Source: Eimeria necatrix
Taxonomy: Eukaryota > Apicomplexa > Conoidasida > Eucoccidiorida > Eimeriidae
Direction: 5' to 3'
Assembly: GCF_000499385.1 (NCBI RefSeq)
Contig: NW_013651790.1
Coordinates: 90,604-154,603 of the forward strand
Length of the DNA stretch: 64,000 nt
Shown: piece by piece, positions 1 through 64,000 of the stretch
Layout: every line of letters starts with the position of its first letter
How positions within the stretch are numbered: the stretch's first letter is position 1
The notes under the pieces: generated by a model
Database searches by the model: none
The model's input: the letters and a program-made list of their open reading frames with translations, nothing else
What the model was told of the DNA's origin: nothing
Position numbers and translations under genes: made by a program

Positions 1-212
1 TTCTCCCAGAGACCAAAAACCTTTTTCTGGTCTACATTACGGGACACAATACGCATTTTTTTGTGTGTCCTACAAGCGGACGTAACATCCCCTCGCAGAC
101 AGCCCACACTGTGGGCAGTGTCTCAGTACGCGCACACCCGCGCTCTGCAGTCAAGAACGAAGTTTTCTTGACCATGCGTCGCTGCTGTGTGTGGTTGTGA
201 CTTGCTCTTCAG

Positions 213-530
213 TCAGGACTAGCAGCACGGCTGATGCCCCTCTTCGGACGCTGTGTTGTGCAGAAGGTGCAACCAGCGACGGTTAGCAAGGGCGGCATCT
301 ATATCCCGGCAAGTGCTTCCCCAAAATCTGGCTGCCACATGGCGAAAGTCGTTGCGGTCTCGCCACCCAAGGGCACAGGAAATGCTGCAGTGAGTGAAGA
401 CTGGGCGAAGCTGCAGGTTGGGCAGACGGTGATGGTGCCCGAGTTCGGCGGTATGAAGGTTGAAGTTGATGACGAAGAGTTGTTTGTCTTTAGAGGAGAA
501 GACATCCTTGCGGTTGTGAAGGATGAGTGA
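213..530 (+). CDS. Mitochondrial-type 10 kDa chaperonin (Cpn10/HSP10), 3' exon
   Basis: Co-chaperonin that caps the Cpn60 ring and helps fold proteins, most likely in the mitochondrial matrix. The reading frame shows the GroES fold signatures in order: LFGRCVVQKV, KGGIYIP (the start of the mobile loop), VPEFGGMKVEVDDEELF, and the C-terminal FRGEDILAVV. Length after the first in-frame ATG (234) is 98 residues, normal for the family. The frame is open back to a good acceptor (pyrimidine-rich, ending TTCAG at 212), which adds SGLAARL before the methionine, so 213-530 is probably a last exon whose first exon lies to the left. If not, translation starts at 234. The mitochondrial rather than apicoplast assignment rests on resemblance to mitochondrial HSP10 (GGxKVxxDDxEYFxFR pattern) and is an inference. 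It is convergent with the UBA5 gene. Confidence 0.85.
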   Translation, partial: SGLAARLMPLFGRCVVQKVQPATVSKGGIYIPASASPKSGCHMAKVVAVSPPKGTGNAAVSEDWAKLQVGQTVMVPEFGGMKVEVDDEELFVFRGEDILAVVKDE

Positions 531-1001
531 ACTCTCTAGGTAGTGTTGACTACATAGCAGCCGTGTGGAGTTACGTAACGACGGAATGCCCAGGCTTGTC
601 ACGCAACTAGATTGTTGGCGTTTTGGGGAATCAGTGGAAGCAGAACACCGACGCAATGAAACTAGATGGGGGTGGTGCCACGTACTTGTCAGTTTGTAAA
701 AATAAGGTAGCACAGCTCTCGTATTATCCCTGAAGTGTGCTTCCTAATTATGTTGGTGAGGGAGCTGTCGCTGAAGGTCTTTAAGTGTTGTTCGCAGTTC
801 GAGGCCATTCGACTGCGGGACCCAACGGCTGATTACAAGCTTAACAAACTTTGAGCTGCGCACCGATGCAAGTTTCCACGTAGAATTTTGAAAGAGATTG
901 CCACCATTCGGGACACCCATGTGGACTGCTCCCCAGTCTAGTACTCAGTCTGGCACTTTTGCACTTTTGACAGTGCCACCAGTTCACACGGCTAGCCCGA
1001 C
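531..1001. other. Convergent intergenic region
   Basis: The stretch between the Cpn10 stop and the UBA5 stop should hold both 3' untranslated regions. No additional coding frame, RNA gene or repeat is seen. Confidence 0.5.
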
Positions 1002-3357
1002 TCAGGCCTGAAGAGACTTCAGCTTTGCAGCTAAGTCGTCTACAGATGCTGCGCAAACAGGTGGCCTATTCTTCATGGCCTCGGGACCTGTTCCTGGCGT
1101 TTGATGTTTATCCTCTAGATCCCCATCGTCCACCAGACATATGCCGAAAGGGTTATCCTTATGGAGAGGCCCATCTGCTTTCCTTTCCTCCTGTGCTCTA
1201 GGGATGTAGTCTTCCAGATTGAGGCCCCGTTCTTGCACTTCTTTCTGCGTCGTAAACATAAAAAAAGCATATCCATTACCACCCCGTGAAGCTGGGGTCG
1301 GGCCAAAGTATCCTCAATATTTTACTGTAGAGGACATAACAAGTCAATTTACTTAAGTCGAAATGAAGAAATGCATTTGCCAATGGTTATGTTCTCCCCT
1401 AACTCTGCACGGACCTGTCTAGTGCAGCACCATGCATCCGCACACTGGTCATTCGGCCGCAGGCGTAAAGTGGTAAAGTAATCTTCCAGCGACTCCCAAC
1501 CAAGAAAGGTGGACGGTCGACCGAAACCAAGTAGAAACTTGAGGACATTCTGAACTAGAATGCCTGTATTAGCAGCGAAAGCATACACCGTCGAGCATGA
1601 ATCTTCTAGTGCACGCAGAGACCAAATTGTACGTAACATAACACAGTATTTAGCACCTGTGCCTTCAAAGCATGTAGGCGTGCGGGATCAATACTGCTTC
1701 CCCGCCCACTTACTGAACTTACCGGCTGTTACACCCATGGTAGTTGGGAGCGATGCAGCACAGACGCCCTCACGCTTGATTGCATTCTCATCCTCCTTTG
1801 TGGCGACAACGTATGGCGGCGCGCACTGCGCATAAAAGGCTCTAAACCACGTTCTTGTCAGTACTTCATTGCAGATAAATCCAACAAATTGTAACACGAC
1901 AAGCAAGTATACCAGATGTCACTGAAAACACAATGCCTACCGACCTGGAAGCACGCGAGAATTCCAGGAATGCACAGCTGCACTTGCCCGCTGGTGGCGT
2001 TCTCGCTGACCCCACTGTTAAACCATGGTACTCCTGAACGGCATGCGAGGGAACGCACAATGATTGGCGCACGCAGGGGCTAGCAACGGCACAAAGAGGT
2101 CACGCAAGAACTTTACTAAAACGTCCGTGGACATATCTCAAGAATTCGCTACTGTTTACACACAACGCACACATTTGATCAGGAAATAAAGACAGCTTTA
2201 ATGAAGTATTGGAAAGCCCATTAGCTGTTGTCTGTTGTTCTGAATCTTTCCTACCACTCCCACCAACAGAATTGTCATGCAGGAGCGCATCACGTCATAT
2301 CTAGTTCTGCGTCTGCTGCAATTACAAAGAAACACGTGAGCACAAAGTAAATTCATGGGAGTAGATTCAACACGCTTCGTCTGACGCACCAGCCTCGTTG
2401 CATGCTTGGCTAATGGTGATGCGGGCTGCATAGTTGTCAACACAACTCAGAACGAGGTCAACTGGATATTTCCCCAAGCAATTTAGTCGGCGGCGTTGAG
2501 AATGTGTCTGCCCTGTTTCCTGGTCGCGATGTACCATTGAATCCTTGCCATTCATAATGCGGGACAAGAAAAGATCGAACTCTTCGCAGATGTTTGCATT
2601 GTGAGTCTCCATTTCCACGTCAGGATTAATGAAGGAAAGAGTCCGTCGGGCAGCCTTGAGGCGCGCGGTACAATACACAAATCAGTATCATGTCGATAAT
2701 CTACGCAGCCTACAGCTCCTACAAGGAATGGGCAGTTCCACAGACGCTCTGACTAGACGATTAGACGTGTCTACTGTGGGCGTTTACCTCTACTTTGGTC
2801 ATTCCCACGTCCTTGGGCGTGAAGAAGAGGCGATTCATGTTTGACAATTCGACAGAGTCGAAATCGAAAAGGATGATCTTACCGACCCCGCAACGAACAA
2901 GCATTTCAGCCGCTACAGAGCCCACTCCTCCTACACCCACCAGCAGCACAGCCTTCTTAGTAATTGCTCGGTAGTCGCGTACCACGCCCATCCTGGAGAG
3001 ATGGAGCACAGACATGTAGCGAAAGGACAATACAGCCGCAGACATGTAACAAAAGGACAATACAACAGCAGTTAAGGTAGGGGGCTTCTGATACCGGGTC
3101 ACTATTGCTGGAAGAAATAGCAAAAACTCCCTGCCAAGCCCTCTCATAATGCAGCTTAGAGCTTACCTTTGCAACGCCATTAAGCGAGAATACGGATTGT
3201 CCGCCCGAACTTCGGCACTCATTGATAGGACCTTGGGCCGTAGGCCCCCTTCTGTCTGGGATTCAGCGTCTTTGGGCATCTTCAAGTTAATCAACGCAGC
3301 TGGGCTTGCTTGCAGATGGATGTATTCCTTGTCTATCCCAAGAAGTGTGCGCTTTTC
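1002..3357 (-). CDS. UBA5: UBA5-like UFM1-activating enzyme (E1), 7 exons recognised
   Basis: Adenylates the ubiquitin-like modifier UFM1 and carries it as a thioester, the first step of UFMylation at the ER. Exons on the minus strand are 3167-3357, 2788-2992, 2390-2654, 1945-2033, 1723-1825, 1415-1563 and 1002-1244; every junction is GT-AG and in phase. In order the protein shows [11 protein letters not shown], the nucleotide-binding loop [27 protein letters not shown], the catalytic-cysteine block [15 protein letters not shown], and two cysteine pairs (CFQC and QCADAWC) that in UBA5 bind zinc. Near the end [10 protein letters not shown] resembles the human UFM1/GABARAP-interacting motif. 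The spliced product is about 414 residues, against 404 in human. The start is not fixed: exon 1 is open to an acceptor at 3358, so a short upstream exon is likely; in-frame methionines also occur inside exon 1. Confidence 0.92.
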
Positions 3358-6300
3358 CTGCTATGTACCATACCTCGAGAACCTCCTGGATACTTCGCGA
3401 TGCTAGAATCAGGAAAATTAGCTGCTGTTTTATTCGCGGGAATTAATGTAAAATTTGTGCTACAACGCAAATGTAGCCCGGAGAATTCAGTTGCACTTAT
3501 GGCCCAGATTCGTGAAAATGTATGAAACGATTTCGCGTGGGGTTGGTCTATTGAGGTAGGGACCCAGGTAAGAAGCAAAATTAGTACAATGGCTTTTCCG
3601 GATCTAACTAAAAATCGGAATAGGACAGGTGAACAGAGTCACGTTGCAAGTGGATCTACAGGGGAATGTGCAGAGGCGTCCGAGGCCAGGGTGAACTACG
3701 TTTTTCTCTGCCGCGCTTTTCCAATATATGGGCGATGCATATTCCACTTGAAGTAATGAGTGTGAAAGTATGTGGGGGCAAGAGTTGGCCGTGGGCGTTC
3801 CAGTGGTGCAGTCAACTTCCCTGCTGCGGTACTGGCTACTGTAGGATGCTTATGCCCTCGTCTAAGAGTCCGACAACGTTGCCAGAACCCCTGACTGCGC
3901 AGAGTTAAGCGAATATAATGCCGATATAAGGCTGTGTGCTGCAAAACTTCCACAAGGCAACGGAAACAATTCATGGGGCTGGCGTCGGCTGCCTGCGCAG
4001 TTCAGGAGTCTCCTGTAAGTCACACTATTGTTTCGTTACATTGAAAGCGGTCAACTTTCTATTTTATGTTTTGGCGACAGTTCATTCACAATGTTAGGAC
4101 GCAGTCAGGTCCTATCACTAACGCTGCAGTGTAGTAGAACTCATCTAGTAAGTGATCGTTCAGATCACTTACTATATTTGGCAGCTAATATAGTGGACAA
4201 TTGCCAGTTTATGATGATCCCTTCGTTCCTACCAGGTGCTCTTGCCGGTGTAAAGAAATTTGTAGAGCCAACAGCAATAGTAAGCATGCAAGCTACCCTT
4301 CTTGGCTTGTCAGCAGGGCTACGCCGTTGTTCAGCGTGACGAGCCTGGGCTGCTGCCACCTCCAACACAATTCAACTAGCTCTGTTCACCCTTCTTTCTG
4401 AGCTCTCCGTCTTTTGCACACACACTCAAACACAGACGCCAACCTCAGCGTGCACACGGACAGCTGGAGCCAACCGTCTGCAGCGTTGCCTGGCATTCTT
4501 AAGCTGGGTTCCTCCTGCTCTTCAAGATATCCGTCCTTTGCACACACAGACAAACCCAGGAGTCCACCACAGTTTACCCAGAGTAAACTGACGATACCCG
4601 GGAGCAGAGTATCTTGACCTTTCTGGGCGTGGTCGCTTCAGGGTCGTGGGCTGCGGCCCATCTGTCTTCGACGCACTTTAGCACCATATCGCTGTGTAGG
4701 CCTTCTTTATTACCAAGTCAGCTGACTTTGTGGCTGTTAAGCAGCAATTTCTGTAGCTCGCTACACCCATATATGAAAAGTATGTTACGTGCGGCCGTGA
4801 AAGGTGTCCCAGGGAACACGGGCAACACTTACTGGATACCATTGATTTCAAGACAGTTAAGAATATGCAGGAACTACGCTATGTGAATGGCTCCGGCAAC
4901 GACAAAATAATGGAAAGTAAATTGTGAGGAAAGCAGCGAATGTTTCGCGGAGGCAGTCTCTATTCAGTAGGCAAATCTAGAACTTAATTTCAAGTAGAAG
5001 TAGAGTAATTTGAGGAAGGGACAAGCATTTCTGGTTTTAGTGCATAGCTGTGGAGGAGCTGACAGAGACGAAGCACGTCAGATCACGGATATGATGCGCC
5101 TCCTTGCAAACTGCATCCAGGAGGATACAACTTTCCTTCTCGCGTTTGATAAGCATAAAACGCAATATCGACTTTGAGTAGAATTTTAGCGTGGCAGATT
5201 CTATCACATTGCCTGCCCACGAATTTCCTACAGTTCATGAAGACCACATAGGTTTCCTTACAGTACTTCGCACTACTTCTGAGGAAGAAACTGGCCATGC
5301 AAATTGAAGTGTATTCACTCAGAAAATATACAGTACCCAGTGAGTGTGAAAAGACGTAATTGTGAGGGTGGGTATGTTTGTCGAGTTCTTCAAACAAGCA
5401 GAGGGTGCCGCTGGCGGATCTCCGGCAGCCTAGACGCTTTTGTGTACACTGATGAATCAAGTGTTCTGGAAAGGTTTCAGTCCTACTTCGATCCCCTTTA
5501 TGCATCCTTTATGCATCTTGGACCGCTTTACTTGGGCTATTTTGACACTTTATTAGCTGTGTGAGGTACAATACAGTGTTGGTAGCCGGCACTAGTGAGC
5601 TACATAGGCACCAAGCTGGGCATGGTGGACTACGAGCAAGAAGGCATCTGTGAAATTTCACATTCGCTGCATAGCTGACAAATACAGTAAGCAATCCGCG
5701 CTAAGGCGCCTTAAATGTCTGAGAGAACGATAATTCACCAGGGGGCATTTTCGCCTCCAAATCGGCATTACACTCATAGAGTGCTCACCGGATAAGTTTG
5801 CACCGGCGATCAACGAGCGAAAGCTTCATGAATTTCCAAACATCAACAAGAAAGAAAAAGGAACATCCTGAGGTGCAAAGCCACGCCTAACGGTGACATT
5901 TACATATCGAATTATCCTAGTGGTGAAGTTGCTAGCCTACCTAGCGCCTAGGGGAAAGCTCTTTTGTGCACTGTTGCAAAGTAGTAGCTGCAGTCAGGGA
6001 ATGAAACTCCGCACGGAACTAACTCCAAACAGACAAATCGAGCATCAGATATACGGCGCCACTGTAATAACGCTGCCCGCTGTAGTTCAACAGAGCAATT
6101 GCTCACGGAACTAACGCCAAGTAGATGAATTGAGCATCATAAATAACGGTTACACACATTAAAATGCATGTTCTGCGGACATTGTCAAGGCGTACTGACC
6201 TAGTAGCAAGGAGTGACTTTGTGGCCAGGCAACCGCTTTAGTTGATCCAGCCCGACTTCGCAACTGTGTTGTTCTCACTAGCCAACTGTCCTTGTGTGCG

Positions 6301-8540
6301 CGTCTAATATCTTGCATGACCGTCGTAACTGTTCTATTGAAGCTCCTGTAAGGATTGCTAGATGCACTCGAATAGAACTGCCAGCTTTACAGTTCCCGCA
6401 GCATGCATGCGCAGTGTAGTGCACAGGCATTACAATAGGGCTTGCTGGTGACCTATAGAAGGTAGCTAGCCGGCGACGTACAAGAGGTCACAACACGGTA
6501 CGAGGACAGGATCCTCTTAGTAGGATCGAAGTAAGCCCAATTGTCGGCGAATTAGCGTGTATACACTGCACGCGCCTGAAAATAACCCGACATTGGGGCT
6601 GGCGATAGCGCCGGCACTGATGCAGGCCTCCTCCCCACAGGGCCTAGGAGGCGAGAACCTCGAGTGGAGGGGATTTTGAGGAGAACAGATTTTGAAAAAC
6701 TATGAATAAATGTATTTCGTGATATTTGGGCTACTGTTTCAAGGAAATGCGCCGTAGGTAGTCGGTTATCGTAGGCCCCTAATCGAGGAGGGCAGTTAGC
6801 AGCGTAATCGGAGCAGTAGCTGCTGTGCATTACACGCAGGGTTCTTTTTCCCACTATTCCTGTTTTGCTGCATAAGTATTAGTTAGCTTTGTGCTGCGGA
6901 AATCGTTCATCACTATCAGCCTGTCTATTTCTTTGTGTGTACAAGTATGCCTGTTCAATTTTATTTGCGCTTGATTTGGCGTGGTGGTAATTTCATCCCT
7001 CTTAATTCCCGAGTGTGCACATAAACATCTTCAAAGTTTTCTGGACTAAATGAACCACTACTGAGTCCACGAGCTCCCTCTTCCAAACACATGCGAATAC
7101 GGTAGTTCAGGAGCTTGTGGCGTTGCTTGTTTGGACCCCACACTTGCGTTTGTAAGCTCCAAAATGAGCACCCACACGTACGGTTATACTATCCCTCTCC
7201 CCTCCGTTCTGCCGCAGTCAGACACTTGACGGGGCCGGATGTGACAGGAGAGTGCCTAAACAGTAAGCGAGCAACTTGGTGCGCGGTGACGTGGTGAAAC
7301 TGTGCGCTGTAAAGAAGTGAGTACCGAAGGGTTGACGGTAGTGAATGCCAAGGGGGACCTGGCTTCAAGTTTAGCGCGACTAGCTGAGCATGTTATGCGC
7401 AAAAGGTAGAACGTGAGCTGTAGTACCACTAGCTTTTACATAGAGCGCGCCTTCAAACTCGCAGTACTGTTTGACAGTCAGTGATGTGAACGGACCGTCG
7501 CCCTAAGCGCTGGTGGGGATACTTTGAAGGTACCGTGGATAGAAAAAATGTGAGCCAGGGCCAAATTGTGGACAGCTTTGCCAATAAGGCTTATGCACGA
7601 AAATAGATCGCGGTTACGCGGCTTTTATTTGAAGCCTTCGTTGCCAGTCAGTTCGTGCGCGCTATTGAGACGTAGTACCTTGTACTCAGTGTTGCGCCGA
7701 TTTGAGTCCTTATATGCCTTACGCTACGAATCAGCACACACCACATGGCTCCGCGCGCGATCTCGTGCCCGCTGGAAATGACGATAATGCCGAGATTGGT
7801 CGCCTTCAGTAAGTTATTTCCGACCACCACTGCTGAGGTGATTGGCTCGGTGGAAGTGGCTTGTCGCGTTGTGTGCCAGTTTAGGAACGAAAGTTGTCAC
7901 TTTCCCTCGCCCTAGTCCCGTGCAGAGACAGATCATCTGCCAAGCCGTGAATTTCACGTTTGGCTTGCCCGTTCTGCTGGGGTAGATAAATATATATATG
8001 GCAGCTCTCCCCTAATTCTGAAACGGGTGCAGACATACTGCTAGAGTCATACTGAAAGTGAGAGTCTCGTTCAGATGTGAGCATATTGGGAGCATTTTGG
8101 CAGTGAATAAGGCAGTCATAGAAGAGCTAGACAATTTGTACTGGTATAGCTGTTCCGCTCGTGGGAATAAAGTCGGCTATCTGCCTTAGAGGCAAGGAAC
8201 GCACACTACTCCAGAGTAACGTGGAAGGTTCCGCAGTAGTGACCTAGAGACTCGGCACTGGGCGAAAAGTTCCCCAGCTAGCGTTTCACATGCACAAGAG
8301 TCTATGCAACAGTAAAGTTACGCTAGAGCAAGAAGAATGTTCCTCCCTGTAAGGCGGGCATTCAGGTGAATGTGATGAGTCCAGAGGACGTGAGAGAGGA
8401 ACTCAAGAAAGAGCGACATACAAATATGCCCTATGTAGTGTATACAAAAATCCAAACAAGGTAACTGGAAAACGAAGGAAAACTGGCAGTGTCGAGCGTA
8501 GGAGGCACTATTTCAACTTGCTCGCCGCCACTGGTTTGAA
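3358..8540. other. Gene-poor stretch without a recognised gene
   Basis: No frame here resembles a protein family I know, and no microsatellite or telomere-like array occurs, in contrast with the right half. The most coding-like segment is a minus-strand frame at about 6961-7120 ending in a basic tail (LPPRQIKRK), which could be a terminal exon, but no upstream exon could be joined to it. It may instead be chance or decayed mobile DNA, as seen further right. Confidence 0.4.
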
Positions 8541-8544
8541 GCTT

Positions 8545-8825
8545 TGTTGAGTCCATCATGCCTGTCCGTCTGTCTTCTTTTTTTAGTTACGTATTCAATT
8601 TGTACGCAAGTACCAATTTATTGGTACTTGATTGCTTTTTATTTCCTTTTGGCTCGGTTTGCTTTCACTCTTTTCTCTCTTTTTCAAATGACTTTACTCG
8701 ATTTGGGATTCGTATTGGTATTGCTGGCAGTTCCACAGTTATTTTTTTTCGTCTATTCAATTCCACTAACTTGTTTGATACTGCCATAATTCCTAAAATT
8801 CTATTTGCTTGTACTCTATGAGACT
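8545..8825. other. T-rich block of atypical composition
   Basis: The plus strand is strikingly rich in T here, with runs of 7-8 T, in contrast with the balanced sequence around it. A stop-free frame across it would give a hydrophobic, phenylalanine-rich peptide, which is what such composition gives by chance. I do not recognise apicomplexan mitochondrial or apicoplast genes in it. Its origin is unknown. Confidence 0.4.
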
Positions 8826-9061
8826 TACGTGCATAGATAGCGCGTCTGCGTGGCAGCCACTTTCATCCAGAGATTGGAAAGTGGGCGTTTGGGAGTGCAT
8901 TTTCACGACCGCACGGCCGACGTTAGTTGTGAAGCTCAATCTAACTTGTTTTCGGCAGAATATAACGAAGTATTTCATAGGATGAGGTTGAATGGGAAGC
9001 ACTGGAAGCTAGGACGTGAGTCAAGCGGGATGGTGTCGAACACAATGTGAGAAAACGGAGT

Positions 9062-10372
9062 CTACACAATTATAGCCAAACGCTGGCGGTGAACCATGAG
9101 GCGTAGCCATGGTTGTGGTAATTTGCGGCAGCCACTGAGATACTGATCTGGCTTACACGTGGACTGTTCCTCAGGGAAGCCCCGCCACCTCACGAGGATG
9201 TCATTTCCAGTGCCCCTCTGAGACGTAGCGAGCTTTATTCTTGTCAGTTGGGCCAACGCCTGCACCTGGCACCAGACACCAGTCCACAATGGCTTATTAC
9301 GCAGCCCCATGAGGATCACGGGGGTGGCGTCAAACAATTTGGGAAATATGGATGGCTCCATGGCAAGAGCATGCCGGCAACAATTCCAAACACATCGGGG
9401 CTCTGCAGTGAAACGGCGATCACAATGAAGCTCGAGCATAGAATATCTAGTGACAACAACTGACCTTTTGCTGCTGATCCGCACCTTGTACCCTACGCAA
9501 TACTCGACGGCTCGCCATTTTATGTCAGCCTATGCTAATTCGTTGGTAAAACGTGACCCTGTGAAAGTTCAAAAAGTTATTGGAACATTTCGCTCGTTCG
9601 CTCGTGGGATTTGTAAGATTGGATTCCAAAGCAGAGACAATGTAGAGGTCAGTGCCAGTAAGAGGGCTCTGGCCTATGGTAGCTTCGAAGGAATAGACTT
9701 GGGCTAACGAGTAGCTGGTGGTTTTGTGAGTAGGGAGCAGGGAGGTGAGGCTTTCACTTCCACTTCTCAAAAAAATGTAACTGCGAAGCATATGTCCCAG
9801 GAACCAGTTAAGGCGTTCGGCTTACCCCTTGTTTCTGGGTTAGGCACGGAAGTCAAAGAGCGTTCGATGCTGAGCCCTTAGGACAGCTACTATCTTAAGT
9901 CGGGCTGAAACAGAGTTTCCCTCTCGAAAATGTGTACTTCGGGGAACACACAGTAGCAAATGAGACAGTCAGCAAAAAACGCAACAGTGTCAGTTGCTGT
10001 CGACATATTCTTCGTGAGAAGAAAACCTCTCACTACCTCTTGTAATGACTTATTTTCGGTGTTTTAGGCACACATGACTTCAACTGCGCGACGAAAGGGG
10101 AACCGGGCTGCCGTACTACGACTGCAACACTCGACCAACGTGCTCAGGGGCTGTCCTTGACGATCCCCATGTACGCGAATGATAGAAGGCTTGCGCACTT
10201 CGTGTACAGCCACTATGATTTTGAGTCTTGGCACGACACTCTGTAGATGTGTTATGAAAGCATGAGCTCCATGCAGTAGCACCTTGATAGAGACCCTATC
10301 CCTGGCTTTGGGGTGCGCCTTGGAGTGTTTGGAGGTGGGGTGAAGGAGCGTATACCCGTTTGGCGAAGTCAT
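9062..10372 (-). mobile_element. Decayed chromovirus (Ty3/gypsy) LTR-retrotransposon, integrase and chromodomain end
   Basis: Reading the minus strand from high to low coordinate gives pieces of a chromovirus integrase in the expected order. About 10,372-10,100 is a possible catalytic core (VHGDRQGQPLSTLVE). About 10,060-9,953 has TENKSLQEVVRGFL, matching the TERxNxxLEQxLR helix after the core. About 9,720 has TIGQSPL, matching the SxTGxSPF motif. About 9,500-9,380 has VGYKVRISSKR and DRRFT, the GPY/F-type module. About 9,200-9,120 has ILVRWRGFPEEQSTCKPDQYL, a chromodomain (family pattern YLVKWKGYPxExxTWEP) in which the usual tryptophan is cysteine. Stops and frame changes separate the pieces, so it is dead. 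No reverse transcriptase, tRNA-binding site or LTR could be identified. Chromovirus-like elements are known from Eimeria genomes. Confidence 0.65.
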
Positions 10373-11325
10373 GCAGTGCTCCCATTGCGCCTACACAAGT
10401 TCGTAGCTTTTCATACAGGAAGTAGCGAACCACTTTATGCTCCGTTAAGCTGCATACTTCTAGGAAATCATAAGGAATCGGTCTTATAAGGAAGTCCGCC
10501 GCTAGACAGTGATTCCCGCAGCACGTATGCAGTTCTACAGTTCGCGAATCAGGTATCAGCCCGTCGGTATTGCGCATTACAGATAGATCGCATTGCTTGC
10601 CACTTATGCAGCTTCGCAGCTTATCAGGTTGGAGGTACCAGGCTACCGTGTGCCGTGCAGGGCAATCAAGTAACAAAGCCCATTCATACGGAATTCTTCC
10701 AACAGAAGCTACTCAAAGCACATGCACTACTCGAGTAGTCCTACCATTAAGCGCCCAACACGAGGTCTCTTGCTGCTATTCAGATTTAGAACGTAGTTCT
10801 TAGTGATCACCTGCACGCTGTGCTATCGTCGCATCATCGCTGGTCGTCTAAAAGAGAGCCAGCGTTATCTACGCAGTAGGCGAGTATGAAGAGGCTGCGC
10901 ACCGGTATGGACAGGAGCAGCAAAGTAACCAACAGCTGTAGCACCTATGCTACGCAGCAAGTTCCTGCACTCGCTTTGCTGGGTTGCTTACGGGATGAGC
11001 TGTTCACAGCTCTACTACTGCAACGCAAAATCCACAGTTCCAGGTGAATTGGTATCTTCTGTGCCTGTTAGACCTTCTACTACTCTTTCTAGCGTCTAAT
11101 TCCGCACCCTTATTGCCGTTTCAAATGTCCTCTCTGCATTCACAACCAGTCGGTCTCGTGAATTTCTTAATAGCTACGGCTATTTCCTGCAATTCAGGAA
11201 ATCTTCGATGGGGTAGGGTCCTAAAGTGAGTGCAGTGAGCACGGCCTCAACTCACTCGTACATGATTACCCTTCTCACTTTAGCACTTGCAGACCCAACT
11301 AGCATCAAGGAGCCCAAGTAGACAA

Positions 11326-11422
11326 ACGAATACCGGGGACAGCGAAGATCTGGAGACGCCAAATCTGAAAACGAAGAAATCAGATTTGGCGTCTCCAGAT
11401 CTTCGCTGTCCCCGGTATTCGT
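11326..11422. repeat. Perfect inverted repeat, 43-bp arms with an 11-base loop
   Basis: The left arm at 11,326-11,368 is exactly complementary to the right arm at 11,380-11,422. The loop is AAACGAAGAAA. Beyond the arms, one mismatch is followed by four more paired bases (11,321-11,324 with 11,424-11,427). The arms are not simple sequence (they contain CCGGGGACAGCGAAGATC), so this is a true palindrome. It lies in the gene desert about 1 kb from the decayed retrotransposon. It may be a fold-back element, the trace of an inverted duplication, or a read/assembly fold-back artefact. Confidence 0.9.
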
Positions 11423-14400
11423 GTGTCCCTGCACGCTGCAGTGGTGACGCAGCTAGCCTCAATTTCCGGCCTTCCAGCAATACACCTTACGCTAAGTCTG
11501 GTGCAGGAGCTAGATATCTCTAGCCATAAACTTTCTTGTAACGCTTCATGCGTAGAATATTAAATGCTTCAACCTTATGGGGTTGTGCTGGTGCGACACT
11601 CTAGTGTTACGCACTACAATGAGCAAATCAGTTCTTTTCCATATCTCAAGCCCCTAGGGCGTTCTTCTCTAGCAAAGCTTTGGTTCAAGCACTGAACCCT
11701 TTACTTGCAGTCTTAACACATGCATACAGTGAGGGCCTTTCCAAACCATGTGGCCCGTCTAGGGTCAGATAGGGAAAGGAATGTCCTTCTTAATGGCGTC
11801 CCATTTGATTACACCACTTCCACGTCTCCCAGAATTTTTTTTTGGTTCTCTCTTTCGTAGTGGACAGTATTTCCCTTAATGGCCTATCCGCTAACGCCTG
11901 CATTACGTTAATGCGTCTCTCATGAGCCGTTGCTCTCGTCGACGCAATACTCTGTGTTTGGTCCTTCGCCCCCTATTAATTTTCCTGGCTGCCTGTTTCT
12001 CGCTCAGCTCCTCGTTCTGTGTCTCTTAGAGCTAATGAGGAACCTTGGACACTGCCCGGAGCAACTGTTACTTCGCCCTACGAAAACTACTCCACCATTT
12101 TCCTACAGAGTTTGAAAAAGTAAGAGTTGAGCATTTAGTCCCTCCTCGTAAAGTCGCTGTCTACTTAAAGCTGGATACTGTGAAGGCTTCGCATAATCAC
12201 GTCTCCACACAGTTCCGGCCAGCACTTCAGCACCTATAAACGATTTAGTTGGCAGCTTCCAGTTTTCCAGGTACATAATGTTCCTTAGACACTTCCACCG
12301 TTGTGGGACACGGCCAGCTAGATACACAAGTAGCTCATGGCACTCTGGCCTGGGGGTAATCCGAGCGTCCTCGGAAAGAATATTCACAAGAGCTAAAAAT
12401 ATCCTCATACCGCTTCCGTCCTCGCACTTTAGCAGTGGTAGTCGGGAAGAATCTGCTTTTCGAGAACTACTTGTCCTAGGACTCAGAGAAGCCATTCCAC
12501 CTCTGTAGTTGCTTGCTGAACGAATTGTACATGCTCAGTCGGGGTTGAGTATGCGTTATTGTGGCCCCGTCCCCTGTGCTACATCTATGCTCTCATTATT
12601 TCGAGCTTCCATTGCTTTACTAGTTGGCTTGCAGGTTTTGGCCTCAGTGCTATCTCTGTAGAGATCTGCGGGACAGTCAACGCGCAGAGGCATTGGAGAA
12701 GTACGTTCGGCAGATCTTGACTGTCGAAGTGCCTTACTTGAGAAAATCGGAAATCCTAGGGGACCATAAAGTAGAACTGACTTTTTCCGCACGCCTGACG
12801 ACGTAGCCTGCCCGAAGGTTCTCCGTTTGTTACGGGGTGACTGCCAACTCTCGATGCAGGATTTGCGGCAGATCACGGCGGGGCGAACCACCCACAGGGC
12901 TCAATTTTTCGTGGTCGCTATTGACGGTTTATAGACTAGAAAAGTGTAGGCGGCTTTACTCACTCTCTTGGAACATTTTTCTTTCTTTACTGTAGTGCCT
13001 TACACTAGATGCATACTCATGGGCCGTATTTTATTCCGGTGCGACGACTTTGCGCTGACAACGCATGTACACTCCTTTAAAATCTCCACGGTAATCTACA
13101 GCAGCAGGCTCCAAGAATACCGGGTGTACGTTTACGTAACAGATTACCAAGTGCTGAAGGCTGAAGGAGACGAAGTGCTTTCAAATTCCCTGGTCTACGT
13201 GCTGTCGCACTAGAAAACCCCGCTAACTAGGTGACCTTAAGGCAAGTGTGCGGCGGGTTGGAGAGCAGACGGCGGAATACGAGCATGGTTAACATGAACT
13301 GAGTCGGGAATCAAAAGCACTTGCAGAAGTTTAAGACGACAAGCCTGGTTCACCAAGAGCGGAAGACGAAGTTACTCATGAGGGTGGTTTGCCGCTGGTC
13401 AGCCAGCAAGGGACCCAGCTGACGCATTTGGCTAGATGCCCAGGAATTCCAGAAGCCACGAAGTTATATTTTGAGTGATATCGAAGGTTTTGGTCATCAC
13501 CCAGTCATTAGAAGCCAAGGAGCCCACCCGGCCAGTGTAGGCGAGCGTCCTCAAACTGATCAGCATCCTTGCATGGATACGGGTCTAATGCCTCATACTC
13601 TAGGTGCCCTCACGCACAAAAGGAAAGAAGCTCTAGTAAACTTATACCCTTAAGGCACATAAAAGCATGTAAAATGACTAAATATTCTTGCTTCTGTTCT
13701 GCATCTATCGAGAGAATAACTCCTTGTAGAGGGACGGTCACAGCACGTCACACATGGATGGGGCCCACTGCTGCATGGCGGTGTGCACAGGAGCAAGCTG
13801 TAGCCAGCCGACGTTAAGGACAGCCCGAGAGCGCTGAGCAGCACCCTCTTCGTTCTACATCAGCGGACGATTTTGTGCATATCGTGTACTTGTCATCACA
13901 CTCGGAAGACTTGACAGTATTTTGGCTTTTTGGATTCTCAGGCGCGTGTTTAGCCTGTACCCTGCGGGAAGGGTGCTTCCTGTCAGTCTTCCGCCTCCTG
14001 CCCCGGGAGATACGGTCTCAAGGTCTTGGTCTTTGGAATTAAAACCTCCAAATGAGCTGCAAAGATGGTGGCTGGAAAACGTCAGTCTCTACCTTCCTGC
14101 CGTAGTCTGGGGTGGACGTGTAACGAGTCTCACGGTGCCTCAACGCGGAAGAAACCATTTTTAATGCTGTTTGGCAGTTTATCCCCTCATATTTCCCCCG
14201 TATATCGTATTTGCGCTCGCTTTTGAACATCTTGGGGCTGCTTAAGGGCCAGTGTTTTGCGGGTGGAAGTCTCGGCTTGTCCTTAACGGCACTGGTCACC
14301 GCAGCCACTGAGGGGACATGTCCCCTGTTCCTCGCAGCGGTAGCGTGATCATCGTGCTTCTCATTCTTGTGTGTTAATTTGGGAAGTGAGCATTAAGCTT

Positions 14401-14484
14401 TAGAAGATTCTGTGGCCATGGGCAACCTGCTCGAGAGGTGGTGAAACCGTGAGGTGAAATTTGTGCTATTGCTATTTTCTTCAG
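11423..14484. other. Gene-poor stretch with weak coding-like segments
   Basis: No gene is recognised. Plus-strand frames at about 12,060-12,238 and 12,430-12,510, and about 12,645-12,806 (ending in an in-frame stop), have protein-like composition and could be exons of a small gene, but I could not join them consistently. The last 600 bases should contain the promoter and the first exon(s) of the armadillo-repeat gene. An ATG at 14,418 opens with MGNLLE, which would suit N-myristoylation, but it does not splice in frame to the first recognised exon. Confidence 0.35.
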
Positions 14485-17400
14485 TTAAGAGAAACCCGGA
14501 CGCCGGTGTGGCGACCGCGGTCCAAGGAATCATTCAACACCAGAAGTTCAAGCGCATGCTCCTCTTCGGCTTGCGCTCCCTGGCAGACTTTTGCAGCCCC
14601 ACCAACCAGCTCTATCAGTGAGACACGAACCAATGGACCGTCATCACACAGCTCCTTTAGTCCACGTCTCCTTCTTTTGTCAATGAGGCAGTTTTAATTG
14701 CCGATATTTGCAAGAAAATGGTTTGCTGCATGTGTGCTCTCAGGGAAAACGCTCAAGATGCTATGGATAAAGGAGTCCTTCCCGCTATGCAGACGGCAGT
14801 GGAAACCTTTCCAGATGACGAAGATCTGATGAACTGTTGTTCACGAGTCATCTGGGCTATGTCGGAAGCGTGTAAAGATGAGATGGACGCCAACCGTATT
14901 GCCCTTTTGGCTGCTCATGGAGGGCCTGTCTGCCTTGCCATTGTCAATAGGTGAGCTTGAATTCGGTGCGAATGCTTCACCTACATACAGAGAAGTATAG
15001 ATCATGGGTGGACCATGGTGCTTACTGTCATACGTCTTCATGCTGCTTGAAGTGGTTGAAACAATAGGGGACAGACGAGCTGTTTGTTCTTATGTTCAGC
15101 TGTCCGACCGATTCACAAACAGTGTCAGATGCTATGACATTTGTGGAAAACATGGACAAGGCAGGTAGCCCTTTGGATGGGGGAACACTTGCGCCAGGGT
15201 TGTTGGCAATTTTTTCCAAGAAAATTAACATGAAAACGGCAGCGCGCGTGGCGGCGGCTCTCGCAGTCGCCACGAACTCTCCTTCAGGAGCACAGGCAGC
15301 GGACGCAGCGGGAGGGATGGGAACTGTTTTGGATTTCTGCCTTGCTAACGGAGACATGTCTGAGAGTTCAGTGCAGTGTGTTGAGTCGGTATTTGACGCG
15401 TGCAAACATATGGCAGAACAGGGATGCGCGCAGCGGGCTGTGTTGGAGCAGTGCATTGGCGTAATGGATAAGTACAGAAGCAAGAAGGGAGCTTTCTCAA
15501 AAGGTTCAGCGGCTCTTGCATCGATGATAGGGCCGGAGCAGTTGCAGCAGTGTCTGGCTACGCTGAAGTCTAGCTCGCCTGGATCTCCTGAGCACGATGA
15601 AGCTTTGACAACACTAGGCTCCATGTCCTACATTTCTTCATTCACGGATGAGATTGTGCGGGCTGGTGGTATCCCCTTGCTGTGCGAATTGATCAACAGT
15701 GGCCTGACGCAAATCGAAACAAACCCCGACAAGATTTACAAGATGGTGGGAGGAGCGGCGAAAATGCTTGCACGCATTGCATCTAATCCAACAAACGTGG
15801 ATTCGATGGTGCAGTCAGGAGCAGTGGCAACACTTGCAACGGCAGTATCATACTGCACAGACAATCTGGAATGCCTTGGTGCCCTGTGCATGGCGTTGAC
15901 TCCGCTTGCTGCACGTGAAAGTTTGGCTAGCGAGATTGTCCAATACCAGACATTTGCTACGGTTCTTCCACTGCTGTACCAGCACGTTGAGAACGCAGAC
16001 TTTGCTCCCTTGGCTATGGAGCTCGTTGCCACGGGTCAGTCATTCTGTTGCCAGTTTGGAATTGTGATGGATGGGTGTATTGCTAATGCGAGTTAAGGAG
16101 ATTGTGTGCTTTCTGAGGAGCGCGCTGCAGACTGAATGGTGTATTTGGGCTCGCTTTTGTCTGCGGTTGTCTATGTAGGCTCTCAGCACCCTGAGCTTCA
16201 TCAGCACATGGTGGCGAACCTTGCAGTTGAGATCTGCGCGATGTGCTGTAGCTACCATTTGAAGGACACCTCCTTTCAGGCCAACGCGATTCTTTCGCTA
16301 AATCGTTTGGCTAGCAATCTGTCCAGCGTCCACAGTATTTTGGAGTATAGCGGTTTTCAAGGCATCAATGCGTCTATCAAAGCGAATATTCAGGACGCGA
16401 CGATTGTTCAAGGGGCCATACAGCTCTATGAACAGCTCTCCAAGGTGGCAGATGCGAAGACTTATATGGCCAGCACTGACTGCGTCGATGCAGTTCTGGA
16501 AGCCATGCTTGAGCATGAGCAGAACGAGGCGTTGGTGAACTCAGGTGTTAACTGCTTGAGCGTCATCGCGACGGAAAGTGACTGCCATCGGCACCTCAGC
16601 GACCTCGACACTGCCATACAGACAGCAAAGGGGGATCCGGATCGTGCCTACCGTGCATTGGCCGCTGTCGCGGGTCTCAGTCGCGTGAGTCACTTGCGGC
16701 AGTCTTTTGAGGCGAGAAATGCAGGTACGCTAGTAGACAATTTGTGGCCTATAGCTTCAGGGCCTGCTTGCGGCAGCTTCGTTCTGCCCAGCTTCCATGC
16801 ATGGTAGCGTGCCAATAGAGCTGTTTCCGGGCGCGCATCATGCGTATTTCGCAGCGGAGGTGATCATGAAGGGGATTCAGAATTGGATTGACGGATCGCG
16901 ATTTGAAGGGCAAGGTCGCGTAATCCGTGCTGGTCTTAAAACAGTCAAGATCATCAAAGTTAATGGCGAAGGCGACCTGACGCCTGTACTTGTGAGTATG
17001 TGCGAGGTGGCGTGCCTCCCACCAGTGAAGCGTATTGTTGAGCTTGAGGAGCCTGATGACAACATCCTGGTGCATTGCACCGCCGGTGCTCGGGACGTCG
17101 CTGCTACCAGCAGGATTTCGAGAGAGAACATTGATGCTGCAGTAGAGGCCATCATGAAAGTCATGCGTAAATACGCAGACAGTAGGCGGTCTCAGATCAA
17201 CTGTCTGGAGGCACTGAATTACCTCGCTTTGTGCGACTCTGGAGGCGGCGTGGAAGTGATAGTAAAATCTGGAGCTTTGAACGCTGTTGTGCAGTATCTG
17301 AATAGGTCTCCGATGTATCTAGATGCTCAAATCGCAGGATTTACGGTCTTGGCAACTTGTGCTAAGATTGACCCATCTTCAGCAGAAGTAATGAAAAAGT

Positions 17401-20400
17401 GCAATGTCCTTTCGGCATTAAAGGTGGCGATGCGCACACACTCAAAGAGCAAAGAACTCAAGAGGACAATTGCTCCCCTGCTGGCGCTTTTGATGCCGGT
17501 TGATGCTCTCGAACGAGAAATTTCCGAGAGAGTTGCCGAGTGCAAAGACGCCATGGAGGTAAGGATTTCAAGCGTCCAGCACAACTGCAATCTATTCAGA
17601 TATCTGTAGAGTTATGGACATGCTAGAGATATGTTTGTTCCTGTGTTTTGAATATCGTTCTCCACAGAAAAACAACATGGTTGGCATGCATGAGGCCCTG
17701 TCGGAGCTAAACGAGCTCTTAGTGTCTGCCGAAGGGGCAAAAATTGCTGCTCGCCTTGGTGTTGGGGCGGAGCTGGAAAGGTTTGCGACGTACGCAGTGG
17801 CCCACAAATCTGTTGCAATGGCTGCCACAGACTATGACATTCTTGGCAACGATCTGTACGTTGCTACAATGTCGGAAATTGCTCATGCTGTTGAGCAGAT
17901 GGCATCGGTGAGGACAGGCTGTATCCATGCCCTTAAGACAGGGAATGTTGAGAGTGTCCTAAGCATGTACGGGGCTCTGAATGCGACTGAGAAGAGCAGC
18001 TTTTCTGAGGAAGCCGCGCTGCACTGTCTGGAGGCCTTGAGGCTTATGATTAAGACCGATAGGAAATCAGCAGACGTCGCCTTCGAGCACAATGTTGTCG
18101 CAATTCTTTGTAGTGGGATTGACAACTACCAGGACTCCGCCCCAGTGCTTGCAGCGACTTGCGGCTGTCTTGCGGCTCTGGCTACAACCCCGTCCCGTGT
18201 TGCAGCGTTGGTGGCGCAGCCCGACTTCGACAACCTTGTCAACAAACTTGTGCGCATTATTAGCGAAGATCCGAAGAGGGACAACAGACTTGTGGCAATC
18301 AAAGCTCTTAGGGAACTCGTGGAGAGGTGCAATGATCCTTCCTTAGCGGTGAAGATTTGCGATGCCGGTGCGGTTGTTGCACTCTTCTCGACTATTGAGA
18401 ATTACGGAGACGATGAAGAACTTGTCAGGGAAGCAGCAACGACTTTGGCGCTGTTGGGAGTCCACGACGACTTGCGTCGTTTCTATGGAAACGACGTGCG
18501 TGGCCCATGCATGATCCTTACTTCTGCAATCGACAAGCAGAAGCACAGTGACGCCGCAGCTTACCAGTTGCTGAGTGTATTAAATATTATTACGACGCGG
18601 GATGATCGCCCCATTCTTAAAGAGCTTGGTGCCATGGGACAAGTAGCAGAGACGATGCGCCTCCATCCCGACAACGAAAATATCACTAGGGTTGGAGGTG
18701 AGCTCTTTGCGAAGATGGGAGCTGATGAGCAAATCAAGAGCCTCATGCTCCACATTATTTCCACTGTTGAAAGTGGTGACGAGAATATGGTGACCACAGT
18801 GGACGGATTGTGCGCACAGCTGGCCATGTTCTTGGCTGCACCGTTGGACGATCCAGCAGACGCATTACAGCATACAGAGAAGTGCCTTACGGCGCTCACA
18901 ACTGTGTTGCAAATGGCACCGGAGGATCAGCGGCTCCATGGGAATGTGGCTACTGTGGCACGGCGGCTGTGTGATAGGTGCTTCGATGATCCTAATGATT
19001 CATATGGAGCTTGGGCAGTTGCAAGCAGCGGCTTGCTGCATCAACTTGGTGCGATGATTGCTGCTGGGCAAGTTGACAGCAACAAGGGGTTTTTGGTGCC
19101 AGGCTACCGAACTTTGGCTGCCTGTGCTGCCAATCCATACAGCATGCCAACCCTGCAAGAAGTTGCTCCTTCCTTCCTCCCGCAGACGTATACCTTGTTA
19201 GAAGCCCATAAGAACGATGCAGAGACGACAGCTCGTATCCTCGAATTCCTGAGATACTTCGCAGAAGATGCGAATGGAGCAGCTATGATCACACAAAGTA
19301 TGTTAATGCCTCTCGCCTCACGTAACACACTAGCTTATGTGAAGTATGGTGGCCTCATTGACGCGCCTGTGCTTTTTGTTATTTTTCATCAGATATGTCT
19401 GGATCTTCGGGCGACATTGTCTCACTCACACTTCTGTTGATGCAACAGCATCAAAACAGCGACGCTGTTGTGACATCTGGCATGTACTTACTGGGCGCTC
19501 TCGCTTACAACGGAGCTGTATCAGGGGCGGAACCGATTCCCAAGTTTGCGGATGGATCTGCTTTGCGGGAGTGCGAAGCCCTTTGCGGAACAAATGCAAG
19601 CCAGGAGCGCATGGTTGCGTATGCAAGCTTGCTAGAGCGCTTAATTCTTTCACAATCGTACGGGGAGGCTCTTGCGAAGCAGAAGGCGCTGGAGAAACTT
19701 GTCCTTAGGATGCAGGCAGAAGAAGAGTCGAAGAAGCTTTCCGAGGAGGCTCGTGCAAACATGTTGTGCTCTGTCTGCCGGGTGTTCATGGCAGCTGGCG
19801 CAGCCGCCATGGTTGGCGAAATCGAGCAATCGAAGGGCTTTGATTTGATTATTCAGGCTATCGAGGACTACCCAGACAACCCAGGTGTTATTCGCGATTC
19901 TTGCAGAGCTCTTGCAGCCATGTCAGCCAATGATGCCAACTTGGCTGCACGGACTATCAAGGAAGCAATACCACTACTGGCGGCAGGTGAAGCACAGGCA
20001 ACAATAACGAGTGATGCCGAGTGTGCTGACGCGTACTGTGATTTACTGATGCAACTTTGTGCTGCTGAGGGCAACGGTAGGCAGCTGCTGGCAATCGACG
20101 GTGTGGAAGACAGCTTGAATAAGATCGACGCTTTATGTGACTCCGGCGGCTCTGAAGATGCTGCTGAGCTCAAGAAGAAGACTGCCATGATTCGTCAGGC
20201 TATGGCGGATGACCAGCCCCATGAGAAGACGTGCAAAGATGTTTACGACCTCTTGAATAACCGTGTTGCCTCGTCACTTTCAATTGCAATCCCCGAGGTC
20301 GCGGTCCTTCAGGAGGAGCTCGAGTTCGTATTCAGTAGACTGCAGATGTACAATGCCGAGAAGCTTGACTGGCGCACTCCTATCGGTGCTGATCACCAGT

Positions 20401-23400
20401 ACGGAAACATGGCATTGGAAATTTTCGCTAGTTCGCCTGCCAACTACAAGGCTCTTCAACAGCAAGAATTTGTCAAGATGGAGCTGTCGATTCTGAAGAG
20501 CGTAAAAGATGAAGAGATTGTCCTGTACGCAGTCAAGGCCTTAGCTTCCGGCTGTAAGAACCCGGCTTGTGCTCAAGATTCAGCAAGAACTGCAGGCTGC
20601 CCGACCATTGTAACGGAGGCTGTTAGCAGAGTCAATAAAGCCTCCGACATGGCTAATGAAAGAAAGGAAGAGCATCTTTGTGCCAGGCTTCTGCTTGTGG
20701 AACGCACTGCTGTCAACCGCAACCTCTACAACAAGACGAACGCCGTCTCTGAGCTCATTCGTTGTTGGAATGACTTTGATAAGGGCATGTATTCAACCAC
20801 GTTGCTGAGGCACGTATTCCGTGCAATGAGACGTATCGTTTCCGATGCTCATGTGGACGAGTTACTGAAGGCCAATGTGCTCCAGCGATTGATTGCGATA
20901 ATAGCAGTGAGTGGATCTAAGCTTCACACCTCGGGAGATTTCATGTGTTTAAGGATTCTTAGGAGCATCGAATGGGCGCGTTCTTTGTAAGCCATAGTGA
21001 GGTCGCATCAAGTTTAGCGGGTCTTCCATGTGATGAGTGTTTGCAGGATCTAAATGCTGATCTAGCGCTGCTGCCTGACGTGCTCTTCCTGCTAGGGTCC
21101 CTGGCAGTAGTACCAGAGATCAAGTCAAAGATTGGAGAGCTCAATGGCGTAACAGCTTGTTTCGAGCTGCTCCAACGGTCTTTGCCGAACCCGCAGGCTA
21201 CTGCGGTAGTCACAAATACTTGCTTGGCGTTTGCAAATATCTGCATTGGCCACAAGAAAAACACAGAGTTGTTCCACAAGCTGGGCGGGCCTGATCTGAC
21301 TGTTCGCGTCCTGAATGAGCGATGCACGGAGTATGATGTGTGCAACGCGGCTTCAGTGCTGCTTTGCAATCTGCTGTACAAGAACGAGGCTATGAAACAG
21401 CATCTCGGCACCAATGGTGCTCCGGCAGCGCTTGTGAAGGTAAGAGGAGGATGCAGCAATCATCCAAGTAGAAGCTGCTAGCATCACAGTATCAGCTGAG
21501 GGGAGTTTCCCGTTAACGTGATGCATGCGTCCATGTATTACTCGCAGGGCCTTTCAAACTACGATGGCTCGACGGAACGTTCAGCGATACGCTGTTTAGA
21601 GTCTCTGTTCAAAGCTATTAGCAATCTTTCTCTGTACACGCCAAATATCCAGCCGTTCTTGGATGCAGGTGAGGATACATGGTTGAATTCCTGCTTGAGC
21701 TTTGTATCCTCAAATGGCGACGTCTGCTGTGGAAGCTGGTGGCTCTACTTTTTTTGTATGAACACGCAGGAATCGAGAACGCGTACAGCGCTTGGCTGAG
21801 CAACTTGACGGAGGAGTTTCCAGACGCGCAGCTGGAGACAGGTTGCCGTACTCTGGCCAACCTCGTAATGGAAAATGATCCGAACAACATGAGGAAGTTT
21901 GGCGTCTGTTTGCTGCCTTGCATGCAAGTAGGTGTACACGAGTTTCTTGCTGCGGATAGTCTGTTTTTTTTAAATGTTTGTCGACGTTGTCTGTAGGCTT
22001 CTTCATCCGTCTCTCTACTTCACGGATCTGTTCGACCTTTTCGTTGTTTGCAGGTGGCGAGTCAAGGTCGCCAGGACACGAAGGCGCTTATGCTACTTCT
22101 AGACATTGAAGCGTCTCTGTGCCGTCTAAATGACAACGCAGTGGCATTTGCTGACAATGGTGGCATTGAAACAACGATACGCATTATCCACCAGTTCGAC
22201 TATGATGTAGGATTGCTGACTTTGGGTAAGCAAGCTTCGTAGACAACTTTGTTTCATTTATCTTGCGATAGGTTGCAACTACGATGATTGGAGACACAAG
22301 CACTTAATTCTGCTTTTTAACGAGTTCGTTTCTTGTGCAGGGATCCACTTACTGAGCATTCAATCTACCTTAATGCCTTCAATTCAGCGCATGGTAGAGG
22401 CAGATGTGTTCTCTATTTTAGTTGGATGCGTTGAAGTTGATGCTGAGGGTAACGAGGTTACCGATCTCGTTGTGGGCGGCCTGCGCTGCACGCGTCGCAT
22501 TATTAGGTCGCAGGAGCTTGCTTTCGAGTATTGCAATGCAGGTAAGAGACACGCTCCAAAGTTTCGAGCTTGTCATTGATTTCTCTCCCTCAGCAGCTCC
22601 CCGCATATTCACTTGGAGCGGTCGCCTTGCTTTTTATTCTGCATAATTATTCAGGTGGCATTGCAACCGTGGCAAACGTAATTTGCAAATCAATTAACCA
22701 GCCGATGGTCATGCTCGAGGCATGCCGGGTGTTGCTTTGCTTGCTCGCCTTGACAACACGACCTCAAGAGGAACGCGCTGCGGCTGTCCAGGCATTACAT
22801 GATGCTGCTGCAAAGGCTGCACAGGAAGCCGGAGCAGTTCCAGATGAAAATGGGAATATTCCTGATGCAGAGCCAGACCCAGAGGAGCTCGCAAACGCTG
22901 CCTATGGTATGCAGCATATTACGGTTGAGAATTTGGCTTTTGCTCGTAAGGTCATGCGATGCCGCCAAATTCCTTTTTAAAACTGCAGGGTGTTCGTTTT
23001 TTTGATGTGCTTCAGGCGGTTGGTATCACATGGGGATGGATGAGGTCATGATCGGAGCGATCATTCAGGCGGTCTGCGCATGTGCTGGTTCTGAAAGCCA
23101 TGCTAAGCAGCTACGTCTTCAGCGTATCTCTCTCGGTAAGCATTTCAGCTAGCCTATTCCACTGTGCTTGCTGGATAGTTCTGTCCTGGATGCCCAAGTG
23201 TACAACATGGTGAATGCTGCGTCGCTTGTGTGTTACAGGTGTAGCTGCTCACTTTGTATCGGAGCAGATGGGCCAGGAGTCTTTTGTTGGAAGCGGAGGT
23301 GAACTCGTAATAATGCAAGCCTTAAACACTTTCCCTGGCGAGCAATCTATTGCGCAGCTTTCATGTATCATAGTCAACTCCATCGCCATGACGTCGGGAG

Positions 23401-24468
23401 ACATGTACGATAGTATCAAAACAAGGGAGCTCGTCGCGGCATTCAAAGGAGTGAGAAGGAAATGGGAAATGCTTGCTCCACGGCGTTGTTGGGTGGAAGC
23501 GGCTGTTCCTTAGTCATTGTTGGTCCCATGTCTGTCGTGAGTTTTGATTCAGAGCATTTCAAAGATTGGAAACAAGAAGCCTGAAGAGAAGGCGGTTCGC
23601 GATGAGTGCCAGAAGACTCTGGATGCTTTAGGCTCAAGTGAGCTAGTGGAGGAATTGCAGTCGCACTATTCAGTCTTCTCGATGCATAGGACGGTGCATC
23701 TGAACGGTTGCAGCGCTTATGTAGTGCTTTGCGTATTGTCCAGATCTTGATCCTATGGACGCTTTTGCGTCGACTGTCACCGAGTTGGACTTGAATATTA
23801 CGCAGTGGAATGTAGACCCATATCCCAATGGTGTCCATGACCTGCCTGTTCACGTGAAGGAGGCTCTGCGCAAGGGTGGAGAACTCAAAGTGTATATTGG
23901 CGACAAGGAAGCAGAAAAGATAAGATGGCGTAGTTCCCAGGATCTCAAGTGAGTGAATGCTGCTGCAGCCCGACTGCATAGCTCGTTTCGCTCACGGTTT
24001 TTACGGAGCATCGCTGTTATATCTCGGTTTTTCTCATTTGCAGTGCTTTCGAGTGGAATATCGGTAATGAGACGGACTGGAATAATCGCGTGCCCATTGT
24101 TCGTATCCGCAACGTTGCGAAGGGTTTATCGCACCCAGCGCTTGTCAAGGCAAACAAAAAGTCCAGAAGCGGTCAGCGATCACAGCACGTTGCCGACACG
24201 AGTTCACTAGTTCACATCAAACCTACTGTGCTAGTTCTACTTTATTCGTATTTTGTTGCGATATTTTCCTTGCAGCATCGTTAGCTTTGTTTGCTGTCTT
24301 GCTCTGGCTGCAGTTACATCAAAGATTTGTCTATGCATATTTGGCCCACCGAACGAAGACAATCCGGCCGGTATTGAGCTCCCGCTCCGCGCGAAGTCTC
24401 AGAAAGAGCGTGATCACCTCGTGGAAATGCTTGTCCAATGGCGCGACGCTGCTACATACAACTTTTAA
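14485..24468 (+). CDS. Giant armadillo-repeat protein, at least 19 exons, 5' end not found
   Basis: I do not know a named orthologue. Exons: 14485-14617, about 14688-14950, 15100-16034, 16179-16724, 16792-17558, 17668-19297, 19393-20906, 21047-21439, 21548-21668, 21770-21927, 22054-22225, 22341-22541, 22655-22945, 23016-23135, 23239-23450, 23553-23637, 23744-23948, 24044-24171, 24314-24468. All junctions from exon 2 on are GT-AG and in phase; the exon 1/2 join is unresolved by one base. The product exceeds 2,650 residues and is built almost wholly of alpha-helical ARM-type repeats with the G-G/A-I-xx-L and L-xx-Lxx-A pattern (for example RAGGIPLLCELI, KSGALNAVVQYL, TNGAPAALVK). ARM arrays are protein-binding superhelices. 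The C-terminal 200 residues change character (LDLNITQWNVDPYPNG, KICLCIFGPPNEDN, HLVEMLVQWRDAA) and look like a beta-rich, perhaps PH-like, end domain. A scaffold role is inferred. No transmembrane segment is seen. Confidence 0.85.
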
Positions 24469-25314
24469 GTGCCATTTGGACTCGAATACTTAGGGAAGTG
24501 TCGTCTACGATGGCGAAATCTTCAGCATTGCTGTAGGGTTGCTGATGCTTGCTTTCACTTCGCAGCATCATTGCGGAGACTTTTACGTTAAATTGTTGGT
24601 GTTTGTTGGCTGTGCTCATGCTTTGTAGTAACGAGGCCGATGGCACACTATCTTTATCGCATCCCACAGGGAATTCCGTGGATAAAATTGCAGTAGTCAA
24701 TGACAAACTCGCAAACTTGCAACTTTGACTTCTTGAGTACGTCTAGCTTGAGAAAGCAGTATGTAGTGGCGGCTCACTGTTTTTGGGCAGCCTACGAGCC
24801 GGTGCAGTTCTGACGTGTTATCGTGGGTACTTGTGGAGTCGCATTAGCTTAGAAGTATTGGTGGATGGTAGAATTCATGAGGTTTGACAAAACTAATTGC
24901 TTCATGTAGTGCAGCAAGTCGAATATTTTTGCTGCGTGTACCTTGAGTGACCCGCAGTTTTTCGTGAGCAGTTTACGTGGCGCTGTTGTAGCCGTAACAT
25001 TATTTGAGGTACTAGGGGAGTCACATTAGTTTTGAAACATTATTGAACAGTATGGAGTTTCAGAGAGTTAATTGCCCCACTCAGCACAGTATGTATGAAG
25101 GGAAGGACGCCTAGAAAACTGATGGACTTCGCAAAACAGGGTCGATGTCTTAGAGGGCGATTGAAGTGCGGCTTCGCAACGAGAGCGTGGCTTCGGTACT
25201 CTGTGAAGACACTTTGAGCACGAAGCCAGGAACACAGTGGATGCAACATTTCGACAGTGTGCTCACGTAACGATTCGTGACACAGGCTTACTAGTGGAGA
25301 GACTGATGGATTAT
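24469..25314. other. Convergent intergenic region
   Basis: It lies between the ends of the armadillo-repeat gene (+) and the secreted-protein gene (-), so it should hold both 3' ends. No other feature is seen. Confidence 0.5.
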
Positions 25315-26646
25315 TCAGAACTGCCCATTAACTTTTTCGGGGAGCGAGTTCAAGATGTCACCGACTCTCTTCTCAGTCACTTCATCAGTAACAAGGTCTT
25401 TAGGCCCTTCAGGAGAGGCCTCCCCTTGAACTAGCTTAGCAGCACTCCGTGCTGTATTTGCGACAATGGATGACAGACCCTCACCCACAGAACTGGCGAG
25501 AGCGGAAAAGGAAGTGATGGGCGATGCGTCTAGTTCCACTCTTTTTGGTTGGAGTGTTTGCTGGGCTTGTGGTACTGGGTAGGACTGAGCAGGCTTCTGT
25601 GACGGAGAAGGGAAAAGGCGACTCAGGAAACCGCCGAAAATCCCACCGTCTTCCTGCGCACCATCCTCCTTCCTGTGGAGAGGTACATCTGATGTCTGAG
25701 CCGAGCGCGTTTGAACGTCTTCTGCCGTACTTCCCGATCTCCTTTCTTTAGTTGACACTTCATCGACGGCTTCCTCTGCTTGCATTATCTTCTCCTGTGG
25801 TGGTACCACAGCGGGGACTTCCTGTGCAGTCTGTGGCTCTGTTTCTCTGTGTGCACTTGCATTCGGCTCAGCGTCTGAGAACAACAATGCTAGCCAGCTA
25901 GCTAGATCATCGTATTCAGAACGGCTGAAACGAATTATACTTTTGGCTTGCATCGCGGCTTGGAATAGAAACGCATCAGCATAGTATAATGCCTCTTTTG
26001 TCTGCTCTGGGCTTGCGGCCCTGGTGTCGAATGCCGGGAGTAGCAGCTGGCAATTCCAGAAGGCGCCAAGGGCTCGTATTGCATAATGGAGAAGCTGCGG
26101 TCCTAAGGTAGAGTTCAAATGCGGGTCATCATGGAGATTTACTTGGCCTTTCTTAAAGGAATCGACGAGGGAACTTGCCCCTACAAGTCTAAGCAGTTTG
26201 CTCTGTGTTGAGCTGGGAGCAACCATTGGATCACTTTCAAGAAAGCCAAGGTGCCTGCAAACTTCAAAAGGAAGTATTCCTAAGCGACAATCGCCGTAAG
26301 CTAGCGCCGGTCCTGGAAGCGAACTCCCGGGTTGAATCTTTGCTGGCTGTGGATTTGTCCTGGGCTCGAAAGCGGTCTTCATTTCTTCAAGAAGGGCAGC
26401 CTTAGATCTCAGGACGGCTATTGCGTTGATCACACCCATGACCTTTTGCCTCGGCGCAAGCTCTGCAAAGGGTGTGAAGGACGACCGTAACGCAGCTTGG
26501 CTACCAACGCCATCACTGGCTTCGCCAATTGGGCGCTTGACTTGCATATGCTCTGCCACCACATTTGGGTCAGGTGAAGTAGATGCCCCGATTGCCGACA
26601 CAAGACAGAAGGTACACAACGTTAGAGTGAGGAGCTTCATATTCAC
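25315..26646 (-). CDS. Secreted or secretory-pathway protein of unknown function, single exon
   Basis: An intronless frame of 443 residues, unusual among these intron-rich neighbours. It begins with a clear signal peptide: MNMKLL, then a hydrophobic core LTLCTFCLVSAIGAS with likely cleavage after the SAIGA region. Residues of roughly 60-260 are mixed helical with four cysteines (two close together in DCRLGILPFEVCR), a plausible folded extracellular domain. From about residue 270 the chain is acidic/serine/proline-rich and probably disordered, with GGIFGGFLSRLFPS as a short hydrophobic patch. There is no transmembrane segment or GPI signal at the C-terminus (it ends EKVNGQF). In coccidia such proteins are often micronemal, rhoptry, dense-granule or oocyst-wall cargo, but nothing here decides between these. 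Signal peptide is seen; destination is unknown. Confidence 0.75.
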   Translation of the reverse strand: MNMKLLTLTLCTFCLVSAIGASTSPDPNVVAEHMQVKRPIGEASDGVGSQAALRSSFTPFAELAPRQKVMGVINAIAVLRSKAALLEEMKTAFEPRTNPQPAKIQPGSSLPGPALAYGDCRLGILPFEVCRHLGFLESDPMVAPSSTQSKLLRLVGASSLVDSFKKGQVNLHDDPHLNSTLGPQLLHYAIRALGAFWNCQLLLPAFDTRAASPEQTKEALYYADAFLFQAAMQAKSIIRFSRSEYDDLASWLALLFSDAEPNASAHRETEPQTAQEVPAVVPPQEKIMQAEEAVDEVSTKERRSGSTAEDVQTRSAQTSDVPLHRKEDGAQEDGGIFGGFLSRLFPSPSQKPAQSYPVPQAQQTLQPKRVELDASPITSFSALASSVGEGLSSIVANTARSAAKLVQGEASPEGPKDLVTDEVTEKRVGDILNSLPEKVNGQF

Positions 26647-28047
26647 GGCAAAGAAGGAAATTTATTTGGATTACCTGCACACTTTCGGGAAGCTTCTATG
26701 GCAAGCACATAGTAGCCTAAAAACCTGCTCCCAAACAGCTCCTGCTATGTAAATACCAAGAAGAAACCTGTTTGAAATAAATGGCGTGTGAAGATGATAT
26801 AGACGGGCAGGTCGCCCTGCCGTACCTGCTGTGCGGACAAAGTGTCCTTTAGCATTAAATCCCCCCAAACGTATGCAAGTGCAACCGGAACACGATCAAA
26901 AGCGTATCAATTTATGATTTAGCACTTAATAATTACACTGCTGTGGAGCAAGTGGCCAATCTGGAGCGGTGACAAGAACCACCAAATAGTAGTGATCGAT
27001 CCAGGCTATCTGCGCACGTGTCTTTCTATCTTGGCCGCGTAAGCAGGCTAGCACAAAACATTTGTGCCACACATAAATACTGGTAATTTAGAGACATAAA
27101 ATTGGAACGTTTGACCGGAAGAGATGCCCTCTTCTTCTGCAAAGCTACGCCACATTTTCTGGGTGGTGATAAAGGTCACCCACGAGCCTGGCCCACCGTC
27201 ATGGTGTCACGAAGAAATGTGAAAATCTGGAGCGGGCCAACCAGTAAACATACTGTGTTCAGTGTCATATAAAGGAAAATAATGTGTGCTTAAGGAGGTG
27301 TACTGTGTGAAGAGGCTTAGACAGACTCCATAGGACAGGTTCTGCTTGCTGCTCCTGCAGTAGCAACGGTGCGCCTTTTGCCCCAAATGGATGAATATCC
27401 ATGTTGAGCACGACTTATATAGCAGTACATTATCCCAAACATCCTTGAAATTGTCATGAACAACCAGACTAGCCGGCTGGCACTAGTTTGTGCTTAAACA
27501 CGAAACCAGCCGCAACTTGAAGTTACTTCCGTACATGTCGCATTTCCTCTGAATGGCCTATGGAGCGTCAACACGAAGAGTCCCAGCATTCTTCAGCCCC
27601 ATGTTTGTCGGCGGACTCCATGTTCTGTTCAGGAGCCCTTTACCCACTTCTCTTGTAGTGCTGTAATGTGATGTAGCCTGTCCGCACAACGCGACCTGAA
27701 GGTACTTCTCTCTGCAGAGGAATTCATGTGAGGCTCTTGCTGAAGCGGCAATGATACTCTTTTGTAATTGTATGTAGTCTTTACTGCTACTACGGCAACA
27801 AAATATCTGCGCCATCGCGGCTCATGCCAAACCCCCACCAGTCGCTAAATCCTGCAGCGTCACTATCCTGGACATTAGCTTTTTCGACGGTAAGGAACTT
27901 TATAGCTACGAACGTTTCACGTGCTTCCGTGGTTTCTTTTCCACGGAATAATCCGAGCTGCAGCTAACCGTGACGCTCCTGGAGTGCTAGGACACGCAAA
28001 AGGCCGCAGTCAGGCGCTCAAGCCTGTTAGTCCCTCCAACGCTGTTA
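26647..28047. other. Intergenic region upstream of the secreted-protein gene
   Basis: It separates the start of the secreted-protein gene from the end of PEX1, both on the minus strand, so it should hold the promoter of the former and the 3' untranslated region of the latter. No coding frame of note and no repeat is seen. Confidence 0.45.
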
Positions 28048-36380
<8,333 letters not shown>

Positions 36381-38209
36381 CGTGCCAGCAGATCTCCTGC
36401 AGCATGAAGCTTGGGCAAATGCAGCTGCTAAGACTGAGGGCTCTCAAAGAGGGGCAGATGGCAGAGGGGCCCCTTGAGGGCCCCCCTGGGCTGCGGCGCA
36501 GATGTGTCTACTGGGAAATTCCGTTGATTCTAAAGACACATACAGAAGCCATTAAAGCATCTGCAGCTTCCCTGTCAGACCCAGCCCTCGTCAAAGGGCC
36601 AACTGAAACCATGGAGATTCTGCGGTGCTGCTGAAACTTGCAGGAAGCCAGGGACTCAGTGCAGACAGGGCTCGCCGGTGTAAAGAGGTGGACTCAAGAG
36701 TGAAGCTTCAAAGACTTCAGGAATTGAAGGCGACAAATGCATTGAGGAAGGCCCAATGGGGGCCCCTTGGGGACGAAGGCTGCGGGCCCTGTGAGCGAGG
36801 AAAACCCCTCCTTCAATGTGGAGAAAACAGGAATTTCCTGTTTTTAGTTCTTCATAAAGCGTAACAAAGTTTCTTCTTAGTGAAAATATAATATGTAGAC
36901 TCAAGAAGGCTCCTGAGACGCAGCGGGATAGACCGGTCCCCTCTTGTCTCCTGGTGTTTGCACACTGCATTGGCAACTGGAATTGAGGTGCAACAACTTC
37001 AATTGTTGATCTGTGTCTTCAGCGCTACACAGGCTTTATTATTAATTTAAATATAAACACAGAGTCAACCGGTCGTGTGCATGGCATAGATAACTTCGCA
37101 TGGAAACCCAGTAGTGGCAACCTACACCGCAAGTGTCCCTAGTTGAACTCGCATGCACATGCCTCAACTTTACAGTTGGGCAACATTGCTGAGCAACACC
37201 AGCAGCTACAAAAACAACTGCAGCAGGAACGCAAGCTGCTGCTGCGGCAACGCCAAGCTGCTGTGGCAGTTGTGCTACGGGAACCGCACCAGGCCACTGC
37301 TACAGCAGATGCAATCAACGCATACATCTGAAAACATATTTGTGAGTTGGTTTCAAGCGGGTCTGTGTCTGCAAAGCCTGGCAGATGTCTCAGCCACGGA
37401 CTCTGTGTCCTGTGCTTCTTCTGCCTCCCCTGCCGGATTCAACGTGCATGCTCTATGCTCGTTATAATAGCAGATATTCCTCTGTTCCAATTCACAAGCA
37501 TATTTACACTTGCAAATAAGCATGTGCGGATGTGCACTGATCAGAGAAGGAGCGCTCTCGAACGTATCACGCGGGCTTGAGAATAGTTATTTCCCTGTAG
37601 GTAGACTGGAGGGTGCAATTCAGCAGCAGGCTCAGAAGAACGTCTTGCAGATTTTTCATGATACGCACGTTAAGTAGTTTTCGTGCAGAAACATACATAC
37701 GCTGATATACTACCGAAGGTGTTGAAGGAGCTCCCAACCCATTTGTGGAACCCTTCATGGTGTCTGTGTAGCGCAGAAACTCGAATGCAACTACCAAGGA
37801 GAGCACAGACAGAAAAACGGAACAAAGGAATGGTACGGGAGATGGTGGCATGTAAGGCCTCCACATGATTTCACCCCTCCCTGCATGCTGGAGGAAATGC
37901 GAGAACTCATTTAACCACCAAAGTTGGAAAGACGTGTGCTGCGCATGCGGTAAGCGCACCCAAGGAATTTTGTAACCGCAGCTTTTCATCTCAGCCCCAA
38001 AACCGCTGGGACGGTCGGATTTGCGGTTTCTTGTCATGTTGAAGTGTATCCCCTGGGGATACAGGAAGGTACCAATGAGACGCAACTGATAGCTACAAGT
38101 GCTAAAATCAGTTCTGCTTCATGTCTCAGTGGAAGGGACACTGGCCCTCTGGCTTTTGTGCACAATGCCAGGTCTAACTACGCCTGATCGGCAGCCTGTG
38201 CCTCAAATC
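36381..38209. other. Intergenic region between ACBP 3' end and PEX1 5' end
   Basis: It should hold the PEX1 promoter (right of 36,380) and the ACBP 3' untranslated region (left of 38,210). A plus-strand frame at 37,143-37,331 would encode a short glutamine-rich coiled-coil-like peptide, and a minus-strand frame at 37,567-38,085 contains one hydrophobic stretch; neither resembles anything known and neither has supporting neighbours. Confidence 0.4.
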
Positions 38210-40459
38210 TTATAGTCGAGAATATGTCTTCTTCAGCTCGCGCGCTCGCTGCACGTACTCCCTCTTTGCCTCCAAGGCAGAGAGCTTGTCGCAGGCCTTC
38301 CAGGCCTCCTGCAAGAGTCCGCAGCACTCATTAGCAGTCAGAGATGGATTGAGTCTAACTCCCTTGAGCTCCACCAGCAGCAAACGGGGAAAAAAGCACC
38401 TTTATAGAGTAACTCTGATCCTCTGCAATCCCAACGCGGCTGCTACATGCCATGAAGCCAGAATGGTAGCTCGCTACTATGCTAGTCTCCTACCCATTTC
38501 TTGTATTCTCTGATGTTGAAGCGGGATGGTTGCTTGGCCGTGCATGGGCCAGCTGTGGCTCTCTTAAATAGACCGTAAAACCGCAACTGCTCCTCCACAG
38601 AAAGCGGGTTGGGGCCCTTGTAATTTTCAGCCGCTTTCACGAAAGCCTGCAGGTGTCAGCAGACCGTGGGTGAAGAGCAAGAGATTCACTATTTGCGATA
38701 AACAAGAGAAAAAAACGGCGAAAGAAACAACGGGACAAAGCTACAGCAAGAAGCTGACACGCATTTCTAATCGGATACAGGCACGGGCGCCGCCTATTCT
38801 GTATTCTTTCATCTGTGCACTTGTGCGTCAATGTAAGTTTATGTTCCCAACCCACGAATGAGATTTTTGATTAAAAAAAGAAAAAAGGCATGAGGAAGAA
38901 ACAAGAGATCGAGCAGAATAAACAAGTGGACATGGGAGCGCCAGAAACATGGCACAACAAAAATTTCCCATAATACAGGACACAAGCGGCAAAAGCTTTG
39001 AAAGCCATGAGCAGTCAGATTCCTTAGACCTAAATCCTAAACTTTGAACATTCATCCCTAAACTTTGAATCCGTAGCTCCAAAACCTACATTCATAGATT
39101 GACTGACAAATGAATCTTTGCGCGTACCTTGAACTCCGCATCGAGCGTCTGCTCTTCACTTTTCGGTTGTGTCGCTCCGCTCACAACTTGCTGCTGCTTT
39201 GACGGCTCCTTCTGCACCTGCCGCTGCTCACTGTGTCGTTCAGCTACTCTAGCCCGCTGCTGCTGTTGTTGCCGTTGCTGTTGCCGCTGCTGCTGCTTTT
39301 GCTGTGGCTGCTGCTGCAGTCCTGGCGTGACGGCTCCACCATCAAGGCTTATTGACTCTACCGGTCTTCCGTCTTTCATGTCTATGAGCTTCTGAATTAA
39401 CTCGCCAGCGTACTTCTCGTGAACAGTCAGCTGCTTGCGACCCTGCTCAGCCTTCGAAGAGTATAGAGGTGGCAATTCAGGTATTGGTCCGCCAAAGGGG
39501 CCCGCTTGGGCGTTTTTCTTGGGTACTCCCGAAGAAATGCCTGTTGCTTCCATCGCTGCATTGATTCCGTCCACAGCTGCTGCTACGACCCGCTGCAGCG
39601 ACAGCAGCAAGTCTTTCTGCAGCCCTGCAAACAAGCCCTTCTCTGGCCTCAAGGCAGAGCTGAGACTCTCAACTGAGACAGAGCCCATGCCAGATGGAGC
39701 AGAATCAGCATCAGTTGCGCGCCTGCTGCTGCTGCTGTTGCTGCTGCGTGTCTGTTGCAGGCGCTGAAGGGCGTCGCGAGCTAGTTTCGCGGCCACTATG
39801 GCGAAGAGCAGACGAGCCACGCACCCTCTAGTCGATGTGCACTGAGAAGTCTGTTGCTGCTGCTGCTGCGGCTGCTGCTGCGGCTGCTGCTGCAGTTGTT
39901 GTTGCTCTATAGGACTCACAGTAAGGTGGGCGTGGCTCTCAGGTGTCTGGCCGTGCTGCTGCGGCTGTGGTGGGCTCAGCTGCGGGACGCAAGCCTGCTG
40001 CTGCGGAGGCAGCTGCAGAGGCCATTGTGGCTGCTGCTGCAGCACAACGGGGACGATCTGCGGCTGGGGGGCCACAACTGGGGTGGCTCCCAGGTGCGCA
40101 GCTCGCTGTATGCAGCAGGGGCAGGTAGTGCTAGCGCCGGGGGTCGTCTGTTGGTGCTGTTGCTGCTCTTGATTCTGTGGTTTCTGGAGCTGCTGCAGTG
40201 CCTTTGCAACAGCTTGTGGGTCGGTGAGGACTTGTGCCTGCTGCGCGAGTGCGTCTTTTCCATTCTTTTTAAGGTGTGCGTACACCTCGCGGGCAATGCG
40301 GGATAGCTGCTGGCCTGAGAGCCCCAGAAATAGAGGATCAGAATTCAGAGTCTTCTCTGCGACCATGAGGAGCGCCTCAGGCACAGAGTCCATAGAAACC
40401 AAACCTGCCATTGCTGCGGCGGTTGGGTGCTGCGCACTCGTCGGAGTGGGGCGGGACAA
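38210..40459 (-). CDS. Acyl-CoA-binding protein with long glutamine-rich N-terminal extension, 3 exons
   Basis: Binds long-chain acyl-CoA esters and buffers or transports them. Exons on the minus strand are 39128-40459, 38494-38646 and 38210-38308, all phase 0, giving 527 residues if translation starts at 40,459. The last 90 or so residues are a full ACBP domain: AEFKAFVKAAENYKG, PLSVEEQLRFYGLFKRATAG, FNIREYKKWEAWKACDKLS and REYVQRARELKKTY; the YGxxKxAT signature and the final helix tyrosine are present. The first 440 residues are low-complexity, with poly-Gln runs, and contain one moderately hydrophobic helix (CVARLLFAIVAAKLA) that might anchor the protein to a membrane as in ACBD5-like proteins; that is a guess. 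Free ACBP is about 87-90 residues, so this is a fusion or extended form. An alternative start is the downstream MAGLVSMDS methionine. Confidence 0.9.
39241..39320. repeat. CTG/CAG-type repeat in ACBP exon 1
   Basis: Imperfect CTG/TTG/CCG triplets encode the QQQQRQQQRQQQQ-type stretch before the ACBP domain. A second tract at about 39,852-39,905 encodes another glutamine run. Confidence 0.8.
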
Positions 40460-41447
40460 AGGGCGTTACCAGGTGAGAGAAAGGAGCAAACAAGCTCAGC
40501 TCAAGGTGCACTACGCGGGAATCTGCGCAGCAGCGCTGCTGCGGGTGCCCCTGCCGCTGCTGTTGCTGCTGGTGGGCGCCCGTCTCACTCCTGTCCTCCA
40601 GAGTCAAGGAGCTTCGCAGGGAAATAGGAAGCTAATTTGAAGCGACAATGGAGCTAATGGCAAATAAAGGTGTGAGGATGGATAGGGGGAGGTCCGCGTG
40701 CGCTGCCCGACGGACACGGGCTGCGTGGAGCCGAAAAGAGAGAGGAAGGACTGGGGTCCTTTGTCTGAGGTGTACGTACAGCGGCCGGTAGACAATGCCC
40801 CTCTAGTGCTGTTTATCTAGCTAGATGAGGAGCGCAATGAAACTACACACAGAGACACACACCCGCAAACACAGAGACAGGCGGACCGCACGAGACGGGT
40901 CTTTGTGGCCCCAGCCAGCAGCAGGCAAAGAGAGGTAAAAACCTCTATTTCTTCCTTCCCTATCCATTCTGGCTCTCCAAATGCATGCAGATTTACTCGT
41001 TCGCTCAATATTGGGCGGGAAAGAACTACAGCTTGCAAACTTACGGCGTTAACGCTCCCGCCTACATGCAAACGCTAGCTAGGGGGCCCTCAACGGTTCA
41101 TTGTTCGGCCTTGTTGTCCATTCATAACCCCTGTTGGCCTATTTCTTTCTATGTACCAAAGCTCTACCTCTTAATACAAACTAACAAAGCTGGAGGGGCC
41201 CCTCTGGGCCGCCTGTAGTCAGTGAAACCCTTGCATCGAGCCACACATCTGGGGCCCCATGAGACCTCGTAAAGCACACTGAGCCTGGCTTACTCCCTGA
41301 AAGACTAAAATGACTACATAAGGGCTCTTGGCTGCTGAAGGGTTTCAAAGAGCTGCAGCCAGAGGGGTTCGGGAATTGGGGCCTTGAAGTTAGGGGGGCC
41401 ACTCGTCCCTCTGTGGATCTCCACATGCCCACAAATCCTTCCCCTTC
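40460..41447. promoter_or_regulatory. Divergent promoter region between ACBP and TAM41
   Basis: The two genes point away from each other across about 990 bases, so both promoters should lie here. It contains a GTGTACGTACA element (40,770-40,780) and one ATGCATGCA stretch at 40,981, a core known to be bound by apicomplexan AP2 factors. No coding sequence is seen. Function is inferred from gene orientation only. Confidence 0.45.
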
Positions 41448-44400
41448 ATGACTGCTGAAAACGCTCCTTCGGGGCCCTCTGGGGGGCTCCAAGTCCTGGG
41501 GAGAGCTCCGAACAGCCTGGGCCTTTTGGATGTGTCTCCTGTCGATTGCTGCATTTACTATGGCTCCAACTTCTTCACCCAGCTCAAAGAAAAGCCAGAG
41601 GCCCCAGGGGAAGCTTCAAAGTGGCCCCAGGAATCGCCAGGGGAACCCTATAAGGGAGCAGGGGGGCCCTCTGGGGCCCCATCGCAGCACAGAGTGAACA
41701 AGGCGAGCCGACTAGGGGCCCCCATGGCAGATATGCTGCTGCTGGTGCCCCAGAATCAGCTGCTGCAGTGGCACAGGGAGAATCTTGAGAAAAGAGTTGA
41801 TCACTATGCCCCATTTTTCAAGTATCTTTCACGTTTTGGGGGCCCAGAGGCTGCTGCTGACTTTGCTGTGCGCCTCACAAATGCCTCGGGAGTTCCCGTG
41901 TTGTTCAACTGCAGAGTCCCGCTGGATCCTAACGGCACTGAGGTGCGCTGCGTTTTGTGTGTTGTGCAAATAAGGATTCTAGTTTCTTGATTCTACCCTA
42001 GGTCGGTGTTAATATAATTGCCCCCGTATTGCCCCCGTTGCTGCGGGTGTTGCTGCTGCTGCTCCCAGTGATTCTGTTGCTGCTGTTGCCGCTGTGTGTG
42101 GAATCGTTTGGAAGTATTGTTGCTGTTGTCGGGGCCCTGCAGCAAGGGGAACTGCAGTTGACCGGCCTGCTGCTACAGCAGCAGGATCAGCAACAGCTGC
42201 TGCTCCTGTTTGTTGTGCACACTTGCTACTGCTGCTGCTGTGGTTGCTGCTGCTCAGCTGTGCAAGTATGGCGTACTGCCTACGGAGGCCTTCATTGAGG
42301 ATTTGAAATTCTGGGTCCACTTCTACTTTGCTGGCCGCATGCAGAAACCAGTGCGCTGCCCACACAAATTTTGGTTTGGGGGTCCCGCCGTGACTGGGAG
42401 GCCCCCAGTCGTGGGGGCCCTCTTTGGCTTAACTTCATGGCTCAAAGTCTTGTTTTGTTTTGATCGGGCTCGGTAGTGTTTGTCTCTAAGGAGCTTTGCT
42501 GGCACTCTTTTGTCTGGGCCAGTGGGGAAGTCCTAGAAAACCCAAAGGGGGAACCGTGGCCTTGAGCTATTTAAGGTGTATGTATAGCCATTCGCAGCTG
42601 CCTGTCTGGAATCGCCGGGTGTACCTACACCAGGACTTGGTGTGTGCTTTACTTCTATGGATGTGACAGCTGCGCTGTCCATACACCGTAGCGATGCTGG
42701 GAACAGGATGCATTTGCACCTGCTGCTGTCACTGGACTGGTGTGGTGTCTGTACACAGGTGCACTTGTGCTGGAATGGTACCGCCAAAGGGCAAGCAGAA
42801 GTGGAAGAGGCCCTCCACCTTAACAGGCTCAACGCGGTAAGTTTAGTTTATTGTAATGGCTGCTTTGTTGCAAATCTTTATCCTCCTCTGTCTTCTCTGC
42901 TAGGTGGAACCATTTCGTCCATCTTCTACCTGTTGTGACTTCGTTGGGGTCTTTGCCCTTTCCCAGCTGCTCTGCAGGTGTCCCTCCCTTCTTATGTATG
43001 TGTTTTCTTTGTCGCACATGCCTTCCTGTGTGTTTCTCGTCTTGGTGATTTGCCTGTTTCGGTGTCTGTCTAGGGCCGTCTGTGTTTGTCCTTTTGCTTC
43101 TGTCTCCATTTTGACGGCTTTTATATGCTTGCTTCTTTCCCTTGTTGCATTTGTATCTCCATTTGCATTTCCTCCTTTCAAGCCCAACATCCTTGTGTGC
43201 ATGCTGCTTTCAGCTTCGCCTCGCCTTGCTGCTGCTGCCTGAAAAAGTGACCCTCGATTGTCTTTTGGCCGAAATCGTTTCTCTGTCTTATATAGGTGGG
43301 TAAGCCTTTCTCCCACCCGTCTTACATTGCGGTTTTCTTATATGATAGATGATATATTAGGGTTAAGGGTTATGCATGAGACATGGGCCATGAAAAGCCA
43401 CAAACTAGAATGCAGGCATGGATGATACCCTCATTGTGTGGGCGTCTGCACGCAGGCGACTTTAGAGTACTCGTCGCGGAGGACCCCAACAAAGTGCAGG
43501 CCATTGTAAGTTCAAAAGCGTCTTGCTGGTTCAAAATAACCCCAGAAGGGATTTTCAGAAAGCCTGGAAAAGCCCTGTAGGGACATCTTAGAGGTCCCGC
43601 GAAACCCCTTTTAAACGCTAAAGGGGGTTCCTTACTACTTCCTTAGCACAGTCTAGGTTCTCATGGGACTCAGCTGATTACCCAGGGTTTGTTCAGGCCC
43701 CTAGGGTTCTTCGTATGAACTTATGAAGATTTTCTAGAAATATTGAGGGCCCTCTAGATACCCCTTGAGGAGCAAGTCACCGACCTCCGCCAACGGCAGT
43801 GGCGGATAATTTGACCTGTTATGAAGGAAGGATGCTTCCAGCTGCTATTTGTTTGTGTCTTCTGCATTTAGGTGAGAGGCCAGGCGAAGGAGCTTTGTGC
43901 CATTTATCTCCCACTGCTTTTACAGATTCCCTCAGTGCATGTTGACCAGGATGGCCCTCACGGCTTGGCCCAGAGGCCCTTCACTGGATTTCAAAGTCAC
44001 ACACAACCGCCGGGAGCAAGAGCCCCCAAGGACACAGAAAATGGAAGTGCTGAGGAGGGAGCCGCACTCAGCAGCATCCTTATTAGAGTGAGGCTCAAAG
44101 GAGAAAACACAGAAAGGCGTAATGTTTACAGTTCCAGATCTAGGTCTTTGAGTTTAGACCTTGCGTGCGTGACTCTGTGCAGCAAGACAGGTCCCCTGCT
44201 GCTCTCGCAGCGCTCTACAGCCCGCTGCCCCTCTCTTTTCGCCGAAGAGCCGAAGCTTGTGAGTCCAAAAAGTAAAACTTACGGCGAAGAGCCCAAACCT
44301 CAACCTGTCAACATCTACTAGCCTCGTACTAAACGAAGTTACGCAAAATCGTCTGCGCTGATTGCAGCACTGGGAACTTTGCCTCATGTCTTTTCTTTAT
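41448..44400 (+). CDS. TAM41: TAM41-like mitochondrial phosphatidate cytidylyltransferase, 3' end unresolved
   Basis: Makes CDP-diacylglycerol from phosphatidic acid and CTP at the inner mitochondrial membrane, the entry to cardiolipin synthesis. Exons: 41448-41942, 42258-42350, 42759-42836, 43214-43295, 43456-43505, 43872-44087, then at least one more exon near 44,350 that I could not define. All six exons join in phase. Family blocks in order are VDCCIYYGSNFF (the YGSG nucleotidyltransferase motif with G changed to N), ADMLLLVPQNQLLQWHREN, YGVLPTEAFIEDLKFW, FYFAGRMQKPV, LLLLPEKVTLDCLLAEIVSL, and GDFRVLVAEDPNKVQAIV. Between the first two, about 60 residues of Pro/Gly-rich sequence (GGGGCCCC-type DNA) are inserted. 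The chosen start MTAENAPSG is the first in-frame ATG. After 44,087 a frame with ALGTLPHVFSLL resembles the family C-terminus but the joining phase is unclear. Confidence 0.88.
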
Positions 44401-46053
44401 TGTCCAACCGCGGGACATCTGATGGATCACAAAGGACACGCACCCAAGGCTTCAGTTCCCCTGGAGGCTCGATAGATAATGAGCCCCCTGAGGGCCCTTT
44501 GCCTAGAGGCCTTTCTGGGAAAGTTCCACCTCCAAGAGCCCTTAGGTTGGGCCTTCAGCAGCTCGTGTTCTGGCCCACAGTGAAGTGCAGTTTGAAGAAC
44601 TCTGTCTCTGCGGGAATTTCAAATACAGTGAGCTCCGTGCAAGTGTGTATGCCGGGGTCATGTGAGAGCAATGCATGCAGCGGCTTGCTAGTTTTTCCGC
44701 GCCTTCGCCCGCATTCCCGCTTGTTTCAGTTATTCTCTTTGCATGCTTGCTTGCCCAAGTTTGGCTGTTCGTTTGCGTCCGCCTCTTCTTCACACCCAAC
44801 TACCTGTTTAGGCGTAATCGTTACACAGGGCTGGGTACAGGTTTCTGTAGAGCCAATAGAGGCACGGGAGTGTGCAGCTCTTCAGAAGCGATCCCTCATG
44901 GATAGGCCTACGAGCAAACGTGCATGCATGTGCATGCATGCCCTTGTGCGCTGTTGGGGCTGCTGCCTGTTTGCAGGTGCTTTACAGCTTGCGCAAGCTC
45001 GGGAAACGTCTGGGACTGTGAGGCAGCAGGCCACTTGCTCCTATAGTGTTCTATTTCATCTATCCACTGCCTATCTCAGTTTCATTTACCTGTCTGCTGT
45101 GCGCATGGAGGCAAACGCAGCACTTGTCTAGCTCGAACTTCAGCAAAAAGCCTGTGCTTGCATGCGGTTCACACAAGCACGCATACCAACATGGACACAT
45201 GCAAGCATGCCTGTGCTCATGCACTGTACCATACATACATGCATACGCAGACGCACTCATACGCGTATGCACGTATGCATCTGTAGCCACAGAGAATGAG
45301 TTTCAGCTCAACTATTTGTCAAGTACGCATGCGTGCAAATTTACTTGTACAAGAGTTCATGACTACGGAAACGCAATTACATCTGTGGATACATGAACGC
45401 ACATTTAACTGTAGTATTGCGTAGATGCATATACTTAGGGATGCACACATACTAGCCTGTGGGTATGTCTGGAACGGTACTTTCCTTGGAAATATAAGAG
45501 TTTCAAATTGGCCCGGCTATCTCCCTCTAATATAGCCTACATACATGTACTTATGGATGCACACATACGAGTCTGTGGGTATGTCTGGAACGGTACTTTC
45601 CTTGGAAATACAAGCGTTTCAAATTGGCCCGTGTATCTCCCTCAAAAGGCACTTCATTAGTATGAATGTCACATTTGCGGTGCACATGCAGCCGAGAGCC
45701 TCTGCGTGCATCTGTAGTGCAGCGGAACGACAACAAACAAAACGAAGAAAAATGGAAAGACAGGCTGCCGCTAAGCGCGCGCATCCATCTTGAAAAGGAG
45801 CGCATACTGCCCAGCCTCTAAACGCCCGCCTATAGATAAACCAAGGGGCTAAGGAATACACAAAATCGGGCCAGTGCAGAAGCACCGCACGGGCCGACCT
45901 AAGTACATATGTTGTTGCATCTGGCTATTTGTATAAAAGCGACAGAAGCAGAGGCAGCCACCGCACTCCTCTGCACTTCTGTTATTAACTGTCTGCGCAC
46001 AAAATTTACCGCCGTCCTACATCTTCGGTTCACTCGAGAACTAAACACCTTAC
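44401..46053. other. Convergent intergenic region rich in TGCATGC
   Basis: It holds the 3' ends of TAM41 (+) and the symporter (-). GCATGC/TGCATG words are dense at about 44,920-44,940 and 45,150-45,330, and a tandem duplication lies at 45,430-45,643. Some TAM41 coding sequence may extend into the first few hundred bases. No further gene is recognised. Confidence 0.45.
45430..45643. repeat. Tandem duplication, two copies of about 98 bp offset by 116 bp
   Basis: Copy one (45,430-45,527) and copy two (45,546-45,643) share GATGCACACATAC, GGGTATGTCTGGAACGGTAC, TTTCCTTGGAAATA and TTTCAAATTGGCCCG, with few differences. They are separated by a short spacer. The copies are non-coding. Confidence 0.85.
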
Positions 46054-47730
46054 TTACACACAGCATGACGCCTCTGTTCCAGGTGTACTGCTTTTGACTG
46101 CCCCCAATTCAACTGCGTGGGACTGGGGAGTGTCTGTACATCCGTCGTTGTTGCTGCTCCTTGTACTGTTGCTGCTAGCTGCACGCGGTTGCTGCTGGGA
46201 GGCTTCGCTGCCCGCTGATTGCGGGGCTGTCTGTCCTTCCGGGCTCTTGGCAGTTGCAGAGGGTGGGGTTGTTGTTTTGGTTTGGTTGCAGTGACGATCC
46301 AACGCACTGATGGCCGCAGCCGCCACAGCGCCCACAACAGGCACCACAATGAACGAAACTAAATAAGGCACAGACGAAATGTCCTCGGGCGCAAAAAACG
46401 CAAAAGAAAAAGGAATTCCTGAAACAAGTGCTGCTACCACTCCACACAGCGAGAGCGCCACAGCTGCACAGCCCAGGCCTCCTAGGAACCCCAAGGCCGT
46501 GATGCTGGGGTGCACAGTCACCACGAAGGGGCCAGCGAGCACGGCACAGAGGAAGTTTGAAACCATATAGAGGGCCAAGAGGGAGACCTGATAGAGAGCC
46601 AGCAGCACTGCTGGGACGTTGACTACCACCATGGCCAGTCTTGCCCAGTTGAAAGACAGGTGGAATTTTTCCAAGTCCTTTCCTATGAGCGACACAATGG
46701 CCGCCTGGTACGTGTCCACGCTTGAAGTCACACAGGCCACGGCTAGCACACACAACATCACCACCCACTCCACAGGCAGCCTCTCCGCAGCAAAGGTGAA
46801 CAGCGAAGCCCCCATCAGCGCCTCCTCCCGCGTGAGACACACCAGCCCCGCAGTCCCGAACAGCAGCACAGAGCCACCCACCAGGACCGCAGCCAGCACA
46901 AACCCTCGCTGCATGTCCCCCACAGACCGCGCGGCCCACACTCGCTGCCATATGCCCTGATCGCACAGAAACACGGGCCACACGGACAACACCAGCACGG
47001 CCCCGGCCACGGCGCACTCGCTGGGGGTGAAGCTCACGGCCTCGATCTCGAGGCCCTCTAAGGTTGGGGGGGCCCAGGGGCCCCCGGGGCCCCCCTTGCA
47101 TATCAGGAATACGACGAAGGGGATGAACAGGAAAACAATCACCACCGCCTGCACCACGTCGCTAATAATGCAGCATTTCAGCCCTCCCAAGAGCACGTAA
47201 AGAAGAGGAATCACCGCCACAAGGATTACTGCACACGGCAGGGGGAAGGCTCCGCGGGTTAAGGCCTTCATAGACAAGCCCACAGTGGTGAGTTCTGAAG
47301 AAAGGCTCACGAACATCATGCTCAGCGACACGAGCGCTGCTGCTACTTGGGAGGGCAGGCCGAAACGCTCAGCCAGGAAGTCGCAGCTGCAGAATGCGCC
47401 CTTGCTGCTGCTATAGATGCGGGAGGAGAGCCACAGCAGCAGCAAATAGGGTAAGCTGCTGCTCAGGGCGTACCCAATAACCCCAGGCCAGCCATACAGC
47501 GCCCCCGCCACCGGAGGCAAGTACAACACCCAGTTGCCCATGAAAGAGGCATACAGCGAGAGCCCTAGGGGAACCCAGGTCACCTCTTGCCTTGCCGACA
47601 GAAAGGAGGGCCCGGGAGAGAGCAGGCGGCCCAAAGACTGACGCCGTGCCCCATAGAGCACAAATAGACCAAATCCGAACACGGTTGTTAGGAACACACC
47701 GTACGCCCAGTTCAGGCTGAGGGCCCCCAT
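46054..47730 (-). CDS. Sodium:solute symporter (SSS family), single exon
   Basis: A multi-pass plasma-membrane transporter of 558 residues without introns. About 13 hydrophobic helices can be counted between residues 8 and 470, beginning with the N-terminal helix AYGVFLTTVFGFGLFVLYGA. Family-like features are the GLSLYASFMGNWVLYLPP helix near residue 55 (SSS helix 1, substrate/sodium site), GGLKCCIISDVVQAVV near 200 (the GGxxaxxxtDxxQ block) and WARLAMVVVNV (the RxxxxxxG-type helix 9 start). The C-terminal 80 residues are hydrophilic, serine/glutamine-rich and presumably cytoplasmic. It somewhat resembles urea/DUR3-like members, but the substrate cannot be decided from sequence reading alone. 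Codon choice is GC-rich like neighbouring genes. The gene is convergent with TAM41. Confidence 0.85.
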   Translation of the reverse strand: MGALSLNWAYGVFLTTVFGFGLFVLYGARRQSLGRLLSPGPSFLSARQEVTWVPLGLSLYASFMGNWVLYLPPVAGALYGWPGVIGYALSSSLPYLLLLWLSSRIYSSSKGAFCSCDFLAERFGLPSQVAAALVSLSMMFVSLSSELTTVGLSMKALTRGAFPLPCAVILVAVIPLLYVLLGGLKCCIISDVVQAVVIVFLFIPFVVFLICKGGPGGPWAPPTLEGLEIEAVSFTPSECAVAGAVLVLSVWPVFLCDQGIWQRVWAARSVGDMQRGFVLAAVLVGGSVLLFGTAGLVCLTREEALMGASLFTFAAERLPVEWVVMLCVLAVACVTSSVDTYQAAIVSLIGKDLEKFHLSFNWARLAMVVVNVPAVLLALYQVSLLALYMVSNFLCAVLAGPFVVTVHPSITALGFLGGLGCAAVALSLCGVVAALVSGIPFSFAFFAPEDISSVPYLVSFIVVPVVGAVAAAAISALDRHCNQTKTTTPPSATAKSPEGQTAPQSAGSEASQQQPRAASSNSTRSSNNDGCTDTPQSHAVELGAVKSSTPGTEASCCV

Positions 47731-49624
47731 CGTGCAGAACTGATGGAGGCACCAGACGGACGCATATAAAGAGCCTATGGGCCCTCAGGCCCCCAAAAAA
47801 TAAGGACTGGCTTACGGTCACGGCGCAGAAAAACTCAGGTGAAGCACAGCGGGGGCCCCTAGCCGTGCCCACAGGTTACTGGGGCTCACCGCCGAGGCTG
47901 GGGAGCGCCCAGCAGCTAATTGAGTGGAGAGGACTCTCAGGGCGACGGAAAGAGTTGAAAGATGAATACAGAAAAAGCGGAGGTCCTCTTGTGGCGTAGC
48001 GGTGGAGGGTCACTTGGGTGTTCTGCCTGTTCACCGCGCTCCCCTTGGTCGCTGCCCTTAATACTCCACTAAATCAAGACAAGTCCAGGAGAGTCAAAAA
48101 AAAACTTAAGGTCTGAACCAACACAACCAAAAGGGACAAAAACAACCGTATAGACGCCCGTTTCACGTGCACAGGCAAACCTCAAAGGCCAACAGTAAGG
48201 CCGCCGCAAGGGGGAGGGCGGCCCCACACCACTAACGGCCTTTGTAGGGGAGAGGACTCCTCTTCCTTGGAAGGCACAGCAAAATCCGTTTGCGTAAACA
48301 TTAAAAGTTGTGTTTTTAGGGGATATCTACGTCTGCTGAGGAGCAGAAATGACACGGAAGAGGCAGGAGCTGCGCTGCCGGCCACTTCTACGTCCAGCTC
48401 GCCTCGATTTTCAGTCTCCGTAGAGCTAAAAATTTGCATTGATGGAGCTCAATTCATCCTAAGATGCATATATGGCATTGCACGCTATATTGAGACCCGC
48501 GCATTTGGTAGCTAGCTGCAACTAGCTGCATTATTGCCGGAGGCAACTACTGCGGAATGCGGATATCTTCAGCCCGTCTATGCATGCTAGGTGAGTGCAG
48601 TAGCATTCCCAATATATTGCACACCTTCTATTCTGTCTACAGGGGCTCGTTAAAGTTTTATAGGAGCTGAGCTCGCTCGCCCCTGTGTCCCAGCCATACA
48701 TACAACTCTGCAGTTGACACTGCGCGGCCTGTCTGCGGGAAAACAACTATGAGTTGCCGCTTCTATCCTTATTAGACATTTGGAAGTGCAGCACAGCGTA
48801 CAAGACACTTCCTTTGTGCCTTTGGCCACTGGCACGAGATAGCGGACCTTGAATTAAGAGACAGAAAGATGGCAAGCTACAGACGCGGAATTGCTGCACT
48901 GCAGCTATCGACACCATCTGGCTGCTGCCGCTGCTTCTGCATCAAGGCGGAGCCTTTAGATACAACCAAAGCATCTTTGCATATTGTTTTGCCGCCGCTC
49001 CTATGTCGCTTTTGTCTCCGTCTGTTTCTGGCCCAATATCCTGCCCCTTTTCACTTTGATGTAATTTCGTGCTCTAATGCGGGGCTTTTAGGTATAGAGA
49101 AAGTCTATTACTTGCCTCTCTAAAGTGCAGGTACTCGCCAGGCCCTTTGTGGTTCAGCGCAGGAAGAGCACCTTCCTCGATTGAAACAATTAGCCCGTCG
49201 CTTCCTTCCTTTAAAGCCCCAGAAAGCCCCGAAAAATCAAACTAAGACCTACACGCTTTGCACGCGTGCACGCATGCATGCATGCGCAATGCCTCCATGC
49301 ATATTAGCAGACATGCGCAGAATTCGCGCATCTGCGAATATGCAGCCCCATCCTTGTTGCACACAACTATGCATGTACGAAGGACGTGGCCGTTTACACT
49401 TACATTGTTCATGACAATATGTGACAATATGTGCACGAACGAATAAATAGATAAACGTACTTTTATTGCTCATGCACAGCAAAGGCATATAAGTATGGAT
49501 ATGTACCCATACATATAGGAACACATATAGGTATCTGCAAGTAAAAGCAGATGACCAAACGAGCTCGCTTTTGCAGTTTGTTTCCTTTTTGCTATTGCTT
49601 TCTCTCGGCTGTCCGGCCTCTGCG
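47731..49624. other. Intergenic region between NAT10 3' end and symporter 5' end
   Basis: It should contain the symporter promoter and the NAT10 3' untranslated region. No gene is recognised. A TGCATGC-type cluster (CGTGCACGCATGCATGCATG) lies at about 49,263-49,285. Confidence 0.45.
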
Positions 49625-52541
49625 TCAAAAAGCCAAGTTTTTGAACTTCTTGTTTCGCTTTGTCTTGGCAGCCGAACTGCCTTCACCTGAGGCTGCCGCA
49701 TCCCCTGGAGCCTTCGTCTTTTTCCTAATGGAAATGGAGCCTGAAGTCAACGAGAGAGAGACACAAACAAGAATTTAAAAAGCAAAAGAATGTCAGCAAC
49801 AGCAACAGTTACAGAAACAGAAACGGGAGCAACCACAGACGAGAACGAAAAGCACACATCAAGGTAGGGGGGAAGATAAGAACAAAAAGAGGAACTGGAG
49901 AGAATATAAACGGGAACTAAAGAGAGAATAAGAGAAGATAAAACGCAGAAATTGCGTCAGGTGGCACAGTTAGTGAATTCCATCTTTCTTACCCGACACC
50001 TCTCTTCCCTTTGCGGCGTCCTCAATGTCCTCTGGTGTAATGTGACTGACACCGTATTTCTGCAGCACCCCAACAGGTCTTTGCGCCTTTCCCAGTGTTT
50101 AATTTGCCGTTTTCTTGGGTGTTCTATTGGGTGCAATTTGCCGTTTCCTTTTGCAACATTGCCTATTGCATCTGCCTCTTTTTCAATATATCATTACTCC
50201 TGCTGCTCCTTGACAATTATATGACTGCAGCCAGTGCAGCCTGTCGCTGTCCTGCCCCCGCGTCATCAGCCTTAGCTTTATAGTACTCTTATTTTTGTGT
50301 CTTCTCTATTCTTGCTGCACTGCTCATCTGCCTCCTGTCTGTCTCGTTCCTTGCTTCTGCCTATCTGCCTCATCTGTCGCTATCAGTCTCATGTTAACTT
50401 CCTTCTGTCTACCCTTTTCCGCAAGTTTCACATTTCCGTGCTTACCTCGAGCGCATCTGGACCCAGCGCCTCTTTGATTTGCTGCAGCTGGATACTTTGC
50501 TGCTCCAGCACTTTTGCTGCATCTTTCTGCTGCTCCTCCGCCAGGGGGCCCTGGGGTTCAGCCCCCCCCACTAACTCCCCTTGCTTGATGGCCACTCTCC
50601 GGGCGGCGAAGGCCGAGGCCTCTTCGGCCTCCAAAAGATTCTAAACAAACACAATGCACGCACAGGTGGCCCATCCTTGCATGCAGACTCTGCGGGGCTT
50701 CTACCTAGCTCTGCAGCCTCCTGGCCAGGGGCAGAAGCAGGCAGCTCAGCAGGCAAAAAGGACAGAGAAGAGAAATAAATGAATATAGAAAGAGCAACAG
50801 CTCAAGAAAATTGAGTGTTGGGGACTCCCCAGAGAAAGCAGACTGAAATCGGCTGCGTGCGAGGCAGAAAGCAAGAAAAGGTAAGACGGAAGAAGTGGAC
50901 AAAAAGAAACAAGGAAATGGTGTAACAGAGAAAACGAATACACAGCCAAATAAGGCAATGACAGAGGCAGACAAACACCAGCACAGACATGGCAAGAGGC
51001 TATTGCAGAAAAAGACATAAAGGGAAGAAAATAATGAAGAAGACACAGAAGCAGCAGAATCCCTCAAAAACTTGAAAGCAGCCCAAGAAGCTGCACAAAC
51101 GCACATGCAGGTGCTGGTGGATCTTCACTATTGCCTTGTTAAAAAGCGCCAAAATCTGATGGACAGGAACTTTGAATTCCTCAGCCAATGTGTCAGCTGC
51201 AGCACCACACCAACCACCTCAACTCCTTAGCTCTAAATCAAAGTCCCCAAGCTGCTGCTGCGGCTCAGTGCATGCATGCGCAGCACGCAGTCTTGGGAGT
51301 CTACTATTCACAAGAGGCTGAGCCTTCCGCTTCCACCCCCCCCGGCGCCTCCGTTTGCCGCCACTGTTGCATGTATGCACGCATGCATGCATGCATGCAT
51401 GCATGCATGCACCGTGAGGTGTCTAGGGAGACAGCAGGCGGCAGGGGCCTAGGCTGTGCACGTACGCTGTCTCCTCTGGCCGCCCATGCCCAGCAGCGCA
51501 GCTTCTTGCAAAAAGGAAAGCTGCAGGGGCCTCAGCCTTTGGCCGAAGTACAAAGTGCAGAGCAAAGGCACCAAGTCCGTTATTAAGGCCAAGTCCGCGA
51601 GCTGCTGCGCGTACTTGTGCAGACGACTCAAGTCGTGGCGAGTTAAGAACTGGAACATCTGAGAAAAACGAAATGAAAACAGAAGTATAAACAACAAGGT
51701 GAAACGCAGCGGCGCCCCCAGTAGACAGAAGCAAAGAAACGCCCTGCAGCGCACGAGCCTCTGTATACTCCTCTAGACACTTTGTCTCTTCCACTGCTTT
51801 TTTTCTTTTCCACTCTATCTCTTTGTCTCTAAATCCCCGTGCTAAACAGCCAAGTCGGCTATTTGTCAGGATTCGTTTTTTGTTCTTCACTCTTTGCTGC
51901 GCCGCGGCCCGTGGCCCGTGGCCCGCGCAGTGTACGTACACCGCAGAGGCTCACCGTCTCCGCGTTCAACGCAGGCAAATAACCCTCTGCTTCCTGTCCC
52001 CTCGAGCCCGCAAGTGTGGCGAGGGCCAAGGAGACAGACATGTCTCTGAAGGGCCCCCCTGTGAGTTCCACAAACCGCCTCCGGAAGTCTGCAGCGAAGA
52101 GCTGCACCCAATGGCCGTCTGCTGCTTTGCTGCGCTGCAGCAGCAGAAACAGCCACAGCCCGTCTCGCCTTTTGTGCAATTCTAGTTCTTTTTTGCTGCC
52201 TCTTTCGCCCTATCCTGCACTGGCTGTTGTCTTCTTATCAAGATCCACTCTAGTTGCCCTGTCCCTGTCCCCTCTTGCTTTCATTTTCTGTTTCTTCTGT
52301 CTCTTTTTATCTTGCGGCGCCTTGTCATTTTCTGTTTCTCGTCTACTTCCTAGCTACTTCGCGCGTCTATCTGCGCTGCACGGAGTGAAGCTGTTCTGTG
52401 GACTCGACTTTGCATCATCAGGGTTTAGGGTTTAGGGTTTAGAGTTCTCTACACTTGGTGTCTTACCGCCTCCGCCTCGTCAATGCCGTCATAGAGCCCC
52501 CGTTTGTTCATTTCCCCCTGCTGGGCGTCCGAACTCGCTGC

Positions 52542-52579
<38 letters not shown>

Positions 52580-53788
52580 GGGCGGGCGCAGCTGGCCGCA
52601 GCATGATGCAGCTGTGTTCGCCCGTGACGTCGTTGGGCTGCTGCCTCAAGTAGACAGGCACGAAGCCCCTGCGGGCCCAAAAACGCAGCAGCTGGTCCGT
52701 AAGGCCAAAGGCAGTGCCCAAGTAGTCCACGGCGAAGGGGGGGCAGCTGCGGGCGCAGGGGCAGAGCAGCGGGGGCGTGGTCTGTGGCCGCAGCTGTTCG
52801 GGGGTGACGGTAAGTATGGAAAGCGAGTCGGCGGCTTTGCCCTTGTCTTTTTTCCCGTTTTTGGGCTTTTTCGCTGTCTCCTTTGTCCCCTTTGACCCCT
52901 TCTCTTCTTCTTTTGCTGCTGCTTCCTCGGGCTCCTCAGGCTCTGTCTCCTCGTCACTTGTCCCTGCTTCCAAGTCCAAGTCTTCGATGTCTGCGTCCAT
53001 TTTGGACACTTTCTCCTTCCTTTTGGACCCCTGCTGCTGCTGCTGCTGCTGCGCGGCCTTGCGCTGCGCAAAGGCAGCAAACTCCGGGGGCTCCTGCAGA
53101 GACAGGCCCTTGCCCTCGAAAAAGTCTATCAGCTGCTGCAGCGCAGCAGACCCAAAGCCCATTCGCTGCAGACTCGGGTGCACAGCAATTCGCACAATGC
53201 GCGCCTGAGACAAGAAACACACAACAATGTGCTCGAGCAGTCCAGCCACTGCCTGTGGCAGCAGCAGCTGCAACCGCTGCAGCATTAGAGCTGCAGCGGC
53301 AGCAAAGCTGCAGCAGCAGCTGCAACCGCTGCAACATTAGAGCTGCAGCGGCAGCAAAGCTGCAGCAGCAGCTGCAACCGCTGCAGCATTAGAGCTGCAG
53401 CGGCAGCAAAGCTGCAACAGCAGCTGCAACCACTGCAGCATTAGAGCTGCAGCGGCAGCAAAGCTGCAACAGCAGGAACGCCGCTGCTGCAATATTCTCC
53501 TAGCTGCAAGAGTCTCCGGAAATATGCCTCTTCGCCGCTTTTATGCGAACTGACAAATGTAGCTGAGGGCCTAGATTTCCGGGTTTATTTCTAGTAATTA
53601 GGGTTTGAAAAGAAGAGAATAGGAATATAAAATTGACAACTCACCCCGGTGAGAAGCCCCACGTCTTCGTCTCCAAAGGCTTGCGCCAAAGTCCAAGGAA
53701 GCAAATCCCCTGCAGGACGGAGGCCTCTCCCGAGGGCCTCTCGAATGGCTCCGCGGGTGAGCGAGCCCTCAATCGCAACCTGCAGCAG

Positions 53789-53829
<41 letters not shown>

Positions 53830-55531
53830 GTGGTAATGAGGCCTCTGGGGCCGCTGTTTTTGGCTGGCAGGCCGCGGAGAGGCCGGGGGAGGGCCCACCT
53901 GTATGGCGCAGTAAATGTCGGGAAGTGTGTCTTGTTGGTCTTCGACAGTTTTGAGAAAAACAAAAAGAAGGTGGGCCGGGGCGTCGGCCATCAGCTGCAG
54001 GTCGTTGGGGCTGTTCTTGTAGTGCGAAGAAACAAAAAGGCCCTGCAGCCGCTGCAAGAAGGCCTCGCTCGCCGGGTGGTAAGAAAACAAAGCGTCCCTG
54101 TTCACCAAGTACAACGCGCAGCTGCTCGCCGCGGGCAGCCCCTTCTGCACACAAACGGCCCCACACACTCGCCTGCAGCTTTGGGGCCCCAGCGGGCCCC
54201 ACAAGGGCCCACATGGGGTGTGGTGGGGTGGGGCCCCCTCCCCAAACCTCACCTGGGGGCCCCCATGTCCTCTGGGGGGCCCCCAGGTGAGTGTAGCAGA
54301 CCCCGCCCAGGGTGGCAGTTGGGGACGGGGGCCCCTCCAGGCCCTCTGGGGGGCCCCTAAGTGAGTGTAGCACACCCCACCCAGAGTGGGATTTGGGGAG
54401 GGGGCCCCTTCAAAGCCCTCCGGGGGGCCCCTAAGTGAGTGCATATGTGAAAGCATGCATGCGCAGAATGCATTTGCTGCTGAAGAGCCATGGGCAGGCT
54501 TGAGAAACGCCCGAGAGAAACACACGCAGAGACTGGGACAAGGGAGCACACAAGCCCTAAACCCTAAACCCTAAACCCTAACCCTACACTCTGGGAAGCA
54601 AGGCACTTGGGAACATGCAGCGAAAACGACAGACGAGCAAAGAGACAAGTGAGAAAGGGAAAAGAGCAGAAGTTCAAGACAAAGAAAGACTGCCTCCCGC
54701 AGCCCCAGCAGCAGAACTTTTCTGAGAAAGAATGAGCAAAAAAGACAGCTTTCTCACTGCAGGGTCCAGAGCTGGAGCCGTTGTGGAGTCCAAACAAAGC
54801 AAAGAATGCAGCCACTGTTCAATTGCGTCTCCTGCTGCGTAGCGAATGGGGACTTCGAGAGAAAGTTCCTTCAGCTGCCGCTGGGGTGTACGTACACCGT
54901 GGCTGCCAGGGGGGCCCCTCAACCCCCGCCGCAAATCCGCCAACAACTTCAGAGAAAGAGATCTCCCCGTGCCTTCATATCCATTTACTGTTGAGGACAG
55001 CAATACAATGTAAGGGCCTGCGTGCAGACAGAAGAACCCCAAACCCTAAACCCTAAACCCTAAACCCTAGCTGTAGGCGGGAAGCGAAGCTGCTCAGCAG
55101 CTCGGGGGCCCCAAGCCCTTTCGTTTCTGCAGCCGCGAGCGCTCTGGGCGCAGACCCAAACCCTACTCTCCAAGCCCCAAACCCTAGACTCGAGCCCATC
55201 CCCAAACCCTAAACCCTAAACCCTAAACCCTGCAACTCGCCGAGAAGCTTTTTAATGACTGGCAGCGGTATGGAGGCCGCCTCATCCACCACGAGAAGGT
55301 CCGCGTTGATGAGGCTTTGCTGCTCGTGGGGAAAAATGAACTGTACGCGCTGTCTGTGGTGTCTGTACACCTCAATTCGAGTCACCGCCTTCACAGACTG
55401 CTGCTGATATAAACCCGAAGCTGCTGCTCCAGACAAGTCCGCGCCTTTGGGGCCCCGGCCCCCAGTCCCCACAGTCTCCAGGGTCACTTGGAAGTCCCCT
55501 TGCTCCCGCAGGCCCATGGCCTTCAGGCCCT

Positions 55532-55567
<36 letters not shown>

Positions 55568-56804
55568 GTGAGACGGGAGGCGCAGCAGCTGCGGCCAGGG
55601 CCCACCGGCGCACGCGCGTCCCACACGCGGCGCCTTGTCGCGCAGCTGGCCTCAAACCCTAAACCCTAAACCCTAAACCCTAAACCCTAGAAGGCGCAGT
55701 GGAGCTCTCTGCTGCAGCGCTAACCTTTTGGACGAATTCGAAAAGGGTTTGGACATTTTCTGCCTGTGGGGCGCAGATGAAAATGCTGCTGACTCCCAGG
55801 GAGACAGCAGCAGCAACAGCGAGCCCGAGAGCAGCAGACTTGCCCCTGCCTCTGCCTGCAGTGAGGGCCACGGTCTGGTAGCCTTCGCCCCCCTGGGGCC
55901 CCCCCTGGGGGCCCCCCTGGGGGCCCTCCTGGGGGCCCCCCTGGGGGCCCTCCTGGGGGCCCCCCGAGGAGTGGCTGCTGCCGCGGAAGCTCTTGCAGCT
56001 GCAGAGGCAGTCGAGGAAGGCGAGGACTGCGTTGGCTTGGTCTTTGGTTGCGCAGAGTTTGACGAGGGCGTCGAGAGGAGGGGCGTGTTGGACTTTGTCT
56101 TTGATGAGCTGGAGCTGCTGCTGCTGCTGCTGCTGCTGCTGCAGCAGCAGCGGGTCGGGGGCCCCCACGCCGGGGGCCCCGTTGATGGGCAGCACGTTGA
56201 GCTCGTCGTCGAGAATGAGACAGCGCCGGCAGTCCACGAGAGACAAGAGGAAGCGCTGAGAGAACCTGGGGCTGAGTTGGGCGGAGTCGCGGGCCTTGAA
56301 CCTGGCCTGGAAGTCGAAGGCGAGGCGGTGGAGCTGCTGCAGCTGCTGCTGCTGCTGCAGCAGCAGCAGCACGAGGCCCCCCCCCGCCACCGTCTCCACC
56401 GCGCGACACAACACGTTCGCAGACAAACCCCCCAAGTCCTGCAACACGCACAGCCCGAACGTGCAGCCCAGCACTTGCTGCGAGTCCGCGTAGTGCACGT
56501 AGCGAATTTGCGCAGAAGACACGAAGAGCTCGAAGGGGTCTTCGACGTTGGGGTCGTAGAGCCCGCGGCTGATCTTCTTGCGCAGCAGCCGCTGCCGCTT
56601 GCGGCGGTGCGAGCTGAAGCCCAGTTCCTTTTTGTAGCACCAGAGCACAGCGGGCTTCTGGGGCCCCACACTGCTCAGCAAGTAGTACAAGTTCACCACT
56701 TGTTCTCTGCCGCGGTCCCCCACGATTACGAACAGGCCCCGCTCGCCGCTCGCCACGCAGCTCTCCACCAGCCCCCGCACCACGCGGTCCACCTTCTTCC
56801 GCAT
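49625..56804 (-). CDS. NAT10: NAT10/Kre33/TmcA-type RNA cytidine acetyltransferase, 12 exons
   Basis: A nucleolar enzyme that makes N4-acetylcytidine in 18S rRNA and tRNA with ATP and acetyl-CoA. Exons (minus): 55725-56804, 55241-55529, 54758-55017, 53899-54144, 53645-53779, 52467-53204, 51955-52134, 51466-51658, 51105-51196, 50446-50640, 49993-50059, 49625-49740; total 1,196 residues, all in phase (human 1,025). Start is ATG at 56,804, MRKKVDRVVRGLVES. Blocks in order: VLWCYKKELGFSSHRRKR, DPFELFVSSAQIRY, Walker A ALTAGRGRGKSAALGLA, VVDEAASIPLP, STVNGYEGTGRSLSLKL, SSHYKNSPNDLQLMADAPAH, the GNAT fold RIVRIAVHPSLQRMGFG and GFVPVYLRQQPNDVTGEHSCIML, then the tRNA-binding C-terminus and a lysine-rich tail. 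Repeats have lengthened it: poly-Gln, a GGPQEG-type insert before Walker A, an acidic/lysine insert in the GNAT domain and an alanine run. The exon 2 donor appears to be GC (CTCG/GCGAGT). Confidence 0.95.
51379..51411. repeat. GCAT tetranucleotide microsatellite
   Basis: About eight uninterrupted GCAT units within an intron of NAT10. Each unit junction makes TGCATGC, the core recognised by some apicomplexan AP2 factors; here it may be only simple sequence. Confidence 0.9.
52421..52442. repeat. Telomere-like array, TTTAGGG on the plus strand
   Basis: Three units in the NAT10 intron after exon 6, starting 24 bases beyond the splice donor. It is in the opposite orientation to most other arrays in the window. 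Confidence 0.9.
53255..53482. repeat. Minisatellite, 52-bp unit, about four copies
   Basis: The landmark ATTAGAGCTGCAGCGGCAGC recurs at 53,284, 53,336, 53,388 and 53,440, a constant 52-base period, with only a few substitutions. It lies wholly in the NAT10 intron between exons 5 and 6, and is itself made of GCTGCAG words. Confidence 0.93.
53781..53831. repeat. CAG microsatellite forming the NAT10 exon 5 acceptor tract
   Basis: On the sense (minus) strand this is a (CTG)n tract that ends in CTGCAG exactly at the start of exon 5 (53,779). Confidence 0.9.
54176..54440. repeat. GGGGCCCC-rich block in a NAT10 intron
   Basis: GGGGCCCC and GGGGGGCCCC words recur, with two longer near-copies (about 54,290-54,365 and 54,360-54,440) sharing CCCCTAAGTGAGTG. 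Non-coding. Confidence 0.8.
54554..54587. repeat. Telomere-like array (CCCTAAA)
   Basis: About four and a half units, in the NAT10 intron between exons 3 and 4, about 170 bases from the donor. Confidence 0.9.
55035..55069. repeat. Telomere-like array next to the NAT10 exon 3 acceptor
   Basis: About four and a half units, lying 18 bases before exon 3 on the sense strand. Confidence 0.9.
55201..55231. repeat. Telomere-like array next to the NAT10 exon 2 donor
   Basis: Four units, starting 9 bases into the intron. With the array at 55,035 it brackets both ends of one 223-base intron. Confidence 0.9.
55531..55566. repeat. CAG microsatellite forming the NAT10 exon 2 acceptor tract
   Basis: An uninterrupted run of about 12 triplets; on the sense strand (CTG)n runs into CTGCAG at the first base of exon 2 (55,529). 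Confidence 0.92.
55653..55690. repeat. Telomere-like array in NAT10 intron 1
   Basis: Five units, starting 34 bases beyond the exon 1 donor. Confidence 0.9.
55888..55972 (-). repeat. GGGGCCCC-type tandem repeat inside NAT10 exon 1
   Basis: Units of about 15 bases (CCCCCCTGGGGGCCCT) encode tandem GGPQEG/GGPQGG on the minus strand, just before the Walker A motif. The same sequence family is non-coding elsewhere in the window. Confidence 0.85.
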
Positions 56805-56813
56805 CGCCACCCC

Positions 56814-56848
56814 CAAACCCTAAACCCTAAACCCTAAACCCTAACCCT
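56814..56848. repeat. Telomere-like array immediately upstream of the NAT10 start codon
   Basis: About four and a half units, ending 9 bases before the initiation codon on the sense strand, so it is probably in the 5' untranslated region, at a 5' intron end, or in the promoter. Confidence 0.9.
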
Positions 56849-56977
56849 GAGGCCTGGCCCCGCAACGCCGAGCACGCCCAGGCCCGCGCGGACAGCGCGC
56901 CGATTCAGCCAGAGCAGCGGAGCGGAAACGCTAGCCAGCAACAGCTCAGGCGCGGGCTCACGGATTCCAACGAGGGT

Positions 56978-57173
56978 CTAGGGTTTAGGGTTTAGGGTTT
57001 GCGGCTCCAGACTGCATGCCTTCGGGGCTAAAGCTGGCCCTTGAACTTTGTTAATTTCGCTTTTTCTTCCGGCGGGTGCCCGCTGAATGCTGAAGAAAAC
57101 AGATCGCCGCCAGCGAGGCCCCAGGCCTTCTAGCCACAAACCCTAAACCCTAAACGCTAAACCCTAAACCCTA
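56978..57173. repeat. Two telomere-like arrays of opposite orientation
   Basis: TTTAGGG units at 56,978-57,000 and AAACCCT units (one changed to AAACGCT) at 57,138-57,173, upstream of NAT10. Confidence 0.85.
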
Positions 57174-58570
57174 GCCTTCTTATCCCAACCAGAGGGCATG
57201 CACGGATCAAATGTTCACAAAAATTAAAAATTGATCCGCTAAAACTATGAAATATGCAGAAGACCCACACGGCCACTGCTGTGGGGCAGGGGCCCCCACG
57301 CCAACTGGGGGGCCCCTACGTACCAGGGGCCCCTGTGGGGCCCCAAGGGTACACCTTTATCCTTCATATTCTGTCTCTGGGATTAAAAAGGAAAATAAAA
57401 TGCTCTGAGCCCACAAATCAGCTTTCGTAGCGCATGCGCTTCAAGTGGATACACTTTCGCCCTTTTCTCCAGAAACCCTCGGGACCCTGAGAACCCACAG
57501 GGGGCCCCTTGGGGGGCCCTCAGGGGGCCCCCGGGGGCCCCTCAGGGGGCCCCCGGGGTTCCCTGTGAGACGAGAGCACTTCAAGTTCCTTCTGTGCAGA
57601 GGCTGCTTGCTGCAGCAAGCTATATGTTGCTGCTGCCCGCCGTGGCTAGCTGCAGCTAGCTAGGGGTCGCTGAAAAGAGCACGCCACAGCTAGCCACAGC
57701 TAATCACAGCTTGCTAAGGACAGTGCTGCACGTAGCAGCTCATCTTTGTATGCGCAGAAGGACTGGCAGATGTCACAGTTAGCTACAGCAAGCCCTAGCT
57801 AGCTACAGCTAGCTCGAGCTCCCGCTGCAGCTAGCACCCTACAGATACAGCTGCACACAGGCACCTAGCCATTTCTGTCTTGTCCTGTGGGGCCCAAGAG
57901 GCCAACGGCTTGCTGCTAGCAGCCCCTCTGTGCATTCCTTACTGGCTGCTTGCTGCCCTTTGGCTGCAAAGAGTTCGGGTTGGCTAGCTACATAGGCAGC
58001 TAGCTGGCTAGCTAAGTAGCTAGCTGCAAGGCAAGTATCCTATGAAGGCGCTGCAGTTTCCCTCTGAGCCATTCAGCCCCTTCTTTGTAGCCAGCTAGCC
58101 AGCCTGCTCCTCAGCCAGCCAGCCTCGTCCCCAGCCACTGGGCTGGCTAGCTGGCTAGCTAGTCAGCCCGTCCAGCCGGATAGCTAGCTCACAGCCACAA
58201 GGCTGCGAGCTAGCTGTGAGCTAGCTGCGAGCTAGCTGTGAGCTAGCTGTGAGCTAGCTGTGAGCTCGCTGCGAGCTCGCTGTGAACTAGCTGTGAACTA
58301 GCTGTGAGCTAGCTGCCAGCTAGCTGCCAGCTAGCCGCCAGCTAGCTGTGAGCTCAAGGATCTACACTTGTAAAGCGGAAAACGTAAGGAGATAAAAATC
58401 GGGGGGCCCCAGAGGGGGCCCCCCGAAGGCTCCCCTGGGGCCCCTGGCCCTAGTTTGGGTGTCTCCCTGTGGGGCCCCGCGGCCTCTTGGGGCCCCTGCA
58501 GCCCCTGCTCTTTGCTGCTGTTTTCATTAAGACTATAAAGATTAAAACTGCATTGCTGCTGCTGCTCCTG
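57174..58570. repeat. Repeat-dense intergenic block: GGGGCCCC then AGCTAGCT arrays
   Basis: 57,276-57,570 is GGGGGCCCC-rich. From about 57,600 to 58,360 the sequence is dominated by self-complementary AGCT/CTAG/GCTAGC words. At 58,200-58,350 these resolve into an 11-bp tandem repeat (TGTGAGCTAGC and variants, about 13 units). 58,400-58,515 is again GGGGCCCC-rich. No gene is seen; this is the region between the PCMT 3' end and the NAT10 5' end. Confidence 0.85.
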
Positions 58571-58687
58571 CTGCAGTGTACAGACAGCTGAAACGCCGGC
58601 TTGAGGTGTCACTGCAGCTACGCAAAGCCCCATCAATTAAGAACAAGATGAGCCCCTGCATGCGCCGTCAGTGTACAGACACTGTCT

Positions 58688-58925
58688 CCAAGCTATTACT
58701 GCTGCTGCTGCTGCTGCTGTCGCTTTCGCTGCTGCTCCTCCTGCTACTGCTGCTACTGCTGGTACTGCTGCTGCTGTTGCCGCTGCTGCTGCCCCTGCTG
58801 CTTCTGTTGTCGCTGCTTGTGCTGCTGCCGCTGCTGCTGCCGCTTCTGCTGCCGCCTCTTCTGCTGCCGCTGCTGCTGCTTCTGCTGCTGCTGCTGCTGC
58901 AGCTGCTGCTGCTGCTGCGGCTGGC
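58688..58925. repeat. Long imperfect CTG microsatellite
   Basis: About 80 CTG-type triplets with CCG, TTG and CTT interruptions, ending just past the PCMT stop codon region. Open frames across it (poly-Leu, poly-Ala, poly-Gln) are a by-product of the repeat. Confidence 0.9.
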
Positions 58926-58930
58926 GGCAG

Positions 58931-60839
58931 CTAGTGGGAGGTGGTGCGGACGAGGGGCACGTAGATAACGCTGGTGATGTAATTAACAGAAATTTCTCCT
59001 TCAGAGTTTTTGGAAATAACAACAAGAGCCTGGCCTCCTCCTAAATCGGAATTAATTCCCAAGTCCCTTTCGCCCAAACCCTCGAGGGTTATGCGGCCCC
59101 TGCTGCACTGCACGGGGATCACCATTTTGCCCCCAGCAGCAAGCTGCTGCAGCAGCGCAGCAGGAACTGCAGCAGCAGCAGCACCCACGTGGATTGCGTG
59201 GTAGGGGGCCCCCCAAGAGGGGCCCCCCGCCCAGCCGTCTCCTTTGATTAGCTCAAAGTTGGGGCTCGACAGCAGCGACGGGAAGGCAGCAGCCACGTTC
59301 CTGCAACACCCAAACCCTAAACCCTAGGCCGCAAACCCTAAACCCTAAACCCTAAACCCCGGAGCCAGCAGCTCTACACAGAGGGCCCCGACTGCGCGCT
59401 AATGTTAAAACCGTTTAACAAGAGCGCTTAGTCCCCAAACCCTCGGCCAGTGCGTCTGCACCCATTATTTACCCTCAACCCTAAACCCTAAACCCTAAAC
59501 CCTAAACCCTTTTGCTAATTCCTCAGCAACTAAACCCTAGCACCTTAACCCCAACTAAGCACCCTCGACAACAGGATCGGAGACGGAAACCCTAAACAAC
59601 AGTCCCAGGCTTCGACCACGGATCTGGGGGCCGCCGAGCCCCAAACCCTAAACCCTAAACCCTAAACCCTAAACCCTAAACCCTAAACCCTAAACCCTAA
59701 TCCCAAACCCTCGCGACTTGCTTGCGCGACAAGTCCACCAAACCCTGCACGTAGTCAATCCCCACGGCCACGCCCCCGCCCTCTTGCCCAGCGCCCACCA
59801 TCAAGGCCATGCAAACTGTCAAATAGCCTGTCCCCGATCCTGCAGCAAACCAGCAAACCCTCGATTGCTTTCTTTTCCAAATTACAATTCCAAAAGCTCC
59901 TAAATGCAAAAACTGGCGCCCCCCAAGTCCTGCACTGGGGCCCCGGGGCCCCCACAACCCGCGCAGCACCCGGGGGCCCCTTCGGGGGCCCCCGGGGGCC
60001 CCCGGGGGCCCTCAAACTGCCCTCGGGGGGCCCCTTTGAGGCCGTTGGAGGGCCACTTCGGGGGCACAAGGACCCTTCGGAGTCCCTAGGGCCCCCCTAG
60101 GGGGCCCGCAGGGGGCCCCTTCGGGCGCCCTAGAGGGACCCTAGGGGGCCCTCCGGGGGCCCTCCGGGGGCCCTCCGGGGGCCCTAGGGGGCCCCTTGGG
60201 GCCCTTGGGTGGGCCCTCGGGGGCCCTCGGGGCCCCTTGGGGCGGAAGCGCCTGAGCAGCGGCTGCAGTGCGGGGCTGCTGCGGTGTACGTACACCTGGG
60301 GCACGCACCGACGTCGAGGGCCCTGTGGCCCCACACCAGTTCTTCTTTAAGTTGTTCAAGAGCAATTGCATGCATGTGGGGTGCAGAAATGGTGGCCCCG
60401 AAGCCGATGGACTGGGGCATGTCCAGGTAAGGGTCTTGGCTCACGAAGTGGCCCCGGTCCACCTGCCGAAACACCCACACCCAAACCCTAAACCCTAAAC
60501 CCTAAACCCTAAACCCTAAGCCCTAGAGCCCACGCACTGCTGGTGGGGAATACGCGGAAAGGGCTCCGCTGGGGCCATCTGCATGCAGCTGCTGCGTCTT
60601 CTGGCTGGCTCTCTCTGCTGCAAGTCCCTTTCCCTGTGTGTGCCCCCGCCTCGCTGCACTAAACCCTAAACCCTAAACCCTAAACCCTAAACCCTTGGCC
60701 CGCGCCGCGGCCTAGGGCCGAAGGCGAAGGGCCGCACCTGCAGCATGACGTCGAAAACCCTTTGGTCCTTGAAGACGCCTGAGCGCCTCAAATTCTCCAC
60801 AAGCTCTTTGTTGCTGCTCCCGTGGCTGCGCCACGCCAT
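58931..60839 (-). CDS. PCMT1: Protein-L-isoaspartate O-methyltransferase (PIMT/PCMT), 4 exons
   Basis: Repairs isoaspartyl residues in aged proteins using S-adenosylmethionine; cytosolic in most eukaryotes. Exons on the minus strand: 60738-60839, 60309-60462, 59709-59839 and 58931-59300, about 250 residues (human 227). Start [17 protein letters not shown] matches the family start almost exactly. Then [18 protein letters not shown] (substrate-binding SAPHMHA), the SAM-binding motif [31 protein letters not shown], and [17 protein letters not shown] with GGKMVIPV. The first two junctions are in phase. At the third, the natural protein join (VAR-NVAAAF) needs the donor one base earlier than the GT: exon 3 runs straight into a telomere-like array (GTTTGGGATTAGGG), so either an assembly indel or an unusual junction is present. 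An upstream in-frame extension with poly-Ala (to 61,241) is more likely 5' untranslated or intronic. Confidence 0.92.
59311..59709. repeat. Three telomere-like arrays filling PCMT intron 3
   Basis: Arrays at 59,311-59,359, 59,476-59,510 and 59,642-59,709. The first lies about 10 bases before the exon 4 acceptor and the last abuts the exon 3 donor. Degenerate units (CCCTAGCAC, CCCTCGGCC) lie between them. Confidence 0.9.
59930..60250. repeat. GGGGGCCC-rich block in PCMT intron 2
   Basis: Dense GGGGGCCCC/GGGGGCCCT words of extreme GC content, ending shortly before a GTGTACGTACACC element at 60,284. Frames across it are Pro/Gly/Arg-rich by-products. Confidence 0.85.
60481..60519. repeat. Telomere-like array next to the PCMT exon 2 acceptor
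   Basis: Five units, 18 bases before exon 2 on the sense strand. Confidence 0.9.
60660..60695. repeat. Telomere-like array near the PCMT exon 1 donor
   Basis: Five units, starting about 42 bases into intron 1. Together with the array at 60,481 it brackets the intron. Confidence 0.9.
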
Positions 60840-63000
60840 GGCTGCAGAAGGGGGCTCGGGAGGGTCTTCTGCTGCTGCTGCTGCAGCTGCTGCTGCTGCT
60901 GCTGCTGCTGCCGGGGGGCCCCGCGGCGCACTTGAAGGGCTGGAGGAAAAGGGCTGGGGGGCCCCTGGGGCTTCAGCGGCGCCCGTAGGTGACCCTATGG
61001 AGGAAGAAAGCGGGGGAGAGGCCTGGATGAAGCTCGGGGGCCGCTGGCCAGCCAGAAAGCGAAAATGGTGAGTTGGTTTTCGGAAAATTGAGTGAAAATG
61101 AGTCAAAAAAGAAGCAGAAGGATCAGAAGTGACAGCAAAGAAGGACACACTGTTTAGAGTCGCCGCCGTCGCCGCCGCCACAGCTGTAAGTACACCCCAG
61201 ATCTTCGCGCGCGAGGCCCGGCGGCCGCAACCCCACAGCATTTCGAGGCAAATGGCACACCACTTTAATTAATTCTTTATTTTTTCTACTATTATTCAAC
61301 TAATAAAACAAAACTGCAACTTAATGCCCCCGAGACAGCCACCAGAGCACTCCCGGCTGCGCAGCCGCGCCCGGGGCTGACTGACACTTCACTTGGATCT
61401 GGAACAGCGGGGCGGAAAATATTTATTGCAATAAAAATAAAATGCATTTTTGTGAAATAAAAAAAAAAATAACTGCGCGTACACCCCAAGACCAGACACC
61501 CCGGCCCACTACTGTGCACAGAGCTCTATACTGGCTGTACTCAAAGCCTACAGGACTAGAGAAGTATCTGCTTCTGCATTTCAAATGAGCAGCAGCAAAA
61601 CAGTCATCAGCAGCAGCAGCAACAGCAGCAGCAACAGCAGCAACCGCGGAGCCTCGAGGCCAATCTTAACAGCAAGTTGGTTTGAGTGTTCTGTGGGTCT
61701 TTGCCCAATGCACTCCCCGCACAAAAGACAAGAAAGGGGCCAACAGTTGTCTCAGTGAGTTTCTCGGCATGCGTACATTGCAAAATGTACTTCTGCGCCC
61801 GTCTATGCATAAATCTGAACACATTTACCTTCACTGATGTCTATATAAATGCATATCAATATATACACATTTGCAGCGCCGCAACTTCTGTACTTGGAGG
61901 CACAGCTGCAAGTGCAGACACTGTACATACACCTGAACTGCCGCACTCGTGCATGCACGCAACACACAGAGGCGTACATACACCTGCCGCAGGCCACGCC
62001 TCGGAGGGAACTTTGCGGGCCACTCAGTTGTCCAAATAATATATTTATACATTTGTACATATATGAAATGACTTATTCTGCATGCCTCAAATGCTCAACA
62101 ACATCTTTGCATATCTTATTGCACCAGCAGCGTAGCCGCCAGGCCCAAAGGCGCATGTGCAGCCACCTGTACACTGCACTTCCATGCTTGAAGACACAAA
62201 TGCAAAAAAGTACAAATACAAATGCAAATAAATACATATGTATACAAATATATACAAATATAAATGTATAATACACATATTTACTGCATGCAAACGGGCG
62301 CATTTGCGCGGGGGGGCTCTGCGCAGACAGCTGGATGGGGTGTATGTACAGACACCCGAACGGCGCCGCTCGCGCATAGAAAACCCACAAACGCGAAAAG
62401 GCAGCAAATAAGAAATGCAAGTGCACTATACTACACAAGCACTGGGGACTTGTTCATGAAATGCAAAGAGACACAAAAGGATGTGCTCGAGCGCATGCAA
62501 AGCCCCAAAAAGACCAGCAAACGCCCCCTAGCACCCAAGCCAGCAAACAGCTGGAGACAGCCGCAGGGCAGTCTCGGCAAAGGGCCCTTGAGCTACAATT
62601 CTCATTCATCCCAGACAAATAAAACGCCAAGGCGCAGCAACCAACGCTGGCTAGCTAGCTAGCGCCCGCGCCCCCGCCACCCCGCTAGCTGGCTAGCTAT
62701 CTAGCTAGCTAGCCAGCTAGCTAGCTGCCTCTTCACCTCTGCCGGCCGCCCGCCTTGGGCCATATGAACCCCAGGCACGCCCAGCTAGCCAGATAGCCAG
62801 CCATATAGCTAGCTAGCCAGATAGCTTGCTAGCCAGATAGCTAGCCAGATAGCTAGCTAGCCAGCTAGCTAGCTGGCCTGATCAAAACAAGTCGCGAAGG
62901 ACAACTATTAGCGGAAGTCTCAACAAGGACGTTGCGCTAAGGGTTGCCTCATTCGGGGTGTCTTTACATCTGCAGCACACAAAAAGCAAACCAAAAACAC
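60840..63000. other. Intergenic region with AT-rich and AGCT-rich parts
   Basis: It holds the PCMT promoter side (right of 60,839) and, further right, non-coding sequence. 61,260-61,460 and 62,030-62,290 are unusually AT-rich (ATATATT, AAATAAATACAT) for this half. 62,645-62,880 is an AGCTAGCT array like that at 57.6-58.4 kb. GTACATACACC-type elements occur at 61,922, 61,976 and 62,339. No gene is recognised. Confidence 0.5.
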
Positions 63001-63332
63001 CAAACCCTAAACCCTCGCCAAAACCCTAACTGGCTGCACGGGCCTAGCCCAAGCGCAGACGCCCAAACCCTCAAGGCAGTAACTCGCTAAACCCTAAACC
63101 CCAAACCCTAAACCCTAGTCCTAAGCCCAAGCGCTAAACCCTAGCGCTACCCTAACCCTGAACCCTAGCGTTAAACCCTAGCACTGAAAACCCTATAGCA
63201 CTAAACCCTAGCGTTAAGCCCTAGCAATAAACCCTAGCGCTATACCCTCGCACTAAACCCTCGCGCCAAACCCTCGCGCTAAACCCTCGCGCTAAACCCT
63301 CGGTCTAAACCCTAAGTAAACCCTCGTTTACT
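63001..63332. repeat. Degenerate telomere-like array with GCGCT spacers
   Basis: AAACCCT units are mixed with a longer unit of about 13-14 bases (AAACCCTAGCGCT, AAACCCTCGCGCT), giving a higher-order repeat over 63,120-63,310. It overlaps the stop codon of the unrecognised minus-strand gene at its right edge. Confidence 0.9.
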
Positions 63333-63775
63333 CGCGCTCAAACTCGTCAAAAGTGAGGGTGAGGCCGGCATGCCGAGAGAGAGTTTTCCAGGGTTCTTCA
63401 GTAGGGTCAACATAGAGCTGCTTGCGAGCGCACTCTGTTGCTGCTGCTGCTGCCTGTGTTGCTGCTGCTGACGCTGCAGCTGGCGCTGCTGCTGCTGCTT
63501 CTGCTGCAGCTCGACCCTGCAGGCCGCAGCAGCCCTCAAGGGCCATTGTCACAAACGGGTACTTGTCTTTAAATAATTCTACAGCACTCGCCAGCGCCAA
63601 ATCATCTACCTGAAAAAAAACAAAAAAAAAGAAAATAAATTTGTGACAAGAAATGCAAATGCAGACACTCTGCGCGCGCCGCTCAGCTGTACGTACACCT
63701 CAACCCACTTACACTTTTAAACGACACGCGAGCCCGCCGGAGCTTGTCCACGATAGAGGGCGTAAGCAGCACTGC
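63328..63775 (-). CDS. Unrecognised gene, two 3'-terminal exons
   Basis: I do not recognise the family. Exon 63,713 to about 63,773 encodes LLTPSIVDKLRRARVSFKS and splices (GTAAGT) in phase to exon 63,328-63,609, which starts after an excellent acceptor (TTTTTTTTCAG). The second exon encodes VDDLALASAVELFKDKYPFVTMALEGC, then an alanine/glutamine-type run from CTG repeats (63,434-63,515), then LYVDPTEEPWKTL and LTFDEFERE before the stop. The acceptor before the first exon (TTGTGCAG) implies at least one more exon to the right. The ordinary-looking sequence on both sides of the repeat, the clean splice signals and the stop argue that it is real; an alternative is that the frame extends by another 3' exon. 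Confidence 0.6.
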
Positions 63776-63783
63776 ACAACTCA

Positions 63784-63819
63784 AAACCCTAAACCCTAAA
63801 CCCTAAACCCTAAACCCTT
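63784..63819. repeat. Telomere-like array near an acceptor of the terminal gene
   Basis: Five units, about 10 bases before the left-hand exon of the unrecognised gene on the sense strand. Confidence 0.88.
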
Positions 63820-63934
63820 GATCTAAGCCCTACTTTACGCTGAGACAAGCTGTCAAGTGAGCCGCTTCACAACGGGGCCCTTGCTGGTGTTTTCTTCTAC
63901 AAAGTACCCATGGCTCAAGTGCTGGACTCAGTCC

Positions 63935-63982
63935 TTAGGGTTTAGGGTTTAGGGTTTAGGGTTTAGGGTTTAGGGTTTAGGG
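63935..63982. repeat. Telomere-like array, TTTAGGG on the plus strand
   Basis: Nearly seven perfect units, the longest run in this orientation. Unique sequence follows to the window end, so this is not a chromosome end. Confidence 0.92.
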
Positions 63983-64000
63983 TCTGAGGACGCACTGCGG

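Follow-up and report, generated by a model that had tools for sequence, protein, structure and literature searches.

Telomere-like arrays at the NAT10 and PCMT loci

The sequence analysed here is a 64,000-nt stretch of the Eimeria necatrix genome (GCF_000499385.1, contig NW_013651790.1, positions 90,604-154,603 of the forward strand), referred to as the window, and arrays are defined as exact TTTAGGG/CCCTAAA runs of at least 14 nt. An exact-repeat scan of the whole window returned 20 arrays, every one between 52420 and 63983, and none of at least 14 nt in positions 1-52419. Three-unit heptamer matches number 17829 plus 17599 in the 44.0 Mb genome, and the first 20 loci sampled contained between 0 and 20 arrays per 10 kb. 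As in the interspersed telomere-like heptamer repeats of Eimeria, the AAACCCT/AGGGTTT unit is abundant and dispersed, it is confined to repeat-rich bands (from the window counts and per-locus densities), and it is excluded from coding sequence, with no array of at least 14 nt touching any of 42 homology-defined exons. Read on the G strand, arrays have a GGGTTT terminus in 108/172 cases and an AGGG start in 71/172, and degenerate units follow many of the ends. Arrays of at least 21 nt carry stops in all frames, a consequence of the unit itself.

The exons of NAT10 were checked by PDB alignment (9j3c, E=1e-211), apart from exon 7, which was located in the translation by visual inspection; the introns and sense arrays of NAT10 and PCMT given below are all on the minus strand. 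NAT10 intron 6 (52135-52466, 332 nt, GTAAGA donor), bounded by the aligned exon 6 and by exon 7, contains an array antisense to the gene (52420-52442, plus strand) 24 nt from the donor. Intron 3 (54145-54757, 613 nt), whose join lies where the alignment is poorly conserved, contains a sense array at 54555-54581 that is 176 nt from the donor with no edge nearby. The sense arrays of intron 2 (55018-55240, 223 nt, GC-AG, donor GCGAGT) lie at 55041-55069, 23 nt from the acceptor, and at 55204-55231, 9 nt from the donor, and are 162 nt apart centre to centre. In intron 1 (55530-55724, 195 nt, donor GTTAGC) a sense array at 55654-55689 is 35 nt from the donor. Upstream of the gene, a sense array (56815-56844, minus strand) ends 10 nt before the ATG and is followed by arrays at 56979-57000 (plus strand) and 57138-57173 (minus strand), respectively 160 and 166 nt from the one before, each one step of the lattice proposed below.

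PCMT exons were likewise checked by PDB alignment (1i1n, E=1e-58). For intron 3 (59301-59721, 421 nt, GC-AG), a GC donor (GCAAGT, 59721) is indicated by the reading frame and by an alignment without gaps. Its sense arrays are found at 59312-59359 (interrupted; 11 nt from the exon 4 acceptor), at 59477-59510 (mid-intron; 176 nt from the nearest edge and 158 and 178 nt from its neighbours) and at 59643-59700 (21 nt from the donor). Intron 1 (60463-60737, 275 nt) has sense arrays at 60483-60519, 20 nt from the acceptor, and at 60659-60695, 42 nt from the donor and 176 nt from the first. The repeat scan also found short arrays with degenerate sequence between them at 63002-63117 (minus strand), in a gene context without homology check. 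In the region of the last gene, whose model is likewise without homology check, an array at 63784-63818 (minus strand) is followed 158 nt away (one lattice step) by one in the opposite orientation at 63935-63983 (plus strand).

Within the homology-checked introns of the two genes, 9/11 intronic arrays are at most 42 nt from an exon edge, in keeping with the closeness claimed in a preliminary description of this DNA, whose list of distances leaves out 54555-54581 and 59477-59510, each separated by 176 nt from its closest edge. Its distances for the donors of NAT10 exons 6, 2 and 1 (24, 9 and 34 nt), the NAT10 ATG (9 nt), the PCMT exon 4 acceptor (10 nt) and the two sides of PCMT intron 1 (42 and 18 nt) agree well with those measured. 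The array next to the NAT10 exon 3 acceptor is close as described, at 23 rather than 18 nt, and the 0-1 nt given for the PCMT exon 3 donor is replaced by 21 nt, the donor being GC. Random placement in the same introns expects 3.6/11 arrays within 42 nt (p=0.0001 for the 9 observed), a post hoc cut-off; other statistics gave p=0.026 (mean) and p=0.005 (median). This first nearest-edge test overstated significance because arrays sharing one intron are not independent, and the correction used was a rigid-block test in which inter-array spacing is held fixed. With spacing fixed in the 6 introns, the donor is within 42 nt of an array in 5/6 against 3.2 expected (p=0.04), within 20 nt in 1 against 1.8 expected (p=0.93), and the acceptor within 42 nt in 3 against 3.2 expected, so that the edge effect in the window by itself is borderline.

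Position and spacing of arrays outside the window

Three homology-mapped genes outside the window were examined: DBR1 and KRI1 on contig C1, and an RRM gene at locus L030. In 15/16 array-bearing introns an array starts 1-18 nt past the donor. Random intron placement expects 3.3/16 donors with an array within 20 nt (p<=0.00005), and the anchoring holds under the rigid-block null (p=0.00002), although gene by gene KRI1 alone is significant. Contig C1 was taken as the first contig and contributes 9/10. L030 was picked from a list of GTAAGT-array pairs (as were L029, L033, L034 and L035) on which RRM intron 1 stands; the count is 14/15 without that intron. Three of the ten DBR1 introns were dropped before counting: one comes after a first exon of 6 nt and carries an array at 37 nt from its donor and 247 nt from its acceptor; the other two are array-free and have low-complexity joins. 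Arrays shorter than 20 nt after merging were excluded from this count and from the spacing sample below, and locus L024 (all N) was excluded from the samples.

Acceptor proximity is not retained under the rigid-block null; it results from the ~155-nt array spacing together with intron length. Outside the window the donor effect is overwhelming, and the registration with splice sites proposed in the preliminary description is real, chiefly at the 5' splice site. The sense bias noted there is strong in the window (9/10 sense) and weakens outside it (25/40 sense). Of the donor-adjacent arrays, 8 are sense and 8 antisense; of the acceptor-adjacent ones, 10 are sense and 3 antisense. In some array-bearing introns just one of the two ends has an array. 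Two of the five ATGs in the genes checked are preceded by an array, at distances of 2 and 10 nt, and two of the four stop codons are followed by one, at 5 and 6 nt; the anchor is therefore the coding segment and not only splicing. An array can itself furnish donor bases, as in G|TAAACCC (GTAAAC), and genome-wide the base before TAAACCC-type arrays is G in 1191 cases, A in 242 and T in 277.

Other routes to exon edges were set aside. A self-trained gene finder recovered only 6-7/9 donors and 3-5/9 acceptors at known edges and could be pulled by arrays; its results, supportive under four settings (in one, 19/34 within 42 nt against 12 expected), are excluded from the evidence. GTAAGT failed as a genome-wide donor marker, being rare in the genome, and the GTAAGT-array distance bins barely differ (raw counts 23+30 for 0-30 nt, 18+18 for 100-130 nt). 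Six-frame Pfam scans gave few anchors, and none for L030 plus, L035 minus or L010 minus.

Additionally, the arrays are phased, a feature new relative to the preliminary description. Genome-wide counts of same-orientation pairs oscillate with a ~157-nt period (10354 at ~157 nt, 3687 at ~236, 5897 at ~314 and 3245 at ~393), and convergent pairs number 2009 at ~157 nt against 741 at ~236. In a sample of 176 arrays, 70 pairs are 135-180 nt apart, where 28 would be expected and the largest count in 500 nulls is 42, and the best period is 157 (z 5.9; null 95% 4.0, highest null 6.5). The first spacing peak is reproduced in loci added once the pattern had been recognised. Above 200 nt alone, periodicity in the sample is not significant, with 1.75 observed at 150-170 nt where the null 95% is 1.81; the best period in that range is 109, although the genome counts give a second peak. 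Arrays tend to recur ~150 nt beyond the donor-adjacent one: introns that have a donor-adjacent array contain 39 array centres no more than 560 nt from the donor, of which 16 are at 14-44 nt, 9 at 164-186 and 3 at 310-323, and 11/39 fall outside these clusters. Across the exons of the RRM gene the spacing, from array coordinates, is larger (about 178-210 nt).

In the genes checked, then, arrays start 1-18 nt after most donors, in either orientation and with unrelated sequence between them. BLAST among 66 masked spacers gave 2 matches; unmasked, 229 matches arose from degenerate telomere-like words, and masked control segments gave 2510, swamped by other repeats, so the control is uninformative. 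The 12 introns with arrays at both ends measure 211-223 (five), 275, 278, 348, 353, 421, 507 and 515 nt, with a best period of 73 (p=0.006 against uniform lengths) and p=0.07 for periods of 145-160 nt (n=12). Pairing of intron ends as a hairpin through opposite arrays was dropped; by eye, the arrays at the two ends are opposite in roughly half of the introns that have both.

Proposed nucleosome linkers and competing explanations

We infer that the ~157-nt spacing is a nucleosome repeat length. The chance seems about even that the arrays occupy the linkers of a ~155-bp nucleosome lattice that takes its phase from coding-segment edges, chiefly from the 5' splice site. In favour of this are the oscillating pair counts, including those of convergent pairs, the donor anchoring, the clusters of array centres beyond donors, the arrays at ATGs and stop codons and the P. 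falciparum repeat length and nucleosome positions given below. Somewhat short of even is the fuller reading, a sequence-encoded nucleosome ruler in which arrays of either orientation sit in linkers one nucleosome apart, anchored at 5' splice sites and coding edges; exons would be chromatin islands, and arrays would record where linkers lay when telomere-type DNA was added. Arrays could be added where accessible linker DNA breaks, by telomerase-type synthesis or by copying, or alternatively might persist in linkers because they disfavour histone wrapping and so hold a nucleosome in place on every exon and every intron segment. Their placement may be selected, as boundary elements, or just targeted and tolerated. 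Several observations stand against the lattice: the non-significant periodicity above 200 nt in the sample, the off-cluster centres, the sense lean at acceptors, the wider RRM spacing and the significance of KRI1 alone. Nucleosome positioning is usually looser than array starts at 1-5 nt from the donor would require, and the mean non-array spacer of 111 nt in the sample is less than the 147-bp core, so that array ends would need wrapping. The strong positioning "over splice sites" in the P. falciparum passages (PMC4797266) by itself puts no linker at the donor.

Of the options in the preliminary description, insertion targeted to transcribed DNA comes closest once nucleosome linkers are added. 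Its suggestion that the arrays are simply what selection allowed, arising anywhere non-coding and surviving where least harmful with no targeting, accounts for the absence from exons (0/42), given that arrays of at least 21 nt stop all frames, and is in line with the borderline edge effect in the window. Frame-incompatible repeats in E. falciformis are also non-coding in 93% of cases in the passage concerned (PMC4287421), and the heptamer is described as uncommon in coding sequences (PMC7564333). The preference for intron starts (15/16 donors, and the rigid-block result) is left unexplained and a 157-nt period is not predicted, and we regard this as rather unlikely. Unlikely too is intron birth, in which an inserted element with telomere-like ends becomes an intron, several units making up longer ones, and arrays flank splice sites by construction. 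It would explain arrays 1-18 nt from donors regardless of exon length, the donor bases supplied by arrays and the 73-nt length period, and introners insert in linkers (PMC9860276, in the part cited). Against it are the arrays at ATGs and stop codons, the introns with an array at a single end, the p=0.07 for 145-160-nt length periods and the unrelated spacers, which argue against recent introner copies.

An RNA-level role, with G-runs or quadruplexes in the pre-mRNA enforcing splice sites, is very improbable. Donor anchoring and the sense leans in the window and at acceptors would fit it, but the equal numbers of sense and antisense arrays at donors speak against a role confined to RNA, the ~157-nt peak also occurs in convergent pairs, ATG and stop edges carry arrays, and introns with arrays use GTNAG donors no less often (8/22) than array-free ones (4/13). 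Least credible of all is that a single ~155-nt unit was copied, in tandem or to dispersed sites, and left the arrays as remnants, the period being a duplication footprint: the ~157-nt period and its multiple would follow, but the unrelated spacers and the same peak for convergent pairs largely refute it in the sample.

Through donor anchoring and the ~157-nt period, the telomere-like repeats connect chromatin with splicing and with repeat insertion in a way that can be tested. Should the linker reading hold, nucleosome positions in this Eimeria parasite would be recorded by the DNA itself. The pattern is also relevant to the spread of simple repeats through genes that stay intact and to the question of what determines intron length, and Eimeria gene finders would gain a new splice-donor cue.

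Relation to known systems

Short interstitial telomeric sequences arise by telomerase-assisted break repair; they share near-perfect telomere-type arrays, and perhaps polar end registers, with the arrays described here, which differ in their phasing and donor anchoring. G-triplet intronic splicing enhancers act in short introns and likewise place G-runs near intron borders. Sense-strand G-richness is not found at donors here, half of the donor-adjacent arrays being C-rich in the RNA sense. Introners resemble the arrays in lying at intron borders and, on the linker reading, in a linker preference (PMC9860276, in the part cited), but form families of similar copies; many near-identical intron copies were not seen among the 66 masked spacers.

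Published accounts of the Eimeria heptamer describe the same unit, in bands with CAG repeats and outside coding sequence; the passages concerned do not include splice-donor anchoring, ~157-nt phasing or intron-length clustering (PMC9131526, PMC4287421, PMC7564333). Eimeria simple repeats are described there as known for years without an assigned function (PMC7564333). A probable parallel is found in P. falciparum, where AT-repeat linkers position nucleosomes at the borders of exons and introns (PMC5198986, in the relevant passages) and positioned nucleosomes occur around splice sites, ATG and STOP (PMC4797266, likewise). The arrays here are telomere-like rather than AT, in a different genus and known from sequence alone. 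Location at exon/intron boundaries is found here at donors (15/16) and at acceptors only as a by-product of spacing. In both cases repeat tracts of tens of bp lie at exon/intron edges, and the ~157-nt spacing, read here from the letters of the genome, stands beside a nucleosome repeat length of 155 bp in the P. falciparum passages (PMC5198986).

Telomere-like arrays and exon edges in NAT10 and PCMT

In this genome (44.0 Mb in 1148 contigs) exon edges are based on protein homology, and those of two genes in the window (bases 90604-154603 of contig C271), NAT10 and PCMT, were set by alignment to solved structures. The window contains 20 exact telomere-like arrays of at least 14 nt, all within 52420-63983. 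The preliminary description listed distances from arrays to exon edges and, measured against the homology-set edges, most of these were correct within 5 nt but the donor of PCMT exon 3 was misplaced; the reading frame leads to a GC-AG intron with the array 21 nt away. NAT10 intron 2 is also GC-AG. Two of the nine introns in these genes are of this type (window 55240 and 59721) and both carry arrays.

Of the intronic arrays of these two genes, 9 of 11 come no further than 42 nt from an exon boundary, compared with 3.6 expected from random placement in the same introns, the threshold having been set post hoc and arrays sharing an intron not being independent. When all arrays of an intron were shifted together with their spacing kept (rigid-block null), the window by itself was borderline and is therefore unable to decide the edge effect.

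Arrays at splice donors outside the window

Loci totaling 268,422 letters were chosen by place outside the window (215,013 non-N in the parts used), and exon edges were determined by intron-aware alignment of E. tenella and Cyclospora proteins. The donor statistic rests on three genes, DBR1, KRI1, and a gene encoding an RRM protein, in which 26 introns were examined (3 of 29 were left out) and 16 of the 26 contain arrays. The KRI1 and DBR1 proteins are 94.5% and 83.7% identical to those of E. tenella, as would be expected of an Eimeria close to that species. In the four counted array-bearing introns of DBR1 the donor was identical with all four other-species proteins and the acceptor with 4, 4, 4, and 2 of the four, and in the six array-bearing introns of KRI1 both edges were identical with both proteins, except for one intron (one of two). 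Each of three other proteins recovered 5/6 donors, 5/6 acceptors, and 4/6 whole introns of the RRM gene. KRI1, DBR1, and a COX17 exon are consecutive on the minus strand of contig C1 (about 5.7-25.9 kb, L011-L013), and since the E. tenella source contigs of DBR1 and KRI1 are equally long (1148824) this order may be conserved.

The distances from the donor to the first array in the 16 introns are 1, 1, 1, 1, 3, 3, 5, 5, 5, 5, 7, 10, 12, 18, 18, and 129 nt. Fifteen are thus within 20 nt, compared with 3.3 expected from random placement (p<=0.00005) and 8.7 under the rigid-block null (p=0.00002). By gene, the rigid-block test gave p=0.00006 for KRI1, which supplies much of this signal, against 0.06 for RRM and 0.20 for DBR1. 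Arrays come within 20 nt of the acceptor in 9/16 introns, which is more than simple random placement predicts (p=0.0017) but no excess over the rigid-block null (p=0.59). As the donor signal survives this null and the acceptor signal does not, the true anchor is the 5' splice site rather than the acceptor.

In some introns the array forms part of the donor, four reading G followed by TAAACCC and two GTGAGGG or GTCAGGG. Genome-wide, the base before arrays starting with TAAACCC is G in 1191 cases, A in 242, and T in 277, C being left out as the array's own base at that position. Strong donor words are scarce: AGGTRAGT was seen five times in the first sample, which extrapolates to about 800 in the whole genome, so donors here seem unusually degenerate. 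The window and sampled loci (279 kb) contain 42 copies of a palindrome, GTGTACGTACAC, versus about 0.02 expected, and 61 of its core, TGTACGTACA (the core at window positions 51931, 54887, 60285, and 63688). The palindrome supplies some splice sites, for example donors in DBR1 that read GTACGTACACC and acceptors with GTGTATGTACAG or GTGTACGTACAG at their end.

Spacing of the arrays

In the first sample the gaps between neighbouring arrays had a peak, corresponding to about 155 nt from centre to centre, which recurred in loci sampled after the pattern had been noticed. Across the 176 arrays of all sampled loci and the window, 70 pairs are 135-180 nt apart, where a jitter null gives 28 (42 at most in 500 nulls), and the best period is 157 nt; beyond 200 nt the period is not significant in this sample alone. 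Genome-wide, same-orientation pairs number 10354, 3687, 5897, and 3245 near 157, 236, 314, and 393 nt, and convergent pairs 2009 near 157 nt versus 741 near 236 nt. These counts cover same-orientation and convergent pairs at the stated distances and are of start positions, so that one array pair may count several times, alike in every bin. A weaker spacing of roughly half a step (near 65-110 nt) is visible in the sampled loci, both in the histogram of pairs and inside introns.

Donors with an adjacent array have 39 array centres in the 560 nt that follow, of which 16 are at 14-44 nt, 9 at 164-186, and 3 at 310-323, the remaining 11 being at 86, 106, 112, 120, 144, 200, 247, 261, 394, 475, and 476 nt. 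Arrays stand close to both ends in 12 introns, which measure 211, 214, 216, 222, 223, 275, 278, 348, 353, 421, 507, and 515 nt. Because their best length period is 73 nt (p=0.006 versus uniform lengths, scan 60-200 nt) and periods of 145-160 give p=0.07, the clustering of intron lengths is only suggestive.

Origin of the arrangement and comparison with Plasmodium

Arrays lie 2 and 10 nt upstream of the ATG in two of five genes (135, 1739, and 2162 nt in the others) and 5 and 6 nt past the stop codon in two of four (about 2400 and 1757 nt in the others), and all 42 exons examined are untouched by arrays of at least 14 nt. As arrays adjoin ATG and stop codons too, the anchor seems to be the edge of the coding segment and not splicing alone. 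Because donors carry both orientations equally (8 and 8), an RNA-level element is improbable as the chief cause, although acceptor-adjacent arrays lean to sense (10 and 3). Tandem duplication and recent introner copying are also unlikely origins, since the spacers between phased arrays are unrelated (two BLAST matches among 66 masked spacers). In loci L011-L035, read on the G strand, 108 of 172 arrays end GGGTTT, mostly with G as the next base, and 71 start with AGGG (many starts are AGGG or CTAGGG); these polar registers could fit telomerase-type synthesis, without proving it.

Nucleosome linkers would yield an orientation-blind period of ~157 nt anchored at coding edges, and we infer that in this Eimeria telomere-like arrays may serve as linkers or occupy their place. 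Either selection would keep the arrays as boundary elements or linker DNA would merely receive them. A literature search on Eimeria telomere-like repeats and nucleosomes gave no paper, and no report of such an arrangement of these repeats was found in the portions of the Eimeria literature available, an earlier mention elsewhere being possible. In Plasmodium falciparum, nucleosome positioning is clearest near splice sites of both kinds, donor and acceptor, and ATG and STOP are marked as well (PMC4797266; its wording, 'over splice sites', does not fix the side of the linker), and AT-repeats in linkers do the positioning (PMC5198986). The repeat length given there for P. falciparum is 155 bp (PMC5198986), compared with the array period near 157 nt in this Eimeria.
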